Positions 1 to 64,000 are shown, numbered from the stretch's first letter. The stretch is DNA of 64,000 bases from Streptomyces glaucescens (GCF_000761215.1 NZ_CP009438.1:6490501-6554500); one strand, 5' to 3'. Numbers and translations are program-made. Notes: generated from the sequence alone by a model not told the origin.

Positions 1-38
1 GACCGGCGCCGCGGTCGGCCGGGGGCGGTGAGGGTCAT
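1..38 (-). CDS. Sugar ABC transporter permease, second subunit (5' end only)
   Basis: Only the first codons are present, reading MTLTAPGRPRRR off the left edge of the window. The ATG at 38-36 overlaps the TGA stop of the upstream permease in an ATGA junction, the usual arrangement of MalF/MalG-type permease pairs. The short basic N-terminus fits a cytoplasmic lead-in to a first membrane helix. Function is inferred from position alone: it should be the MalG-like partner that builds the translocation pore with the neighbouring permease. Confidence 0.6.
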   Translation of the reverse strand, partial: MTLTAPGRPRRR

Positions 39-1003
39 ACGAGGTCCACCTTCTCGTCGGGCACCAGGCGGCGCTGGACCCACGTGATCAGCAGGATGAT
101 CAGCAGCAGCACCACGGCGCAGGCCGAGGCCAGGCCGGTCTTGTTGAACTGGAACGCGAGCTTCACCGTCTGGATCACGAAGGTCGAGGTGCCGGTCGCG
201 CCGCCGGTCATGATGTACGGGATCTCGAAGACGGACAGCGATCCGGAGATCGCCAGGATGACGCTCAGGCTGAGCACCGGGCGGATGCCGGGGACGATGA
301 TGTGCCGGAACTGCTGCCGGCGGGTGGCCCCGTCGAGCTGCGCCGCCTCGTACAGTTCGCCGGGCACGGACTGGATCGCACCGAGGAACAGCACGAAGTT
401 CAGCCCGGTGAAGCGCCACACGGAGACCCCGGCGAGCGAGGTGTTGGCCGACTCGGGGTCGCCCAGCCAGGCGTGGTCGGTGCCGGCGCCGAGGAACGAC
501 AGGATCGCGTCGAGCGTGCCGCCGTCCTGGAAGAAGTACAGGAAGACGAACCCGATGGCGACCCCGTTGATCAGGTAGGGGAAGAACAGGATGCCCTTGA
601 AGAGGTTCCTGAACCGCAGGTCGAAGCTGAGCACGGTGGCGAACCAGAGCGCGATGGCGATCTGCACGACGGACGCCGCCAGGTAGTACAGGCTGACCGC
701 GAACACCCGGAACAGCTCGGGCCGGGTGAACAGCTGGACGTAGTTGTCCGCGCCGACGTGGTGGCGGTCGGGGCTGACGCCGTCCCAGTCGGTGAAGCTG
801 TAGTAGATCATGTTGCCGACCGGCACGTACGTGAACGTGACCAGCAGGGCGAGGGGGACCAGCAGGAACAGCCAGGGGGTGACCCGGCGCAGGGGATGGT
901 CGCGCCAGGTGCGCGGCCGGCCGGCGGAACGCCGGGTGCGCCGCTCGCCGGGGTGCGGCGCGGCGGGCGGCGGGGCCGCGGTCGAGGTGGTGGTGCGGGT
1001 CAT
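35..1003 (-). CDS. Carbohydrate ABC transporter permease (MalF-like)
   Basis: This 322-residue inner-membrane permease is one half of a sugar importer pore. After a Thr/Pro/Ala-rich cytoplasmic tail there are about six hydrophobic segments, starting with the stretch around WLFLLVPLALLVTFTYVPVG. The ATPase-contact EAA loop is visible as LYEAAQLDGATRRQQF followed by a conserved IIVPG. The start at 1003 was chosen because the 14 codons upstream are charged and non-conserved. It lies 80 bp downstream of the binding-protein gene and overlaps the next permease by ATGA. No ATPase gene is nearby; Streptomyces sugar importers of this class often share one MsiK-type ATPase. Divergence from beta-mannosidase suggests mannan-derived oligosaccharides as substrate (inference). 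Confidence 0.9.
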   Translation of the reverse strand: MTRTTTSTAAPPPAAPHPGERRTRRSAGRPRTWRDHPLRRVTPWLFLLVPLALLVTFTYVPVGNMIYYSFTDWDGVSPDRHHVGADNYVQLFTRPELFRVFAVSLYYLAASVVQIAIALWFATVLSFDLRFRNLFKGILFFPYLINGVAIGFVFLYFFQDGGTLDAILSFLGAGTDHAWLGDPESANTSLAGVSVWRFTGLNFVLFLGAIQSVPGELYEAAQLDGATRRQQFRHIIVPGIRPVLSLSVILAISGSLSVFEIPYIMTGGATGTSTFVIQTVKLAFQFNKTGLASACAVVLLLIILLITWVQRRLVPDEKVDLV

Positions 1004-1083
1004 AGCGGGCCAGAACCTTTCGTCGTCCTCACGGGGCGCCGGCACGACTGCTCCCCGCCGGGGCGGGCGCAGCCGTGCGCCGG

Positions 1084-2406
1084 TCAGGAGCCGGCGGTCC
1101 GGGCGGCCTCGGCCCAGCGCCGGTCGAGGTCGTCGAAGTAGTCCTCGAGCGACCCGTCCTGGGCGCCCCGGGCGATGTCGACCAGCTTCTGCCGGTAGTC
1201 CTGCTTGTTCAGGCCGATCTCGGAGGCGTTGTCGATCGCGTTGACCTCGGCGGTCTTCGCCTCCGAACGCTCCACCAGCTTGACATCGTTGTCAACATAG
1301 TCTTCGAGCGTGCCCGGCAAGGGCTCCGACTTCAGCGCCGAGACGGCGCCCTCGTGCGCGGAGTAGCCGGACTTCTCGGTGAACCAGTCGATCCAGGCGC
1401 GCGCGGCGGGCTTGTGCTCGGAGTGGATGTTCACGGCCATCTGGTAGTCCGACACCAGCGTGGCGCAGAACTGGCCGTCCGACTGGTGCGGGAAGGGCAT
1501 GAACCCGATGTCGTCGGGGTTCTCGCCGGCCTTCTCGGCGGCGTCGCGCAGCTGCGTGACGGCCCAGGAGCCGAGCAGCATGCTGCCGATCTCCCCCTTG
1601 GCCAGCAGCGTCTTGGAGGACTCCCAGTTGGTGGTGCTCGGGTCCTTCTCGGAGAGCTTCGCGTGGACGATGTCGTGCAGCAGCGTGTCGATCACGTTGA
1701 GGTCGGAGCCCTTCCGCCAGGGCTTGTCGATCGCGGAGAGCTTGTCGGAGGCCTGGCTGTCACAGCTGACCGAGCCGATGCTGTTGGTCCACGGGCTGCT
1801 GAGCGGCCAGCCGTCCTTGAAGTTGGTGTAGTACGGAGTGGCCCCGGTCTTCTCCCCGACCGCCTTCAGGTCGTCGAGGAACTCCCGCGGGCTGGTGGGC
1901 CAGCCGGTGATCCCGGCCCGCTTCCACAGCGCCTTGTTGTAGACGAAGCCGTTGGCCGTGCCGAAGGCGGCGATGCCGTAGGTCCTGCCGTCCACGTCCG
2001 TCTTGTCGGTGAAGCGGTAGGTCTCCTTCATCGTCGGGGTGGCGCCGAGCGGCGCGAAGAACGTCGGGTAGTCGCCCTTGGCGATCGAGGCGGGGATCAG
2101 CAGGACGTCACCGTAGTCCTCGGTGTTCATCCGGATCTTGACCTCGCCCTCGTAGTCGGTGATGGCCTCGAACTCGACCTTCACCTCGGGATAGATCCGG
2201 TTGAACCGCGCCGCGTACCTCTTCATCGTGCCGTTCTGCACGAGGTCCGTACGGTTGGTCAGGACCGTGATGGTGCCCGAGACACCGTTCGGGTTCAGCG
2301 GTGCGACCGCGGTCTCGTTCGCGTTCGGGGTCCCTCCGCCGCTGCACCCCACGACCGTCAGCATCGTGGTGGCCAGCAGAGCGGCGCTCAGGGTCTTCCT
2401 CCCCAT
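1084..2406 (-). CDS. Extracellular sugar-binding lipoprotein of the ABC importer
   Basis: A 440-residue family-1 solute-binding protein. It has a lipoprotein signal (basic MGRK, hydrophobic stretch, TVVGC lipobox) and a mature part beginning SGGGTPNANETA. Internal features such as GTITVLTNRTDL near the N-terminus and the long alpha/beta body are typical of sugar-binding components. The ATG at 2406 is preceded by GGAAGGAG at good distance, so it is preferred over an upstream in-frame ATG at 2424. It is the first gene of the leftward importer operon and is divergent from beta-mannosidase, so it probably captures mannooligosaccharides outside the membrane. A LacI-operator-like sequence lies inside this gene at 1280-1295. 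Confidence 0.9.
   Translation of the reverse strand: MGRKTLSAALLATTMLTVVGCSGGGTPNANETAVAPLNPNGVSGTITVLTNRTDLVQNGTMKRYAARFNRIYPEVKVEFEAITDYEGEVKIRMNTEDYGDVLLIPASIAKGDYPTFFAPLGATPTMKETYRFTDKTDVDGRTYGIAAFGTANGFVYNKALWKRAGITGWPTSPREFLDDLKAVGEKTGATPYYTNFKDGWPLSSPWTNSIGSVSCDSQASDKLSAIDKPWRKGSDLNVIDTLLHDIVHAKLSEKDPSTTNWESSKTLLAKGEIGSMLLGSWAVTQLRDAAEKAGENPDDIGFMPFPHQSDGQFCATLVSDYQMAVNIHSEHKPAARAWIDWFTEKSGYSAHEGAVSALKSEPLPGTLEDYVDNDVKLVERSEAKTAEVNAIDNASEIGLNKQDYRQKLVDIARGAQDGSLEDYFDDLDRRWAEAARTAGS
1280..1295. promoter_or_regulatory. Intragenic LacI-type operator candidate (binding-protein gene)
   Basis: The sequence TTGACATCGTTGTCAA has TTGACA/TGTCAA arms and matches the GACAACGTTGTC core of two other sites in this locus (3867-3880 and 8081-8094) in 11 of 12 core positions. 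It lies inside the binding-protein coding sequence. LacI-family operators are typically even palindromes with a central CG, as here. Binding by the local LacI protein is inference. Confidence 0.4.
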
Positions 2407-2473
2407 GTGCCCAACTCCTTCCAAGGGTTACGGCTCGGGCTCCGGTGGTTGACGGCACTATGTCAGCCGCTGG

Positions 2474-2485
2474 TGAACCGGTAAA
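2474..2485 (-). promoter_or_regulatory. Promoter-overlapping element upstream of the importer operon
   Basis: Read on the minus strand this is TTTACCGGTTCA. Its first six bases could act as a -35 hexamer, with a 17-base spacer to CATAGT as a -10. The ACCGGTTC core recurs in the same orientation relative to transcription at 2596-2607, 8039-8050 and 8162-8173. Role as operator or activator site is inferred. Confidence 0.45.
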
Positions 2486-2595
2486 GCTCAGCTTCGCGCC
2501 GAGATGCGGAATCGTTACCTGGCTCTGCGAGCGGATCACGCGGTTCCGCACTGTGGCCTGTGTCTTTGACGTCGTCGCTGCCCGGCCCGGGGGAC

Positions 2596-2607
2596 TAGAC
2601 CGGTTCA
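2596..2607 (+). promoter_or_regulatory. Promoter-overlapping element upstream of beta-mannosidase
   Basis: The sequence TAGACCGGTTCA overlaps a possible -35 (TAGACC). It is followed after 17 bases by TAGGTT as a -10. A further TGAACCG half-site lies at 2624-2630. It mirrors the element at 2474-2485, so both divergent promoters of this intergenic region carry the motif in the same place. Confidence 0.45.
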
Positions 2608-2676
2608 TCTGGTCGCGTTAGGTTGAACCGCGTCGCACACCGAAACAGGCCCGTCCTGCCAAGAGGAGCCGCACAC

Positions 2677-5094
2677 ATGAAGGAAGTCGTTCCGCTCACC
2701 GAGGGCTGGAGCCTCCACCACAACGGGAACCCGCTGCCCGCCACGGTCCCCGGCTGCGTGCACACCGATCTGCTCGCCGCCGGGGAGATCCCCGACCCGT
2801 ACACCGGCCTGAACGAGCGGGAAGTGCAGTGGGTGGGCCGCCGCGCCTGGACCTACGCCCGCGACCTCGCCCCCGCCGACACCGCCGCGGACTCCCACGA
2901 GCGCACCGACCTCGTCTTCGACGGCCTCGACACCGCCGCGACGATCACCCTGGACGGGCGGGAACTGGGCCGCACCCGCAACATGCACCGCCGCTACCGC
3001 TTCGACGTCACCGGCCGGCACGGACGGCTGCACGTCGAGTTCGCGTCCGCCTACGACGAGGCCGGCTCCGTCCGCGCGCTGACCGGCGAGCGGCCCAACG
3101 TCTACCCGGAGCCCTTCCAGTACATCCGCAAGATGGCCTGCAGCTTCGGCTGGGACTGGGGACCCACCCTGGTCACCGCCGGCATCTGGCGCCCGGTCCG
3201 GCTGGAGCGCTGGTCCACCGCCCGGCTCGCCGAGGTGCGGCCCCTGGTGACGGCCGACGACGGCACCGGCCGGGTCGAGCTCCACGTCGCCGTCGAGCGC
3301 ACCGGGTCCGGCGCCGGCCGCCCGCTCACGGTGCACGCCTCGGTGGGCGGTGTCCGACAGCGGGTCACGGTCGACGGAACCCGGGCCGTCGTCACGCTGG
3401 ACGTGCCGGACGTCGACCTGTGGTGGCCGCGCGGATACGGCGAACAGCCGCTGTACGACCTGGAGGTGACCCTCGTCGAGGACGGCCCGCAGGAGCGGCG
3501 GCTGGACTCCTGGCACCGCCGGATCGGCTTCCGCACCGTGCGGCTGGACCGCTCGGCCGACGAACACGGCACGGGCTTCACCTTCGTCGTCAACGGCGTA
3601 CGGATCTTCGCCCGCGGCGTCAACTGGATCCCGGACGACACCTTCCCGTCCCGCATCACCCCCGAGCGCTACCGCACCCGCCTCACCCAGGCCGCCGAGG
3701 CGAACGTCGACCTCGTACGCGTCTGGGGCGGCGGCATCTACGAGGACGACGCCTTCTACGACACCTGCGACGAACTCGGCCTGATGGTCTGGCAGGACTT
3801 CCTCTTCGCCTGCGCCGCCTACCCCGAGGAACAGCCGCTGCGCGGCGAGGTCGAGGCGGAGGCCAGGGACAACGTTGTCCGGCTGATGCCGCACCCCTCG
3901 CTCGTGCTGTGGAACGGCAACAACGAGAACCTGTGGGGCTTCCGCGACTGGGACTGGGAGCCCGCCCTGGAGGGCGACTCCTGGGGCGGCGGCTACTACC
4001 TGGACCTGCTGCCCCGGATCGTCGCCGAACTCGACCCCACCCGCCCCTACACCGCGGGCAGCCCCTGGTCCGGCTCCTGGGACCACCACCCCAACGACCC
4101 GGCCCACGGCACCCACCACTCCTGGGAGGTGTGGAACCGGCGCGACTACGCCGAGTACCGCGACTCCGTCCCCCGGTTCGTCGCCGAGTTCGGCTGGCAG
4201 GCGCCCCCCGCCCACGCCACGCTGCGCCGCGCGCTGCCGGGCGAGGAACTCGCCCCCGACTCCCCGGGCATGCTCCACCACCAGAAGGCCGAGGACGGCA
4301 ACGGCAAGCTGAACCGCGGCATCGCCCGCCACTTCGAGCTCCCCGAGGACGACTTCGACCACTGGCACTACCTCGCCCAGGTCGTCCAGGCCCGCGCCGT
4401 CGCCGCCGGCATCGAGCACTGGCGCGCGCACTGGCCGGTCTGCGCCGGCACCGTCGTCTGGCAGCTCAACGACTGCTGGCCGGTCAGCTCCTGGGCGGCC
4501 GTCGACGGCGACGGCCGCCGCAAGCCGCTCCACCACGAGCTGCGCCGCGTCTACGCCGACCGCCTCCTCACCCTCCGGCCCGGCCCCGGCGGCCCCGCCC
4601 TCGCCGTGATCAACCAGGGCGCCGCCCTCTGGCGCGCGACGGTGACCCTGCGCCGCCTGCGCGCGGACGGCACCGTGGCGGGACACACGACGGTCGAGGC
4701 GACCGCCGGGGCGCGCGAGGTGGCCCGGCACGCCGTACCGCGCGACCTGGTGCCGGACGAGCGGTCGGGCAAGGAGTTCCTGGTCGCGGACGCCGACGGC
4801 CTGCGCGCGGTCCACTTCCCCGTCCCGGACAAGGAGTTCGCCTACCCCGCGCCGCGCTACGACGTCGAGGTCGTGCCCGCCGGCGACGGCGGTAGTGTCG
4901 AGGTCGTGGTGACAGCACACACCCTCGTACGCGACCTTCTGCTCCAGCCCGACCGGCTCGGCGCGGACGCCGCCTGCGACACCGGGCTGCACACCCTGCT
5001 GCCCGGAGAGCACGTCCGGCTCCGGGTGCGGGGCGCGGGCGCGGTGACCGCCGACGCGGCACGCGCCGCCCTGTTCTGCGTGGCCCAGAGGTGA
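2677..5094 (+). CDS. Beta-mannosidase, glycoside hydrolase family 2
   Basis: This 805-residue cytoplasmic enzyme would release mannose from the non-reducing end of beta-1,4-mannooligosaccharides. The GH2 order is seen: an N-terminal jelly-roll with the conserved stretch CSFGWDWGP, an immunoglobulin-like domain, then the TIM barrel. The barrel carries WNGNNEN with the acid/base Glu417 and FVAEFGWQ with the nucleophile Glu504. The ATG at 2677 follows AAGAGGAG, and 18 upstream in-frame codons are discarded for lack of conservation. There is no signal peptide, which agrees with import of oligosaccharides by the divergent transporter. Its stop overlaps the LacI gene by four bases, so the two are probably translationally coupled. 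A LacI-type palindrome lies inside the gene at 3867-3880. Confidence 0.95.
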   Translation: MKEVVPLTEGWSLHHNGNPLPATVPGCVHTDLLAAGEIPDPYTGLNEREVQWVGRRAWTYARDLAPADTAADSHERTDLVFDGLDTAATITLDGRELGRTRNMHRRYRFDVTGRHGRLHVEFASAYDEAGSVRALTGERPNVYPEPFQYIRKMACSFGWDWGPTLVTAGIWRPVRLERWSTARLAEVRPLVTADDGTGRVELHVAVERTGSGAGRPLTVHASVGGVRQRVTVDGTRAVVTLDVPDVDLWWPRGYGEQPLYDLEVTLVEDGPQERRLDSWHRRIGFRTVRLDRSADEHGTGFTFVVNGVRIFARGVNWIPDDTFPSRITPERYRTRLTQAAEANVDLVRVWGGGIYEDDAFYDTCDELGLMVWQDFLFACAAYPEEQPLRGEVEAEARDNVVRLMPHPSLVLWNGNNENLWGFRDWDWEPALEGDSWGGGYYLDLLPRIVAELDPTRPYTAGSPWSGSWDHHPNDPAHGTHHSWEVWNRRDYAEYRDSVPRFVAEFGWQAPPAHATLRRALPGEELAPDSPGMLHHQKAEDGNGKLNRGIARHFELPEDDFDHWHYLAQVVQARAVAAGIEHWRAHWPVCAGTVVWQLNDCWPVSSWAAVDGDGRRKPLHHELRRVYADRLLTLRPGPGGPALAVINQGAALWRATVTLRRLRADGTVAGHTTVEATAGAREVARHAVPRDLVPDERSGKEFLVADADGLRAVHFPVPDKEFAYPAPRYDVEVVPAGDGGSVEVVVTAHTLVRDLLLQPDRLGADAACDTGLHTLLPGEHVRLRVRGAGAVTADAARAALFCVAQR
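3867..3880. promoter_or_regulatory. Intragenic LacI-type operator candidate (beta-mannosidase gene)
   Basis: GGACAACGTTGTCC is a perfect 14-bp palindrome with a central CG inside the beta-mannosidase coding region. Its 12-bp core is identical to that at 8082-8093 upstream of the mannanase. An intragenic copy could act as a roadblock or as an auxiliary operator for looping. Binding is inferred. Confidence 0.45.
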
Positions 5095-6125
5095 GCGCAC
5101 CCACCGAGCGCGTCACCATCAAGGACGTGGCCGCCGCCGCGGGCGTCTCCAAGGGCGCGGTGTCGCTGGCGTTCAACCACAAGCCGGGCGTCTCCGAGGC
5201 CACCCGCGAGCGGATCTTCGCCGTGGCCCGGGAACTGGGCTGGGCGCCGAACTCCTCGGCGCGCAGCCTGTCCCGGCAGTCGGTGGACGCCATCGGGCTG
5301 GCCATCTGCCGGCCCGCGCGGCTGCTCGGTCTCGAGCCGTTCTACATGGAGTTCGTCTCCGGGATCGAGAGCGTGCTCGCCGAGCGGTCCTGCTCGCTGC
5401 TGCTGCGGCTGGTGGGCAGCCTGGAGGAGGAGATCCACCTCCAGCAGCGGTGGTGGCGGGAGCGCCAGGTGGGCGGCTCCGTCCTGGTCGACTTCCACCG
5501 GGACGACCCGCGCCTCGGCCCGCTCGGTGGGATCGGGCTGCCCGCCGTCGCGGTCGGCCACCCCTCCCTCACCGGAGGGCTCCCCTCGGTGTGGACGGAC
5601 GACGCCACGGCCGTCGCCGAGGCGGTGCGCTATCTGGTGGCCCTCGGCCACCGGCGCATCGCCCGGGTGGGCGGCCCGGCGGGCCTCGGCCACAGCGCCA
5701 TCCGGGCGGCGGCGTTCCAGCGGACGATGGCGGACCTCGGGCTCGACGGCGGCCTGCACCTGGCGACCGGCTTCTCGGGCGAGGAGGGCGCCCGCGCCAC
5801 GCGGACGCTGCTGCTGGCTCGCGAGCGGCCGACGGCCATCGTCTACGACAACGACATCATGGCGGTCGCCGGGCTCGGCGTCGCCGCCGAGATGGGCGTC
5901 GCCGTCCCGGACGAGCTGTCGCTGCTGGCCTGGGACGACTCCCAGCTGTGCCGGCTCACCCATCCCACGCTGTCGGCGATGAGCCATGACGTGCACGGGT
6001 TCGGCGCCCAGGTGGCGCGGACGCTGTTCGACGTGATCGCGGGGCAGGACGTGCCGTCCCGGCCGGTGGCGACACCCTCCCTGGTGCCGCGCGCCTCGAC
6101 CGCGCCGCCCCCGCCGGCGGGATGA
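5091..6125 (+). CDS. LacI-family transcriptional regulator of the mannan locus
   Basis: A 344-residue repressor. The N-terminal helix-turn-helix reads VTIKDVAAAAGVSKGAVSLAFNHKPGVS, the LacI signature with its hinge, followed by a periplasmic-binding-protein-like effector domain (for example LLAWDDSQLCRLTHPTLSAM near the C-terminus). The GTG start at 5091 overlaps the beta-mannosidase stop as GTGA, so both proteins come from one transcript. It most likely senses mannose-type sugars or oligosaccharides and controls the transporter, mannosidase and mannanase. Candidate operators are the GACAACGTTGTC and ACCGGTTCA sites nearby. Which of these it binds cannot be decided from sequence. Confidence 0.93.
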   Translation: MSAPTERVTIKDVAAAAGVSKGAVSLAFNHKPGVSEATRERIFAVARELGWAPNSSARSLSRQSVDAIGLAICRPARLLGLEPFYMEFVSGIESVLAERSCSLLLRLVGSLEEEIHLQQRWWRERQVGGSVLVDFHRDDPRLGPLGGIGLPAVAVGHPSLTGGLPSVWTDDATAVAEAVRYLVALGHRRIARVGGPAGLGHSAIRAAAFQRTMADLGLDGGLHLATGFSGEEGARATRTLLLARERPTAIVYDNDIMAVAGLGVAAEMGVAVPDELSLLAWDDSQLCRLTHPTLSAMSHDVHGFGAQVARTLFDVIAGQDVPSRPVATPSLVPRASTAPPPPAG

Positions 6126-6127
6126 GA

Positions 6128-6158
6128 GAAGGGGCGCGGCCGCCGGCCGCGCCCCTTC
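6128..6158. terminator. Bidirectional terminator between lacI and mannanase
   Basis: A perfect 14-bp inverted repeat (GAAGGGGCGCGGCC and its complement) with a three-base loop lies between the convergent LacI and mannanase genes. It starts three bases after the LacI stop and ends 13 bases from the mannanase stop, so it can end transcripts from both sides. Confidence 0.8.
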
Positions 6159-6171
6159 GTGTGCGTCCCGG

Positions 6172-7794
6172 TCAGGAGCGGGAGCAGGTCCCGCCGTTGA
6201 GGGTGAACGCGGCGGGGACGCCGTTGCCGCCGGCGGAGGAGCCGCTGAGGCCGAAGCTCACGGAACCGCCCGCGGGGATCGTCCGGGTCCAGGACTCGTG
6301 CACGGCGCGCACGGTGCTGCCCTCCTGGGTGGCCCGCGCGTTCCAGACCGAGGTGATCCGCTGTGTGCCGGGGAAGGCGAAGACCAGCTCCCAGCCGTCG
6401 ATCGGCTGGGCGGAGCGGTTGCGGATGACGACCTCGGCGTTGAACGAGCTGCCCCAGTCGCTCAGCCGGTACTCCACCGCGCAGGCCGCCGTGCCGGAGC
6501 CGCGGGCGGTGGTGGCGGTGACCGTGGCGGAGCGCGGCGAGCGGTTGCCGGCCGCGTCCCGGGCGTAGACGGCGAAGGTGTACGTGGTCTCGGCGGCGAG
6601 TCCCGTCACGGTGGCCGTGGTGGTGGCCGAGGTGGCCACCTGGGTCTCCCGGCCGCCGTCCAGCCGGACCACGTCGTAGCCGGTCACCGCGGTGTCGTCG
6701 GTGGCGGCCGGCCAGCTCAGCCGGAGGCCGGAGGCGGTGACGTCCGATACGGCCGGCGCGCCGGGCGCGGTCGGCGCGGTGGTGTCGCCGCCGGTGCCGG
6801 AGAAGACGCTCGCCTCCCTGGCGGTGGCCCTGATGCCGTTGGCCCCGTCGAAGAGGCGCTGTCCCCAGGCGGTGGGGCGGGAGGCGTCGAAGCCCTGGAC
6901 GAGGTCGAGATACTCGACGCCGCCTCCGTTGCCGCTCCAGGACCAGCCCAGATAGCCGATGCCCAGCGACTGCGCGGTGGCCATGATGGCGTCCTCGTCC
7001 GGGTTGCCGTCCGAGTGCATGTCGCCGAACTCACCGACGACGATGGGGAGTTTCGCGTTCACGAACCGGCTGAGGTAGTCGCGCACCTCGGCCGCGGTGT
7101 CGTAGACGCCGTACATGTGGATGTCGAAGACGGTGTTGGCGTCCGGGTCGGCGGCGAAGACACCGGCCGCGTTGTCGCGCATGGTGAAGGACCAGTCCTG
7201 GCCCCAGTTGGGGGCGTCGACCATGAGCGTGTGGTCCAGGCCCCCGGCCCGCAGCCGGGCGATGGCGGTCTTGGTGTCGCCGGTCCACGCGCTGTGGTTG
7301 GTGTTGCCGTACGGCTCGTTGCCGATGTTGACGATGACGTACTTCTCCTGGCCCACCAGCGCGTCCTTGACGCCGAGCCAGTAGTCCACCGCCTTGCCCA
7401 GGGGGACGGCTGCGCCGGCCTCCCCGTACCCGGTGGTGTCGTGCGCCTCCAGGACGCAGATCAGGCGGTTCTCCTTGCACTCGGCGACCACGTGGGCGAC
7501 GTCGGCCGCGCCGTTGCGGGTCCACTGGTCGCCCGTGCTGAGCACCACCCGGACGGTGTTGGCGCCCTTGGCCTTGATGTCCTTCAGCGCCTGGTCGGTG
7601 CGGGCGGGGTACCAGGTGTGCGCGTGGTTGACCCCGCGCATCACGAAGTCCTTGCCGCCGGCGTCCAGCAGCCGGCCGTCGCGGACGTGGAACCCGGCGG
7701 GGTCCGCGGCCCGGGCGGTCGGTGCGACGGCGAGCAGCGAGGCGCAGACGGCGAGGATCGTGCCTGTGGCCGCGGCCAGTTTTCTCGTTCTCAT
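6172..7794 (-). CDS. Secreted endo-beta-1,4-mannanase (GH5) with FN3 and CBM2 domains
   Basis: A 540-residue exported enzyme that cuts the mannan backbone outside the cell. A signal peptide (MRTRKLAAATG to ARAADPA, about residues 1-30) precedes a GH5 domain (about 31-330). The acid/base is Glu160 in VNIGNEPYG and the nucleophile Glu255 in VVGEFGD. A fibronectin type III linker (about 341-428) leads to a C-terminal family 2 carbohydrate-binding module (437-540). The catalytic domain resembles GH5 subfamily 8 mannanases such as S. lividans ManA, from memory of the family. The start at 7794 has a GGAG site nine bases upstream. The products would be taken up by the importer and hydrolysed by the beta-mannosidase. 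Confidence 0.92.
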   Translation of the reverse strand: MRTRKLAAATGTILAVCASLLAVAPTARAADPAGFHVRDGRLLDAGGKDFVMRGVNHAHTWYPARTDQALKDIKAKGANTVRVVLSTGDQWTRNGAADVAHVVAECKENRLICVLEAHDTTGYGEAGAAVPLGKAVDYWLGVKDALVGQEKYVIVNIGNEPYGNTNHSAWTGDTKTAIARLRAGGLDHTLMVDAPNWGQDWSFTMRDNAAGVFAADPDANTVFDIHMYGVYDTAAEVRDYLSRFVNAKLPIVVGEFGDMHSDGNPDEDAIMATAQSLGIGYLGWSWSGNGGGVEYLDLVQGFDASRPTAWGQRLFDGANGIRATAREASVFSGTGGDTTAPTAPGAPAVSDVTASGLRLSWPAATDDTAVTGYDVVRLDGGRETQVATSATTTATVTGLAAETTYTFAVYARDAAGNRSPRSATVTATTARGSGTAACAVEYRLSDWGSSFNAEVVIRNRSAQPIDGWELVFAFPGTQRITSVWNARATQEGSTVRAVHESWTRTIPAGGSVSFGLSGSSAGGNGVPAAFTLNGGTCSRS

Positions 7795-8038
7795 GGATGC
7801 TCCGGCTCTCGTGGCACAAGGGTGTGACCTGGGCATGACAGGCCACCCCGTGCCGGTGTCCCTGTGTCGCGTGGTGCGGTGCGCGCGCAGCCGGCAGGGC
7901 GCCGAGGGAGACGGATGGCGTCCCGCTCTCGGGCATGACCCGGGGAAAACGACGGCGTGTCGCGCCGGTTCGGCCATTTTCCGCCCTGCGGCATTCCCGA
8001 GCGTATGGATGCCGTCCCGCGAGCACAATGCCTTTGGC

Positions 8039-8050
8039 CGAACCGGTTAA
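8039..8050 (-). promoter_or_regulatory. ACCGGTTC element upstream of mannanase, proximal copy
   Basis: Read toward the mannanase this is TTAACCGGTTCG, a near-match to the elements at both promoters of the importer/mannosidase intergenic region. It lies about 245 bp upstream of the mannanase start. Confidence 0.4.
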
Positions 8051-8080
8051 GTGAGTTCCCGGCGGCACTCGTTCGAACGT

Positions 8081-8094
8081 GGACAACGTTGTCG
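8081..8094. promoter_or_regulatory. LacI-type operator candidate upstream of mannanase
   Basis: GGACAACGTTGTCG contains the perfect 12-bp palindrome GACAACGTTGTC, identical in core to the site inside the beta-mannosidase gene at 3867-3880. The central AACGTT is typical of LacI-family operators. It sits between the two ACCGGTTC elements of this region. Confidence 0.5.
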
Positions 8095-8161
8095 ACGGCT
8101 GGTTAACTGTGGTCGTCTCGTGACACTCCGCTCGCTGTCCGGCATCGGTCCGGCTTGGTCT

Positions 8162-8173
8162 TGAACCGGTATA
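8162..8173 (-). promoter_or_regulatory. ACCGGTTC element upstream of mannanase, distal copy
   Basis: Read toward the mannanase this is TATACCGGTTCA, differing from the element upstream of the importer operon (2474-2485) at one position. It is the fourth copy, and all four point toward the gene they would control. Confidence 0.4.
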
Positions 8174-8334
8174 GCGGCTCGTCGGTGCCGAGACGTCCCG
8201 TCGGACCCGCGTGCCGCCGCCGCCGCCCCTGCCCCGCCAGTCGCGCCCGGCGACCCGGGCCCGGCGTGCGGCGGTGACGAGCCCCATCGGCGGTGACGGT
8301 GTGTGAAGCTCCCCGCAGGCTCGGTGTCGGTGGT

Positions 8335-8427
8335 GGGGGAGGGGTGGGCGGGGGCGGACGGTGGTGAAGGGCCCGGCGAACGGTTGCGCGTCCATGAGGG
8401 CGAGAGCCGGGGCGGGGAAGGGAGGGG
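8335..8427 (+). other. Two strong G-quadruplex motifs
   Basis: The plus strand has runs of 5, 4, 3 and 5 G separated by single bases (8335-8354). About 55 bp further on come runs of 4, 4, 3 and 4 G with loops of one or two bases (8409-8427). Such short loops predict very stable quadruplexes. They lie about 300-390 bp upstream of the conservon kinase start. A regulatory role is speculative. Confidence 0.55.
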
Positions 8428-8728
8428 TGCCGCACGGTCCGATGCGGACCGCTCCTGACCAGCTCTGATCGTTCACTTTCGGCGAGTGACCGACGAGACA
8501 CCAGGGTTATCGGCCTGTCGTACGAGTGCTCATACCAGAGCGGGACGCTCCGCGGGGGACTTTGTCAACTGCCCACCGCACAGGTGAGGCGGGCGACTAC
8601 TGTCAGTGGCCGTCGGGCGACGCAGGGCCGCATCCGCGGTCCCGCCGGCCGGCACCGCCATGGCGCCTGCCCGCACCGCGCGGCACCGCGCGCCCGGCCC
8701 CGACCGACGGACCAGTACGAGGACACCG

Positions 8729-10660
8729 ATGTCACACCTCCGCGCACCGGCCGCACGCGCAGACCGCCGTGAAGGCGGACGGCACGGACGACCGGTCGCC
8801 CGCACGGCCCCCGCACTGCCCGAGGCCCACATACGGTCCCAGTTGCTGCGCCTCGCGGTCCTGCCGCCCGTCGCGGTCGCCCTCGGCGGCTGCGCGGCCG
8901 TGCTGTTCACCGTGCGCTCCACCGGGGTGCGCACCGGCCACACGCTGTGGGCGGTCCTCGCCGGAGCGGTCTGCGTGGCACTCGCGGGCATCCTGATCGC
9001 CGCCGTGGCCGCCGGACGCGCCGCCCGCTCGGTGCACGAACGCATCGCCGCGCTGCGCCGCGCCGGTGTCCGCCACGAGGCCGACCTGCGCGCCCTCGTC
9101 GAAGGGCTGCGGCGCGGCGAGGCACCTCCCCGCCGCACGCCCGGCGGACCGCCGCCCGAGGACGCCGACGACTTCGACCTGCTCGCCGCCGACCTCGCCC
9201 GGGCCCACGACGGGGCGGTCACCGCCGTCGTCCAGGCCGCGCAGCTCTCCAGCCAGGCCCGCAGCGAGCAGAAGCTCGAGGTCTTCGTGAACCTGGCCCG
9301 CCGGCTCCAGTCGCTGGTGCACCGGGAGATCGCCGCCCTCGACGAACTGGAGCAGGACATCGAGGACCCCGACCTGCTCAGGGGCCTGTTCCACGTCGAC
9401 CACCTCGCCACCCGGATCCGGCGCCACGCCGAGAACCTCGCCGTGCTCGGCGGAGCCGTCTCCCGCCGGCAGTGGAGCAACCCGGTCCCCATGACCGAGG
9501 TGCTGCGCTCGGCGATCGCCGAGGTGGAGCAGTACTCGCGGGTCAAACTCGTCCCGCCGGTCGATGGCACCCTGCGTGGGCACGCCGTGGCCGATGTGAT
9601 CCACCTGCTGGCCGAACTGATCGAGAACGCCACCGTGTTCTCCGCCCCGCACACCCAGGTGCTGCTCCGCGCCGGCCTTGTCACCTCCGGGCTCGCCGTG
9701 GAGGTCGAGGACCGCGGCCTCGGCATGCCGGTCGCCGAGCAGGAGCGGATGAACGCCGTACTCGGCGACCCCGACCAGGTCAACGTCGCCCGGCTGCTGG
9801 CGGACGGCCGGATCGGACTGTACGTGGTCTCCCAGCTCGCCCGCCGGCACGGCATCGAGGTCCGCCTGCAGAGCAACATCTACGGCGGTGTGCAGGCCGT
9901 GCTCGTCGTCCCCCAGGAACTGCTCGGGGCCGCACCGGCCGACGCCGGGGACGCCGCGCGGCCACCGCTCACGGCGGGGGACACCGGGGCGGCGGCACGG
10001 ACGCCCCAGGACCCCCCGCAGCCGCCGCACCGGCCGGCCGGGCAGCGCCCGCACACGGCCCCGGCCTCCGGGACCGGGCCGGGCGCCGCCACCGCCGCGG
10101 CCCCGGGGACGGGCTCCGCCCACGGGGCACCGCCCCCCGGCCGGCCACCCGTGCCGCTTCCCGTTCGCGGCCCGCACGAGGAGCGGCCGAACCCCGCGCA
10201 GGCCACGCCCGGCATCCGGCCCGAGGACCGGCCGGCCGTCGCCGGGGGCGAGGGCGGGCCGCCCGCGCCGCGCCGCGGCGCAGTCGTGCGCGGCACCATG
10301 GGCAAGCCGCGACTGCCCCGCCGTCGCGCCCAGGAACACCTCGTCCCGCAACTGCGCGGCGGCCCCGCCCCCCGTCCGGACGACGAGGAGCCCGCCGGGC
10401 ACGACCCCGGCCTGATGGCGGCCTTCCAGCGGGGCATCGGCCTCGCGGAGGCACAGCAGAGCCTGGAACCGCCGGACGGCCCCGGCCCGGACGCCATGCC
10501 CCCCACCGGCCCCCGCATGACGGTCGTACCGCCGCTGGACGTTCGCCGCGTGGAGCCGCCGCGCGCCCCCCTGACGCACCCCGCGCCCACGTCCGCGCAG
10601 GACCCCGCCTCCGGCCACCGGACCACCGTCCGTCACGACGGCACCGCACCGGCCGGATGA
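8729..10660 (+). CDS. cvnA: Conservon sensor histidine-kinase-like protein CvnA
   Basis: A 643-residue membrane protein heading a conservon. Two hydrophobic segments near the N-terminus (around LLRLAVLPPVAVALGGCAAVLF and LWAVLAGAVCVALAGILIAAV) enclose a very short outer loop. A coiled linker and an ATPase domain follow, with the N box ELIENATVF and the G1 box DRGLGM. The last 200 or so residues are a Pro/Ala/Gly-rich, probably disordered tail. The ATG at 8729 follows GAGGA; an in-frame start at 8606 would add only Arg-rich residues. Conservon kinases are thought to signal to the roadblock/DUF742/GTPase proteins rather than to a response regulator. Here those three genes follow directly. Confidence 0.88.
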   Translation: MSHLRAPAARADRREGGRHGRPVARTAPALPEAHIRSQLLRLAVLPPVAVALGGCAAVLFTVRSTGVRTGHTLWAVLAGAVCVALAGILIAAVAAGRAARSVHERIAALRRAGVRHEADLRALVEGLRRGEAPPRRTPGGPPPEDADDFDLLAADLARAHDGAVTAVVQAAQLSSQARSEQKLEVFVNLARRLQSLVHREIAALDELEQDIEDPDLLRGLFHVDHLATRIRRHAENLAVLGGAVSRRQWSNPVPMTEVLRSAIAEVEQYSRVKLVPPVDGTLRGHAVADVIHLLAELIENATVFSAPHTQVLLRAGLVTSGLAVEVEDRGLGMPVAEQERMNAVLGDPDQVNVARLLADGRIGLYVVSQLARRHGIEVRLQSNIYGGVQAVLVVPQELLGAAPADAGDAARPPLTAGDTGAAARTPQDPPQPPHRPAGQRPHTAPASGTGPGAATAAAPGTGSAHGAPPPGRPPVPLPVRGPHEERPNPAQATPGIRPEDRPAVAGGEGGPPAPRRGAVVRGTMGKPRLPRRRAQEHLVPQLRGGPAPRPDDEEPAGHDPGLMAAFQRGIGLAEAQQSLEPPDGPGPDAMPPTGPRMTVVPPLDVRRVEPPRAPLTHPAPTSAQDPASGHRTTVRHDGTAPAG

Positions 10661-10710
10661 CCCTTCCCACCACCACGACCCCCACCCGCACCCCAAGGAG
10701 CCGATCCACC

Positions 10711-11145
10711 ATGGCGAGCGAAGCCCCCACCGGCCATGTATCCGATCTCGACTGGCTGATGAGCGGCCTCGTGCAGCGCGTCCCGCACACCAGCAGCGCG
10801 GTCCTGCTGTCCTGCGACGGACTGGTGAAGTCCGTCCACGGCCTCGATCCCGACAGCGCCGACCACATGGCCGCGCTGGCCTCCGGCCTGTACTCCCTCG
10901 GCCGCAGCGCCGGAGTCCGCTTCGGCGACGGCGGCGACGTCCGCCAGGTCGTCGTCGAACTGGACTCGACGCTGCTGTTCGTCACCACCGCCGGCTCCGG
11001 CACCTGCCTCGCCGTGCTCGCCGGCCGGGAGGCCGACGCGGCCGTCCTCGGGTACGAGATGGCGATGCTGGTCAAGAGCGTCCGCCCGTACCTCGTGACC
11101 GCGCCCAGGCAGCACGCCGTCGAACCCACGGCGATGAGGCCTTGA
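10711..11145 (+). CDS. cvnB: Roadblock/LC7-domain protein CvnB
   Basis: This 144-residue protein has the roadblock/LC7 fold seen in MglB-type partners of small GTPases: LDWLMSGLVQRVPHTSSAVL at the start and the hydrophobic strand VVVELDSTLLFVTTAGSGTCLAVL in the middle. The ATG at 10711 has AAGGAG ten bases upstream. It lies between the kinase-like gene and the DUF742 gene, in the invariant conservon order. It probably acts on the GTPase encoded two genes downstream, as a GAP or exchange-type partner (inferred from the family). Confidence 0.93.
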   Translation: MASEAPTGHVSDLDWLMSGLVQRVPHTSSAVLLSCDGLVKSVHGLDPDSADHMAALASGLYSLGRSAGVRFGDGGDVRQVVVELDSTLLFVTTAGSGTCLAVLAGREADAAVLGYEMAMLVKSVRPYLVTAPRQHAVEPTAMRP

Positions 11146-11147
11146 GC

Positions 11148-11519
11148 GTGACGGCGGCCGGTGACGGGCCGTGGCTCGACGACGCGGCCGGACGGCTGGT
11201 ACGCCCGTTCGCGGTCAGCGACGGCCGCACTCGGCCCACCGTCGCGCTCGACCTCATCTCGCAGGTGATGGCCACCGGAACGACCCCCCTCGGCCATCTC
11301 GCCCCGGAACACACGCAAGCCCTGGACCTGTGCCACGCGCCCGTCTCGGTCGCCGAGGTCGCCGCCCACCTGAAGCTGCCGGCAGCGGTCGCCAAGGTGC
11401 TGCTGGCGGACCTCCTCGACTGCGGGGCGCTCACCACCAAGCCCCCCGCGTTCCACCACACCCCCACGGACCGGGCCCTTCTGGAGGCAGTGCTCGATGG
11501 ACTACGACGACAGCTTTGA
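11148..11519 (+). CDS. cvnC: DUF742 protein CvnC
   Basis: A 123-residue DUF742 protein. It contains the conserved opening WLDDAAGRLVRPFAVSDGRT and a winged-helix-like C-terminal half with VSVAEVAAHLKLPAAVAKVLLADL. The GTG at 11148 has GAGG at suitable distance. A TTG at 11142 that overlaps the roadblock stop is the alternative start. Its 3' end overlaps the GTPase gene by 23 bases. DUF742 proteins are known only as conservon members; their proposed role is as an adaptor or regulator of the GTPase. Confidence 0.9.
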   Translation: MTAAGDGPWLDDAAGRLVRPFAVSDGRTRPTVALDLISQVMATGTTPLGHLAPEHTQALDLCHAPVSVAEVAAHLKLPAAVAKVLLADLLDCGALTTKPPAFHHTPTDRALLEAVLDGLRRQL

Positions 11520-12210
11520 ACACGGCGACGGCGGCCCCGCGCACGGCGGCCTCCCGAACGGGGGCCTTCCGTACGGCGGCCCCGCGTACGGCGGCCCCGG
11601 CCGCGACGACGGCGTCCACGACGGCGCCGATCCCTTCCCCACCGCGCTGAAGATCCTCGTCGCGGGCGGGTTCGGGGTCGGCAAGACCACGTTCGTGGGC
11701 GCCGTCAGCGAGATCGCCCCGCTCAGCACCGAGGAACTCCTCACCACCGCCGGCATCGGGACCGACGACCTCGACGGCGTCGAGAACAAGACGGAGACGA
11801 CCGTCGCCATGGACTTCGGCCGCATCACCCTCGATTCCTCCCACGTCCTCTACCTGTTCGGCACCCCCGGGCAGGAGCGGTTCTGGTTCATGTGGGACGA
11901 GCTGTCCGAGGGCGCGCTCGGCGCGGTCGTCCTCGCCGACACCCGCCGTCTGGAGGAGTGCTTCGCGGCCGTCGACTTCTTCGAGGAACGCGGCCTCGGC
12001 TTCGTCATCGCCGTCAACGAGTTCGACGGCGCCCACCGCTACGACCCCGAGGAGGTACGCGCCGCCATCGACCTCGACCCGGGGATCCCCGTGGTGCGCT
12101 GCGACGCCCGGATCTCCGCCTCCGGCGTGCAGACCCTGCTGACCCTGGTCCGGCACCTGATCGCGCACGCCCCCGCCGTGCCCGCGCCGAGCCACGGCGC
12201 CCACCGGTGA
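11497..12210 (+). CDS. cvnD: Conservon GTP-binding protein CvnD
   Basis: A 237-residue small GTPase. The P-loop GGFGVGKT lies at residues 57-64, the switch II-like FGTPGQERF further on, and NEFD stands in place of the usual NKxD guanine-specificity motif, as is common in conservon GTPases. The N-terminal 45 residues are unusual: Gly/Pro/Tyr/Asp-rich with repeats of GGLP/GGPAYGGP type, likely a flexible tail. It overlaps the DUF742 gene, which implies coupled translation. It would switch between GDP and GTP forms at the membrane under control of the roadblock and DUF742 proteins (family inference). Confidence 0.92.
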   Translation: MDYDDSFEHGDGGPAHGGLPNGGLPYGGPAYGGPGRDDGVHDGADPFPTALKILVAGGFGVGKTTFVGAVSEIAPLSTEELLTTAGIGTDDLDGVENKTETTVAMDFGRITLDSSHVLYLFGTPGQERFWFMWDELSEGALGAVVLADTRRLEECFAAVDFFEERGLGFVIAVNEFDGAHRYDPEEVRAAIDLDPGIPVVRCDARISASGVQTLLTLVRHLIAHAPAVPAPSHGAHR

Positions 12211-12277
12211 CACCCGCACCCCAGCCCCACCGTACGGAGCCGCACATGACATCCGCCCCCGGCGACGGAGCCCGGCC

Positions 12278-12856
12278 ATGAGCTACGAGCCGCCGCGTCC
12301 GGCCGGTCGCCTGCTGCTCACCCCCGACGACAAGGAGGCCCCCGCCCGCACCGTGCGGCTGCGCGGCCTCGGTCTCGGCCGGGGCCCGGAGCCCGCCCTC
12401 GACGACTACGCGGCCCGTCTCGCCGCGCACACCGCGACGCCGTACGCCATGGTGAACTTCCCTGACGAGGACGGGCAGTTCTACGCCGGACTGCACGCCC
12501 CGGCCCGCGGCCCCGCCGGGCCCGACGGCGGCGACCGGCCGGTGCTCGGCCGCCGGCTGCCCCGCGACCACGGCTTCTGCCCGCACGTCGTGGTGCGGCG
12601 CAAGGCGCTGGTCCTGGAGGACGTGGGCGACTATCCGCGGTTCGCGGGCAACCCGGTCGTCGACGAGTTCGGCATCCGCTCCTACCTCGGCGCCCCGCTC
12701 ATCGACTCCACCGGCATGGTGCTCGGCACGGTCTCCGTCGCCGACACGGCACCGAGGGCCTGGGGCCGGGGCGGTCTGGAGACCATCAAGGCGACGGCCG
12801 CGGACCTCGCCGTACGACTGGAGGGCGGACCGGCGTACCGGGTCCCTCCCGCGTGA
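12278..12856 (+). CDS. GAF-domain protein, last gene of the conservon
   Basis: A 192-residue soluble protein consisting mainly of a GAF domain, with sequences such as TPYAMVNFPDEDGQFYAGLH, DHGFCPHVVVRRKALVLEDV and YLGAPLIDSTGMVLGTVSVAD. These resemble the stand-alone GAF proteins of actinomycetes. It follows the GTPase gene by 67 bp on the same strand and is probably cotranscribed. Some characterised conservons end with a cytochrome P450 instead. The ligand is unknown: a small molecule, cyclic nucleotide or haem-type sensor are all possible. Confidence 0.85.
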   Translation: MSYEPPRPAGRLLLTPDDKEAPARTVRLRGLGLGRGPEPALDDYAARLAAHTATPYAMVNFPDEDGQFYAGLHAPARGPAGPDGGDRPVLGRRLPRDHGFCPHVVVRRKALVLEDVGDYPRFAGNPVVDEFGIRSYLGAPLIDSTGMVLGTVSVADTAPRAWGRGGLETIKATAADLAVRLEGGPAYRVPPA

Positions 12857-12860
12857 CCCG

Positions 12861-12888
12861 TCCGCGTTGACCCCTCCGCGTTGACCCC
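12861..12888 (+). repeat. 14-bp tandem duplication upstream of tdh
   Basis: The sequence TCCGCGTTGACCCC occurs twice head to tail in the gap between the GAF gene and tdh. Each copy contains TTGACC, a possible -35 hexamer, so the duplication may provide or duplicate a promoter element for tdh-kbl. No matching -10 was settled on. Confidence 0.5.
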
Positions 12889-13049
12889 TCCGGGGGGTGT
12901 GAAGCAAAGCTGTGGCGCTGCTTAAGAAAACCTCGATGGACCCGGGGCATCCTCGTACGGCAGATTGCTAGGCGATTCCACCCCTTCCCCCGTCGGCGGG
13001 CCCCTTCGGCATGCCCCCGGCCGGGAACTCACCCTCAGGAGCCGTAGCG

Positions 13050-14078
13050 TTGAAGGCGCTGGTCAAGGAGAAGGCGGAGCCCGGGCTCTGGCTCGTGGAC
13101 GTCCCGGAGCCCGCCGTCGGACCCGGTGACGTGCTCATCAAGGTGCTGCGCACCGGTATCTGCGGCACCGACCTGCACATCCGGTCCTGGGACGGCTGGG
13201 CGCAGCAGGCGATCCGCACCCCGCTGGTGGTCGGGCACGAGTTCGTCGGCGAGGTGGTCGAGACCGGCCGGGACGTCACCGACATCACGGTGGGCGACCG
13301 GGTCAGCGGCGAAGGCCACCTGGTGTGCGGCAAGTGCCGCAACTGCCTGGCCGGGCGCCGCCACCTGTGCCGGGCGACGGTCGGACTCGGCGTCGGCCGC
13401 GACGGGGCGTTCGCGGAGTACGTGGCCCTGCCCGCGTCCAACGTGTGGGTGCACCGCGTGCCCGTGGACCTCGACGTGGCGGCGATCTTCGACCCGTTCG
13501 GCAACGCCGTGCACACCGCGCTGTCCTTCCCGCTGGTCGGCGAGGACGTGCTGATCACCGGCGCCGGGCCGATCGGGCTGATGGCTGCGGCCGTGGCGCG
13601 GCACGCGGGCGCCCGCAACGTGATGATCACCGATGTGAGCGAGGAACGGCTCGAACTGGCGCGCAAGACGGGGGTCACCCTCGCCCTGAACGTCTCCGAG
13701 GCCGCCATCGCGGACGGGCAGCGCGAACTGGGCCTGCGCGAGGGCTTCGACATCGGCCTGGAGATGTCCGGCCGGCCCGAGGCCATGCGCGACATGATCG
13801 CCAACATGACGCACGGCGGCCGGATCGCCGTGCTGGGCCTGCCGGCGGAGGAGTTCCCGGTCGACTGGGCCCGGATCGTCACCTCGATGATCACCATCAA
13901 GGGCATCTACGGCCGGGAGATGTTCGAGACCTGGTACGCGATGTCGGTGCTGCTCGAAGGCGGCCTCGACCTCGCCCCCGTGATCACCGGCCGGTACGGC
14001 TACCGCGACTTCGAGGCGGCGTTCGCCGACGCGGCGAGCGGCCGCGGCGGCAAGGTCATCCTCGACTGGACCGTGTGA
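13050..14078 (+). CDS. tdh: L-threonine 3-dehydrogenase
   Basis: A 342-residue zinc-dependent NAD dehydrogenase that oxidises L-threonine to 2-amino-3-oxobutyrate. Catalytic zinc ligands are visible in GICGTDLH and VGHEFVGE, structural-zinc cysteines in [15 protein letters not shown], and the NAD site in [20 protein letters not shown]. The TTG at 13050 is chosen because AGGAG lies eight bases upstream and the protein then starts [14 protein letters not shown] at the family length (E. coli Tdh has 341 residues). The next gene, kbl, cleaves the product, and the two form an operon with a 28-bp gap. Confidence 0.96.
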
Positions 14079-14106
14079 CGTCCGCATCCCTCTAGGAGCT
14101 TCTTCG

Positions 14107-15300
<1,194 letters not shown>

Positions 15301-15314
15301 GCTGAGACAATCGG

Positions 15315-16370
15315 GTGGTGATCGAAGCGCGGCGGCTCCACATCCTCCGTGCGGTGGCCGACCACCGCACGGTGACGGCGGCTGCCGCCGCGCTGTACCT
15401 CACCCCGTCGGCGGTCTCGCAGCAGCTGACCGCCCTGGAGCAGGAGACCGGCCACCGGCTGGTCGAGCGGGGCGCGAAGGGCGTACGCCTCACCCCGGCC
15501 GGCGAGATCCTGCTCAGCCACACCAACCTGGTCCTCGCCCAGCTCGAGCGGGCCGAGGCCGAGCTGGCCGCGTACAGCTCGGGCGCGGCCGGCACGGTCA
15601 CGGTGGCCGCCTTCGCGACCGGTATCGCGCAGGTCGTCGCGCCCGCAGTGGCCCGTCTCGCCGCCACCTCGCCCGGGATCGGCATCCGCGTCCGGGACGC
15701 CGAGGGCGACGAGAGCCTGCCGATGGTGCTGGACCGGCAGGTGGACGTGGCGGTGGCCGTGGAGTACCGGGGGGCGCCGCCCGCCGACGACCCCCGGCTG
15801 ACCCATGTGCCGCTGTACGCGGAGCCGTTCGACGCGGTCGTCCCCGTCACCCACCGGCTCGCGGAGGCCGCCGAGGTGCCTCTGGCCGAGCTGGCCAAGG
15901 ACCCCTGGATCGGCCCGTACCCCGGCAACCCCTGCCATGACGTGGTCGTCCTGGCCTGCGAGAACGCCGGGTTCCAGCCCTGCCTGGAGCACTCCTCCGA
16001 CGACTTCCGGGCCGTGGTGGCGCTCGCCTCGGCCGACGCGGGCGTCGCCCTGGTGCCCCGTTCCGCGCTGCGCGGCATGGACCTGACCGGTGTGGTGGTG
16101 CGCCCGGTGGACGGGGTCGCGCCCACGCGCCGGGTGTTCGCCGCCGTACGCCGGGGCGCCGAAGGACATCCGCTGATCCGGCCGGTGCTGGACGCGCTGT
16201 GCGAGGCCGCTGCGGGGGAACTGCGCGAGGCGGCTGCCGGGGAGCCGCGGAGGACCGCGACGGGGCAGTCTCGGCAGACCGCGGCGGGAGGGGTGCGGGA
16301 GGGCGCGGCGCGGGAGCTGGGGGACACCGGCGGCGCACGGCCGCGGGAGACCGTCGGCGGAGGCGAGTGA
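15315..16370 (+). CDS. LysR-family transcriptional regulator
   Basis: A 351-residue LysR-type regulator. The N-terminal winged helix reads RRLHILRAVADHRTVTAAAAALYLTPSAVSQQLTALEQETG, followed by a substrate-binding domain. The last 50 residues are an unusual low-complexity tail of imperfect repeats (AAAGELREAAAGEPRRTA and similar) beyond the normal end of the family. It starts with GTG 14 bp after kbl and could be cotranscribed with tdh-kbl, or serve a separate target. No ligand can be named. Two adjacent GTG codons at 15315 and 15318 are equally possible starts. Confidence 0.88.
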   Translation: MVIEARRLHILRAVADHRTVTAAAAALYLTPSAVSQQLTALEQETGHRLVERGAKGVRLTPAGEILLSHTNLVLAQLERAEAELAAYSSGAAGTVTVAAFATGIAQVVAPAVARLAATSPGIGIRVRDAEGDESLPMVLDRQVDVAVAVEYRGAPPADDPRLTHVPLYAEPFDAVVPVTHRLAEAAEVPLAELAKDPWIGPYPGNPCHDVVVLACENAGFQPCLEHSSDDFRAVVALASADAGVALVPRSALRGMDLTGVVVRPVDGVAPTRRVFAAVRRGAEGHPLIRPVLDALCEAAAGELREAAAGEPRRTATGQSRQTAAGGVREGAARELGDTGGARPRETVGGGE

Positions 16371-16416
16371 CGGCCGCCACAGCCGCCCGTGTCCCACAGG
16401 AGAGAGACGACATCCC

Positions 16417-16441
16417 ATATCCGGGATAGCATCCCGGATAT
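16417..16441. promoter_or_regulatory. Perfect 25-bp palindromic operator over the XRE start codon
   Basis: Arms ATATCCGGGAT and ATCCCGGATAT are exact complements separated by AGC. The right arm ends on the first two bases of the ATG at 16440. Such a long perfect palindrome at a regulator gene start suggests autorepression by the encoded XRE protein. Bound protein would block transcription start or elongation, and in RNA the hairpin would mask the start codon. Confidence 0.75.
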
Positions 16442-17024
16442 GAAACAGCATGCCCTGGAGGCCGGTCCGGACCCCGTCGACGTGCGGCTCGGCACCCGCC
16501 TCGCCGAACTGCGGACCGAGCACGGCTGGTCGCTCGGGGAACTGGCCGAGCGCAGCGGCGTCAGCCGTTCCACCCTGTCCCGGGCCGAACGCGCCGAGAT
16601 CAGTCCCACCGCCGCCGTCCTGAACCGCCTGTGCCACGTCTACGGCCGCACCATGTCCCAGCTGCTCAGCGAGGTGGAGGCCGAGCCCGCCCTGCTGCTG
16701 CGCGCCGCCGAGCAGCCCGTGTGGGAGGACCGCGCGTCCGGCTTCGTGCGGCGCTCGGTGTCCCCGCCGCACCCGGGACTGCGCGGCGAACTCGTCGAGG
16801 GCCGGCTCACCGCGGGCGCCGACCTCGCCTACGACCGCCCGCCCGTACCCGGCCTGGAACAGCACATCTGGCTGCTGGAGGGCACGCTGGAGGTGACCGC
16901 CCAGGACGTCGCGCACCGCCTCGACGCCGGTGACTGCCTGCGGCTGCGGGTGTGGGGCCCGACCCGGTTCCGCTGCCCCGGCCCCCGGGACGCGCGCTAC
17001 GCGCTGGCGGTGGTGCTGCCGTGA
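16440..17024 (+). CDS. XRE-family regulator with C-terminal cupin domain
   Basis: A 194-residue regulator. The helix-turn-helix lies at about residues 15-70 (LGTRLAELRTEHGWSLGELAERSGVSRSTLSRAER), followed by a cupin-like sensor domain with GLEQHIWLLEGTLEVTAQDVAHRLDAGDCLRL. This two-domain plan is common in regulators that sense small metabolites. ATG 16440 is preferred; no good ribosome site precedes it, so a leaderless transcript is possible. An upstream in-frame GTG at 16389 would read through the palindrome. Its stop overlaps the next gene as GTGA, so it is coupled to the acetyltransferase and probably controls it. Confidence 0.88.
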   Translation: MKQHALEAGPDPVDVRLGTRLAELRTEHGWSLGELAERSGVSRSTLSRAERAEISPTAAVLNRLCHVYGRTMSQLLSEVEAEPALLLRAAEQPVWEDRASGFVRRSVSPPHPGLRGELVEGRLTAGADLAYDRPPVPGLEQHIWLLEGTLEVTAQDVAHRLDAGDCLRLRVWGPTRFRCPGPRDARYALAVVLP

Positions 17025-17563
17025 CCGTCACCCGGCTCGACGCGCGCCGGCTCCTCGACGAGGCCGAGGAGTTCGCCGGCCTGCTGGCCGACACCGTGGC
17101 CGCCGGCGCCTCCGTCGGCTTCCTCGCCCCGCTCGCCCCCGCCCAGGCCGCCGCCTGGTGGAAGGAGCGGGCCGCCGCCGTGGCCGGCGGGCGGCTCGCC
17201 GTCTGGGCCGCGTACGAGGCGGGCCGGCTGGTCGGCACGGTCGGCCTCGCCTTCCCCGACAAGCCCAACAGCCGCCACCGCGCCGAACTGGTCAAGCTGA
17301 TGGTGCACCCGGACGGCCGCGGCCGGGGACACGGCCGGCGGCTGCTCGACACCGCCGAACGGGCCGCCGCCGCGGCCGGGATCACCCTGCTCCACCTGGA
17401 CACCGAGACCGGCAGTCCCGCCGAGCGCCTCTACAGCGCGGCCGGCTGGACGAGGCTCGGCGCGATCCCCGGCTACGCGGCCGACCCGGGCGGGGCACTG
17501 CGCCCCACGACGATCTACTACAAGCAGCTCACGAGCCCGGCGGCAACCGCTCCCACCAGGTGA
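17021..17563 (+). CDS. GNAT-family N-acetyltransferase
   Basis: A 180-residue single-domain GNAT enzyme. The acetyl-CoA-binding motif A appears as LVKLMVHPDGRGRGHGRRLLDTAERAA, with the following LHLDTETGSPAERLYSAAGW typical of the C-terminal strand and helix. The GTG start at 17021 overlaps the stop of the XRE-cupin regulator, so the pair is likely one operon. The substrate is unknown. GNAT plus XRE-cupin pairs are frequent in actinomycetes, and the regulator may respond to the enzyme's substrate or product. Confidence 0.9.
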   Translation: MTVTRLDARRLLDEAEEFAGLLADTVAAGASVGFLAPLAPAQAAAWWKERAAAVAGGRLAVWAAYEAGRLVGTVGLAFPDKPNSRHRAELVKLMVHPDGRGRGHGRRLLDTAERAAAAAGITLLHLDTETGSPAERLYSAAGWTRLGAIPGYAADPGGALRPTTIYYKQLTSPAATAPTR

Positions 17564-17593
17564 CTGTCAGTGGCACGAGCTAGCGTGCGGGGC

Positions 17594-17953
17594 ATGTCGG
17601 ATGCCGAAGACGTACGCCGGATCGCCCTGTCCCTGCCGGACACCACGGAGAAGACCGCCTGGAGCATGCCCACCTTCCGGGTGGCGGGCAAGATGTTCGC
17701 CACGCTGCCCGAGGAGGAGACCTCCATGGCGGTGCGCTGCCCCAAGGTGGAGCGCGACGAACTGGTCCTCGCCGAGCCGGGCAAGTTCTGGATCGCCGAC
17801 CACGAGGCCCAGTTCGCGTGGGTGCGGGTTCGGCTCGCCGCGCTGGAGGACGAGGCCGAGCTGCGGGACATCCTCACCGACTCGTGGAGGCAGGCCGCAC
17901 CGTCCCGGCTCCTCGACGCCCACCCGGAGCTGGGGCTGCCGGCCGCGGAGTGA
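17594..17953 (+). CDS. MmcQ/YjbR-family protein
   Basis: This 119-residue protein matches the MmcQ/YjbR family: the opening DAEDVRRIALSLPDTTEKTAWSMPTFRVAGKMFATL, the middle MAVRCPKVERDELVLAEPGKFW, and the terminal tryptophan segment DSWRQAAPSRLLDAHPEL are characteristic. The fold resembles a DNA-binding CyaY-like structure, but no function is established. The ATG at 17594 gives the usual family length. It lies 30 bp after the GNAT gene and may belong to the same transcript. Confidence 0.85.
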   Translation: MSDAEDVRRIALSLPDTTEKTAWSMPTFRVAGKMFATLPEEETSMAVRCPKVERDELVLAEPGKFWIADHEAQFAWVRVRLAALEDEAELRDILTDSWRQAAPSRLLDAHPELGLPAAE

Positions 17954-18024
17954 AATCGCCTTGGTGGCGTCCGGCGGCCGTGGCATGATCCCGGGCTTGC
18001 AGGGGCCGGAGGGAGACATGCCAA

Positions 18025-19344
18025 GTGATGTCCGGAAGACCGGTGGACGAGCCCACCGGTGAGGGGGAACGCGGCGGCGACCCGCCGCGGTTGTGGTCGC
18101 GGGACTTCGGACTGTTCTTCACCGCCCGTGCCGTCGCCCGGCTCGGGGACACCATGCTGCCGGTGGCACTGGCCGCCGGACTGCTCCAGCACGGCTACGG
18201 GGCGGGTGCGGTCGGCCTCGCGATGGCCGCGACCGCCGCCACCTTCGCCGGCCTGGTCGTCTTCGCCGGGGTGATCGCCGACCGGTTCGCCACCCGCACC
18301 CTGATGGTCTGGGCCGACGTCGCCCGGCTCGGCACCCAGGCCCTCGCCGCCGCGCTGTTCTTCGCCGACCACGTGGTGCTCTGGGAGATCTGCGCGATCG
18401 GCCTGGTCAACGGCGCCGCGGGCGCCCTGTTCCAGCCCGGCGTGGCCAGCATGGTGCCCCGCCTCGCCACCGATGTGCAGGGCGCCAACGGCGCCGTCCG
18501 GGTCGCCGAGTCCGTGGCCCAGCTGGCTGGGCCGGCCGTCGCCGGACTCGTCGTCGGCCTCGCCACGCCGGGCGGTGTGTTCGCCGCCCACGCCGCCACC
18601 TACGCGATCAGCGCCGTGTGCCTGCTGCTGCTGCGCCTGCCCCCGCCCGCCCCCGACCACCGGCCCACCGGTCACACCCCGGGCACCTTCCGGGCGGACC
18701 TCGTGGACGGCTGGCGCGAGTTCCGGTCGCGCACCTGGCTGTGGGCGGTGATCGCCGTCTGGTGCCTCTACATGATCGCCGTCTGGGGACCGACCGGCCC
18801 CCTGGTCGCCGCCGAGGTGGTGCGCGAGCACGGCCCCGGCGCCTACGGACTGGTCAACTCCGCCCTCGGCGCCGGCACCGTCGTCGGCGGACTCCTCGCC
18901 CTGCGGCTGCGCCCGCGCCGGATGCTGCGCGCCGGCGCCGTCGCCCTGACCGGCTTCGCCGCGTTCCCCCTCTCCGTCGGCCTCGGGCTGACGGTGCCCG
19001 CCATGGCCGCCGGGGCCGCCGTCGCCGGGGCCGGCCTGTCCTTCTGGGGCGTGATGTGGGCGACCAGCGTGCAGACCCAGGTCCCGCCCGACGTGCTGAA
19101 CCGCATCCACGCCTACGACGTGGCGGGCTCGCTGGCGATGATGCCGATCGGCCAGGCCCTCGCCGGCCCGGCCGCCGCGGCCCTCGGCGCCGAGCAGGTG
19201 CTCCTGGTCTCCGGGGTGACCAGCTTCGTCGTCGTGATCTCACTGCTGGCCGTTCCCGCGATCCGCGGCCTGGTCCGCGTCGACCCGGCCCCCGCGCCCC
19301 GCGCGCCCGCCCCGGGCAAGGCCGGCCTGGTCCGCCGCGAGTAG
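18025..19344 (+). CDS. MFS transporter, multidrug exporter-like
   Basis: A 439-residue major-facilitator protein with about twelve hydrophobic segments and a short charged N-terminal tail. The first half carries ARLGDTMLPVALAAGLLQHGYGAGAVGLAMAA and the loop ADRFATRTLMVWADV, as in MFS exporters of the enterobactin-exporter-like group. A GGAGGGAG ribosome site lies about ten bases before the GTG at 18025; ATG at 18028 is an alternative. It stands alone between the YjbR gene and the tRNA. The cargo is unknown. Confidence 0.9.
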   Translation: MMSGRPVDEPTGEGERGGDPPRLWSRDFGLFFTARAVARLGDTMLPVALAAGLLQHGYGAGAVGLAMAATAATFAGLVVFAGVIADRFATRTLMVWADVARLGTQALAAALFFADHVVLWEICAIGLVNGAAGALFQPGVASMVPRLATDVQGANGAVRVAESVAQLAGPAVAGLVVGLATPGGVFAAHAATYAISAVCLLLLRLPPPAPDHRPTGHTPGTFRADLVDGWREFRSRTWLWAVIAVWCLYMIAVWGPTGPLVAAEVVREHGPGAYGLVNSALGAGTVVGGLLALRLRPRRMLRAGAVALTGFAAFPLSVGLGLTVPAMAAGAAVAGAGLSFWGVMWATSVQTQVPPDVLNRIHAYDVAGSLAMMPIGQALAGPAAAALGAEQVLLVSGVTSFVVVISLLAVPAIRGLVRVDPAPAPRAPAPGKAGLVRRE

Positions 19345-19450
19345 GCCCGGGCCACCCCTCCCGGACCAAAAGGGGTGCGCGACCACCCACCCGAGTGCGG
19401 TATTGTTTCTCTGCGCGTTCGGCCAGGGGAAACCCCAGGTCAGACGGCAT

Positions 19451-19524
<74 letters not shown>

Positions 19525-19532
19525 CGGTGCGG

Positions 19533-19566
19533 AGGGTCTTCGCGGGCGAGAGCCCACGGGGGCCCT
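19533..19566 (+). terminator. Terminator after tRNA-Pro copy 1
   Basis: The outer arms AGGGTC/GGCCCT and the inner stem GGGC-GAGA-GCCC form a hairpin nine bases after the tRNA end. It probably ends the tRNA transcript. Confidence 0.6.
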
Positions 19567-19762
19567 TCTCCGTTTCCCTGGCCGAGCGGCATGCGCCCGT
19601 CTCCCGGGTGACCGGCCGGCCTGCCGCAGGCCGCCGCTCGTCCGTCTCCGGGATCCTTCCGGCTCCTGCCGCATTCCCCGGCGCACGGCTCTGAGTCGCC
19701 GGGCCGCCGATGTCCGTAGGCATGGGTGAGGTCCGGACCCCGGGTGGGAGGATGAGGCCGTC

Positions 19763-20416
19763 ATGACGGCAGGGTGGGGAGCGCGCACGGTGCGGGCCGC
19801 GGTGTTCGCGGCCGTCTGTGTGCTGCTCGCGGCCCTGGGCCACGTCCTGATGTCCGGCCGGCACGTGCCCGGCTGGACGCTGGCCGCCGGGTTCGCCGCG
19901 ACCGGGCTGGCCGGCTGGGGGCTGGCGGGCCGGGAGCGGGGGCTGCCGCTGATCACGAGCGTCGTCGTCGCCGCGCAGACGGCCCTGCACTCGGCGTTCT
20001 CGTTCGCCCAGTCCGGCGCCCCCGACCTCGGGCACGCCGCCCACCTGGCCTACGCCGACCACATGGCGCACATGGCGCACGCGGGCCACACGGCCGGCCT
20101 GGAACAGACCGGTCCTTCCGCGGCCGGGCCCGCTCCGGCCGGCTCCTCGTCGTCCGGGATGCTCGCCGCGCACCTGCTGGCCGCGGTGCTGTGCGGCCTG
20201 TGGCTCGCCCACGGTGAACGGGCCGCCTTCCGCATCCTGCGCGCCGTGGCCGGCTGGCTCGCGGCACCGCTGCGGCTGCCGCTCGGCCCGGCCGTCGTGG
20301 CGCCGCCGCCGCGCCCGCGGGTCCGGCGGCGCCGCTCGCACCGGACACCGCGCGGGCTCCTTCTCGTCCACGCGATCACCTCTCGGGGTCCGCCGCCGGG
20401 GACCGCTGTCGCCTGA
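19763..20416 (+). CDS. Histidine-rich integral membrane protein
   Basis: A 217-residue protein of unknown function. It has four or so hydrophobic segments (about residues 9-30, 36-55, 61-80, 133-150) and a His-rich loop between the third and fourth. In that loop His91, 94, 100, 103, 106 and 109 sit every three to six residues (HAAHLAYADHMAHMAHAGH), with His76 in the preceding helix. The C-terminus is Arg/Pro-rich. The loop is likely to bind copper, zinc or nickel. It lies about 100 bp before an ECF sigma factor gene on the same strand. It could be a metal sensor or membrane partner for that sigma factor (inference); no zinc-finger anti-sigma domain is present. Confidence 0.75.
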   Translation: MTAGWGARTVRAAVFAAVCVLLAALGHVLMSGRHVPGWTLAAGFAATGLAGWGLAGRERGLPLITSVVVAAQTALHSAFSFAQSGAPDLGHAAHLAYADHMAHMAHAGHTAGLEQTGPSAAGPAPAGSSSSGMLAAHLLAAVLCGLWLAHGERAAFRILRAVAGWLAAPLRLPLGPAVVAPPPRPRVRRRRSHRTPRGLLLVHAITSRGPPPGTAVA

Positions 20417-20519
20417 CGACAGCCGGATTCCCGAGGCCGCCCGTGTGCGCCTCGCGGCCCCGGCCGTACGCCCGAGCAGGGCCGTACGGCCGCTTTCCCG
20501 TTGACGAGAAGGACACCAG

Positions 20520-21092
20520 GTGATCACTTCCGCCACCCCCGTACCCGAACGCGCCGACGAGTCGACAACGGCCTGGGCGCTCGCCGCCCGGGGCGGCGAC
20601 CCCGACGCCGTCGAGCGGTTCGTCCGCGCCCTGCACCACGACGTCCTGCGGTACGTCGCCCACCTCTGTGCCGATCCGCAGGCGGTCGACGACCTGGCGC
20701 AGGACACCTTCCTGCGGGCGCTCGGCAGCCTGCACCGCTTCGAGGGGCGCTCCTCGGCGCGCTCCTGGCTGCTGGCCATCGCCCGCCGGGCGGTCGTCGA
20801 CAGCTACCGGTACGCCGGCACCCGGCCGCGGTCGTGCGACAGCGCGGACTGGCGGCTGGCCGTGGAGCGGGCGCAGCCGTGCGGTCTGCCCGGGTTCGAC
20901 GACGGCGTCGCGCTGCTCGATCTGCTGGGGGCGCTGCCCGACGAGCGCCGGGAGGCGTTCGTGCTCACCCAGCTGCTCGGGCTGCCGTACGCGGAGGCCG
21001 CCCGGATCGGCGGCTGTCCGGTCGGCACGCTGCGGTCCCGGGTCGCCCGGGCCCGCGCGACGCTGATCGACCTGCTGGCGGCGGCGGCCTGA
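20520..21092 (+). CDS. ECF RNA polymerase sigma factor
   Basis: A 190-residue group IV sigma factor. Region 2 is seen as FVRALHHDVLRYVAHLCADPQAVDDLAQDTFLRALGSLHRFEGRSSARSW, and region 4 as LPDERREAFVLTQLLGLPYAEAARIGGCPVGTLRSRVARARATL. The GTG start at 20520 follows GAGAAGGA. No anti-sigma gene with a recognisable zinc-binding or RskA-like domain follows; a terminator is placed directly after the stop. The only neighbour on the strand is the His-rich membrane protein upstream. Control by metal stress is a reasonable guess. Confidence 0.92.
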   Translation: MITSATPVPERADESTTAWALAARGGDPDAVERFVRALHHDVLRYVAHLCADPQAVDDLAQDTFLRALGSLHRFEGRSSARSWLLAIARRAVVDSYRYAGTRPRSCDSADWRLAVERAQPCGLPGFDDGVALLDLLGALPDERREAFVLTQLLGLPYAEAARIGGCPVGTLRSRVARARATLIDLLAAAA

Positions 21093-21097
21093 ACCGG

Positions 21098-21134
21098 GAG
21101 GGAGGGCGCCCCCGGGCCTGGGGCGCCCTCCCTC
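21098..21134 (+). terminator. Terminator after the ECF sigma gene
   Basis: A perfect 15-bp inverted repeat (GAGGGAGGGCGCCCC and its complement) with a seven-base loop begins six bases after the sigma factor stop. Confidence 0.85.
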
Positions 21135-21245
21135 ACCGGAGCCGCGGCGGTCCTCGACGGCGGGCGCCGGAGAGGTTCGGCGCCGGCGGCCGGAACCGGG
21201 GCGCGGCCGTCCCGGCGTTCCCGCGTTCCGCCGGAGCCCCGCCGG

Positions 21246-21416
21246 TCAGTCCCCGGGGCGCAGCAGCCCGCGCTCGTACGCCCTGACCAGGTGCTGCGGT
21301 ACGAGGTGGCGGACGCCGTCGACGGTCACGGGGACCAGGTTCGGCGTGCTCGCCCTCCACCGGGCGCGGCGGTGGCGGGTGTTGCTGCGGGACATCTTCC
21401 GCTTGGGAACGGCCAT
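21246..21416 (-). CDS. rpmF: 50S ribosomal protein bL32, zinc-independent paralogue
   Basis: A 56-residue gene reading [20 protein letters not shown] and continuing to [10 protein letters not shown]. The start is the bL32 signature. The normal zinc ribbon is absent: no cysteine occurs anywhere in the protein, so this is a C-minus form able to replace zinc-bearing bL32 under zinc limitation. The gene has a candidate Zur box 41-57 bp upstream of its start, which would keep it silent when zinc is sufficient. It lies downstream of the ferredoxin-like gene on the same strand. Confidence 0.93.
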
Positions 21417-21456
21417 GGGAGTCCTTCCTGGGTCGGTGAACCAGGCAGCACGCTAC

Positions 21457-21473
21457 ATGAAAACGGTTCCCAT
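21457..21473. promoter_or_regulatory. Zur box candidate upstream of rpmF
   Basis: Read toward rpmF the site is ATGGGAACCGTTTTCAT, an imperfect inverted repeat with ATG/CAT ends and AACNGTT centre, close to the Streptomyces Zur box form (TGANAACGNTTTTCA-like, from memory). It sits between the ferredoxin-like stop codon and the zinc-free bL32 gene, where Zur control is expected. Confidence 0.7.
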
Positions 21474-21955
21474 TATGAAAAGGGGCCGTGATCGGTGCCG
21501 GACCTCAGCGGCGGCGGGCCCTCCCCTCCCGGGCGGGCGCTCCCCGCCCGGCGCACCTTGCCCTCCCGGGGAGCCGGAATGAACTGCAGCTCCAGCGTCA
21601 CCGGAGGCGCGGCCACCCCGGGACCCCCCGCCGCCGCCCACTCCAGCAGCTCCTCGGTCGCGGCGTCGTCCGTCGCGAACCCCACCCAGACCGCGCGTCC
21701 CCCGGCCCGCCGGCCCGCGCTGGAGGGCTGTACGACGATGACGTTCGCCTGGTCGCACGGGCCCAGACAGTCCGTCGTGCGGACGGTGAACCGGCCGCCG
21801 GAGTCCGCCGCGGCGGCCCGCAGCCGCTCCAGCTGCCAGGCGTGGTCGGTGCCCGGGTGTTTGCGCGGGTTGCCGCAGCAGCATCCCCGGCACACCACGA
21901 GGGTGCAGGGCCGGGGCGTGAACCGGAGGGCGGCGGAGGTACCGGGGGCGCTCAA
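21473..21955 (-). CDS. Thioredoxin-like [2Fe-2S] ferredoxin-domain protein
   Basis: About 160 residues. The cysteine pattern CRGCCCGNPRKHPG followed by TTDCLGPCDQANVIVV matches thioredoxin-like [2Fe-2S] ferredoxins, where four cysteines hold the cluster. A Pro/Arg-rich C-terminal tail extends past the domain. The best start is a TTG at 21955 that overlaps the Nudix stop (TTGA), giving MSAPGTSAALRF; no ATG or GTG lies in frame at a sensible place. The family is often linked to (Fe-S) or cobalt metabolism, but no function is assigned here. It is probably cotranscribed with the Nudix gene. Confidence 0.75.
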   Translation of the reverse strand: MSAPGTSAALRFTPRPCTLVVCRGCCCGNPRKHPGTDHAWQLERLRAAAADSGGRFTVRTTDCLGPCDQANVIVVQPSSAGRRAGGRAVWVGFATDDAATEELLEWAAAGGPGVAAPPVTLELQFIPAPREGKVRRAGSARPGGEGPPPLRSGTDHGPFS

Positions 21956-22488
21956 ATCGCCAGGCCCACGTGGGCGAGGGCCTGCTTGAGCAGCACGCCG
22001 TGACCACCCGGCATCTCGCTCCGCACGGCCTCCGAGGCCGCCTCCTGGGGGCTGAACCACACCAGGTCCAGCGCGTCCTGCCGGGGCCGGCAGTCGCCGG
22101 TGACCGGGACGATGTAGGCGAGGGACACCGCGTGCTGGCGCGGATCGTGGAACGGGGTGATGCCCTGGGTCGGGAAGTACTCGGCGACGGTGAACGGCTG
22201 CAGCGAGGCCGGGACCCGGGGGAGGGCGACCGGGCCGAGGTCCTTCTCCAGGTGGCGCAGCAGGGCGTCCCGGACCCGTTCGTGGTGCAGCACCCGGCCG
22301 GAGACCAGGGTGCGGCTGACCGTGCCGTCCGGGCCGATGCGCAGCAGCAGGCCGATGCTGGTGACCTCGCCGCTGTCGTCCACGCGGACCGGGACGGCCT
22401 CGACGTACAGGATCGGCATGCGGGCGCGGGCCAGTTCGAGTTCGTCGGGTGTCAGCCAACCGGGCGTGGTTTCGGTCATGTCAGACAT
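21952..22488 (-). CDS. DUF4916 / Nudix-hydrolase-like protein
   Basis: A 178-residue protein with a Nudix-like fold. The conserved start GWLTPDELELARARMPILYVEAVPVRVD and the Nudix-box region around DLVWFSPQEAASEAVRSEMPGGH correspond to the DUF4916 group of actinomycetes. The Nudix glutamates are only partly conserved, so hydrolase activity is uncertain. It is followed by the ferredoxin-like gene with a four-base overlap and preceded by a DUF574 methyltransferase gene 96 bp upstream. Either Met1 or Met4 could be the start. Confidence 0.8.
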   Translation of the reverse strand: MSDMTETTPGWLTPDELELARARMPILYVEAVPVRVDDSGEVTSIGLLLRIGPDGTVSRTLVSGRVLHHERVRDALLRHLEKDLGPVALPRVPASLQPFTVAEYFPTQGITPFHDPRQHAVSLAYIVPVTGDCRPRQDALDLVWFSPQEAASEAVRSEMPGGHGVLLKQALAHVGLAI

Positions 22489-22584
22489 TGCTTGATCATA
22501 CTTTCAGGTGGCGTCGGCAAACCGTTTCGGCGCACGCGTCCGGCCGGACGTCGGCCGCCGTCGCGGCGGTGGCGGCGGCGGTGG

Positions 22585-23397
22585 TCAGGGCTTCACGGCG
22601 ACGGCGCCGAACTGCGGGACCACGACGGGGTCCGGCACGTCCGGGCGCCACCGCGCGCAGGAGACCAGCCCCGGTTCCAGCAGGTTTAGTCCCTCGAAGA
22701 ACGCGGCCACGTCGGCCCGGCCGCGGGCGGTGATCGGCGGCGTGGCGTTCTCGTTCCAGAACCGCATCGCCGGGATCTGGCCCTCGCCGCCCAGCTCCGG
22801 CTCGAAGGTCGGGTGGGTCAGCACCAGGAAACTGCCCGAGGGGACGGCTGCCATCACCCGGTGTGCGATCTCGCGCGCCTTCCCGGTGTCGAGCACGAAG
22901 TTGAGGATGCCGAGCATCATCACCGCGACCGGCCGGGACAGGTCCAGGGTGCGCGCGGCGCGCTCCAGGATGACGTCCGGGTCGTGCACATCGGCGTCGA
23001 TGTAGTCGATGACGCCGGCCGCGGTGCCGGTGAGCAGGGTGCGGGCGTGGATCAGCACGGTCGGGTCGTTGTCGACGTACACGACCCGCGCGTCCGGTGC
23101 GACGCGCTGGGCGATCTCGTGGGTGTTCTCCGCGGTGGGCAGCCCGGTGCCGATGTCCAGGAACTGCCGCACCCCGCGCTCGCCGGCCAGGAACCGCACC
23201 GCCCGGCCCAGGAACTCGCGGTCCGCGCGGGCGATGTCCCGGATCAGCGGGAACATCGAGGCCACGTGGTCGCCGACCCGGTGGTCGACCTCGTAGTTGT
23301 CCTTGCCGCCGATCCAGTAGTTCCAGACCCGGGCGTTGTGCGCCACGCCCGTGTTCGGGCGCGCCGATCCGTCCGCCGGGGTGGGGGCCTCGCTCAC
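22585..23397 (-). CDS. DUF574 SAM-dependent methyltransferase
   Basis: A 270-residue protein of the DUF574 (PF04672) group, which is abundant in Streptomyces. It shows the hallmark RVWNYWIGGKDNYEVDHRVGD, the SAM-binding FLDIGTGLPTAENTHE and VVYVDNDPTVLIHA. The GTG at 23397 is chosen because GAGGAGAGGAAG lies just upstream and the length then equals its paralogue at 27292; an ATG at 23436 is the alternative. The substrate is unknown. Members often sit near XRE/DUF397 developmental regulators, but none is seen here. Confidence 0.9.
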   Translation of the reverse strand: MSEAPTPADGSARPNTGVAHNARVWNYWIGGKDNYEVDHRVGDHVASMFPLIRDIARADREFLGRAVRFLAGERGVRQFLDIGTGLPTAENTHEIAQRVAPDARVVYVDNDPTVLIHARTLLTGTAAGVIDYIDADVHDPDVILERAARTLDLSRPVAVMMLGILNFVLDTGKAREIAHRVMAAVPSGSFLVLTHPTFEPELGGEGQIPAMRFWNENATPPITARGRADVAAFFEGLNLLEPGLVSCARWRPDVPDPVVVPQFGAVAVKP

Positions 23398-23606
23398 GTC
23401 GCTTCCTCTCCTCGCCCGTACCGCGGTTCCCGTCATTGTGCCCCGCTCGTGATCAGCCCGTCCGGGGAACCCGTCGAGCGCCCGGGGCGGCCGGTGGGGG
23501 CCGGTCACCGGGGACGAGGACGCTCACCCGGGCGGGTGAGGTTCCCCGGGTAGGGTTGACAGCCGTCCACCGAACGACCAAGGGCTGCCGTCGCAGGAAG
23601 CAGGAC

Positions 23607-24473
23607 ATGCCGTACTCCCCCTCACCCCTCCCCGCCCCCGCCGACCCCGCGAGCGCCCCCGCCGCCGCCGACATCCGGCTCGTCGTCACCGACATGGACG
23701 GCACGCTGCTGGACGACGACAAACGGCCGCCGGCCGGACTGTGGGACGTGCTGGAACGGCTGCGCGAACGCGGCGTGCTCTTCACCCCGGCCAGCGGCCG
23801 CCAGTACGCGACCCTCGCCCGCGAGTTCGCCCGGGCCGCGCAGGGCATGGTGTTCATCGCGGAGAACGGCACCTACGTGGTGCGCGACGGGGTGGAGATC
23901 AGCTCCGACCCGCTGGACCGGGCCGTCGTCGCCGAGGTCGTCGCGGCGGTACGGCGGCTGTCCGCGGCGGGCACCGACGTCGGCGCCGTCGTCTGCGGCA
24001 AGAAGTCCGCCTACGTCGAGCGCACCGATGCGGCCTTCCTCGCCGAGGTCCGCCGCTACTACGTGGAGAACCGGATCGTCGGGGACGTCACCGCCGTCGA
24101 CGACGACGTCCTCAAGGTGGCCCTCTACGACTTCGGCTCCGCCGAACGCACCACCGCCCCGGCGTTGGCCGAATTCGCCGGGACCCACCAGGTCGTGGTC
24201 TCCGGCGAGCACTGGGTCGACGTCATGAACCGCACCGCCGACAAGGGCGCCGCCGTCCGCCGCCTCCAGCGCGAGCTGGGCATCACTCCCGCGCAGACCA
24301 TGGTGTTCGGCGACTACCTCAACGACCTGCAGATGATGGACACCGCCGAGTGGTCCTTCGCCATGGCCAACGCCCATCCGGAGGTCGTCCGCCGGGCCCG
24401 CCACCTCGCGCCCTCCAACAACGACGACGGCGTGCTGCGCACGATCCGGCGGGTGCTCGGCCTGCCGGCCTGA
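23607..24473 (+). CDS. HAD-superfamily Cof-type phosphatase
   Basis: A 288-residue cytosolic hydrolase of the Cof/YbjI subfamily. Motif I is VVTDMDGTLLDDD, motif II is TPASGRQYATL, and the conserved lysine and motif IV are NRTADKGAAVRRL and MVFGDYLNDLQMM. A cap domain lies between. Such enzymes dephosphorylate sugar phosphates, flavin mononucleotide or similar metabolites; the substrate cannot be fixed. The ATG at 23607 follows GCAGGAAG. A Pro/Ala-rich N-terminal extension of about 20 residues precedes the domain. Confidence 0.92.
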   Translation: MPYSPSPLPAPADPASAPAAADIRLVVTDMDGTLLDDDKRPPAGLWDVLERLRERGVLFTPASGRQYATLAREFARAAQGMVFIAENGTYVVRDGVEISSDPLDRAVVAEVVAAVRRLSAAGTDVGAVVCGKKSAYVERTDAAFLAEVRRYYVENRIVGDVTAVDDDVLKVALYDFGSAERTTAPALAEFAGTHQVVVSGEHWVDVMNRTADKGAAVRRLQRELGITPAQTMVFGDYLNDLQMMDTAEWSFAMANAHPEVVRRARHLAPSNNDDGVLRTIRRVLGLPA

Positions 24474-24648
24474 CGCCCCGGCCGCCGCCCGCGAGACGAT
24501 CGGCGCTCGCGGGCCGCTCGCGCCGCCGGTCCGCGGCAGCGCGCTCCGGCGCACCACGGCGGGCCGTGTCGCCCCGCGCCGGACTGGGCATGGTGACCGT
24601 TGCCGACCGGCCGCTGTGGCCGTGACGTCACGTCGAAGAGGGGGAGCC

Positions 24649-25608
24649 ATGCCGTCCTCGGTCCCGTCGGTTCCGCCGCCCCGCGTCCGGCCACAGCCGG
24701 TGCTGGGGCCACCCGCGCGCGCCGCGGTCTTCCTGGTGGTCACCGTCGACCCCGGCGGGGAGACGCCGGCCCGGGAGGTGCTGGCCGAACTCCCGGCTCT
24801 GGAACGGGCGCTGGCCTTCCCGCACCCGGAGGGGCGCCTGTCCTGCGTGGCGGGTGTCGGCGCCCCGGCCTGGGACCGGCTCTACGGCGTGCCGCGCCCC
24901 GCCGCCCTGCACCCGTTCCGCGAACTGTCCGGGCCCCGCCACCACGCCGTCGCCACCCCCGGAGACCTGCTCTTCCACATACGGGCGGCCCGCCCCGACC
25001 TGTGCTTCGCGCTCACCGCCGAGATCATGAAGAGGCTGCGCGGCGCGGCCACCGTCCAGGACGAGACCCAGGCCTTCGCCTACTACGACGCCCGCAACCT
25101 GCTCGGCTTCGTCGACGGCACCGAGAACCCGGCCGGCGCCGACGCGGCCGAGGCGGCGCTGATCGGCGACGAGGACCCGGAGTTCCGGGGCGGCAGCTAC
25201 GCGATCGTGCAGAAGTACCTGCACGACGTGGCCGCGTGGGAGGGCCTGACCACCGAGGAGCAGGAGCGGATCGTGGGCCGCACCAAGGCGACCGGCCTGG
25301 AACTGGACGCGCCCGGCTCGCACAAGGACGTCAACACCGTGCTCGGCCCGGACGGCGCCGAGCAGCGCATCCTGCGCGCCGCCATGCCGTTCGGCCGCCC
25401 GGGCCGGGGCGAGTTCGGGACCTACTTCATCGCCTACGCCCGCGACCCGCAGCTCACCGAGACCATGCTGCGCCGCATGTTCCTCGGCACGCCGGCCGGT
25501 GGACCCGACCCGCTGCTGGACTTCTCGCGCGCGGTCACCGGCACCCTGTTCTTCGTCCCCTCGGCCGATCTGCTCCAGGACCTGTCCGAGCACGGCAAGC
25601 CGAGGTGA
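24649..25608 (+). CDS. DyP-type haem peroxidase
   Basis: A 319-residue dye-decolourising peroxidase, most like class B. It has the GXXDG motif GFVDGTENP with distal Asp156, the proximal haem ligand His225 in APGSHKDVNTVL, and the distal arginine region MPFGRPGRGEFGTYFIAYARD. The ATG at 24649 is preceded by GAGGGGGAG. No twin-arginine signal is seen, so it should be cytosolic. The C-terminus ends SEHGKPR without an encapsulin-targeting tail, and no encapsulin gene is near. The stop lies one base from the convergent kinase stop. Confidence 0.95.
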   Translation: MPSSVPSVPPPRVRPQPVLGPPARAAVFLVVTVDPGGETPAREVLAELPALERALAFPHPEGRLSCVAGVGAPAWDRLYGVPRPAALHPFRELSGPRHHAVATPGDLLFHIRAARPDLCFALTAEIMKRLRGAATVQDETQAFAYYDARNLLGFVDGTENPAGADAAEAALIGDEDPEFRGGSYAIVQKYLHDVAAWEGLTTEEQERIVGRTKATGLELDAPGSHKDVNTVLGPDGAEQRILRAAMPFGRPGRGEFGTYFIAYARDPQLTETMLRRMFLGTPAGGPDPLLDFSRAVTGTLFFVPSADLLQDLSEHGKPR

Positions 25609-25609
25609 C

Positions 25610-26980
25610 TCAGCCGTCCTCGGCCTCGTCGCCGTCGTCGCCGTGCACCCCGGCGGCGGGCACCAGGCCCGGCGCGTCGGCGGCGGCGTCGCGTCCCTGC
25701 GAGCCGGCGGCCGGAGCCTGGCCCAGGGATTCCGCGGGCGGGTCCTGGTCCTGCGGCGCCCCGGTGGCCGTGGCGGCGGGATCGGGGGTGCCGGAGGGGT
25801 CCGTGCGGGTCTGGGCACCGCTGTCGTCGGGGGCGAACATCAGCATGCCCGCGAGCATCGCGGCGAGGAAGAGGCCCACCCCGGCCACCCCGGCCGCCAC
25901 CTTGCGCCCGTTCACGGTCCGCGGACGGCGGCGGGAACCGGATCCGGTGGCGGACGGCAGCATGTACGTCGTCGCCGGGCCGGTCTCGCCGGCCGGACGC
26001 GGCCGTGGCTGCGCGGCCGGCTGGTGGCGCGGGCCCGGCTGGTGACGGGGCGTGGCCTGGTGGGACGGGGCGGCCTGGCGGCGCGGGGCCGGCTGCGGCT
26101 CGGGGCGGGGCTCGTTCGCCGCGAAGCCCGGCGCAGCCGCGGGCAGGGGCGCGGGCAGCGGCTCCGGGCGGCCCTGCCAGGCGCCCGAGGCGAACCAGTC
26201 GGCGACCTGTGCGGCGTCGGGCCGGTGCTCGGGCTGCTTGGCCAGCAGGCCCAGCAGGTAGTTCTCGAAGGCGGGCGGCAGCTGGGCGCCGAGCTGGCGG
26301 GGCGGCGTGGGCGCGGCGTCGAGGTGCTGGTGCAGGATCGCGATGGCGCTGTCGGCCTGGAACGGCGGGGCGCCGGTGAGGAGCTGGTACAGCACACAGC
26401 CCAGCGAGTAGACGTCGCTGGCCGGACCGGCGGGCTTGCCCAGCGCGCGCTCCGGCGCGATGTACAGGCTGGTCCCGACGATCTGCCCGGTCGCGGTGAG
26501 CGCGGCGGCCGGGTCGTCCATGAAGCGGGCGATGCCGAAGTCACCGATCTTGAGGGTGCCGTCGGCGTCCAGCAGCAGATTGGCGGGCTTGATGTCCCGG
26601 TGCACGATGCCCTGCTGGTGGGCGGCGGCCAGCCCGGCCGCCGCCTCCGCGGCGATCCGCGCCACCCGCTCGGCGGGCTGCGGGCCCGAGCGGGCGAGCA
26701 GCCCGGCCAGGCTGTCGCCCTCGACCAGTTCCATCACCAGGAACAGCTTGTTCTCGTAGGTGCCGAAGTCCAGGACACCGACGACATGGGGGTGGTGGAG
26801 CCGGCCGGCGGTCTGGGCCTCCAGCCGGAACCGGGAGGCGGCCGTGGTGTCGGAGTCCTGGGGCAGCAGCAGCTTGACGGCGACCGGCCTGCCGAGCGTG
26901 TCGTCGTACGCCCGCCAGACCTCTCCCATCGCGCCGCGCCCGATCGGATCCTGCAGCCGGTACCGGCCCGCTATGAGCAC
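25610..26980 (-). CDS. Membrane-anchored Ser/Thr protein kinase (PknB-like)
   Basis: A 456-residue Hanks-type kinase. The Gly-rich loop is IGRGAMGEV, the ATP lysine is Lys36 in VAVKLL, the catalytic loop is HRDIKPANLL with Asp129, and the activation loop begins at DFGIAR. A Pro/Gln/His/Arg-rich juxtamembrane linker leads to one transmembrane helix (VAAGVAGVGLFLAAMLAGMLMF) and a short Asp/Gln/Pro-rich outer tail without PASTA repeats. The GTG at 26980 is preferred because kinases of this type start near xLIAGRYRL and GAGGA lies upstream; a longer in-frame start at 27106 exists. It is monocistronic. Substrates are unknown. Confidence 0.9.
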   Translation of the reverse strand: MLIAGRYRLQDPIGRGAMGEVWRAYDDTLGRPVAVKLLLPQDSDTTAASRFRLEAQTAGRLHHPHVVGVLDFGTYENKLFLVMELVEGDSLAGLLARSGPQPAERVARIAAEAAAGLAAAHQQGIVHRDIKPANLLLDADGTLKIGDFGIARFMDDPAAALTATGQIVGTSLYIAPERALGKPAGPASDVYSLGCVLYQLLTGAPPFQADSAIAILHQHLDAAPTPPRQLGAQLPPAFENYLLGLLAKQPEHRPDAAQVADWFASGAWQGRPEPLPAPLPAAAPGFAANEPRPEPQPAPRRQAAPSHQATPRHQPGPRHQPAAQPRPRPAGETGPATTYMLPSATGSGSRRRPRTVNGRKVAAGVAGVGLFLAAMLAGMLMFAPDDSGAQTRTDPSGTPDPAATATGAPQDQDPPAESLGQAPAAGSQGRDAAADAPGLVPAAGVHGDDGDEAEDG

Positions 26981-27291
26981 CTGTGCTTCGTCCTCGTCCA
27001 GAGTGGGTCGACAACCGCGGGCCGAACTCACCGCGCGGGTGCGGGTGGTGGTGGGGGGAGCGCCGCGGCTGCCACAGCGTACCGGCAGCGCGGGGTCGTT
27101 GATCACCGCGGGCGCCTCGGCCCCCCGCCGCCCGGCACCGGCCCCGGCGATCAGGCCCTTTCACGCGCTTCCTGGCCCCGTGGCGGACGGCCGCACCGCC
27201 TCGCCCCCGCCGCCGGGTCGTCCACGTTCCCGTCGGCGTACCGCCTGCCGGGGAGGGCCGGGGGCCGGCCGCGAGGGTGCGGTGCCCGCGG

Positions 27292-28104
27292 TCAGCCCTT
27301 GCGGCCGACCGCGCCGTACAGGGACACCGGGCCCGGGCCGAGAGGGGATTCGCCCTCCGCCAGCTCGGGACGCCAGTCGGCGACGGACACGACGCCCGGG
27401 GCCAGCAGCTCGAGTCCCCCGAAGAACCGGGCCACTTGGGCCTGCGAGCGGGCCACCAGGGTCACTCCGCCCGCCGTGTACGCCGCGATGCCGCGCCGGA
27501 CGTTCTCCGGCTCGAAGTCGGCGGTCATCGCGGACAGCACCAGGCAGCTCCCCGGCGCCAGCGCGCCGACGAGCGTGTCCACCAGGTCGTAGGCACCGTC
27601 CTCGTCCGCGACGAAGTGCATCAGGGCGATGAGGGACAGGGCCACCGGGCGGCCGAAGTCGAGGGTCTGGGCGGCCTCTTCGAGGATGCGCTCCGGGTCA
27701 CGGACGTCCGCCTGGACGTAGTCGGTGGCGCCCTCGGGGGTGCCGCGCAGCAGGGCGGCGGCGTGTGCCAGGACGATCGGGTCGTTGTCGACGTAGACGA
27801 CCCGGGAGCCGGGCGCGGCGGCCTGGGCGATCTGGTGGAGATTGGGCTCGGTCGGGATGCCGGAGCCGATGTCGAGGAACTGCCGGATGCCCGCGTCCCG
27901 GACCAGCAGCCGGGTGGCCCGCTGCATGAACCAGCGGTTGGCGCGGGCGGCCCGCGGGGCGCCGTCGTCGATCGCCATGATCTGCCGGGCGAGTTCCTCG
28001 TCGACCGGATAGTTGTCCTTGCCGCCGAGATACCAGTCGTACACCCGGGCCGGATGGGGCCGGGTCGTGTCGATCCGACGTACGGCCGGCTCGGTCCCCG
28101 TCAC
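27292..28104 (-). CDS. DUF574 SAM-dependent methyltransferase, second copy
   Basis: A 270-residue paralogue of the protein at 22585-23397. It contains HPARVYDWYLGGKDNYPVDEEL, FLDIGSGIPTEPNLHQ and VVYVDNDPIVLAHA. GTG 28104 is preceded by AAGGAG. It stands alone between the kinase and a long non-coding stretch. Divergence between the two copies suggests distinct substrates rather than recent duplication. Function is unknown. Confidence 0.9.
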   Translation of the reverse strand: MTGTEPAVRRIDTTRPHPARVYDWYLGGKDNYPVDEELARQIMAIDDGAPRAARANRWFMQRATRLLVRDAGIRQFLDIGSGIPTEPNLHQIAQAAAPGSRVVYVDNDPIVLAHAAALLRGTPEGATDYVQADVRDPERILEEAAQTLDFGRPVALSLIALMHFVADEDGAYDLVDTLVGALAPGSCLVLSAMTADFEPENVRRGIAAYTAGGVTLVARSQAQVARFFGGLELLAPGVVSVADWRPELAEGESPLGPGPVSLYGAVGRKG

Positions 28105-28709
28105 GCGCTGCTCCTTCGCTGGGTGGGCCCCGGGGACTCCCGGGGCTGCGAGCAGTCTGGCATGATCACGCGGCCCGGGCGGAGCCGGTCTTCGGCCACG
28201 TGCCCGGCCGGTGCCGATCGCACCAACGCGGCTGGCGGCACGGCCGGTTCGGTGTCGCCGGCGGCCTCGCGGCGCTGGTCCGGGCCCGTCGGCGGGCCGA
28301 GCCGCCCGGCACCGGCGAGCGCCCCGCCGTCGAGGCGGGGCTAGGCTTCCGGACTGACTCGCCGGCCCTCGCGCGGGAAGGTGTACGCGCCGGCCGGGCC
28401 GAGGCCGGGCACCTTCTGCAGCAGCCGCCGCGGTGCGCCGGTGTCCCCGCGCGTCCCCCGGCGCGGCGGGCGCGGGCCGCCCGTCACCGGTCCCGCGCCG
28501 TCACCGGGCAGGGCGGCCGTGCGTTCGTGCAGAGGGCGGCGGCGACGGCGACGGCGACGGACGCGCGTTTCCTCGCGCTGGGCAGGGACCGACGGCATGA
28601 GGAAGGCGGTACGGCGGCCGCGGGGTCTCCCGCGGCCGCCGTACCGCCTTCCCGGTGTACGTGCGCCCGTGCGCCCGCACCGGCTCGCGCACCACCCGCC
28701 GCGGCGCCG
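28105..28709. other. Intergenic region between DUF574 and DUF3140 genes
   Basis: No gene is recognised in this 600-bp stretch; the open frames are Arg/Pro/Ala-rich and lack protein motifs. It contains one very strong hairpin (28601-28652), which would terminate the leftward DUF3140 transcript. The remainder upstream of the methyltransferase shows nothing further. Confidence 0.6.
28601..28652. terminator. Very strong hairpin terminator with 24-bp perfect stem
   Basis: Two 24-base arms starting GGAAGGCGGTACGG are exact complements around the four-base loop GTCT. It lies 58 bp after the stop of the leftward DUF3140 gene and is probably its rho-independent terminator. It could also act as an RNA stability element. 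Confidence 0.85.
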
Positions 28710-29042
28710 TCACGGTTTCAGCGGGTCGTGACCGATCGACATCAGGGTGTGGCGCCGCTGCGTCCGTTCCGCCTCGGGCTCGTCCGCCATGTCCGTCTGC
28801 CCGGACACCATCTCCACCACCAGCGACATCACCCGGACGTCCTCGTCGGTGAGGTCGGTGCGCCGCTTCTGCAGGACGGCGAGGACCTGCTTGCCGAGCG
28901 GGGGCCCCGCCTGGTCCGGCAGCGGTTCGGCCAGCTCGCCGGCGTCGCGGGTCCGCAGCCAGTCGGCCAGCTCCTTGGACGTCATGTTGACCACGCGGTG
29001 GAAGTCCTCCCACAGCGCGTCGAGTTCGCGGGAGTCCGTCAT
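28710..29042 (-). CDS. DUF3140 protein
   Basis: A 110-residue protein matching DUF3140: ELDALWEDFHRVVNMTSKELADWLRT and the C-terminal LTDEDVRVMSLVVEMVSGQ followed by a basic RTQRRHTLMSIGHDPLKP. The all-helical protein resembles DNA- or RNA-associated proteins but has no proven role. It lies 33 bp downstream of the dps-like gene on the same strand and is probably cotranscribed, which hints at a stationary-phase or stress role. Confidence 0.85.
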   Translation of the reverse strand: MTDSRELDALWEDFHRVVNMTSKELADWLRTRDAGELAEPLPDQAGPPLGKQVLAVLQKRRTDLTDEDVRVMSLVVEMVSGQTDMADEPEAERTQRRHTLMSIGHDPLKP

Positions 29043-29075
29043 GCCTGCCCTTTCCCTGTGGTGCCTGAGCCCGGG

Positions 29076-29558
29076 TCAGTCCTCGCGCGGGAAGTTCTCG
29101 GCCTCGAACATCCAGCGCTGCTTCTCCAGGTCGGCCGTGATGGCGATCAGCAGGTCCTGGGTGACCGGATCCGGCCCCTCGGTCGCCTCGATCCGCTCCC
29201 GCAGCCGTCCGATGGCCGCCCCCAGCGACTCCACCAGCACCTGGACCGCCTCGTTGTCGCGCACCCAGCCCTCCTTCGGCCCGGGCAGCGCGAACCGCGC
29301 GGCGATCGTCTCGGGCCGGCCGTCCGGCGACACGCCCAGCGCGGCGCACCGCTCGGCCACCGTGTCGGAGTGGGCGCGGGCCGAGGCGACCACCTCGTCG
29401 AGCTGGAGGTGGATCGAGCGGAAGCGGGGTCCGACGATGTTCCAGTGGGCCTGCTTGCCGATCAGTGACAGCCCTAGCAGGTCCACCAGGGTGTCCTGCA
29501 GGGCGTCACAGGCGACCCGGCGGGCGTCGTCGGGCAGCGTGCTCTTCACTACGGTCAT
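29076..29558 (-). CDS. Dps-family DNA-binding ferritin-like protein
   Basis: A 160-residue mini-ferritin. The inter-subunit ferroxidase residues are seen in KQAHWNIVGPRFRSIHLQLDEVV (His38, His50, Asp54), and the family helix QDLLIAITADLEKQRWMFEAENF is at the C-terminus. Dps proteins form dodecamers that store iron, consume peroxide and compact DNA. The start is preceded by GGAG. It is the first gene of a pair with the DUF3140 gene. Confidence 0.93.
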   Translation of the reverse strand: MTVVKSTLPDDARRVACDALQDTLVDLLGLSLIGKQAHWNIVGPRFRSIHLQLDEVVASARAHSDTVAERCAALGVSPDGRPETIAARFALPGPKEGWVRDNEAVQVLVESLGAAIGRLRERIEATEGPDPVTQDLLIAITADLEKQRWMFEAENFPRED

Positions 29559-29728
29559 GGGGGGCTTCTCCTTGTTGCCTCGTCCGTGACGGTTCCTGGA
29601 CGTGCGGGGCGGCGCGGACCGCTCGCCGCGACCGCTCCCTGGGGGCGCGGGTGCCCCGTACGTACCGGCACAAACCCGGCGTACGCCGAGGCGGACGGCG
29701 GGGCCTCAGGGCGCGGCGGTCCGCCCGC

Positions 29729-30550
29729 TCAGCCCCCGAGTACCCGGTCCACGAACGCCGTGACCTCGGCGAAGGCCGCCGCCTTGATCGTCTCGTGGAA
29801 CACCTCGTGCCGCGCGCCCGGGAAGATCCGCTCGGTCGCCGCGCCGCCGCTCAGCCGCTCGACGCCGGGGCGGCTGCCCGCGAGCGGCACCAGCCGGTCG
29901 TCGTCGCCGTGCAGCCACAGCAGCGGCAGCCGGCCCACGTCACCGCCCCGGGCGACATCCTCCAGGGTCCGGACGAACGCCCGCAGCGTCGGCCGTTTCA
30001 TCGGGCCGTGCCAGACCAGCGGGTCCGCGGCGTAGGCCGCGCCCACCGCCGGGTCACGGGAGAGCGCGGCGGGGCTGACCGGGATGCCGGGCACCTCGCC
30101 GTGCGCCGAGTCGTGGGCGAGCAGCCGCGCCGGTGTCTCCCAGGTGCCGATCACCGGCCCGGACAGCACCAGCGCGGCGAGCCGGTCGCCGTGGCGCTGG
30201 GCGTACCGGGCGGCGACGAGGCCGCCCATGGAGTGCCCGATCAGCACCACCGGCACGTCCGGGTGCGTCGACCGCGCCCGCTGGGCGACGGTGTGCAGGT
30301 CCGTGACCACGTCCTCGAAGTCCTCGATCACCACCCGCTCACCGGCGGACCGCCCGTGGCCCGTGTGGTCGGGTCCGAACACGGCCGCGCCGTGCTTCCC
30401 GAGCGCGCCGGCGAGCTCCGCGTACCGGCCGATGTGCTCGCCGTAGCCGTGCGCCACGAGGGCGATCCAGCGGGGGCGCGGGTGCGGCCACTCGCGGGCG
30501 CTGATCGTGCCCCGCGTTCCGGTGAGGACGTGTTCGCGGGCGTCGGTCAT
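29729..30550 (-). CDS. Alpha/beta hydrolase, monoacylglycerol lipase-like
   Basis: A 273-residue cytosolic hydrolase of the lysophospholipase/monoacylglycerol lipase group. It shows VAHGYGEHIGRYAELAGAL (oxyanion region), VFGPDHTGHGRSAGER, the nucleophile elbow GHSMGG, the catalytic Asp near WLHGDDDRLVP and His in GARHEVFHE. ATG 30550 with GGAGGAG upstream is chosen over an earlier start at 30586. It is divergent from the thiolase gene, so the pair may serve lipid or fatty acid turnover. Confidence 0.93.
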   Translation of the reverse strand: MTDAREHVLTGTRGTISAREWPHPRPRWIALVAHGYGEHIGRYAELAGALGKHGAAVFGPDHTGHGRSAGERVVIEDFEDVVTDLHTVAQRARSTHPDVPVVLIGHSMGGLVAARYAQRHGDRLAALVLSGPVIGTWETPARLLAHDSAHGEVPGIPVSPAALSRDPAVGAAYAADPLVWHGPMKRPTLRAFVRTLEDVARGGDVGRLPLLWLHGDDDRLVPLAGSRPGVERLSGGAATERIFPGARHEVFHETIKAAAFAEVTAFVDRVLGG

Positions 30551-30636
30551 GGGCTCCTCCAGCCGCGTCGGGGAAGGATGGGTCACAGTTCCGGACGAGT
30601 TCCGGGGGATCTTCCCAGCGGGCCGTCCGGAGGTCT

Positions 30637-30663
30637 ATAGTCGAAAACTAGCAGTGCTAATTA
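30637..30663 (+). promoter_or_regulatory. Thiolase promoter with palindromic operator
   Basis: A -10-like TATAGT (30637-30642) is followed by AACTAGCAGTGCTAATT (30647-30663). The core TAGCA-G-TGCTA is a perfect inverted repeat flanked by AA/TT. The palindrome would cover the transcription start, the usual place for a TetR-type fatty acid repressor. The binding protein is not identified. Confidence 0.5.
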
Positions 30664-30727
30664 ATGGGCGCTCCACATCGCCCCGGCACTGCCTTGTCCG
30701 CTGAGCGATGACGGTCAGGAGTCCCTC

Positions 30728-31915
30728 GTGCGTCCCGTCCACTTCGCGGCCGCCCGCCGCACACCCATCGGCAAGCTGCGCGGAGCCCTCTCCGGCGTCC
30801 GGCCCGACGACCTCGCCGCCGCCGTGATCCGCGGCCTGATCGCCGACGTGCCCGCGCTGGACCCGGCCCGCGTCGACGACGTCTACTGGGGCGCCGCCAA
30901 CCAGGCGGGCGAGGACAACCGCAACGTCGCCCGGATGGCCGCCCTGCTCGCCGGACTGCCCGACTCCGTGCCCGGCGCCACCGTCAACCGGCTCTGCGCC
31001 TCCGGACTGGAGGCCGTCACCACCGCCGCCCGCACCATCGCCGCCGGCGAGGCGGACATCGTGCTCGCGGGCGGCTCCGAGTCCATGAGCCGCGCCCCCT
31101 TCGTGCTGCCCCGCCCCGACGAGGCCCTGCCGCACCGGATCGAGACCGCCGACACCCGGCTCGGCTGGCGACTGGTCAACCCGGCGATGCGGGAGCTGCA
31201 CGGCCTGCTGGCCATGGGGGAGACCGCCGAGGAGGTCGCCGCGCGGTACGGCGTCGGACGCGAACGGCAGGACGAGTTCGCGCTGCGCAGCCACCAGCGG
31301 GCCGCCCTCGCCCGCAAGAACGGCCACTTCGACGACGAGCTGCTGCCCGTGACCCGCCCGGACGGGATCGTCGTCGACAGCGACGAGTGCGTGCGCGAGG
31401 ACACCTCGTACGAGAAGCTGTCCCGCCTCAAGCCGGTGTTCCGCGAGGGCGGCACCGTCACCGCCGGGAACGCCTCGCCCATGAACGACGGCGCCGCGGG
31501 CCTCCTCCTGGTCAGCGAGGAGGCGCTGAACGAACTCGGCCTCGAATCCCTCGGCCGCTATGTCGCCGGTGCCTCCGCCGGGGTCCACCCCGACGTCATG
31601 GGCATCGGCCCGGTCCCCGCCACCCGCAAGGTGCTGGACCGCGCCCGCTGGACCATCGGCGACATCGAGGAGGCCGAGTTCAACGAGGCGTTCGCCGCCC
31701 AGGCCCTCGCCTGCGTCGACCAGCTCGGCATCGACCCCGACCTGGTCAACCCCACCGGCGGCGCCATCGCCCTCGGCCACCCGCTGGGCTGCTCCGGCGC
31801 CCGCATCCTGACCACCCTGCTGCACCGGATGCGCCGCACCGGGGCCGCACGCGGGCTGGCGACGATGTGCGTGGGGGTGGGACAGGGGAGCGCGCTCCTC
31901 GTCGAGCGGCACTAG
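30728..31915 (+). CDS. Thiolase (acetyl-CoA acyltransferase)
   Basis: A 395-residue thiolase, either a beta-oxidation 3-ketoacyl-CoA thiolase or an acetoacetyl-CoA/3-oxoadipyl-CoA thiolase. The nucleophile Cys90 lies in TVNRLCASG, the catalytic His in NPTGGAIALGHPLGCSG, and the second Cys in MCVGVGQG. The GTG at 30728 has AGGAG upstream. It stands alone, but a decayed acyl-CoA ligase fragment follows it, so a former fatty acid activation/oxidation operon is likely. Confidence 0.95.
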   Translation: MRPVHFAAARRTPIGKLRGALSGVRPDDLAAAVIRGLIADVPALDPARVDDVYWGAANQAGEDNRNVARMAALLAGLPDSVPGATVNRLCASGLEAVTTAARTIAAGEADIVLAGGSESMSRAPFVLPRPDEALPHRIETADTRLGWRLVNPAMRELHGLLAMGETAEEVAARYGVGRERQDEFALRSHQRAALARKNGHFDDELLPVTRPDGIVVDSDECVREDTSYEKLSRLKPVFREGGTVTAGNASPMNDGAAGLLLVSEEALNELGLESLGRYVAGASAGVHPDVMGIGPVPATRKVLDRARWTIGDIEEAEFNEAFAAQALACVDQLGIDPDLVNPTGGAIALGHPLGCSGARILTTLLHRMRRTGAARGLATMCVGVGQGSALLVERH

Positions 31916-31950
31916 GTCAACAACGCTCGTGACCAATACACCTAGGGGCC

Positions 31951-32213
31951 GTCGAGGAGGTGCCGGCGCGCCACCCCGGCGTCGCGCGGGCCGCGGTCGT
32001 CGGCCCGCCGGACCCGCACTGCCCGGGGAGGAAGTCCGCGAGGCGGTCGTGCCCGCGTGCACCGCGCCCGATGCCAAGGGGGATCACCGACCGGTCAAGG
32101 GAACACGTGGGGCGCCCCGCGTACCCGTGCCGCGTGGATCCACCGGTGCGCTGCCGCCGGGGCGGGCACGAAGGTGCCGAGGCGGGAGCCGCTGGGGCGG
32201 CACGCCGGACGGT
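31951..32213 (+). pseudogene. Remnant of an acyl-CoA synthetase C-terminal domain
   Basis: The frame from 31951 reads VEEVPARHPGVARAAVVGPP then DPHCPG, shifts to GEEVREAVVPA, then continues in another frame as ITDRSREHVGRPAYPCRVD and ends near GAGTKVPRREPLGR. Together these match in order the C-terminal domain of AMP-forming acyl-CoA ligases (EVLxxHPxVxEAAVVGxPDPxxGEEV, then LIAxxREHxAxxKxPRRV, then GKxLRREL). At least two frame shifts and loss of the first 400 or so residues make it non-functional. It follows the thiolase by 35 bp. Confidence 0.7.
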
Positions 32214-32320
32214 GACCCGGCACGCGGCGAGGCCCCGCGGCGGTGACCTCGCGGGACCGTCGCGACCGGGCGAGGCGGCGCTCACCGGCCCGGTCGCGTG
32301 CGCATAGCATCGGTGTCCGC

Positions 32321-33094
32321 ATGGACACGATGACGCTCTGGCACCTCACCGGCTGGGAATTCGCCGCGCTCGCCCTCGCGGCACTGCTCGTCGGCTTCTC
32401 CAAGACCGCGGTCAGTGGTGCGAACACGATCAGCCTGGCCGTCTTCGCCGCGGTGCTGCCCGCCCGGGCCTCCACCGGAGTGCTGCTGCCCCTGCTCATC
32501 GCCGGGGACGTGCTCGCCGTCCTCACCTACCGGCGGCACGCCCACTGGCCCACGCTGTGGCGGCTCTTCCCGGCGGTCGCGGCCGGAGTCGTCGTCGGCA
32601 CGCTGTTCCTGACACGGGCCGACGACGGCGTCGTCCGCGCCTCGATCGGGGTCATCCTGCTGGTCATGGCCGCGCTGACGGTGTGGCGGCGGCACACCGC
32701 GGAGCAGGCTGCGGAGCCGGACGCCGGCCCGACCCGGGCCGGACGCGTCAAGGCCCGCTGCTACGGCGTCCTCGGCGGCTTCACCACCATGGTCGCCAAC
32801 GCGGGCGGCCCGGTGATGTCGATGTACCTGCTGTCCGCGGGCTTCCGGAAGCTGGGCTTCCTGGGCACCTCGGCGTTCTTCTTCCTCATCGTGAACGTGT
32901 CCAAGGTCCCCTTCAGCGTGGGCCTCGGGCTGATCGACGGCACGTCGCTGCTGCTCGACGCCGCACTCGTCCTGTTCGTGCTGCCCGGCGCGCTGCTCGG
33001 CACATGGGCCGTGCACCGGATCAACCAGCGGCTCTTCGAGCGCCTGGTGATCGCCGCGACCGTCCTGGGCGCCCTGCAACTGCTGCTGCGTTAG
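32321..33094 (+). CDS. TauE/SafE-family (sulfite exporter-like) membrane protein
   Basis: A 257-residue membrane protein with about eight hydrophobic segments. The two family repeats are visible: LAALLVGFSKTAVSGANTISLAVFAAVLPARASTGVLLPLLIAGDV in the first half and GGFTTMVANAGGPVMSMYLL in the second. These proteins export sulfite, sulfoacetate or related organosulfur anions; the exact cargo is unknown. The ATG at 32321 gives the family length. It has no obvious partner gene. Confidence 0.9.
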   Translation: MDTMTLWHLTGWEFAALALAALLVGFSKTAVSGANTISLAVFAAVLPARASTGVLLPLLIAGDVLAVLTYRRHAHWPTLWRLFPAVAAGVVVGTLFLTRADDGVVRASIGVILLVMAALTVWRRHTAEQAAEPDAGPTRAGRVKARCYGVLGGFTTMVANAGGPVMSMYLLSAGFRKLGFLGTSAFFFLIVNVSKVPFSVGLGLIDGTSLLLDAALVLFVLPGALLGTWAVHRINQRLFERLVIAATVLGALQLLLR

Positions 33095-33296
33095 GCGGCA
33101 GCGCTCGTGCTGTTCGGCGGGTGCCGGAACGGTTCCGGGTACGCCGGCCCGTACGGCAGTGACCGGCCGCGAGCGCTCCGCCGGGCCTGCCGTGCGGGTG
33201 CGCGCCGGGGTCGTTCACGCCGGTGATCCCGCGGCAGCGCCGACCGCCGACGCGGCCCGCCGTGCCGGTGTCCGGGCGGTGATCCGCCCACGGGTC

Positions 33297-33785
33297 CTAT
33301 CCGGCGGCGGGACCGGGTTCGTACCCGCCGATCACGTACTCGGCCTCGTCGTCCAGGGCGTCGGCGTCCCGGTCGAGGACGATGCGCACGGGGTGCCCGT
33401 CGTCCGCGTACTCGGCCTCCGCCGTGTCCGCGTGGTCCCGTCGGGCCTGGTCGAGCTCACGCAGCAGGTCGCCGAGCGTGGGGATCTGGCCGGGGAGCCG
33501 GCGGACCACGCGGCGGGCGCTGTCGTCGAGGCCGGTGGCGTCGGTCACCCTGCCGTCGCGGACGGTCACGCGGAAGGTGCCGATGAGGGACCGCTCCCCT
33601 CCGCCGGACGTCAGGGTGTAGGTGTAGGCGGCGGGTTCCGTCCAGGCGGGCACCGTCAGGACGGGGGCCTCCGGCCGGGGGGCGGCGGTCCCGCCGGTGT
33701 CGTCACCGCAGGCGGTGACCGGTGTCAGCACGCCGCCGGCCAGGAGGAGGGCGGCGGTGCGGCGGAGCAGGGCCTGGGCGGGCAT
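33297..33785 (-). CDS. DUF6174-like lipoprotein
   Basis: A 162-residue secreted lipoprotein. It has a signal peptide ending in the lipobox VTACG and a mature domain with AAYTYTLTSGGGERSLIGTFRVTVRDGRVT and DGHPVRIVLDRDADALDDEAEYVIGGYEPG, the DUF6174 pattern. The ATG at 33785 follows GAAGGGA. Function is unknown. The gene is divergent from cobK with 83 bp between starts. Confidence 0.8.
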   Translation of the reverse strand: MPAQALLRRTAALLLAGGVLTPVTACGDDTGGTAAPRPEAPVLTVPAWTEPAAYTYTLTSGGGERSLIGTFRVTVRDGRVTDATGLDDSARRVVRRLPGQIPTLGDLLRELDQARRDHADTAEAEYADDGHPVRIVLDRDADALDDEAEYVIGGYEPGPAAG

Positions 33786-33868
33786 AGTGGTTCCCTTCGG
33801 TGGACGGGCCGCGACGGCGGCACCACTGCGACGCACCCGGGCCGTCGAACGTTCGGTACCCTCGCGCC

Positions 33869-34651
33869 ATGTCCCGCCACGTCCTGGTCCTCGGCGGCAC
33901 CACCGAGGCCCGTCTGCTCGCCGCCGAGCTGGCGGTGCGGCCGGACACGCGCGTGACGACCTCGCTGGCGGGCCGGGTGACCCGCCCCGGGGCGATCGCC
34001 GGCGACGTACGCGTGGGCGGCTTCGGCGGCGCCGACGGGCTGGCCGAGTGGCTGCGCGCCCACCGCGTGACCGCCGTCGTCGACGCCACCCACCCCTTCG
34101 CCACGGCCATCACGGCCAACGCGGCGCGCGCCGCGGCCGTGACGGGCCGGCCGCTGGCGGTGCTGCGCCGGCCCGGCTGGCGCCCCGGCCCCGGCGACCA
34201 CTGGCACCCGGCCGGCTCACTGGCCGAAGCGGCGCGGCTCCTGCCGGACCTGGGCCGCCGGGTCCTCCTCACCACCGGCCGCATGGACCTCGCGGCGTTC
34301 GCGCACCTGGACCGGCTGCACTTCGTCGTACGGTCCGTGGAGCCCGCCGAGCCGCCGGCGCCGCCGGACATGGCGCAGGTGCTGGCCCGGGGGCCGTTCA
34401 CGGTGGCCGACGAGCTGGCCCTGCTGCGCGGACACCGGATCGACGTGCTGGTGACGAAGGACAGCGGGGGAGCGGCGACCGCCGCCAAGCTCACCGCGGC
34501 CCGTGAACTCGGCCTGCCCGTCGTGGTGGTACGGCGCCCGCCGCTGCCGGACGGCGTGAGCGTGGTCCCCGGTGTCGCACAGGCCCTGGAGTGGCTGGGC
34601 CTCGACCCGGACACCGCCCCACCGGAGGTCGGCCGAACCCCGGCTGAGTGA
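33869..34651 (+). CDS. cobK: Precorrin-6A reductase (CobK/CbiJ)
   Basis: A 260-residue NADPH-dependent reductase of the cobalamin (corrin ring) pathway. It shows the family start HVLVLGGTTEARLLAAEL, VVDATHPFATAITANAARAA, LTTGRMDLAAF and the C-terminal VTKDSGGAATAAKLTAARELGLPVVVVRRP. The start at 33869 removes 23 non-conserved residues. Only one other cobalamin gene, cobF, is in the window, 8 kb away, so the pathway is scattered here. Its 3' end runs into a 15-bp tandem duplication. Confidence 0.95.
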   Translation: MSRHVLVLGGTTEARLLAAELAVRPDTRVTTSLAGRVTRPGAIAGDVRVGGFGGADGLAEWLRAHRVTAVVDATHPFATAITANAARAAAVTGRPLAVLRRPGWRPGPGDHWHPAGSLAEAARLLPDLGRRVLLTTGRMDLAAFAHLDRLHFVVRSVEPAEPPAPPDMAQVLARGPFTVADELALLRGHRIDVLVTKDSGGAATAAKLTAARELGLPVVVVRRPPLPDGVSVVPGVAQALEWLGLDPDTAPPEVGRTPAE

Positions 34652-34675
34652 ACCCCGGCTGAGTGAACGCCGGTT
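34635..34675 (+). repeat. 15-bp tandem repeat at the cobK stop
   Basis: GAACCCCGGCTGAGT occurs twice head to tail, followed by a partial third copy starting GAACGCCGGTT. The first copy contains the cobK stop codon. This looks like slipped-strand duplication and leaves the protein unaffected after the stop. Confidence 0.7.
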
Positions 34676-34715
34676 GCACCTCAGACGCCCGCCGGCCCGT
34701 CTCGTCGCCGTCGGG

Positions 34716-35345
34716 TCAGCCGGTCCCGGCCGCCCGTCCCCGCGGGGCGTGCGTGCCGACGGCGATCGGAGCGGGCTCGGCGGCGATGTCGAGGCCGCAG
34801 GTGCCGGTCGCCGTCACACCGTCCTTGCCCACCATCCGCACCGTGGTCCGGCCGTCGCGGTCCTGGCTGTAGGCGGCGGTGCAGACGAGCTGGCGCAGCG
34901 CTGTCCCGTCCAGTCCGCCGAGGGCCAGCGGAAGGCTCACCGTGACGTCCGCGTCCGGGGACGTCACCACCCCGACGCCCCCGGCGGTGACCCGGGGGAG
35001 CGAGGTGCCGAGACCCGCTGACCTCTCGGCGGGTCCGGGACCGCTGAGCAGGGCGGCGATCGCCTGCTCCGTCGAGACCGGCTCGGTCGGGCCGTCGGGT
35101 TCCTCGTACCCCGCCCCGAATCCGGACGATTCCGTCACCGACCGGCTCACCGGGCTCAGGGCCCCGTCGGGGGCGCGGAAGAAGAGCAGCGCGTCGTACC
35201 CGGGGTTGACGAAGGCCTGTACCGAGGCGGGACCGCCCGCCTCGATGACATCGGTCTCCTGGATGCCGCAGCCGCCGAGCAGCAGGGCGGCCGCCACCGG
35301 CCCCGCGACGCCGGCCGCCCGGCCCCGCGCCGGCCCCCGCCTCAT
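34716..35345 (-). CDS. Lipoprotein of the two-component operon
   Basis: A 209-residue lipoprotein. A short signal peptide ends in LLGGCG, and the mature part includes QAFVNPGYDALLFFRAPDGALSPVSRSV and a Thr/Asp/Gly-rich C-terminus with two cysteines (LVCTAAYS, TGTCGLDI). It overlaps the histidine kinase stop by ATGA and is the last gene of the FemX-MurJ-regulator-kinase operon. By position it resembles CseA, the lipoprotein that tunes the CseBC envelope-stress system of Streptomyces, though sequence identity cannot be judged here. It likely modulates the kinase outside the membrane. Confidence 0.8.
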   Translation of the reverse strand: MRRGPARGRAAGVAGPVAAALLLGGCGIQETDVIEAGGPASVQAFVNPGYDALLFFRAPDGALSPVSRSVTESSGFGAGYEEPDGPTEPVSTEQAIAALLSGPGPAERSAGLGTSLPRVTAGGVGVVTSPDADVTVSLPLALGGLDGTALRQLVCTAAYSQDRDGRTTVRMVGKDGVTATGTCGLDIAAEPAPIAVGTHAPRGRAAGTG

Positions 35346-37144
35346 CCGTCGTCCTCCTCCGCGTGCAGCGGTATCTCGACGGTGAAGACGGCACCGCCGC
35401 GCGGCAGGTTCCCCGCGCGGATCGTCCCGCCGTGCAGCCTGACGTTCTCCAGGGTGATCGCGAGCCCCAGCCCGCTGCCCGCCGAGCGGGTACGGGCCGC
35501 GTCGGCCTTGTAGAAGCGGTCGAAGATGTGCGGCAGCACCTCGGGCCGGATCCCGGGCCCGCTGTCGGCGACCTCCGTGACCAGCACCGGCACACCGTGG
35601 GACCGCGCCTCCACCCGCAGCCGCACGGTGACGGGCGCGCCGCCGTGCCGCAGCGCGTTGCCGACGAGATTCGCCACCACGATGTCGAAGCGGCGCGGGT
35701 CGAGCCGGGCGCGGATGCCGCCGGGCAGTTCGGCGCGGACCCGGCCGTCCGTCCAGTGCCGGTTCTCCAGGGTCTTGCGGATGGCCTCCGCCGCGTCGAT
35801 CTCGTCGGTGTGCAGCTCCGCCGCCCGCGCGTCGAAGCGGGAGATCTCCATCAGGTCCTCGACCAGCACGGCGAGCTTGCCCGTCTCGGAGCTGATCAGC
35901 CGGACCGCCCGGGCGGTGTCGGGGTCCAGCCGGCCCGCGTCCTCGTCGAGGACCTCGGTGACGGCGAGCATCCCGGCGAGCGGGGTGCGCAGTTCGTGCG
36001 AGACGTCGGAGGCGAAGCGGCGGGCGCGTTCCTCGGCCCGGCGCAGCTCCTGCACGGAGTGCTGGAGCTTGCCGGCCGACTCGTTGAACGTGTGGGCGAG
36101 GTCGGCCAGTTCGTCACTGCCGCGCACCGGGATGCGGGTGTCGAGCCGGCCGCTGCCCATGGACTGGGCGGCCTGGCGCAGCTCCCGCACCGGACGCAGC
36201 ACGCTGCGCGCGGCGAGCAGACCGGGCAGCAGGGCGATGGCGAGGCCGGGCAGGGCGCCGTCACGGGCGGCGGTGAGCAGCGCGTCGACGTTGACCTGCT
36301 CGTCGGTCATCCGCATGACGGCGTAGAGGACCAGCCGGGTGGGCAGCACGCCCTCGGGGCCGGTCCGGAAGACGGTCGGCATCGCGATGGTCAGATACGG
36401 CACGCCGTCCTTGACGACCCGTTCGAAGCTGCCGTGCGGATCGGCGTGGGCGGCGCGGCGCAGCTCCGGGGTGATGACGGTGGAGACGGGGCTGGTGCCG
36501 GACGAGGCGCGGATCGAACCGTACTCGGCGAACACGACCCAGGGGTGCGGCTTGCCCTTGCGGGCGAGGTCGCGCAGCACCTCCTCCAGCCCTTCCGCCT
36601 GCACGGGCAGGACGAAACCGGTCTGCTGGACCTGGTCGCGGAACGACGAGACCGCCGTGTCCTGCGCGGTCTGCAGCAGGGCGTTGCGCGCCTCGCGGTA
36701 GGTCAGCGCGGCGGTGGTGCCGGCACTGACGGCCGCGACCAGCAGGAACGCCAGGACCAGCCGCGTGCGCAGTCCGAACGCCCGGGCGCGCCGCAGCGGC
36801 CGTCGCCCGGGAGCGGACCGGCGTCGCCGGCTCCGGTCCGCGGGAGGCGGCCCGCCGGCGCGCTCCGGCGCCCGGCCGTCGCGAGCCGGGGCGCCGTGGA
36901 GACCGTCACCGCCGGTGCGGCCGGCTGTCCGGGGGCCCTCCGCCCGGCCGTCGTACGTCCCGGCCGCCCGCCTCGCGCCGGGCACGCCACTGCCCGGGCC
37001 CCCGGTTCCGTCCCGGCCCCCGGTTCCGTCCCTGGCGCCGGTCTCGCCCCGGCCCCCGGTCCCGCCGCTGCCCCCGGACCCGTCCCCGCCCCGGCCGGTG
37101 CCCTTGCCGCGCAGTACCCGGCCGAAGGCGGTGCGCCCGGTCAC
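35342..37144 (-). CDS. Sensor histidine kinase, envelope type
   Basis: A 600-residue kinase. A long Gly/Arg/Thr-rich cytoplasmic head (about 120 residues) precedes a first membrane helix (RLVLAFLLVAAVSAGTTAAL), an outer sensor domain, a second helix, a HAMP linker, the dimerisation domain with phospho-acceptor His383 in SDVSHELRTPLAGML, and an ATPase domain with NLVGNALRHGG, DSGPGI and GSGLGLAI. The GTG at 37144 overlaps the regulator stop as GTGA; the frame remains open further upstream but runs antisense-overlapped into the regulator gene. The partner is the adjacent OmpR-type regulator. The gene order suggests sensing of cell-wall status. Confidence 0.92.
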   Translation of the reverse strand: MTGRTAFGRVLRGKGTGRGGDGSGGSGGTGGRGETGARDGTGGRDGTGGPGSGVPGARRAAGTYDGRAEGPRTAGRTGGDGLHGAPARDGRAPERAGGPPPADRSRRRRSAPGRRPLRRARAFGLRTRLVLAFLLVAAVSAGTTAALTYREARNALLQTAQDTAVSSFRDQVQQTGFVLPVQAEGLEEVLRDLARKGKPHPWVVFAEYGSIRASSGTSPVSTVITPELRRAAHADPHGSFERVVKDGVPYLTIAMPTVFRTGPEGVLPTRLVLYAVMRMTDEQVNVDALLTAARDGALPGLAIALLPGLLAARSVLRPVRELRQAAQSMGSGRLDTRIPVRGSDELADLAHTFNESAGKLQHSVQELRRAEERARRFASDVSHELRTPLAGMLAVTEVLDEDAGRLDPDTARAVRLISSETGKLAVLVEDLMEISRFDARAAELHTDEIDAAEAIRKTLENRHWTDGRVRAELPGGIRARLDPRRFDIVVANLVGNALRHGGAPVTVRLRVEARSHGVPVLVTEVADSGPGIRPEVLPHIFDRFYKADAARTRSAGSGLGLAITLENVRLHGGTIRAGNLPRGGAVFTVEIPLHAEEDDG

Positions 37145-37824
37145 AGCGGGCCGAAGCGGTAGCCGAAGCCCCGCAGCGTCTGGACGTAGCGCGGGGTGCC
37201 GGACTCGTCCTCGATCTTGTTGCGGAGACGGCGGACGCAGGCGTCCACCAGGCGCGCGTCGGCGTGGTAGCTGTGCTCCCACACGTGTTCCAGGAGCTGC
37301 TGCCGGCTGAACACCTGCTCGGGCGCGGCGGACAGGTGCAGCAGCAGCTTCAGCTCCGAGGGGGCGAGGGTCAGTCGCCGGCCGGCCTTGGTGACGCTCA
37401 GCCCGGCCCGGTCGATGGTGAGGTCGCCGTGCACCTCCGTGGCCGGCCGGCCCGGCGCGACGTCCTCGATGCGGCGCAGCACCGCCCGGATCCGGGCCTC
37501 GATCACCTCGGGACGCGCGGGCTTGACGATGTAGTCGTCGGCCCCCGCCTCCAGGCCCACGATGACGTCGAAGTCGTCACCGCGCGCGGTCAGCATGATG
37601 ATCGGCAGCTGGCTGTCCTCGCGGACGCGCCGGCAGACCTGGACGCCGTTCAGGCCGGGCAGCATCAGGTCCAGCAGGAGCAGGTCGGGGCGGAACCCGG
37701 CGAGCGCGGCGAGTCCGGCCTCGCCGGTCGCGGCCGACAGCACCTCGTGGCCGCGGCGGCGCAGACCGAGCTCGACCCCTTCGCGCACGGCGGGGTCGTC
37801 CTCGATGAGGAGTACGCGGGGCAT
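37141..37824 (-). CDS. OmpR-family response regulator (AfsQ1/CseB-like)
   Basis: A 227-residue DNA-binding regulator. The receiver domain has the acidic pair in LLIEDD, phospho-acceptor Asp52 in LLLLDLMLPG, and Lys in YIVKPARPE. A winged-helix output domain follows, with LTLAPSELKLLLHLSAAPEQVFSRQQLLEHVW and TLRGFGYRFGPL. ATG 37824 follows GGGAG; a TTG three bases earlier is possible. It lies 21 bp after murJ and overlaps the kinase gene. From memory the sequence resembles AfsQ1 and CseB of S. coelicolor. Confidence 0.93.
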   Translation of the reverse strand: MPRVLLIEDDPAVREGVELGLRRRGHEVLSAATGEAGLAALAGFRPDLLLLDLMLPGLNGVQVCRRVREDSQLPIIMLTARGDDFDVIVGLEAGADDYIVKPARPEVIEARIRAVLRRIEDVAPGRPATEVHGDLTIDRAGLSVTKAGRRLTLAPSELKLLLHLSAAPEQVFSRQQLLEHVWEHSYHADARLVDACVRRLRNKIEDESGTPRYVQTLRGFGYRFGPL

Positions 37825-37845
37825 CAACAGTCTCCCAGTCGGTGG

Positions 37846-39606
37846 TCAGCGCCGGGTCACGCGCCGGCGCGCGCCGGCGATCAGCGCGTCGAGTTCGGTC
37901 AGGCGCAGCGGCCGCGCCAGCAGCGCGAACACGAGCACGACGACGGCCGCGCCGGCCGCCGCCGCGGCCACGGAGCCCGCCCGTGCGCAGCCGGCGGCCG
38001 CCAGGTGGCCGAGCAGGGTGGCGGGCACGGCGGCGGCCAGCAGCCGGGCGTGCGCCGTGACGGCGGACGACCGCCAGGGCCGGGCCACCGCCAGCCGGCG
38101 GCCCAGCACCAGGGCGGTGACCGCCCAGCCCGCGCACAACGCCAGCGAATACGCCGCCGCCATCCCCGTGACGGCCCAGCGGGCCGGCAGGAGCTGGGCG
38201 GCGGCCGTGGACAGGGCTGCGTTCACCGCGACGATCACCAGGTTGAGCAGGAAGGGCGTACGGGTGTCGGAGAGCGCGTAGAAGGTGCGGGACAGCACGT
38301 ACTGGCCCGACATGGCGACGAGCCCCGGCGCGAACGCCATCAGGATCCCGGCCATGGCGGCGGTGTCGCCGGTGCTGGTCCTGCCGTGGCCGAAGACGAG
38401 CGCCATCACCGGCTGGGCGAGGGCGAAGAGCATGCAGGCGGCCGGGACGACGGCCGCGGCCGAGGTGCGCAGGGCCTGCGAGACGTCGCGCCGCAGCGCC
38501 CCGGTGTCGGAGTCGGCGGCCGCCGCGCTCATCCGGGGCAACAGCGCGGTCACCAGGGAGACCGTGATGATGCCGTGCGGGACGACCCACAACGCGTAGG
38601 CGTTGTTGTACGCGCTGTACCCGGGGCCGCCGGCCAGGCCCGCGTCGGTGGCCAGCCGGGTCGTCACCCAGTAGGCGGCCTGGTTGGCGAGGACCAGCAG
38701 CACCAGCCAGCCGGCCGACCGCAGCGGGCGGGTCAGTCCGCTGCCCCGCCAGTCGAAGCGCGGCCGCCAGCGGAAGCCCGCTCCGCGCAGGGCGGGGACG
38801 AGGGCGAGCGCCTGGACGGCGATCCCGGCGGTCGTCCCCCACCCGAGCAGCGCGGTCTCGGCCGCGGTGAGGGTGTCCCCGCCGCCCGGGCCGAGTGCCA
38901 GGAAGAGACCGAACACGGCGACGACGACGAGGTTGTTGAGGACCGGAGCCCACATCATCGCGCCGAACCGGCCGCGGGCGTTCAGCACCTGACCGAGCAG
39001 TGTGAACAGGCCGAGGAAGAAGATCTGCGGCAGGCAGTAGCGGGCGAACGCGGTCGTCATCGCCGCCTGTTCGCCGCCGTAGCCGGTGTACGCGTCGACG
39101 ATCGCGGGCGCGGCCCACACCGCGGCGGCGGTGAGCGCCAGCAGGGCGGCGACGCAGACCGTGACGAGCCGGTCGGTGTAGGCGGCGCCGCCGTCCGCGT
39201 GTTCCTTGGCCGCCTTGACCAGCTCGGGCACGAAGACCGCGTTCAGCGCGCCGCCGAGGAGCAGCATGTAGACGATGGTCGGCAGGGCGTTGCCGACCGC
39301 GTAGCCGTCGGCGGTCGGCCCGATGGTGCCGAGCGCCGCGGCGACCACGGCGGACCGGCCGAAGCCGGTGGCCCGGGACACGAGCGAGCCGGCGGCCATC
39401 AGCACACTGCTGCGTGCCGCCGAGACCGGCTCGCCCCCGCCACCGGTCGTGCGGGGAGCCCGCCGCCCCGCGCCGGCCGGCGCGCCGGGGACCGTCTTCG
39501 CGGCGCCGGCCGGCGTGCCGGGGACCGTCTCCGTGGCGCCGGCCGGTGTACGGGGGGCCGTCCCCGCTCCGTCGCCGGTCGCCGGGGGCACCGTCGGCGG
39601 CCTCAT
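37846..39606 (-). CDS. murJ: MurJ-type lipid II flippase
   Basis: A 586-residue MATE/MVF-fold membrane protein with about 14 hydrophobic segments. It has AAGSLVSRATGFGRSAVVAAALG, the early loop ADGYAVGNALPTIVYMLLLGGALNAVFVPEL, and LPQIFFLGLFTLLGQVLNARGRFGAMMWAPVLNN, all typical of MurJ/MviN. It would flip lipid II, the peptidoglycan precursor, to the outer face. The cytoplasmic N-terminus contains 11-residue repeats (GTPAGATETVPGTPAGAAKT). It overlaps the FemX gene by ATGA. The principal Streptomyces murJ normally lies near oriC with trxA/parB, so this may be a second copy (inference). Confidence 0.92.
   Translation of the reverse strand: MRPPTVPPATGDGAGTAPRTPAGATETVPGTPAGAAKTVPGAPAGAGRRAPRTTGGGGEPVSAARSSVLMAAGSLVSRATGFGRSAVVAAALGTIGPTADGYAVGNALPTIVYMLLLGGALNAVFVPELVKAAKEHADGGAAYTDRLVTVCVAALLALTAAAVWAAPAIVDAYTGYGGEQAAMTTAFARYCLPQIFFLGLFTLLGQVLNARGRFGAMMWAPVLNNLVVVAVFGLFLALGPGGGDTLTAAETALLGWGTTAGIAVQALALVPALRGAGFRWRPRFDWRGSGLTRPLRSAGWLVLLVLANQAAYWVTTRLATDAGLAGGPGYSAYNNAYALWVVPHGIITVSLVTALLPRMSAAAADSDTGALRRDVSQALRTSAAAVVPAACMLFALAQPVMALVFGHGRTSTGDTAAMAGILMAFAPGLVAMSGQYVLSRTFYALSDTRTPFLLNLVIVAVNAALSTAAAQLLPARWAVTGMAAAYSLALCAGWAVTALVLGRRLAVARPWRSSAVTAHARLLAAAVPATLLGHLAAAGCARAGSVAAAAAGAAVVVLVFALLARPLRLTELDALIAGARRRVTRR
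39470..39568 (-). repeat. Three 33-bp tandem repeats in the murJ N-terminus
   Basis: Units begin at 39470, 39503 and 39536, each opening GCGCCGGCCGG. They encode 11-residue repeats with the pattern T-V-P-G-x-P-A-G-A. The first two units are nearly identical and the third is diverged. They extend a probably disordered cytoplasmic tail without shifting the frame. Confidence 0.8.
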
Positions 39607-40799
39607 CGGCGGTTCAGGTACGCCTGGAAGGCGCGGTACAGCGTCTGGTTGGCGGTGCCGCCCAACGGTCTCTCCCATTCCCCCAACGTCTCGACGACCT
39701 GTCCGCCGGTACCGAGCTTCCATCGCAGCAGGCCGTACGCACGTTCGTCAGGATCGAGAGTGGAGGGTACCCCGCGCATGTCGTAGACGTCAGCGCCGAG
39801 GGCGTGGGCGTCCAGCAGCATCCGCCACTGCAGGGCGTTGGAGGGCCGCACCTCACGGCGGTGGTCGGCCGAGGCACCGGTCTGGTACCAGACCCGGCGG
39901 CCCACCGTGATCATCGTGTGGGCGGCGAGTATCTCCCCGCGGTGGCGGGCGAGGTACAGCTTCATCCGGCCCGGCTCCTCCGCGTTGAGCGCCGCGTACT
40001 GGCGCTGGTAGTAGCCGAGCGAGCGACCGAGCCGGAAACCGTCGCGCTCCTCGGTGACGCGCAGCAGCCGGTAGAACTCGGGCAGTTCGGCGGCGCTGCC
40101 CACGACGACCTCCACGCCCTCCTTCTGGGCGCGCCTGACGTTCCGCCGCCATTCCTGGTTGAGCCCGGACCACAGGTCCTCGGTGCCGCGTCCGGCGAGC
40201 GGCACCTGGAAGACGTGGCGCGGCTGGGCGTCCCCGTCGTCGCCGGTGCCGTCACCGCCGCAGCGGCGCCAGCCGCGGGCCCGCAGCCGTTCGGCGACGG
40301 CGGTGCCGAGCGGGTCGACCTCGCTGGCGAGCACGTCCCCGAGCCGTCTGCCCGGGCCGGTGAGCGACTTCAGCAGGGCGGCGTCCCAGCGCCGGTACGC
40401 GGGCGAGGGGCCGATCCGTACGGCGAAGGCGCCCGCCCGGCGGAGCTGTTCCAGCAACGGGGCGAGCCAGTCGTCGATGCCGGGGTCCGCCCAGTCGGCG
40501 ACGGGTCCCTCGGGGAGGTAGGCGAAGTACTTGCGGGTGCCGGGGAACTGCCGCAGCAGCACCAGGGCGACGCCGGTCAGGTCACCGGCCTGCGGGTCCG
40601 GTCCCCAGCCGAGGAGCCGCGGTTGCCAGCCCTCTTTGACGTCGGACCAGGACGGGCACTGCAGGAAACCGGCGCCGAGCGCAGCGCCGCGCGGGGACGC
40701 GAGGAAGGCGCGGTACGTCTCGGCGGTCACGGGTCCGAGCCTGAGGTCCCGGTTCCGTTCGTCCTGCCGGCGGCCGGGCGGTACGAGCAGCGCTGACAC
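39603..40799 (-). CDS. FemX/FemAB-type peptidoglycan bridge aminoacyltransferase
   Basis: A 398-residue protein of the FemAB family, with two GNAT-like halves. Seen are FLQCPSWSDVKEGWQPRLLGWG, KYFAYLPEGPVADWADPGIDDWLAPLLEQLRRAGAFAVRIGPSP, the central LNQEWRRNVRRAQKEGVEV and RPSNALQWRMLLDAHALGADVYDMRGVPSTLDPD. In Streptomyces a FemX enzyme adds the single glycine of the peptidoglycan bridge to lipid II using glycyl-tRNA. GTG 40799 follows GGAGAAGGAGAGG. It is the first gene of an operon with murJ and the two-component genes and is divergent from an L,D-transpeptidase. Confidence 0.9.
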   Translation of the reverse strand: MSALLVPPGRRQDERNRDLRLGPVTAETYRAFLASPRGAALGAGFLQCPSWSDVKEGWQPRLLGWGPDPQAGDLTGVALVLLRQFPGTRKYFAYLPEGPVADWADPGIDDWLAPLLEQLRRAGAFAVRIGPSPAYRRWDAALLKSLTGPGRRLGDVLASEVDPLGTAVAERLRARGWRRCGGDGTGDDGDAQPRHVFQVPLAGRGTEDLWSGLNQEWRRNVRRAQKEGVEVVVGSAAELPEFYRLLRVTEERDGFRLGRSLGYYQRQYAALNAEEPGRMKLYLARHRGEILAAHTMITVGRRVWYQTGASADHRREVRPSNALQWRMLLDAHALGADVYDMRGVPSTLDPDERAYGLLRWKLGTGGQVVETLGEWERPLGGTANQTLYRAFQAYLNRR

Positions 40800-41024
40800 G
40801 TCGTGGAGCCTCTCCTTCTCCCCGGCTGTCGCGGGGACGGAAGGGATGCTCACAGCCCCCCGTGACCGTCCCGCGCGGCGAATGTGACCGGACGATGACC
40901 GTTCCCCACCAGTCGCCGTCACAGTGAACCGACGCCGCTGACCTGGGCATCTCCGGATTTAGAGTCACGAAGGTCACGACGCTCCCGCCCTGTCCTTCCT
41001 CATCCGCCCGCCACGGAGGTCCAG

Positions 41025-42278
41025 TTGCCCCGCACACCCGCGCCCGCCCGCACCCCGGGTCCCGCCGCCCGCACCCCGGCCCGAGCCGCCCGCATCCCCG
41101 CCCTCGTCCGCACCGCCGTCGCCGCCGCCCTGCTGGCGCCGCTCGCCGCCTGCTCCGCGAACTCCGGCCCCGCCGCGGCCGGGGACACCGGCACGTCCGG
41201 GAAGGACGGCGCGGACCGTCCCGTCACCGTCACGGTCACCCCCACGGGACGGCAGGCCGGCGCCGGGAAGCCGGTCGAGGTCACCGCGACGGGCGGCCGC
41301 CTCACCTCGGTGACCGTCACCGACGCCGAGGGCCGCAGACTCACCGGGAAGGTGGGCCCCGACGGCCGCACCTGGACCTCCGACCGCAAGGCCGTGCCCG
41401 GCACGGCGTACGCGGTCACGGCGGCGACCCGCACCGAGGGCGGCACCCCCGGCACCACCCGGGCCTCCTTCGCCACCGCCCCGGCGGACAAGGTCAACAA
41501 GGTCGACTGGCGCCCGGGCACCGGCACCACCGTCGGCATCGCCCAGCCGATCTCGCTCGTCTTCGACCACCCCGTCGAGAACAAGGCCGAGGTCGAGAGA
41601 CAGCTCAAGGTCACCACCTCCAACGGCACCGAGGGCTCCTGGGGCTGGATGCGGGACTGGTCGGGCCGGGACCGGGTGGACTGGCGGCCCAGGTCCTACT
41701 GGAAGCCCGGCACCGAGGTCACCCTGAACGCCGCGCTGAACGGCACCGACTCGGGCACCGGCGGCTGGTTCGTCCGCGACTACACGACCACCTTCACCAT
41801 CGGCGCCCGGCAGGTCGTCGAGGTCGACCTCGACCGTCACCACCTGACGCTGGTCCGCGACGGCAGGACCGTCCGGCGCATCCCGGTCTCCGGCGGCACG
41901 CCGGGCGGTGACAAGCGCTCCTGGCGCGGGACCGCGGTCCTCATGGCCAAGGAGGGGACCATCAACATGAACTCCGAGACGGTGGGCCTCGGCGACGCCT
42001 ACGACAAGATGGTCGACTACTCGATGCGGCTGACCTGGTCGGGCATGTACGCGCACGCCGCCCCCTGGAACGCCCGCTGGTTCGGCAACGCCAACCGCAG
42101 CTCGGGCTGCATAGGCATGAGCGACGCGGACGCGGCCTGGTTCTACGGCCAGGTGCGCCCAGGAGACCCGTTCGAGATCACCGGCGAGGACACCAAGGGC
42201 GTCGTCGCACCGGAGAACGGCTTCGGCGAGTGGAACCTGTCCTGGACCGAGTGGCAGCAGCGGAGCGCGCTGCGCTGA
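41025..42278 (+). CDS. L,D-transpeptidase lipoprotein (YkuD domain with Ig-like domains)
   Basis: A 417-residue exported enzyme that makes 3-3 peptidoglycan crosslinks. It has a long Pro/Arg/Thr head, a signal ending in lipobox LAACS, two Ig-like domains (about residues 65-150 and 155-260), and a C-terminal YkuD domain with MYAHAAPWN and the catalytic Cys362 in NRSSGCIGMSD. The TTG start has GGAGG just upstream. It corresponds to the Ldt type common in actinomycetes. Divergence from the FemX-MurJ-sensor operon suggests shared control, and a strong terminator follows its stop. Confidence 0.93.
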   Translation: MPRTPAPARTPGPAARTPARAARIPALVRTAVAAALLAPLAACSANSGPAAAGDTGTSGKDGADRPVTVTVTPTGRQAGAGKPVEVTATGGRLTSVTVTDAEGRRLTGKVGPDGRTWTSDRKAVPGTAYAVTAATRTEGGTPGTTRASFATAPADKVNKVDWRPGTGTTVGIAQPISLVFDHPVENKAEVERQLKVTTSNGTEGSWGWMRDWSGRDRVDWRPRSYWKPGTEVTLNAALNGTDSGTGGWFVRDYTTTFTIGARQVVEVDLDRHHLTLVRDGRTVRRIPVSGGTPGGDKRSWRGTAVLMAKEGTINMNSETVGLGDAYDKMVDYSMRLTWSGMYAHAAPWNARWFGNANRSSGCIGMSDADAAWFYGQVRPGDPFEITGEDTKGVVAPENGFGEWNLSWTEWQQRSALR

Positions 42279-42309
42279 GCGGCCCGCGGGCGGGGCGCCC
42301 GCGGGCCGC
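42279..42309. terminator. Bidirectional terminator between ldt and cobF
   Basis: A perfect 14-bp stem (GCGGCCCGCGGGCG and its complement) with a GGG loop starts on the base after the L,D-transpeptidase stop and ends six bases before the convergent cobF stop. Confidence 0.85.
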
Positions 42310-42315
42310 CCTCCG

Positions 42316-43089
42316 TCAGCTGCGCTCCGGGTTGCGCCGGAGCAGATACGTGTCCATGATCCAGCCCTTGCGCTCCCGGGCCTCGGCCCGCAGCCGCTCG
42401 ATGCGGGGCGCGGCCTCGGCGATCGGGCCGGACACCGTGATCTCGTCCGGGGTGCCGAGGTAGGCGCCCCAGTAGATGTGGATGTCCTGGTCCGCGTACC
42501 GCCGGAAGGTCTGGTGGGCGTCGAGCATCACGACGACGTCGTCGACGCCCTCAGGGAAGCCCTCGGCGAGCCGCCGCCCGGTGGTGATCTGGACCGACCC
42601 GGCCACCCGGTTCAGCCCCGTCCGGTGCCGGGCGACCAGCGAGGAGACGCTGCTGATGCCCGGCACGACGTCGTACTCGAACGTCACGACGCCCCGGCCC
42701 AGCACCTCCTCCAGGATGCCCAGCGTGCTGTCGTACAGCGACGGGTCGCCCCACACCAGGAACGCGCCCGTCTCGTCCTCGCCCAGCTCGTCGACGATCA
42801 GCCGTTCGTAGATGCCGGCGCGGGCACTGCGCCAGTCCCCGACGGCCGGGGAGTACGCCGCACCGCCCGCGCGACGGTCCCGCTCCGGGTCGCGGGCCTC
42901 CACCACGCGATACGTCCCCTCCGGTACGTGCGTCTCCAGCATGTCCCGGCGCAGCCGGGTGAGGTCGGACTTCACCTCGCCCTTGTCCAGCAGGAAGAAC
43001 ACATCCGTGCCGCGCAGCGCCCGCACCGCCTGGAGGGTCAGCTGGTCGGGGTCGCCCGCGCCGATACCGATGACATGAATCTTTCGCAC
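42316..43089 (-). CDS. cobF: Precorrin-6A synthase (deacetylating), CobF
   Basis: A 257-residue methyltransferase of aerobic cobalamin synthesis, which methylates C-1 of precorrin-5 and releases acetate. It shows the tetrapyrrole methylase start KIHVIGIGAGDPDQLTLQAVRAL, the SAM loop FLVWGDPSLYDSTLGILEEV and VPGISSVSSLVARH, and the CobF-type end GWIMDTYLLRRNPE. It is followed upstream by a DUF309 gene on the same strand with a 63-bp gap. It is not clustered with cobK (33869). Confidence 0.95.
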   Translation of the reverse strand: MRKIHVIGIGAGDPDQLTLQAVRALRGTDVFFLLDKGEVKSDLTRLRRDMLETHVPEGTYRVVEARDPERDRRAGGAAYSPAVGDWRSARAGIYERLIVDELGEDETGAFLVWGDPSLYDSTLGILEEVLGRGVVTFEYDVVPGISSVSSLVARHRTGLNRVAGSVQITTGRRLAEGFPEGVDDVVVMLDAHQTFRRYADQDIHIYWGAYLGTPDEITVSGPIAEAAPRIERLRAEARERKGWIMDTYLLRRNPERS

Positions 43090-43152
43090 GCCCCGAGTCT
43101 GCCGTACGCCGCCCGCCGCGTGATCACCGCCCGGGCGATCGGAACCCGTCCG

Positions 43153-43716
43153 TCACGTCCCGTACAGCCGCGGGGCCCGCGCCCGGGCGTCCACCACCAC
43201 GGCGCCGCCGGCCCCGTCGCGACCGTCGGCACCCGCCTCCACGGCGTCCGCCAGCCCCCGGGCCCACGCCACCACACCGCCGAGATCCATGCCGTACGCT
43301 CCCGGCCGCCCGGAGACCGCCGTCCACTCCGCCACGGCGCCCGCACCCCGCCGCAGCAGCCGTGCCCCGCCGGTCACATTGCCGCGCGCCGCGTGCGTGA
43401 GCCCCACGGCACACTGGGCCAGCCCCCGCCACAGCGCCCGCTCCTCGTCGGGCCCCGACTTCCAGGCGTCCTCGAAGACCTCGTGCGCGTGGAACGGCTT
43501 CCCGGCGTCCAGCAGTGCCTGCGCCTGCGCCACGGTCTCCTCCGGAGTCCGCACCACCCCCTCCGGCTGCCGCTCCACCCCGGGCGATCCGTAGGGCAAC
43601 GGCCGCCCGAGCCCGTCCCGCGGCCGCGCGTTGCGCGCCCGCCCCTCGGCATCCCTGTCCCGAGCCCCGTCGGTCCGGCCCTGCGGGGTGCCGCTTCCGT
43701 GTCCCGTTCCACCCAT
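43153..43716 (-). CDS. DUF309 protein
   Basis: A 187-residue protein with the DUF309 core TVAQAQALLDAGKPFHAHEVFEDAWKSGPDEERALWRGLAQCAVGLTHAARGN, a small helical domain whose His/Glu residues (FHAHEVFEDAW) suggest a metal or hydrolytic site. The first 60 residues are Gly/Arg/Asp-rich and probably disordered. A possible longer start was rejected because it would run into the tRNA. It probably shares a transcript with cobF. Function is unknown. Confidence 0.85.
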   Translation of the reverse strand: MGGTGHGSGTPQGRTDGARDRDAEGRARNARPRDGLGRPLPYGSPGVERQPEGVVRTPEETVAQAQALLDAGKPFHAHEVFEDAWKSGPDEERALWRGLAQCAVGLTHAARGNVTGGARLLRRGAGAVAEWTAVSGRPGAYGMDLGGVVAWARGLADAVEAGADGRDGAGGAVVVDARARAPRLYGT

Positions 43717-43815
43717 ACGACGATTGTCCCGCCCGGTGCCCCCTTCGGCGCCGCCGGGCCCGTGGGGTAAAGTGCTGTCCGCGCGATCACGCGGGTCCAC
43801 CGCGCGACAGCGCAT

Positions 43816-43889
<74 letters not shown>

Positions 43890-43918
43890 CTGAAGCAACA
43901 CTTCATAGTCGCAGGTCG

Positions 43919-43950
43919 AAGGGCCTTTCTCGCACCGCGAGGGGGCCCTT
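43919..43950 (+). terminator. Terminator after tRNA-Pro copy 2
   Basis: The outer arms AAGGGCC/GGCCCTT and inner stem CTCGC-ACC-GCGAG form a hairpin starting about 30 bases after the tRNA end. Confidence 0.75.
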
Positions 43951-44012
43951 GATCATGTTCCGGGCGCGCGTCTCATGTGTGGGCACCGGTCCCGGATGAC
44001 CAAACAACGGAC

Positions 44013-45041
44013 TCACGGTGCGGAACCGGAACTGTGCTGACGGAGTTCCAGCGGTCTCAGGACGCCCGCGCCGGCCGGGTGGTGACGGGCATGGGCGCTG
44101 GTGGCGTCGATCGCCGCTCTCGCCGCCCGTTCGATCAGCGAGATGCCGTCCCGCTCGGACGCGTTGCCGCTGCTGAGCACCGAGACCAGGTACCGGCGCC
44201 CGTGCAGCGTGACCTGTCCGATGCTGTTGATGACCCACCGTCCGGTCGTGGTGCGCTGCAGCCAGCCGTTCTTGAGCGACCACCGGGGGGATGCGGCCGA
44301 CACCCCCCAGTCCTGGCCTTCCTCGATGTCGCCCATCAGCTCCCGGACATAGGCCTTGGACTCCGGGTCCAGCCCCTCCCGCGTGCGCGCGGCCTCCGTC
44401 GCACAGTGGTGGAAGATGCACCGCAGCAGCCGGACCTGGTCCGTCGCTGTCGTTCGGGTGAGGCCCCAGTGGTTGCCGGGGCCGCCATGGGTCGAGGAGA
44501 GCCCCAGCCGTTCGTTCGCCGCGTCGAGGCCTTCTCCCTTGCCGATCACCCGCCACAGGAGGTTCGCCGCGTCGTTGTCGCTCGTCCTGATCATCGCCTC
44601 GGCGGCCCGGCGCTCCCCGGCCGTCAGGTCGCGGCCCTGGTCCTGCGCCTGGAGCAGCAGTGCCACGAGGATGTTCACCTTGCTGATGCTCGCCGTGGTG
44701 AACCACGCGTCGCCCCGGTAGGACGCGATCCTCGGGTCGGCGCTGTTCACGTCGAGCACGGCCACCGCCAACCGGGCGTCACCGCCCATCAGTACCGGCT
44801 CGAGCGACCGCGCGAGGGCCACGCCGAGGTCGGTCGACGGTGGCCCCGCCATCGCGTCGGCCGGCGCATTGCTCCGCGGGAGCGACGGCTGCACCTCGTC
44901 GGACGGGCCGGCCGAAGAACAGGCGGTGAGCGACGCGATGACCACGGCGGTGGCGCAGGCCGTCAGGGCGTGCGGGCGGAGGAAGGCGCAACGGGGTCTG
45001 CTGGACTCCTGATACGCCTTGTCGGGCTGTCCCTCAGGCAT
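44013..45041 (-). CDS. Lipoprotein with class A beta-lactamase fold
   Basis: A 342-residue exported serine hydrolase. A signal peptide ends in the lipobox LTAC (Cys41). The class A motifs are S118-I-S-K121, S154-D155-N156 and K257-N258-G259, with Asn in place of the usual Thr/Ser of KTG. No clear omega-loop Glu was recognised. It may therefore be a poor beta-lactamase or a DD-peptidase-like/penicillin-binding paralogue. It lies just beyond the tRNA and its terminator, on the opposite strand, and stands alone. A palindromic sequence at 45092-45109 lies upstream. Confidence 0.85.
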   Translation of the reverse strand: MPEGQPDKAYQESSRPRCAFLRPHALTACATAVVIASLTACSSAGPSDEVQPSLPRSNAPADAMAGPPSTDLGVALARSLEPVLMGGDARLAVAVLDVNSADPRIASYRGDAWFTTASISKVNILVALLLQAQDQGRDLTAGERRAAEAMIRTSDNDAANLLWRVIGKGEGLDAANERLGLSSTHGGPGNHWGLTRTTATDQVRLLRCIFHHCATEAARTREGLDPESKAYVRELMGDIEEGQDWGVSAASPRWSLKNGWLQRTTTGRWVINSIGQVTLHGRRYLVSVLSSGNASERDGISLIERAARAAIDATSAHARHHPAGAGVLRPLELRQHSSGSAP

Positions 45042-45091
45042 AGCCGGCAGGCCTCGCTGTTCCTGAGCGAGAAGGGGATGGGCCAGATAAA

Positions 45092-45109
45092 TATGACATA
45101 CCGGTCATA
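45092..45109. promoter_or_regulatory. Inverted repeat upstream of the beta-lactamase-like gene
   Basis: TATGAC and GTCATA are exact inverted arms around six bases (ATACCG), 51 bp upstream of the lipoprotein start. AT-rich sequence directly next to it could form a -10 region. The regulator is unknown. Confidence 0.4.
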
Positions 45110-45333
45110 GGCGCGGTGATCAACGGCGCGGCAGGCGTGTCGTCGGGTGCGAACGCCGGGAATGCCTGGCGCGACCAGGGGCGCCACCGCAGCGGCACCA
45201 CCGGCCGCCGCCACAGGTGAGGGCTGTCCGGTGCCGGTGGCTCCCCAACCCCGTGCCGGCCCCTCATCGCGCGGCAGCGGGACGCCGCGCCGCGGACGCC
45301 CCGCCGTCATCGTTGCCGCGGACGGCCTCTCGC

Positions 45334-45768
45334 TCAGTCGAGGCAGAACTCGTTGCCCTCGATGTCCTGCATGACGATGCACGCGTCGGTGCCGTCGTAG
45401 AGGACCTGCACGCGTACCGCGCCGAACGGGAGCAGGCGTGCGCACTCGGCCTCGAGCGCGGCCAGGCGCTCTTCCCCCACGAGCCCGGTGGCGACCCGCA
45501 CGTCCAGGTGCACCCGGTTCTTGACGACCTTGCCTTCGGGGACGCGCTGGAAGAACAGTCTCGGGCCCACCCCCGTGGGATCGCAGCACGCGAACCAGGC
45601 GCCCCGGTCCTCGGGGGCCCGGGAGCGGTGGTAGTCGTCCCAGGTGGCGAACTCCGCCGGGGGCGGCGGTACGACGTACCCCAGCACCTCGCACCAGAAG
45701 CGGGCCAGCCGCTCGGGGTCCGCGCAGTCGAAGGTGACTTGGAACTGCTTGATCGATGTCGATGACAT
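45334..45768 (-). CDS. VOC-family (glyoxalase-like) protein
   Basis: A 144-residue single VOC module pair: IKQFQVTFDCADPERLARFWCEVLGY at the start, RLFFQRVPEGKVVKNRVHLDVRV in the middle and VLYDGTDACIVMQDIEGNEFCLD at the end. These are typical of the small glyoxalase/bleomycin-resistance-like proteins of Streptomyces. Putative metal ligands include His in NRVHLDV and Glu in EGNEFCL. It is monocistronic. Function is unknown. Confidence 0.9.
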   Translation of the reverse strand: MSSTSIKQFQVTFDCADPERLARFWCEVLGYVVPPPPAEFATWDDYHRSRAPEDRGAWFACCDPTGVGPRLFFQRVPEGKVVKNRVHLDVRVATGLVGEERLAALEAECARLLPFGAVRVQVLYDGTDACIVMQDIEGNEFCLD

Positions 45769-46026
45769 CGGCGCACCCTAGCAAGGGCCACCGGCACGGC
45801 CCGTGTCGCTGCCGGACGAGCGCCCTGACCTGTGACTCGCCGCCCAGTGCCCGTCGCAGACCTTCGGTCCGAAGGGAATCGGCTTGCGTCGGCCACTCCT
45901 CCGCGCCGGCCGGCGCCGTGCGGGGGACGTGGCCCGCCCGGGCGCGCGGCCCGCCGTGATTCGCCCACCGCCAGAGGGGTACCTGCGGCGGGGTACGACG
46001 ACGCACGCGCACCACCGGAGGTACCC

Positions 46027-46224
46027 ATGGGCAAGCTGGGCGACATGATGAACAAGGCCAAGCAGATGGCCAAGGGCCACCCCGACCAGGCGGACAAGGG
46101 CGTGTCCGGCGCCGAGCGCATGGTCGACGACCGGACCGGCAACAAGTACGACGCCAAGACCGACAAGGCCGCCGACACGGTGCGGCGTTCCTACCGGGAA
46201 GGCGGCGGCACGCCGGAGCGCTGA
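46027..46224 (+). CDS. MT0933-like small antitoxin-type protein
   Basis: A 65-residue, highly charged protein reading MGKLGDMMNKAKQMAKGHPD and then DRTGNKYDAKTDKAAD. It matches the MT0933 antitoxin-like family (PF14013) that is widespread in actinomycetes. The ATG at 46027 follows CCGGAGG. No toxin gene is adjacent, so a toxin-antitoxin role is not supported by context here. A strong terminator follows immediately. The upstream extension of the frame is Arg/Pro-rich and not coding. Confidence 0.88.
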   Translation: MGKLGDMMNKAKQMAKGHPDQADKGVSGAERMVDDRTGNKYDAKTDKAADTVRRSYREGGGTPER

Positions 46225-46236
46225 CCCCGGACGCAC

Positions 46237-46269
46237 GCTTCCCGCTCCCGGCCACCGGGGGCGGGAAGC
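46237..46269. terminator. Terminator after the MT0933-like gene
   Basis: A 15-bp stem with one G-T pair, arms starting GCTTCCCGC and ending GCGGGAAGC, around a three-base loop. It lies 13 bp after the stop and before the convergent MFS gene. Confidence 0.85.
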
Positions 46270-46332
46270 GCCTGTCCGGCCACGGCCGGTGGTCCGGCCG
46301 GCCACCCGGCCGGAGCCGGCCGGACCGCGCCG

Positions 46333-47805
46333 TCACCCGCTCCCTGTCTCCTTCGGCACCCACCGCACGGCCAGCACCCCGAGTGCCAGGCACAGCACGC
46401 TCGCCACGCCGATCGCCCAGTGCATGCCGGTGACGAAGGCGCGCTCGGCCTCGGCGGCCGCGGTGGCGGGCAGGCCCGGGGTGTCCAGGGTCTCGTCGAG
46501 GGTGTCGGCCACGCCGGGGCCGGTCAGCCGGAAGCACAGGGCCGCGAGCGAGCCGAGCAGCGAGATGCCGAGGGCGTTGCCGAGTTCGTTGCTGGTCTCG
46601 GCGAGGGAGGCGGCCGATCCGGCGCGTGCCGCGGGGACCGCCGCGACCGCCGTGTCCGCCACCAGGCTGAAGGAGAGGCCGTAGCCGACGCCGGTGACGA
46701 CGGAGGAGGCGATGAACGCCGCCACACCCTGACCGGTGGTCGTCAGCAGGAGGAGCAGCAGACCGCCGCCCATGAAGAAGTGCGAGGCGATGAGCGCCGA
46801 GCGCTTGCCGATCCGGTCCACCACGCCGCCGGCGCCGATGCAGGCGGTGGTCAGGACGGCCGCGCCGGGCAGCGCCAGCAGGGCCGCCGCCAGGACGCCG
46901 TAACCGAGGACCGACTGGAGGTAGACGCCGGTGAGGTAGCCCGCCGCCGCCCAGGCGACCAGGGACAGCAGTCCGGTGAGGATCGCCACGGAGAAGACCC
47001 GGTCCCGGAAGAGCCGCAGGTCGACCAGCGGGTGGTCGACAGTGAGCTGCCGGTGTGCGAACCAGGCCAGGAGGGCGACACCGGCGAGTGCGCAGCCGGC
47101 CCGGGTGGCGGTCGGGCCCTCCGCCGCGGCGGTCTTCACCGCGTACACCGTCAGCAGGATGCCGGCGGCGGACAGGGCGACGCCGAGGGCGTCGACGCGG
47201 CCGGGACCGCAGACGCGCACCTCACGCAGCAGGAACGGGGCGAGGGCGACGAAGACGACGACGACCGGGATGTTGATGAGGAAGACGGAGCCCCAGGCGA
47301 ACCTGCTGAGCAGCAGGCCGCCGATCACCGGGCCGGCCGCGAAGCCCGCGGCGAAGGTGGCCGCGAAGACGCCGATGGCCCGGGAGCGCTGCCGCGGGTC
47401 GGGGAAGAGGCTGCCGACGATCGCGAGACCGGAGGGCAGCAGGGTCGCGCCGCCCAGGCCCATCAGCACCCGGCAGGCGATGAGCAGTTCGGGACTCGGT
47501 GAGAGGGCGGCGCCCGCCGAGCCGAGGCCGAAGACGACGGCGCCGCCCAGCAGGAAGCGGAGTCTGCCGTAGCGGTCGCCGAGGTTGCCGAAGGCGATGA
47601 GCAGGGACGAGACCACGAAGCCGTAGCTGTCCAGGATCCACAGCGCCTGGTCGGTGCCCGGGGTGAGGGCGGAGGTGATGCCCGGCATCGCGAGGTAGAG
47701 GACGGAGCCGTCCATCGCGACGAGCGCGACGGGGCCGAGGACGATGAGCAGTCCCAGCCGGGCCCGTCGGCCGGCTCGTTCCGCGGCTAAGTCGAGGGAG
47801 GACAC
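46333..47805 (-). CDS. MFS drug exporter, DHA2 (14-helix) family
   Basis: A 490-residue membrane pump. It has the family start VLGPVALVAMDGSVLYLAMPGITSALTPG, the motif LGDRYGRLRFLLGGAVVFGLGSAGAALSPS and the antiporter motif C region ATFAAGFAAGPVIGGLL, all typical of EmrB/QacA-like proton-drug antiporters, with about 14 segments. It is divergent from a TetR regulator with four operator-like boxes between. Drug- or metabolite-induced efflux under TetR repression is likely. Confidence 0.93.
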   Translation of the reverse strand: MSSLDLAAERAGRRARLGLLIVLGPVALVAMDGSVLYLAMPGITSALTPGTDQALWILDSYGFVVSSLLIAFGNLGDRYGRLRFLLGGAVVFGLGSAGAALSPSPELLIACRVLMGLGGATLLPSGLAIVGSLFPDPRQRSRAIGVFAATFAAGFAAGPVIGGLLLSRFAWGSVFLINIPVVVVFVALAPFLLREVRVCGPGRVDALGVALSAAGILLTVYAVKTAAAEGPTATRAGCALAGVALLAWFAHRQLTVDHPLVDLRLFRDRVFSVAILTGLLSLVAWAAAGYLTGVYLQSVLGYGVLAAALLALPGAAVLTTACIGAGGVVDRIGKRSALIASHFFMGGGLLLLLLTTTGQGVAAFIASSVVTGVGYGLSFSLVADTAVAAVPAARAGSAASLAETSNELGNALGISLLGSLAALCFRLTGPGVADTLDETLDTPGLPATAAAEAERAFVTGMHWAIGVASVLCLALGVLAVRWVPKETGSG

Positions 47806-47918
47806 GGGGGCGACCTTTCGGGAGGGAGGACGAGGGGGCGAAGGGGCGGCGTGCGGCGGCCCGCGGCACGGGTGTACCGGTGCGGCCCGTCGGTTGCTCG
47901 GCCCGCCGGCCCTTCGAC

Positions 47919-48002
47919 GCGTACGCCGTACGCGGGCGGCGCGTACGGCGTACGCTAGCCCTCGGCGTGCGGTGTACGCAAGGGTGTGCGTGCGGTGTAC
48001 GC
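47919..48002. promoter_or_regulatory. Four 15-bp TetR operator-like boxes
   Basis: Boxes start at 47919 (GCGTACGCCGTACGC), 47941 (GCGTACGGCGTACGC), 47965 and 47988 (both GCGTGCGGTGTACGC). The first two are exact reverse complements of each other. Centres are 22-24 bp apart, about two helical turns, so bound dimers would line up on one face. They fill the promoter region between the MFS pump and the TetR gene. Confidence 0.75.
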
Positions 48003-48024
48003 AAACCGCCGGTTAGACTGCGCC

Positions 48025-48675
48025 ATGGCCATCGACAAGCAGCCCCGGCAAGCGAGTTCACCGGGCCTGTCGCGGGACGTCATCGTGGCGGCCGCGCTGC
48101 GCGTCGCCGATGCCGAGGGCGTCGCCGCGCTCTCGATGCGGCGCCTCGCCACCGAGCTGGACTCGGGAGTCATGTCCCTCTACCGGCACGTGGCGAACAA
48201 GGACGCCCTGCTCACCGCGATCACCCAGGCGGCGTGCGACGAGCACCCGTATCCCGACCCCGCCCCGGACGACTGGCGGGAGGCGATGCGGCTCGCGGCG
48301 CGGCTGGACTGGGAGGTGTACTGCGCCCACCCCTGGGCGCTGGTGACCTCCAGCTCCGCCCGGCACTTCTCCGACACCACCTGCCTCGACTGGATGGTGG
48401 ACGCCCTCGCGGGGCTCACCGACGACCCCGATCTCGCGCGGTCGTTCGCGATCGCCGTGTGGTCGTACGTGCAGGGCGTGTGCATCCAGCACGTGGCGCA
48501 GCAACTGCTGCCCGGCGGGGACGAGCGGGAGCAGTCACCGCTGCGCGCCACCGAGGCGGACTTCGAGACGGGGCTGGAGACCCTGCTCGACGGGATGGAG
48601 CAGCGGGCGCTCCGTACCGCGCCGTCCCGGGCGCCGCGCACCTTCTCCGCACCCGGCGGCCGGCCGCCCGCCTGA
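48025..48675 (+). CDS. TetR-family transcriptional regulator
   Basis: A 216-residue repressor. The helix-turn-helix reads SRDVIVAAALRVADAEGVAALSMRRLATELDSGVMSLYRHVANKDALLTAITQAA; the rest is the helical ligand domain of the TetR_C class seen in drug-pump repressors. The ATG at 48025 is preferred to an upstream in-frame start lying inside an operator box. It is divergent from the MFS pump and likely represses both genes through the boxes at 47919-48002. Confidence 0.92.
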   Translation: MAIDKQPRQASSPGLSRDVIVAAALRVADAEGVAALSMRRLATELDSGVMSLYRHVANKDALLTAITQAACDEHPYPDPAPDDWREAMRLAARLDWEVYCAHPWALVTSSSARHFSDTTCLDWMVDALAGLTDDPDLARSFAIAVWSYVQGVCIQHVAQQLLPGGDEREQSPLRATEADFETGLETLLDGMEQRALRTAPSRAPRTFSAPGGRPPA

Positions 48676-48769
48676 CCAGGCGCACGCGCAACCGGCCGCG
48701 GGGCGACGCGAGCTGACGGTGGATCAGCGGGCCGGGAAGGGCGCGGCGCGGCGGGCCGCGGGGCCGGTC

Positions 48770-49183
48770 AGGGACGTACCAGGAGCTGGAGCCGAAGGTG
48801 CAGCGCGAGGCGCGGCAGACGGGGGCGCCGTACTCGACGGGGCGGCCGGTGTCGTCGTAGGCGGTGCGCTCCATGGTGAGCAGCGCCGCGCCCACCGGCT
48901 CGTCGAGCAGGGCCGCCTCCTCCGCCGCGCGCAGCGGGCGCCCACGGCCCGGCGGGCGCTGTGCGAGGTGAGTCCCGCGGCGCGCGGCATGCGGTACAGG
49001 CCGGTCGTCGTCAGCCGGCCGGTGTCCAGGTCGAGCAGGCCGGGCGGCGGGAAGTCGCACAGGCGCGCCACCGGCCGGCCGAATCCTGTCCGGCGCCCCG
49101 CAGGTCTCATAGAGGCTGCTCGGTTCGAGCGGGCGGCGGACCTGGCGGTGCACGACCCGGGTGCCGACGCCGCGGCGCACCAG
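48770..49183 (-). pseudogene. Decayed GntR/UTRA-family regulator
   Basis: Pieces of a GntR-HutC regulator lie in order on the minus strand but in different frames. LVRRGVGTRVVHRQVRRPLEPSSLYE comes first (end of the DNA-binding domain). LLDLDTGRLTTTGLYRMPRA and AGLTSHSARRAVGAR follow after a frame shift. Back in the first frame are RAAEEAALLDEPVGAALLTM and ERTAYDDTGRPVEYG. The DNA-binding helix-turn-helix and part of the effector domain are missing. It is divergent from the inositol-type ABC operon, the usual place for the local repressor of such an operon. Confidence 0.75.
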
Positions 49184-49220
49184 AGGGCTTGTCCATACAT
49201 TCGGACCTGATCGTGAAATG

Positions 49221-49242
49221 ATGTCTTGACAAACCATTGACA
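49221..49242 (+). promoter_or_regulatory. Operator/promoter of the inositol-type ABC operon
   Basis: ATGTCTTGACAA (49221-49232) contains TGTC-TT-GACA and matches the TTGTCAGGACAA palindrome upstream of the LacI gene (57446-57457) in all but the first base and the two centre bases. TTGACA occurs at 49226 and again 11 bp later at 49237, either of which may serve as a -35. Binding by the LacI regulator is inferred. Confidence 0.55.
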
Positions 49243-49272
49243 GCGGGCCCGTCAGGGGATGGAATCCGGTCT

Positions 49273-49418
49273 CGACGCAAGAGCCGCAAGCCGCACGCAG
49301 CCGCAAGGCCGCAAGGCAGCACAGCCGCACAACGGAACAGCCCCAAGGCAGAACAGCCCCAGGCGCAGCACCGCAGGCGCAACAGCCCCAACGCGAAACA
49401 GCCGCAAGGCAAGAGCCG
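49273..49418 (+). other. T-free 146-nt leader with short imperfect repeats
   Basis: No thymine occurs on the plus strand over these 146 bases. The tract is made of imperfect A/C/G units such as AGCCGCAAG and AACAGCCCCAAGGC. It lies between the promoter region and the binding-protein start at 49451, so it would form a U-free, C-rich 5' leader with little pairing capacity. The open frames crossing it are low-complexity and not considered genes. Confidence 0.7.
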
Positions 49419-49450
49419 TGCTTCCCCCGTCGCACAGTGAGGTGCAGGAA

Positions 49451-50485
49451 ATGGACCGCACTCCTCGGGACCGCTCGTCCCGCTCCCGCTCCCGCAGCAC
49501 CACCTCAGCCCTGGCCGTGGCAGCGGTCGCGGCCCTGGCCCTCGCCGGCTGCTCCAGCGGATCCGGCGGCAAGAAGGCCGAGGAGTCTGCGCAGGGCGCC
49601 GCCGCGGGCAAGGCCTCCACCCCCCGGATGACGGTCGCCCTGATCACCCACCAGTCACCCGGCGACACCTTCTGGGACATCGTCCGCAAGGGGGCGGAGG
49701 CCGCCGCCGCCAAGGACAACATCAAGCTGGTCTACTCGGCAGACCCGGGCGCGGGCAACCAGGCCGGCCTGGTGCAGAACGCGATCGACCAGAAGGTCGA
49801 CGGCATCGCCGTCACCCTCGCCAAGCCGGACGCCCTCAAGGACGCGGTGAGCAGGGCGAAGGTGGCCGGTATACCCGTGGTCGGCCTCAACTCCGGTGTC
49901 AGCGAGTGGCGCGAGCTCGGGCTCCTGGAGTTCTTCGGGCAGGACGAGACCGTGGCCGGTGAGGCGCTCGGCAAGCGGCTGAACGAGTCCGGCGCCGCAA
50001 AGGCCGTCTGCGTCATCCAGGAACAGGGCAACATCGGCCTCACCCAGCGCTGCGACGGCGTACGGAAGACCTTCTCCGGCGACACGGAGACCCTGTACGT
50101 CAACGGCACCGACATGCCCTCGGTGAAGTCCACCATCACCGCGAAGCTCAAGGAGGACGACGCCGTCGACTACGTCGTCACCCTCGGCGCGCCCTTCGCG
50201 CTGACGGCGGCGCAGTCGGTGGCGGAGGCCGGGAGCAAGGCGAGGATCGCCACCTTCGACCTCAACAAGCAGCTCACCGGCGCCATCGCCGACGGCCGCG
50301 TCGAGTTCGCCGTCGACCAGCAGCCCTACCTCCAGGGCTACCTGGCGGTCGATTCCCTGTGGCTCTACGAGAACAACGGCAACTACAGCGGCGGCGGCGA
50401 GCAGCCCGTGCTGACCGGCCCGGCGTTCGTCGACAAGTCGAACGTCGGCCGGGTCGCCGGGTTCGCCGCCAAGGGAACCCGGTGA
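49451..50485 (+). CDS. Ribose/inositol-type ABC transporter substrate-binding lipoprotein
   Basis: A 344-residue lipoprotein of the periplasmic-binding-protein type 4 (RbsB-like) family. The signal ends in the lipobox ALAGCS. The mature protein includes VALITHQSPGDTFWDIVRKGAEAAA, DGIAVTLAKPDAL and GIPVVGLNSGVS. The ATG at 49451 has AGGAA upstream. It is the first gene of an operon with a permease, an ATPase and an IolE-like isomerase, so the substrate is probably an inositol or related sugar alcohol (inference). Confidence 0.93.
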   Translation: MDRTPRDRSSRSRSRSTTSALAVAAVAALALAGCSSGSGGKKAEESAQGAAAGKASTPRMTVALITHQSPGDTFWDIVRKGAEAAAAKDNIKLVYSADPGAGNQAGLVQNAIDQKVDGIAVTLAKPDALKDAVSRAKVAGIPVVGLNSGVSEWRELGLLEFFGQDETVAGEALGKRLNESGAAKAVCVIQEQGNIGLTQRCDGVRKTFSGDTETLYVNGTDMPSVKSTITAKLKEDDAVDYVVTLGAPFALTAAQSVAEAGSKARIATFDLNKQLTGAIADGRVEFAVDQQPYLQGYLAVDSLWLYENNGNYSGGGEQPVLTGPAFVDKSNVGRVAGFAAKGTR

Positions 50486-51561
50486 TGAGCACGTCCCGGC
50501 AGGCCGCGCCGGTGGTGCCCGCGCCGCCCGCGCCCGGCCCGAAGGAGACCGACGGGCGCACCGCCCGGCGCCCGCTCGCGCTGCGGCTGCTGGCCCGGCC
50601 GGAGACGGGCGTCTTCCTCGGCGCCGTCGCGGTGTTCGTGTTCTTCCTGTTCGCCGCGCCCGCGGTGCGCGACGGCAGCTCGATGGCAAACATCCTCTAC
50701 CAGTCGTCGACGATCGGGATCATGGCGCTTCCGGTGGCCCTGCTGATGATCGGCGGCGAGTTCGACCTGTCGGCCGGCGTCGCGGTGATCACGTCCGCGC
50801 TCACCGCGAGCATGATCAGCTACCAGCTCACGATGAACGTCTGGGCCGGTGTGCTCGTCGCCCTCGCCGTCTCGCTCGGGGCCGGCCTGCTCAACGGCTG
50901 GATGCTGGTGCGGACCGGGCTGCCGAGCTTCCTGGTCACCCTCGGCACCTTCCTGATCCTCCAGGGCGTCAACCTGGCCGTCACCAAGCTGATCACCGGC
51001 AACGTCGCCACCGACGACATCGGTGACATGGACGGCTTCGGCCAGGCCGAGGCGGTCTTCGCCTCGTCGTTCGGCGTCGGCGGCGTCCAGGTGAGGATCA
51101 CCGTCGTGTGGTGGCTGGTCTTCGCGGCCCTCGCCACCTGGGTGCTGCTGCGCACCCGCTACGGCAACTGGATCTTCGCGGTCGGCGGGAACCAGCAGAG
51201 CGCGCGGGCCGTCGGCGTGCCCGTGACGTTCACCAAGGTGTCGCTGTTCGCGCTGGTCGGCCTCGGCGCCTGGTTCGTCGGCATGCACCAGCTGTTCTCC
51301 TTCAACACGGTGCAGTCCGGCGAGGGCGTCGGCCAGGAGCTGATCTACATCGCCGCGGCGGTGATCGGCGGCTGTCTGCTCACCGGCGGCCACGGCTCCG
51401 CGATCGGCCCGGTCTTCGGTGCTTTCATGTTCGGCATGGTGCAGCAGGGCATCGTCTACGCGGGCTGGAACCCGGACTGGTTCAAGGCCTTCCTCGGCGT
51501 GATGCTGCTCGGCGCCACCCTGATCAATCTGTGGGTCCGCAGGACCGCGACCCGGAGGTGA
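50485..51561 (+). CDS. ABC transporter permease, RbsC-like
   Basis: A 358-residue membrane protein with about eight to ten segments, including the conserved [56 protein letters not shown] and [16 protein letters not shown], which mark the RbsC/BPD_transp_2 family. Its ATG shares one base with the stop of the binding-protein gene, so translation is coupled. It forms the pore of the inositol-type importer. A charged Thr/Pro/Arg N-terminus precedes the first helix. Confidence 0.94.
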
Positions 51562-51568
51562 GCCACCC

Positions 51569-52489
51569 ATGACCACCGTGACCGAGACACCGCTCGTGGA
51601 ACTGCGCGGCGCCGGCAAGTCGTACGGCAACATCCGCGCCCTGCACGGCGTCGACCTCACCGTCCGCCCGTCCACGGTGACCTGCGTGCTCGGGGACAAC
51701 GGAGCCGGCAAGTCCACCCTCATCAAGATCGTCTCCGGGTTGCACCAGCACACCGAGGGCGAGTTCCTGGTCGACGGGGAGCCGGTCCGCTTCTCCTCCC
51801 CGCGCGAGGCCCTGGACCGGGGCATCGCCACCGTCTACCAGGACCTGGCGACCGTGCCGCTGATGCCGGTGTGGCGGAACTTCTTCCTCGGCTCGGAGCT
51901 CACCAAGGGCGTCTGGCCCCTGCGCCGCCTCGACATCGAGCGGATGAAGCGGACCGCCGACGAGGAACTGCGCGAGATGGGCATCGTCCTCGACGACCTC
52001 GAACAGCCCATCGGCACCCTCTCCGGCGGCCAGCGCCAGTGCGTCGCGATCGCCCGCGCGGTCCACTTCGGCGCCCGGGTGCTGATCCTCGACGAGCCGA
52101 CGGCCGCCCTCGGCGTCAAACAGTCCGGCGTCGTCCTCAAGTACGTCGCCGCCGCCCGCGACCGCGGCCTCGGCGTCATCTTCATCACCCACAACCCCCA
52201 CCACGCCTACCTGGTCGGCGACCACTTCAGCGTGCTGCGCCTGGGCACCCTGGAACTCTCCGCCGACCGCAGCGAGGTCGGGCTCGAAGAGCTGACCAAC
52301 CACATGGCCGGAGGCGCCGAACTCGCCGCCCTCAAGCACGAGCTCGCCCAGGTGCGCGGCGTCGACGTCGACGAACTCCCCGACGAGGAGGACCTGCGGG
52401 CCGCCGCACCGCGCCCCCCGTCGCGCCCCCCGTCCCCGTCGTCCCCGTCGTCCCCGCAGTCCCCGTCGTCCCCGGAAGGCAGCTCCTGA
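51569..52489 (+). CDS. Sugar ABC transporter ATP-binding protein (single domain)
   Basis: A 306-residue ATPase with one nucleotide-binding domain. Walker A is GDNGAGKST, the signature LSGGQRQ, Walker B RVLILDEP, and the switch His is in FITHN. Enterobacterial RbsA proteins have two such domains in one chain, so this half-size form presumably dimerises. The C-terminus carries an odd Ser/Pro repeat tail encoded by tandem CCGTCGTCC units (around 52428-52475). The ATG follows GGAGG, seven bp after the permease stop. Confidence 0.94.
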
Positions 52490-52490
52490 C

Positions 52491-53393
52491 ATGGCCCCCG
52501 CGCTCGACCGCATCCGGGTGGGTTCCGCCCCGGACTCCTGGGGCGTCTGGTTCCCCGACGACCCGCGCCAGGTGCCCTGGGAACGCTTCCTCGACGAGGT
52601 CGCCGAGGCCGGATACTCCTGGATCGAGCTGGGCCCGTACGGCTACCTGCCGACCGACCCGGCCCGGCTCGCCGACGAGCTGGCCGAACGGGACCTGAAG
52701 GTCTCCGCGGGCACCGTCTTCACCGGCCTGCACCGCGGCCCGGCCGTCTGGGAGTCCACCTGGGAGCACGTCGGCCGGGTCGCCGCGCTCACCCGGGCCA
52801 TGGGCGCGCGGCACCTCGTCGTCATCCCCTCCTTCTGGCGGGACGACAGGACCGCCGAGATCCTGGAACCGCCGGAGCTGACCGCCGAGCAGTGGGCCCA
52901 CCTCACCAAGGGCATGGAACGGCTCGGCCACGAGGTGAAGGAGTCCTACGGCCTGGACATCGTCGTCCACCCGCACGCCGACACCCACATCGACACCGAG
53001 GCGCACGTCGAGCGGTTCCTCGACTCCACCGACTCCGGCCTGGTCAACCTCTGCCTGGACACCGGGCACTACGCCTACTGCGGCGGCGACAGCGTCAAGC
53101 TGATCGAGACGTACGGCGAGCGCATCGGCTACCTCCACCTCAAGCAGGTCGACCCGCGGGTCCTGGCCGAAGTGGTCGCGGACGGCGTGCCGTTCGGGCC
53201 CGCGGTGCAGCGCGGCGTGATGTGCGAACCGCCCGCCGGGGTGCCGGACCTGGAACCCGTCCTGGTGGCGGCGCAGCGCCTCGGCGTGGAGCTGTTCGCC
53301 ATCGTCGAGCAGGACATGTACCCCTGCGAGCCGGACAGGCCCCTGCCGATCGCGATCCGCACCCGCAGGTTCCTGCGCTCCTGCGGGGCCTGA
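52491..53393 (+). CDS. IolE/IolI-like sugar phosphate isomerase/epimerase
   Basis: A 300-residue TIM-barrel protein of the AP endonuclease 2 superfamily. The opening IRVGSAPDSWGVWFPDDPRQVPW and WIELGPYGYLPTDP are close to the IolE/MocC group, and metal ligands are seen in VVHPHADTHID, CLDTGHYAY and LHLKQVDP. IolE is 2-keto-myo-inositol dehydratase; IolI is an inosose isomerase. One of these roles is likely, giving the operon a catabolic function in inositol use. The start lies one base after the ATPase stop. Confidence 0.9.
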   Translation: MAPALDRIRVGSAPDSWGVWFPDDPRQVPWERFLDEVAEAGYSWIELGPYGYLPTDPARLADELAERDLKVSAGTVFTGLHRGPAVWESTWEHVGRVAALTRAMGARHLVVIPSFWRDDRTAEILEPPELTAEQWAHLTKGMERLGHEVKESYGLDIVVHPHADTHIDTEAHVERFLDSTDSGLVNLCLDTGHYAYCGGDSVKLIETYGERIGYLHLKQVDPRVLAEVVADGVPFGPAVQRGVMCEPPAGVPDLEPVLVAAQRLGVELFAIVEQDMYPCEPDRPLPIAIRTRRFLRSCGA

Positions 53394-53507
53394 GCCCCGG
53401 CGCGGCCGCGGTCCCGCCGCACACTGCCCGGTGGCCCGGGCGGCCCGCCCGCCCGACCGACCGTCCTCGGGGGCACGGTCCGGCCGGTCCGCCGCCCCCC
53501 GGCGTCC

Positions 53508-54080
53508 TCAAGGGCTCTTGTGCCGCCGGTAATGGCGGGCGACCCGGGTGCGGTTGCCGCAGCGGGCGGGGGAGCACCAGCGGCGGCGGGGGTGCGCCGG
53601 CAGGAACAGCAGGACGCAGTCGTCGGCCTCGCACTCCTTGACCCGGGTGACCGCCGGGTCGGCCAGCAGCGCGGCGGCGGCCTCCGCGAGCAGCGCGGCG
53701 AGCCGGGTGCCGAGCGGACCGCTGCGACGCGGCGCGACGACGACCGTCGCCCCGTCCCAGTCCGGGACGAGGACGGCCGGTGCGGCCCGCTGGGCGTCGG
53801 CGAGACCGCGCAGCGCGGACTGCGGCGGCCGCCGCCCATCCAGCAGGGCGCGCAGCGCCGCCTCGGTGTGGGCCCGCACGGCCCGGACGGGGGCGAGGTC
53901 GGCCTCGGTCGGCGCGGGACCGTCGGCCTCCGCGCCCAGCCGGTCCGCCTGCCGGGCCAGCCAGGCGGCCAGCCGGTCCGGGGTGTCCAGCAGATCGGCA
54001 CGGCTCGCGCCGTTCAGCGGGCGGGTGTTGACGAGGTCCAGGGGCAGGGGCTCGCCGGTGGGTGGTGCGCTGGAGTCCAT
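53508..54080 (-). CDS. CGNR zinc-finger (ABATE-domain) regulator
   Basis: A 190-residue protein with an N-terminal ABATE domain (PLPLDLVNTRPLNG) and a C-terminal CGNR zinc finger: cysteines in CEADDCVLLFL and WCSPARCGNRTRVARHYRRHK. Such proteins are probable DNA-binding regulators of drug or stress response. The ATG at 54080 is preferred; upstream the frame is antisense to the next gene. It is divergent from an epoxide-hydrolase-like gene, with an inverted repeat between them, and probably controls it. Confidence 0.93.
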   Translation of the reverse strand: MDSSAPPTGEPLPLDLVNTRPLNGASRADLLDTPDRLAAWLARQADRLGAEADGPAPTEADLAPVRAVRAHTEAALRALLDGRRPPQSALRGLADAQRAAPAVLVPDWDGATVVVAPRRSGPLGTRLAALLAEAAAALLADPAVTRVKECEADDCVLLFLPAHPRRRWCSPARCGNRTRVARHYRRHKSP

Positions 54081-54085
54081 GAACC

Positions 54086-54134
54086 CTAATGCTACATAAA
54101 TCAGTTGACGCATTAGAAGCGGGCGGCGTATGAC
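54086..54134. promoter_or_regulatory. Inverted repeat and promoter between CGNR and hydrolase genes
   Basis: CTAATGC (54086-54092) and GCATTAG (54110-54116) form a 7-bp inverted repeat with 17 bases between. Toward the hydrolase, TTGACG (54105-54110) and TATGAC (54129-54134) make a -35/-10 pair with 18-bp spacing. The start codon of the hydrolase lies seven bases after the -10, implying a leaderless transcript. The repeat is a candidate operator for the CGNR protein. Confidence 0.6.
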
Positions 54135-54140
54135 TGTCGC

Positions 54141-55058
54141 ATGACCACTTCGGCGATCGCCCCGCGCATCAGCCCACCCGCCCGCACCGCCCACCGGCAC
54201 GTGCACGTCGACGGGGCCGACGTCTTCTACCGCGAGTCCCTGCCCGAGCGGCCCGACGCCCCGGTGCTGCTGCTCCTGCACGGCTTCCCGTCCGCCTCCC
54301 ACCAGTTCCGGCGGCTCATCGACACCCTCGGCCGGCACTACCGGCTGATCGCCCCCGACTACCCGGGCTTCGGGCACACCCGCGTCCCCGACGACTTCAC
54401 CTACTCCTTCGAGCGGCTCACCGACATCGTCGAAGGCTTCACCGAACGCCTCGGACTGACCCGGTACACGCTGTACCTCTTCGACTTCGGCGCCCCGGTC
54501 GGCCTGCGCCTGGCGCAGCGCAGGCCCGGCCGCGTCGCCGGCCTCGTGGTGCAGAACGGCAACGCCTACCTCGACGGACTCTCCGACGCCGCCCGCGAGT
54601 TCACCGCCCTCACCCCCGGCACCCCGGGCGCCGAGCGGACCGTCCTCGACCTGTTCACCCTCGCCGCCACCCGCGCCCAGTACGAGGGCGGCACGGCCGA
54701 TCCGACGCTCGTCGCCCCCGAGGGCTGGCTGCTCGACCAGCACTTCCTCGACCAGCCCGGCCGCAAGACAGCCCAACTCGCCCTCGCCTTCGACTACCGG
54801 AACAACCTCGCCGCCTACCCGGACTGGCAGGCATGGCTGCGCGCCCACCGCCCGCCCACCCTCGTCACCTGGGGCACCGGGGACCCGTTCTTCACCCCGG
54901 ACGGTGCCCGCGCCTATCTGCGCGACCTGCCCGAGGCCGAACTGCACCTGTTCCCCACCGGGCACTTCGCCCTGGAGGACCACCTGCCGGAGATCGCCCC
55001 GCTGATCGCCCGTTTCCTCGACCGCACCTGGGACCGACCCGCCTCGGAGGCCTCGTGA
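54141..55058 (+). CDS. Alpha/beta hydrolase, epoxide-hydrolase-like
   Basis: A 305-residue alpha/beta hydrolase. The oxyanion region is LLLHGFPSASHQFRRLI, the nucleophile position reads LYLFDFGAPVGLRLA with Asp instead of Ser, and the catalytic His lies near FPTGHFALEDH. An Asp nucleophile places it with epoxide hydrolases or dehalogenases rather than esterases. No ribosome site precedes the ATG and the -10 sits seven bases away, so it is probably leaderless. It overlaps the following GNAT gene by GTGA. Confidence 0.9.
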   Translation: MTTSAIAPRISPPARTAHRHVHVDGADVFYRESLPERPDAPVLLLLHGFPSASHQFRRLIDTLGRHYRLIAPDYPGFGHTRVPDDFTYSFERLTDIVEGFTERLGLTRYTLYLFDFGAPVGLRLAQRRPGRVAGLVVQNGNAYLDGLSDAAREFTALTPGTPGAERTVLDLFTLAATRAQYEGGTADPTLVAPEGWLLDQHFLDQPGRKTAQLALAFDYRNNLAAYPDWQAWLRAHRPPTLVTWGTGDPFFTPDGARAYLRDLPEAELHLFPTGHFALEDHLPEIAPLIARFLDRTWDRPASEAS

Positions 55059-56011
55059 TCATCCGCCCGCTCACCGCCTCGGACACCGACCGCGTGCTGC
55101 CCCTGCTGCCGGCCGGCGAGGTCGGCGTCTGGGCCGACGCCGACACCTTCCGCGAACGGCTCGGCACGGGTGAGTACCGGCCCGAGCGGAGCTGGCTGGC
55201 CGAGGACGGCGGCGATCCGGTCGCCCTCGCCGTCTGGTGGGCCGGACCCGACGACACCCGGCCGGCCGCGCTCGACGTGCTGAACGTCCGCGACCTCGAC
55301 GGAACCGACGGGACGCGCACGGACCTCGCGGCCCGCGTCCTGACGGCCGCCCACAGCGCCTTCGCCGCCACCGGCCTGACCACCCCGCCCGAGTACCACC
55401 TCGCGCTGCCCGGCGACTGGCGCGAGCGCCCCGACGCGGTCGCCGCCCTGCGCTGGCGCCGGGAGGCCGCCCGGCGCGCCGGGCTCACCGCCTCCCTCGA
55501 ACGGCTCCGCTTCGAGTGGACCCGCGGGAACGGCGTGCCCAGGCCCTCCGGCCGGCTGCGCTTCCGGGCCGAGCCGGACGACGAGGTCTTCGTCGACCTG
55601 TTCCGCCGGGTGCTGGACGGCACCCTCGACGCGACCTCCGGCAACGGCGCGGCGACCGTGGGCGCCGAGGCGCAGGCCCGGGCCGACGTCGCCTTCTACC
55701 GGACGCAGATGCCCGGCGACCGCGCCTGGTGGCGGATCGCCGAGACCCCGCAGGGCCGCCCGGTCGGCTTCGCCCTGCCCTCCCGCAACCCCGCCTTCCA
55801 TGTCGTCGGCTACCTCGGCGTGCTGCCCGAGCACCGCGGCCACGGCCATGTGGACGACCTGCTGGCCGAGACCACCCGCATCCTGGCCGAGGAGGCCGGA
55901 GCGGACACCGTGCGCGCCGACACCGACCTGGCGAACACCCCGATGGCCGCCTCGTTCACCCGTCTCGGCTACCGCAACTTCGCCCGCCGCCTGGTGCTCT
56001 CGGCGCCCTAG
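55055..56011 (+). CDS. GNAT-family acetyltransferase (two-domain)
   Basis: A 318-residue protein with a C-terminal GNAT domain: VVGYLGVLPEHRGHGHVDDLLAETTRIL is the acetyl-CoA site and ADTDLANTPMAASFTRLGYRNFARR the following strand/helix. The N-terminal half (IIRPLTASDTDRVLPLLPAGEVGVWADADTF) looks like a degenerate GNAT repeat. The GTG start overlaps the hydrolase stop, so the two act in one operon under the divergent CGNR gene. The substrate is unknown. Confidence 0.88.
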   Translation: MIIRPLTASDTDRVLPLLPAGEVGVWADADTFRERLGTGEYRPERSWLAEDGGDPVALAVWWAGPDDTRPAALDVLNVRDLDGTDGTRTDLAARVLTAAHSAFAATGLTTPPEYHLALPGDWRERPDAVAALRWRREAARRAGLTASLERLRFEWTRGNGVPRPSGRLRFRAEPDDEVFVDLFRRVLDGTLDATSGNGAATVGAEAQARADVAFYRTQMPGDRAWWRIAETPQGRPVGFALPSRNPAFHVVGYLGVLPEHRGHGHVDDLLAETTRILAEEAGADTVRADTDLANTPMAASFTRLGYRNFARRLVLSAP

Positions 56012-56391
56012 GGTCCGTCGTCGAACTCCCGTCGTCCGCCCGAAGGGCGGGTGTCCCGACGCGGACGGGAGCCCGACGACAGACCCCCGGCGGGCCGGCC
56101 CGCCGCCGTCCGGACGCGTCCGGCGGGCGGGCGGGCGCCGGGTGTGGAAGATTGCGGAGCGAGGGAAGCCGGGTGCGGGCTCGCTGTCCCCCACACAAGT
56201 GCTGCTCGGGTGCTCGCGCCCGGCCTCCCCCCTCCGGGTTCCGCCTGCCGGGCACGGTGCCGTGGCTCGCGCCGTCCGGGCGGTGGTCCACGACGAGCCG
56301 GGCCCGGACGGCAAAGCCTCCCGCCGACGGCGCGAGGACGGCAAGTCCTCCCGCCGACGGCGCGCGCCGCGGCCGTCGTTCCCCCACCGGG
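56012..56391. other. Intergenic region between GNAT and IolG-like genes
   Basis: No gene is seen in these 380 bases between two convergent genes. They hold a small GC hairpin just after the GNAT stop, an 18-bp perfect palindrome at 56088-56105 (CGGCGGGCC and its complement) that could act as a terminator, and a 30-bp tandem duplication (56306-56365). Confidence 0.6.
56306..56365. repeat. 30-bp tandem duplication
   Basis: Two head-to-tail 30-base units (56306-56335 and 56336-56365), both beginning GGACGGCAA and containing CTCCCGCCGACGGCGCG, differ at three positions. They lie just beyond the 3' end of the IolG-like gene. Confidence 0.8.
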
Positions 56392-57396
56392 TCAGGCGGT
56401 GCGCACCTCCGCGATCGTCACCGGCCGGTGCTCGGCCCGCGACAGGGTGCACGCCTCGGCGACCCAGCCCGCCTCCAGCGCGTCCTCGACCGTGCACGGC
56501 GAGGGCCGCAGACCGGCCACCACCTCCGTGAACGCGGCGAGTTCGGCGCGGTAGGCGGCGGCGAAGCGGTCCATGAAGAAGTCGTGCGGCGTCCCGGCCG
56601 GGAAGCCGGCGCCCGGCTCCACCGAGCGCAGCGGCAGCTTGTCGTCCAGGCCGACCGCGATCGAGTCCGTGAAGCCGTGCAGCTCCATCCGTACGTCGTA
56701 ACCCCGGGCGTTGTGACGGGAGTTGGAGACGACCGCGATCGTCCCGTCGTCCAGGGTGAGCAGCGCGCCGGTGGTGTCCGCGTCGCCCGCGGCGGCGATC
56801 GGGCCGGCGCCCCGGTTGCCGCCGACGGCGTACACCTCGGTCACCTCCCGGCCGGTGACCCAGCGGATGATGTCGAAGTCGTGCACCGAGCAGTCCCGGA
56901 AGATGCCGCCGGAGGCCGCGATGTACGCGGCGGGCGGCGGCGCCGGGTCAAGGGTGGTCGACCGGACGGTGTGCAGCGGACCCAGCTCACCACTGCGCAC
57001 GGCGGCGCGCGCGGCGGCGAACCCGGCGTCGAAGCGGCGGTTGTAGCCGATCTGGACCGGCACGTCCGTGCCCCGGACGAAGTCCAGCACCGCCACTCCC
57101 TCGCCCATGGTCCGGGCGACGGGCTTCTCGCAGAAGACGGGCACCGCGGCCCGCACGGCGGCGCGGATCAACTCCGGGTGGGCGTCGGTCGCGGCGGCGA
57201 TCACCACCCCGTCGACCCCGGCGGACAGCACCGCCTCCGGCGAGTCCACGACCTCCCCGCCGAAGCGCTCCGCGGCGGCCTTGGCGGCGTCCGCGAACGG
57301 ATCGGTGAGCACGAGCGACTCGACCGCGTCGAGTCCGGAGAGGGTCTCGGCGTGGAAGGCGCCGATACGGCCGAGCCCGAGGATTCCGATGCGCAT
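56392..57396 (-). CDS. Gfo/Idh/MocA dehydrogenase, inositol 2-dehydrogenase-like (IolG)
   Basis: A 334-residue NAD-dependent dehydrogenase. The Rossmann start is RIGILGLGRIGAFHAETL, the catalytic Lys lies in VFCEKPVAR, and the C-terminal domain contains QIGYNRRFDAGF and GGIFRDCSVHDFDIIRWVTGREV, as in myo-inositol 2-dehydrogenases. It would oxidise inositol to 2-keto-inositol, the substrate of IolE-like enzymes. ATG 57396 is preferred over a start at 57474 that would run through the operator. It is divergent from the LacI regulator. Confidence 0.92.
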   Translation of the reverse strand: MRIGILGLGRIGAFHAETLSGLDAVESLVLTDPFADAAKAAAERFGGEVVDSPEAVLSAGVDGVVIAAATDAHPELIRAAVRAAVPVFCEKPVARTMGEGVAVLDFVRGTDVPVQIGYNRRFDAGFAAARAAVRSGELGPLHTVRSTTLDPAPPPAAYIAASGGIFRDCSVHDFDIIRWVTGREVTEVYAVGGNRGAGPIAAAGDADTTGALLTLDDGTIAVVSNSRHNARGYDVRMELHGFTDSIAVGLDDKLPLRSVEPGAGFPAGTPHDFFMDRFAAAYRAELAAFTEVVAGLRPSPCTVEDALEAGWVAEACTLSRAEHRPVTIAEVRTA

Positions 57397-57445
57397 GGAA
57401 CGGCTGCCGTCCTTTCGCTGACGGGGCGACGGAGTGCTGCCATTC

Positions 57446-57457
57446 TTGTCAGGACAA
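57446..57457. promoter_or_regulatory. LacI operator candidate between iolG-like and lacI genes
   Basis: TTGTCAGGACAA is a perfect inverted repeat (TTGTC/GACAA) with a two-base centre. A second GGACAA half-site follows at about 57465. The same type of site lies at the ABC operon promoter (49221-49232). It is placed to control both divergent genes. Confidence 0.6.
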
Positions 57458-57517
57458 ATCTCCAGGACAACCATCGGCAGGCCGTCAAAAAACCCTCAAG
57501 AGGCGCGAGGAGCGTGC

Positions 57518-58546
57518 GTGGGCCACCCCTTCCCCCTCCGTGAGATCGCGCGTCAGGCGGGGCTGAGCGAGGCCACCGTGGACCGTGTCCTCAACGGGCG
57601 CGGCGGCGTCCGCCCGAGCACCGCGCAGGAGGTGCACCGGGCCGTCACCGACCTGGAGCGGCAGCGCACCCAGGTCCGCCTCGCCGGCCGCACCTTCATG
57701 GTCGACATGGTGATGCAGGCGCCGAACCGGTTCACCTCCGCCGTGCGCGCCGCCCTGGAGGCCGAACTGCCCGGACTGCACCCGGCCGTGCTGCGCTGCC
57801 GCTTCCACTTCCGGGAGACCGGCCCGGTCGAGGAACAGCTCGCCACCCTCGACCGGATCGCCCGCCGGGGCTCCCAGGGCGTCATCCTCAAGGCGCCGGA
57901 CGTACCCGAGGTCACCGCCGCCGTCGGCCGGCTGGCCGGCGCGGGCATCCCCGTGGTCACCCTCGTCACCGACCTGCCCGCCAGTGCCCGGATCGGCTAC
58001 GTCGGCATCGACAACCGGGCGGCGGGCGCCACCGCCGCGTACCTCCTGGGCCAGTGGCTGGGCGACCGGCCCGCCCATGTGCTCACCAGCCTCAGCAGCG
58101 GCCGCTTCCGCAACGAGGAGGAGCGCGAGGCCGGCTTCCGGGCCACCCTGCGCGCCCGGCACCCGGGCCGCACCCTGGTGGGGATCACCGAGGGCCACGG
58201 CCTGGACGCCACCCAGTACGACCTGGTGCGCGCCGCCCTGGACCGCCACCCGGAGATCCGCGCGGTCTACTCGATCGGCGGCGGCAACCCCGCCACCCTG
58301 CGCGCCTTCGAGGACGCGGGCCGCGACTGCGCCGTCTTCGTCGCGCACGACCTCGACCGCGACAACACCCGGCTGCTGCGCGAGCACCGCCTGTCCGCCG
58401 TCCTCCACCACGACCTGCGGCACGACCTGAGCGAGGCCTGCCGCCTGGTGCTGCGCGCGCACGGCGCCCTGCCGCCCGCCGGACCGGCCCTGCCGTCCCC
58501 GATCCAGGTGGTCACGCCGTACAACCTGCCCCCGGCCGTCCGGTGA
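57518..58546 (+). CDS. LacI-family regulator of the inositol-type locus
   Basis: A 342-residue repressor. The helix-turn-helix is PLREIARQAGLSEATVDRVLNGRGGVRPSTAQEV, and the effector domain is of the periplasmic-binding-protein type 4 class (MVDMVMQAPNRFTSAVRAALEAE, YVGIDNRAAGATAAYLL, AVYSIGGGN). The effector fold is thus related to the binding protein of the ABC operon, in line with a shared inositol ligand. GTG 57518 follows GAGGAG. It probably represses itself, the divergent dehydrogenase and the ABC operon through TGTCNNGACA sites. Confidence 0.93.
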   Translation: MGHPFPLREIARQAGLSEATVDRVLNGRGGVRPSTAQEVHRAVTDLERQRTQVRLAGRTFMVDMVMQAPNRFTSAVRAALEAELPGLHPAVLRCRFHFRETGPVEEQLATLDRIARRGSQGVILKAPDVPEVTAAVGRLAGAGIPVVTLVTDLPASARIGYVGIDNRAAGATAAYLLGQWLGDRPAHVLTSLSSGRFRNEEEREAGFRATLRARHPGRTLVGITEGHGLDATQYDLVRAALDRHPEIRAVYSIGGGNPATLRAFEDAGRDCAVFVAHDLDRDNTRLLREHRLSAVLHHDLRHDLSEACRLVLRAHGALPPAGPALPSPIQVVTPYNLPPAVR

Positions 58547-58612
58547 CGACGGGGCGTACGCCTCGGGCGTGTATCCCCACCGGACGAGCCCCGGCTCCCT
58601 ACCGTCGTGCGC

Positions 58613-59212
58613 ATGTGGAAATCGAAGCCGGACGGCGGCCCCGAGCGGCTGATCGCGCTCGCCGACGGGGTGTTCGCGATCGCCATCACCCTGCTCGTCC
58701 TCGACCTCGCCGTGCCCCGGGACCTGGATTCCGGGCAGTACCACGAGGCCCTGCGCGAGCTGCTGCCCGACCTGGGGGCCTACGCGCTGAGCGTGCTGGT
58801 GCTGGGCGGCTTCTGGCACGGCCACCGCACGATCTTCCGCTGGGTGCGCCAGGTCGACGGCCAGCTCGTCGCGCTGTCCCTGCTCGGGCTGGGCGCCGCC
58901 GCACTGGTGCCCTTTCCGACCCGGCTCATCTCCGACTACGGCCGCGAACCCGTCTCGGTCGCCATCTACGCCGGGGCGGTCGCGGCCCTCGGTGCCACCC
59001 ACGTCGCCCTGGTCGCGCTCCTGGCCCGGCGCCCCTGGCTGCGCGGCCCGGAGGCGCCCGAGGGCTTCGCACACCACATCCTCGACCTCTCGGCCACCGT
59101 CGTCGTCTTCCTCGTCAGCATTCCGCTGACCCTGGTGCTCGGGGCGGCGGCCGCCTGGTGCTGGCTCCTGCTCGCCCCCGTGAAGGTCTTCCTGGGGCGG
59201 CGCGCCCGCTGA
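58613..59212 (+). CDS. TMEM175-like (DUF1211) membrane protein
   Basis: A 199-residue membrane protein with about six segments. The first helix carries the family signature RLIALADGVFAIAITLLVLDLAVP. Prokaryotic members of this family act as potassium channels, and the conserved threonine and leucine of helix 1 line the pore. The ATG at 58613 starts MWKSKPD. It lies between two oxidoreductase/regulator pairs without obvious functional linkage, and its 3' end is four bases from the convergent dehydrogenase stop. Confidence 0.9.
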   Translation: MWKSKPDGGPERLIALADGVFAIAITLLVLDLAVPRDLDSGQYHEALRELLPDLGAYALSVLVLGGFWHGHRTIFRWVRQVDGQLVALSLLGLGAAALVPFPTRLISDYGREPVSVAIYAGAVAALGATHVALVALLARRPWLRGPEAPEGFAHHILDLSATVVVFLVSIPLTLVLGAAAAWCWLLLAPVKVFLGRRAR

Positions 59213-59215
59213 CCC

Positions 59216-60379
59216 TCACCCCACCGCGTCCGGCGCGACCCAGGCCCCGCTCCGGGCGGAACGCGCCATCGCGTCCAGGACGGCGGCGCCGCGCACGGCG
59301 TCCGTGAGGGTCGCGCCGAGCGGCACGCCCTCGGCGATCGACCGCAGGAACCGGTACGCCTCGATCACCTTCAGGTCGTCGTAGCCCATGGCGTTGGCGG
59401 CCCCCGGCTGGAACGCGCCGAACTCGCCGTCGTCCGGGCCGACGTACACCGTGCTCACGGGCTGGTCCTGGTAGCTGTCACCGCGGCAGACGCCCAGCTC
59501 GTTCAGCCGGCGGAAGTCCCAGAACAGGGCGCCCCTCGTGCCGTGCACCGCGAAGCCGTAGGCGTTCTGCTCGCCGACCGAGACCCGGCAGGCCTCCAGC
59601 ACCCCGCGCGCCCCGGAGGCGAACCGCAGCAGACAGTTCACGTAGTCCTCGTTCTCCACCCGGCCCGGCTCCCCGCCGGGCGCGCGGCCGTGTCCCGCCG
59701 TGGCACCCGCCGGGCGGGGCCGCTCCGGCACGAACACGGCCGTGTCGGCGGTGACCGAGGCGATCTCGCCGAGCAGGTACCGGGCCAGGTCCACGCCGTG
59801 CGAGGCGAGATCGCCGAGCACCCCGCTGCCGCCGCGCTGCCGCTCGTAGCGCCAGGTCAGCGCTCCCTCGGGGTGGGCCGCGTAGTCGCTGAACAGACGG
59901 ATGCGGACATGGGTGGGCGTGCCGACCGCGCCTTCGGCGATCAGCGACCGGGCCGTCTCGACGGCGGGCGCGTTGCGGTAGTTGAAGCCGACCGTGCCGC
60001 GCACCCCGGCCGCCGCGACCGCGTCCGCCACCGCGCGGGCGTCCCCGGCGGTCAGGCCCACCGGCTTCTCGATCCAGATGTGCTTGCCCGCCTCGGCCAT
60101 CGCCACGCCGATCTCGCGGTGCAGGAAGTTCGGGGCGGTGATGCTGACGGCCCCGACCCGCGGATCGGCGGCCACCTCCCGCCAGTCGCGGGTCGTCCCC
60201 GCGAAGCCGAACTGCTCGGCGGCCCGCTCGGCCCAGCCGGGCACCTCCTCGACGACCGTCACCAGCTCGGGCCGCAGCGGCAGCAGCGGATAGTGGTGAA
60301 GGACCCGGGCGTACGCCTGGGTGTGCACCCGGCCCATCCAGCCGAACCCGACGACGGCGACGCCCAGCGTCTCCACCAC
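59216..60379 (-). CDS. Gfo/Idh/MocA oxidoreductase
   Basis: A 387-residue NAD(P)-dependent oxidoreductase. It starts VAVVGFGWMGRVHTQAYARV and has the catalytic WIEKPVGLTAGDARAVADAV with Lys, then GFNYRNAPAVETARSLI and GGSGVLGDLASHGVDLARYLLGE. It is clearly different from the IolG-like paralogue at 56392. The GTG at 60379 (or the next codon) follows GAGAGGGG. Likely substrates are inositol stereoisomers or derived keto sugars. The gene is divergent from a collapsed LacI gene. Confidence 0.92.
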   Translation of the reverse strand: MVETLGVAVVGFGWMGRVHTQAYARVLHHYPLLPLRPELVTVVEEVPGWAERAAEQFGFAGTTRDWREVAADPRVGAVSITAPNFLHREIGVAMAEAGKHIWIEKPVGLTAGDARAVADAVAAAGVRGTVGFNYRNAPAVETARSLIAEGAVGTPTHVRIRLFSDYAAHPEGALTWRYERQRGGSGVLGDLASHGVDLARYLLGEIASVTADTAVFVPERPRPAGATAGHGRAPGGEPGRVENEDYVNCLLRFASGARGVLEACRVSVGEQNAYGFAVHGTRGALFWDFRRLNELGVCRGDSYQDQPVSTVYVGPDDGEFGAFQPGAANAMGYDDLKVIEAYRFLRSIAEGVPLGATLTDAVRGAAVLDAMARSARSGAWVAPDAVG

Positions 60380-60504
60380 GACAGCCCCTCTCAGCCCGCC
60401 TCAGGACCGGTCCACGCCCTGCCCGGGTCACCTTGGGCGCCGCCGCTCAGCGGTGTCAACCCGCCACACCCCCTCGGACGGGGCGGCCGGCGCGTGGCAC
60501 GGCC

Positions 60505-60798
60505 CACGGCCCGAGACCGCCGACGATCCGCGACGCGGCCGAACGAGCGGGGTGTCCAAGTCGCCGGTCTCCCTCCCGCACGACCTTACGGTCGACCGGG
60601 TACGACCACACGGCCGTCGCCCGGCTGCACCCCCCTGTGGCTCACCACCGTCGGCCACGCCGGGCACGAGGTCGGCCGCCGCGCCGCCCGCTTTCTGCCG
60701 GACCGCCTCGACCGGCCGGGCGGCGAGGGCCGCACCCGTCCCGCGGCCCCGGCCCTTCCGGATCCGCGGGGCGACCGCCCCACCGCCCGGCGCGCCCC
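60505..60798 (+). pseudogene. Collapsed LacI-family regulator
   Basis: The N-terminal DNA-binding region is recognisable as PTIRDAAERAG (from 60520), then after a one-base shift VSKSPVSL. The C-terminal end of a LacI protein follows after only about 60 bases: LTTVGHAGHEVGRRAARFL then PDRLDRPG. About 250 residues of the effector domain are missing, and frame shifts remain. It is divergent from the Gfo/Idh/MocA gene, the normal place for that gene's repressor. Confidence 0.65.
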
Positions 60799-61143
60799 TC
60801 ACAGGCTGATCGCGTACGCCTTGCGCAGCGTCTCGTGCACCGTCCAGGTCGTGCGGTCGCCCTCGCGCAGCACCGCCATGTCCCCGGGCCCGACCCTGAG
60901 CGTCGGCCCGCCCTCCACCTCGATCGTCGCCGACCCGCTGAGCACCACGAACAGCTCGTCCGCCTCGGTGTCGGTCACCACGCCCGGCGTGATCTGCCAG
61001 ATCCCGCGCACCTGACGGCCGTCCGCCGACTCCCACACCACCTTCCCGGTGACCTCGGGCGTCCCGGAGAGGATCTGCCCGGGCTCCAGCGGCTCCGGTA
61101 CGAGATCGGCGTCGGGTACGTGGACGACGAAACTGTGGCTCAT
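60799..61143 (-). CDS. Cupin-domain protein
   Basis: A 114-residue single cupin barrel, with GIWQITPGVVTDTEADELFVVLSGSATIEVEGG and LRVGPGDMAVLREGDRTTWTVHETLRKAYAI, matching the cupin_3 (DUF861) family, some of whose members are ureidoglycolate lyases or sugar-acid enzymes. The metal-binding residues are partly replaced (Thr/Asp instead of the usual His), so activity is uncertain. It is monocistronic at the end of the sugar locus. Confidence 0.9.
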   Translation of the reverse strand: MSHSFVVHVPDADLVPEPLEPGQILSGTPEVTGKVVWESADGRQVRGIWQITPGVVTDTEADELFVVLSGSATIEVEGGPTLRVGPGDMAVLREGDRTTWTVHETLRKAYAISL

Positions 61144-61242
61144 ACGGCAGACCCTAGCCAGCCCCGCCCCCGGCCCGGTGCCGACAGAGTGTGCGGGATA
61201 CGCCCCGCCGGCCGGACACTTCGTCGCGTGCCCCGGCCGGGC

Positions 61243-62142
61243 TCAGCCGCGCGGGACGGCCATGCTCACCGCGTTCGCCGTGACGACCGCCGCGATCCCG
61301 GCCCACTCCCACACGCCCATTCCCTCGCCGAGGACGAGCCGGCCCGCCAAGGCGGCCAGCACCGGGTTGACGCTCATGAACAGGCCGAAGGTGTTCGCCG
61401 GCACGCGGCGCAGGGTGAGCAGGTCGGCGAGGTAGGGCACCGCAGAGGACAGCACCCCGGCCGCCACCGCACAGCCCGCCGCCCAGGCGCCCGGCGGCCG
61501 GTGGACCACCACCAGCAGCCCGGCCGGCAGGAACAGCAGGGCCGACACCCCGGCCGCGGCGGCCGCGCCCTGCGCGCCGGGCAGCCGGGTGCCGACGGTG
61601 CGGTTGAGCAGGATGTACGACGCCCAGCAGGCGGCGGCCAGCAGCGCCAGCCCCATCCCGGCGTAGTCCGCGGACGGCTGCGGGCGCATCAGCACCACCA
61701 CGCCGGCCGCGGCGAGCACCGCGCAGCAGGCGTCCAGCCGGCGGCGTACCGTGGCCAGGGCGATGCCCAGCGGGCCCAGGAACTCCAGGGTCACCGCGAG
61801 TCCCAGGCCGATCCGGTCGACGGCGCTGTACAGGCTGAGGTTCATCGTGCCGAACACCACCGCGAGGAGCAGCACCGGCCACCACTGCCGCCAGGTGAAC
61901 GAGCGCAGCCGGGGCCGGGCGAGGGGGAGCAGCACGGCGGCGGCGACGTACTGGCGTACGGCGACCACCCCGACCGGGCCCAGCACGGGGAACGCCAGGG
62001 CGCCCACGGCCGCGCCCGTCTGGTTGGACAGACCGCTGCCGAGCATGGCGGCGACACCGGTCAGCCGCCGGCCCGCGGCCGACGGGGAGGGGGGCGCGGC
62101 GCGGGGCACCCGCGGTGCGGAAACCGTGTCCATGCGCCGCAT
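61243..62142 (-). CDS. EamA-family (DMT) permease
   Basis: A 299-residue membrane protein with ten hydrophobic segments in two EamA repeats (LSLYSAVDRIGLGLAVTLEFLGPLGIALAT in the first and TFGLFMSVNPVLAALAGRLVLGEGM in the second). These exporters move amino acids, purines or drugs. The start is uncertain between ATG 62142 and ATG 62133, with AAGGAG somewhat far upstream. It is divergent from a LysR regulator, a frequent pairing for inducible exporters. Confidence 0.9.
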   Translation of the reverse strand: MRRMDTVSAPRVPRAAPPSPSAAGRRLTGVAAMLGSGLSNQTGAAVGALAFPVLGPVGVVAVRQYVAAAVLLPLARPRLRSFTWRQWWPVLLLAVVFGTMNLSLYSAVDRIGLGLAVTLEFLGPLGIALATVRRRLDACCAVLAAAGVVVLMRPQPSADYAGMGLALLAAACWASYILLNRTVGTRLPGAQGAAAAAGVSALLFLPAGLLVVVHRPPGAWAAGCAVAAGVLSSAVPYLADLLTLRRVPANTFGLFMSVNPVLAALAGRLVLGEGMGVWEWAGIAAVVTANAVSMAVPRG

Positions 62143-62203
62143 CGTGCGCCCCGCCGGCTCCTTGCGCACAATGCATGGCTGACCGCACCCATACGCTGGA
62201 CGC

Positions 62204-63067
62204 ATGGATCTCGAACTCCGCCACCTGCGGTGCCTCGTCGCCATCGTCGACGAGGGCACCTTCACCGACGCCGCGATCGCGCTCGGTGTCTCCCAGGCGG
62301 CCGTCTCGCGCACGCTCGCCGCGCTGGAGGGCGCCCTCGGCGTCCGGCTGCTGCGGCGCACCTCCCGCGCGGTGACGCCGACGGCGGCCGGACAGCGGGT
62401 GGTGGCACACGCCCGCCGGGTGCTGGCCGAGGTCGAGGACCTGGTCCGGGACGCCGGCCAGGGCGGGGGAGAGCTGCGGATCGGCTACGCCTGGGCGGCG
62501 CTCGGCCGCCACACCCTGCCCTTCCAGCGCCGCTGGGGCGCCGCCCATCCGGAGACCGCCCTGCACCTGGTGCGGGTCAACTCGCCCACGGCCGGACTGC
62601 TGGAGGGGATGTGCGACCTGGCGGTGGTGCGCCGGCCCCTCGACGAGCGGCGCTTCGCCTCGTCGATCGCCGGCCTGGAGCGGCGGCTGTGCGCGCTGGC
62701 CGCCGACGATCCGCTGGCCCGGCGCCGCTCGGTGCGGCTCAGCGACCTCGCCGACCGTGTGCTGCTGGTGGACCGGCGCACCGGTACCGCCACTCCGGAG
62801 CTGTGGCCGCCGGAACTGCGGCCCGCGACGGAGGAGAGCCACGACATAGACGACTGGCTCACCGTCATCGCGACCGGCCGGTGCGTCGGCGTGACGGCGG
62901 AGTCCACCGCCCACCAGTACCGGCGGCCCGGCGTGGTCTACCGCCCGCTGCGCGACGCCGAGCCGGTCGCCGTGCGCCTCGCCTGGTGGCGGGACGACCC
63001 GCATCCGGCCGGCCCGGCGGTGCTGGAACTGGTGTCCGAGCTGTACCGCACCCGGCGTACCGGCTGA
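62204..63067 (+). CDS. LysR-family transcriptional regulator
   Basis: A 287-residue LysR regulator. The DNA-binding part is ELRHLRCLVAIVDEGTFTDAAIALGVSQAAVSRTLAALEGALG, followed by a standard co-inducer domain (LRIGYAWAALGRHTLPFQRRW). The 61-bp gap to the divergent EamA gene contains ATGCAT palindromic sequence typical of a LysR site. It probably activates the permease gene in response to its cargo. Confidence 0.93.
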   Translation: MDLELRHLRCLVAIVDEGTFTDAAIALGVSQAAVSRTLAALEGALGVRLLRRTSRAVTPTAAGQRVVAHARRVLAEVEDLVRDAGQGGGELRIGYAWAALGRHTLPFQRRWGAAHPETALHLVRVNSPTAGLLEGMCDLAVVRRPLDERRFASSIAGLERRLCALAADDPLARRRSVRLSDLADRVLLVDRRTGTATPELWPPELRPATEESHDIDDWLTVIATGRCVGVTAESTAHQYRRPGVVYRPLRDAEPVAVRLAWWRDDPHPAGPAVLELVSELYRTRRTG

Positions 63068-63081
63068 GCGCCCTGTCACCA

Positions 63082-63191
63082 CCTGACGGCCGCACCGTCC
63101 GGACCTCCGGCCGGCGACCGCCGTGGGCTGTGCGTCCTGGCGCCGCCTGACGGTCGCAGCGTCCGGGCACCCCCCGGCCCACGACCGCCGT
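63082..63191. repeat. Diverged direct repeat downstream of the LysR gene
   Basis: Two copies of about 45 bases (63082-63124 and 63146-63191) both open CCTGACGG, contain GTCCGG in the middle and end GACCGCCGT. They lie in the non-coding gap before the NAD(P)-binding gene. Confidence 0.6.
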
Positions 63192-63300
63192 CCACCGGAT
63201 GACACCCTCGCCGCATGACAGCACGCTTACGGCTCGCGAACCGCTCTGACACCCGGCCCCGGCGTCCCGCCGCTCCGGCCCCGGCCGGGGGAGTCCGCCG

Positions 63301-63993
63301 GTGAAGATCGTCGTCTTCGGCGCGCACGGCTCCACCGGCCGCCGGACCACCGAACAGGCCCTCGCCGCGGGCCACTTCGTCACCGCGGTCACCCGCCGCC
63401 CGGACGGCTTCCCGCTCACCCACCCCGCACTGCGCGTGGCCGTGGCGGACGTCCTCGACCCCGACGCGGTCGACCGGGCCGTCGCCGGGCAGGACGCGGT
63501 CGTCTCGGCCCTGGGCGTACCGTTCGGCCGCCGGCCCGTCACCGTCTACTCCACCGGCCTCGCCCACATCACCCGCGCCATGACCGGGCACGGCGTCTCC
63601 CGCCTGGTCGCCGTCACCTCCACCTTCCTCTTCGGCACCGAGGCACCGGGCGAGGGCCTCTTCTTCCGCAAGGTCATGGAACCCCTCGTCACCCGTGTCC
63701 TGGGCCGCACGGTCTACGCGGACATGCGGCGCATGGAGGACGCCGTACGGCACAGCGGCCTCGCCTGGACGGTGCTGCGCCCCGGCGGACTGTTCGACAC
63801 GGACACCGTCAGCGACTACCGGCTGGCGACCCGGCGCCTGCCGGGCCGCTACACCTCCCGCGCCGACCTCGCCCACGCCCTGCTGCGGCACGCCACCGGG
63901 GAAGCGCACGTCCACGCCTTCGTCGACGTGCGCACCACCGAGAACACCCCCGGCATGCTCGACCTGCTGCGCAAGGAGGCACTGCGGAAGTGA
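63301..63993 (+). CDS. NAD(P)-binding protein, NmrA/atypical SDR family
   Basis: A 230-residue Rossmann-fold protein. It starts MKIVVFGAHGSTGRRTTEQALAAGHFVTAVTRRPDGF and has AVAGQDAVVSALGVPFGR, LVAVTSTFLFG and WTVLRPGGLFDT, typical of atypical SDR proteins of the NAD(P)H-binding (PF13460) group. Those act as reductases or redox sensors. GTG 63301 follows GGGGGAG. The substrate is unknown. The complete gene ends seven bases before the window edge. Confidence 0.9.
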   Translation: MKIVVFGAHGSTGRRTTEQALAAGHFVTAVTRRPDGFPLTHPALRVAVADVLDPDAVDRAVAGQDAVVSALGVPFGRRPVTVYSTGLAHITRAMTGHGVSRLVAVTSTFLFGTEAPGEGLFFRKVMEPLVTRVLGRTVYADMRRMEDAVRHSGLAWTVLRPGGLFDTDTVSDYRLATRRLPGRYTSRADLAHALLRHATGEAHVHAFVDVRTTENTPGMLDLLRKEALRK

Positions 63994-64000
63994 CCGGCCG

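Follow-up and report, generated by a model that had tools for sequence, protein, structure and literature searches.

A conserved Streptomyces gene block joins an AfsQ-related two-component system to spare cell-wall enzyme genes around a shared DNA element

Within a 64,000-nucleotide stretch of DNA (the window, at 6.49-6.55 Mb on a contig of 7.45 Mb from a Streptomyces close to S. glaucescens, to judge from 97% identity in FemX), we identified a block of genes in which a FemX-like aminoacyltransferase, a second MurJ (MurJ2), an OmpR-family response regulator (RR), a sensor histidine kinase (HK) and a lipoprotein are encoded head to tail (34716-40799), with an L,D-transpeptidase (LDT) gene divergent from them. 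Judging from sequence comparison, the gene order, the overlaps and an element between the two arms are conserved as a unit beside the closest paralog of AfsQ1, and we consider it probable that the block is an autoregulated envelope-stress module which drives spare wall enzymes in both directions, with MurJ2 as an optional component. We found no published description of this block in the literature searched.

Gene content and layout of the block

Coordinates and Pfam/NCBIfam matches confirmed what an earlier note on this DNA had described, namely FemX, MurJ, regulator, kinase and lipoprotein genes lying head to tail with 4-bp overlaps or a 21-bp gap (Table 1). The overlaps fall between the FemX stop and the MurJ2 start (39603-39606), between RR and HK (37141-37144) and between HK and the lipoprotein gene (35342-35345), while the 21-bp gap separates MurJ2 from the RR ATG at 37824. 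MurJ2 passed the NCBIfam cutoff for TIGR01695 (338.5 bits vs. 235.55), as did FemX the Pfam cutoff for PF02388 (FemAB; 110.7 bits vs. 24). The divergent gene, previously read as an L,D-transpeptidase, indeed encodes Big_10 and YkuD domains (the latter at 73.5 bits, Pfam), and the catalytic H...SGC motif is present in 79/81 of its orthologs. The wall roles of FemX, MurJ2 and LDT are those predicted from family membership. For FemX, the start is most likely the GTG at 40799 and not 40922, because an open frame beginning at 40922 would run across the conserved regulatory element. The block separates cobK (33800-34651) from cobF (42316-43089); besides the window, only L064 and L067 among the loci compared have cobF next to the block.

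Table 1 Features of the block and its intergenic region, in window coordinates
Feature	Coordinates	Strand	Basis or remark
Lipoprotein with GerMN-like domain, AfsQ3 paralog	34716..35345	-	lipobox LLLGGC, profile match to AfsQ3
Sensor histidine kinase (HK), AfsQ2 paralog	35342..37144	-	HAMP/HisKA/HATPase_c
OmpR-family response regulator (RR), AfsQ1 sister	37141..37824	-	Response_reg + Trans_reg_C
MurJ2, accessory lipid II flippase homolog	37846..39606	-	TIGR01695
FemX-like branch-forming aminoacyltransferase, GTG start	39603..40799	-	PF02388
Conserved cis element, ~80 bp	40846..40923	-	footprint in 71 loci
TGTGAC	40923-40918	-	part of cis element
GTCAT-N6-GTCAC	40899-40884	-	core of cis element
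Third GGTCA, then TGTGAGCAT	40854-40846 (TGTGAGCAT)	-	TGTGAGCAT likely extended -10 of FemX operon
TAGAGT	40960..40965	+	likely -10 of LDT promoter
L,D-transpeptidase (LDT), lipoprotein, TTG start	41025..42278	+	Big_10 PF17964 + YkuD PF03734

Conservation across Streptomyces

Scanning a genome collection with the block FemX yielded 241 relatives. The top 80 all came from Streptomyces, and at nearly all of these named loci the order LDT / FemX-MurJ-RR-HK-lipoprotein is preserved. Across these and some further loci, the 4-bp overlaps recur at FemX>MurJ in 78/79 loci, at RR>HK in 75/82 and at HK>lipoprotein in 79/81—counts that are slightly inflated, as some genomes enter twice (e.g., L045 and L139)—and the modal MurJ>RR gap among loci is 20 bp. 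Such near-universal overlaps support the proposal, made in the earlier note, that sensor and peptidoglycan genes share one transcript. The flanking genes form several unrelated sets, the largest of them common to ~20 loci, and these differences indicate that the block stays together as its surroundings change.

Median identity to the window is 86% for RR, 84% for FemX, 80% for HK, 77% for both LDT and MurJ, and 50% for the lipoprotein. Divergence of FemX correlates with that of LDT, MurJ and the lipoprotein (r = 0.86-0.92 vs. <=0.19 when permuted); RR correlations are distorted by a locus from S. spinoverrucosus (L097, 9007-13216), which has FemX-MurJ without RR, HK or lipoprotein and whose RR and HK matches are not orthologs. 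An LDT-like match at the same locus, possibly spurious, does not have the catalytic motif.

A conserved regulatory element between the divergent arms

The region between LDT and FemX contains a near-invariant element with the pattern TGTGAC..CTG..G..AACGGTCATSGTCCSGTCACATTCGCCG..CGG..CGGTCA....GCTGTGAGCMT across loci, the seed pattern being matched by 71 loci and small variants occurring in most of the other 13. At its core lies GTCAY-N6-GTCAC, the first unit of which ends in T (GTCAT, not GTCAC) in 63/71 loci. The spacing of this core is equal to that of the published AfsQ1 site, GTnAC-N6-GTnAC (PMC6988585), and the afsQ1-sigQ intergenic region of this genome carries GTGAC-N6-GTGAC. In 77 loci the core and a downstream TGTGAnnnT are held at a rigid spacing of 39 nt, although the start codon lies at varying distance; on the LDT side, TA[CG]AGT occurs in 67/81 loci at variable position. 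In L132 and L137, where the intergenic region is longer, the element is present twice, and TGTGAnnnT is gone from the copy nearer LDT, in keeping with a role of this motif as the FemX-side -10. The S. spinoverrucosus locus without RR, HK and lipoprotein is also without the element, a single natural control.

A scan with the sigma-70 consensus found no promoters and is uninformative at this GC content. An RNA element in the LDT-FemX intergenic region was also considered and rejected, given that there is no Rfam match in the block and that the conserved stretch lies mostly upstream of the likely transcription start.

Genome-wide searches using only the element (allowing <=1 mismatch) gave positives in 8/41 and 7/41 genomes, with zero control matches. 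Counting each genome once, the element is present in 13/65 Streptomyces and 0/15 other genomes, and all 13 positive genomes carry the block at the element site; by this sequence measure the block is carried by about one in five Streptomyces tested and is identifiable from the DNA of the element alone. One extra copy of element and promoter was detected (G049; L222:9239, G049:C3:359238), accompanied by a relic of the FemX start, and in the genomes tested no further near-exact site rose clearly over background. That the conserved element lies between the arms and, apart from this relic, only at the block supports the earlier suggestion of a self-contained circuit. A wider regulon was rejected, sites with 1-3 mismatches being close to background in most genomes, while weak further targets are possible. 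The extra copy in G049 precedes a small secreted protein without Pfam match, and that genome also carries a normal block, without murJ.

The regulator, kinase and lipoprotein are related to AfsQ

In a phylogenetic tree, RR grouped as the sister of AfsQ1 (support 100/97), followed by CseB and then MtrA, and its recognition helix RLVDACVRRLRNKIED is near-identical to the AfsQ1 helix RLVDACVQRLRAKVED. HK is 41% identical over 503 aa to AfsQ2 of this genome, and a profile comparison matched the lipoprotein to AfsQ3 of the same genome (97.4% probability, E = 1e-11). By these comparisons RR, HK and lipoprotein are paralogs of AfsQ1-AfsQ2-AfsQ3 and not AfsQ itself; the genome's own afsQ locus, with its adjacent sigma gene, is separate from the block (L168). 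The earlier note had seen in the layout a resemblance to CseABC, for which AfsQ turns out to be the better comparison. On the CseB profile NF041733 the RR scored 260.2 bits, below the curated cutoff of 350, whereas the genome's real CseB scored 386 bits; given this score, the sister relationship to AfsQ1 and a true sigE-cseA-cseB-cseC located elsewhere in the same genome with its sigma gene present (L170), membership in CseABC was rejected. At the block, which is flanked by cobK and cobF, there is no linked ECF sigma factor gene.

Comparison with known systems places the block among, but apart from, several lipoprotein-associated or wall-associated two-component systems. It is like AfsQ1-AfsQ2-AfsQ3 (sigQ) in RR kinship, HK and lipoprotein homology, gene order and a similar putative DNA site, but it has LDT in the place of the divergent sigQ, no linked sigma factor, and an operon shared with FemX and MurJ2. 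Its element moreover implies autoregulation, in which it would differ from AfsQ, where control of the operon by AfsQ1 itself is reported to be absent (PMC6988585). SigE-CseABC, in which CseC/B responds to wall-damaging agents (PMC9739842), likewise combines an RR-HK pair with an associated lipoprotein, but the block is without sigE and its lipoprotein follows the kinase, whereas that of Cse precedes the regulator. VanRS/vanJKHAX is similar in that a two-component system is clustered with a FemX-type enzyme (VanK); the block differs in adding MurJ, an L,D-transpeptidase and a GerMN lipoprotein, and vanHAX is absent among the block genes and their immediate neighbours in the window. The RR-HK-lipoprotein order and OmpR ancestry are shared with MtrA-MtrB-LpqB, but MtrA branches outside AfsQ1 and CseB in the RR tree. 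Homology of the block lipoprotein to LpqB was rejected, as the profile comparison was not significant.

Predicted folds of the lipoprotein and the kinase sensor

A lipobox-like motif is present in 73/75 lipoprotein orthologs. The block lipoprotein alone had no Pfam/NCBIfam family match, Pfam Germane was matched in 5/28 orthologs (best E = 3e-5), and the AlphaFold model (pLDDT 77) matched the GerMN domains of B. subtilis GerM with a Z of 10.2, the next rows being at <=5.9. As modelled, the lipoprotein has a GerMN fold. It is likely a modulator of the kinase, by analogy with AfsQ3, which has been described as a possible partner of its own kinase (PMC9739842).

The model of the HK sensor (pLDDT 71) matched WalK-type and other PAS/CACHE sensor domains at Z of about 9-12.6, with the WalK extracellular domain ranking first and others close behind. 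The modelled extracytoplasmic domain is PAS/CACHE-like, and since the alternatives score so closely, no ligand is inferable.

MurJ2 is a second copy, probably lost in several lineages

A check for a second murJ copy placed the housekeeping gene at 3.866 Mb (49% identical to MurJ2), making the block murJ the second copy. The block MurJ proteins formed a single clade apart from housekeeping MurJ in a quick tree that carried a long-branch warning. Two further FemX genes are also present in the genome, at 0.51 Mb (51% identical) and 3.85 Mb (48% identical).

MurJ is missing, with the other genes kept, from L096, L100, L102, L105, L113 and L223, the last possibly representing the genome of L102 a second time. 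Because the FemX-RR gap of L105 retains sequence reading as a murJ 3' end and ATGA is retained at some FemX stops in murJ-less loci, we infer that murJ2 was deleted and not originally absent. By these sequence comparisons MurJ2 is an optional part of the module, and its loss in several lineages where the rest survives suggests that lipid II flipping is not the main purpose of the circuit. The earlier view of the system as tied to flipping is weakened accordingly. In five murJ-less loci the sequence ahead of RR was inspected; no conserved element was apparent there except the ribosome-binding site, and a weak internal promoter before RR may exist.

Proposed mechanism and alternatives

In the mechanism that we favour, a disturbance of the wall would be sensed by the PAS/CACHE-like extracytoplasmic domain of HK, with the GerMN lipoprotein modulating the kinase, possibly as a brake. 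Phosphorylated RR would then bind the GTCAY-N6-GTCAC repeats and activate both divergent promoters, raising LDT as a 3-3 crosslinking enzyme on one side and, on the other, FemX as a brancher of lipid II, the second flippase where it has been kept, and RR, HK and lipoprotein themselves, the latter amounting to positive autoregulation. By analogy only, the S. coelicolor L,D-transpeptidase SCO4934 affects sensitivity to wall antibiotics (PMC6593405). A bolder version, which we put forward tentatively and on balance doubt, is a relocatable, self-switching wall-bypass module, so far seen in Streptomyces only, that would detect one specific fault in the supply or display of lipid II. Through one bidirectional element it would then deploy a substitute branch-former, flippase and 3-3 crosslinker, which together would replace steps blocked by wall antibiotics.

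An autoregulated module of this kind would join a sensing system and the enzymes most likely under its control in one unit that changed genomic neighbourhood, and, being small and equipped with its own readout, would allow a direct test of what AfsQ/Cse-type kinases and lipoproteins sense. The block also suggests that extra copies of FemX, MurJ and L,D-transpeptidase in antibiotic-producing bacteria have a role that is dedicated and regulated.

Other readings of the same block deserve comparison. Spare copies of essential steps in one regulated operon, together with a patchy distribution and varying genomic context, would also fit a cassette that protects its host from one particular lipid II-targeting antibiotic, functionally like VanRS-VanK, in which the duplicated FemX and flippase accept altered or drug-bound precursors; we regard this as unlikely, as the block holds no precursor-altering genes such as vanHAX, is very uniform across distant species, and showed no link to an antibiotic cluster in a non-systematic search. 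A wall module serving development (sporulation or germination) instead of a stress response seems to us improbable. Streptomyces generally sporulate, yet the element is absent from most of those tested, and no developmental genes are linked to the block, although GerMN domains are known from sporulation proteins (GerM) and MtrAB-LpqB, a related system type, has been linked to sporulation in Streptomyces (PMC5487470).

AfsQ1 could itself bind the block element, since the recognition helices are so similar. A reading in which AfsQ1 or some other OmpR-type regulator (MtrA, PhoP) is the one to bind the element, with the two-component system of the block mainly controlling genes elsewhere, draws on this similarity and on the same half-sites in AfsQ1's own intergenic region. 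We give it little weight: the element occurs only with the block, whereas AfsQ1 is a separate system, RR and element are missing together from the S. spinoverrucosus locus, and no other near-exact sites stood out clearly from background in the genomes tested. That the genes are accidental neighbours with no shared function is scarcely credible, as the gene order, the overlaps and the element are all conserved in many different genomic surroundings, which argues strongly against chance, and FemX divergence tracks that of LDT, MurJ and the lipoprotein far more closely than in the permuted comparison. The autoregulated stress module is the reading that we prefer.

Additional observations

A Beta-lactamase2-family, lipoprotein-like serine hydrolase is encoded near the block (44013-45041), and a third, distant MurJ-like protein (29% identical to MurJ2) lies inside a 1395-aa open frame elsewhere in the genome (G000:C1:2833854-2835485). 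The N-terminus of HK (36790-37144) carries a Gly/Arg-rich extension of ~118 residues before the first membrane helix; in orthologs such as that of L044 this extension is much shorter.
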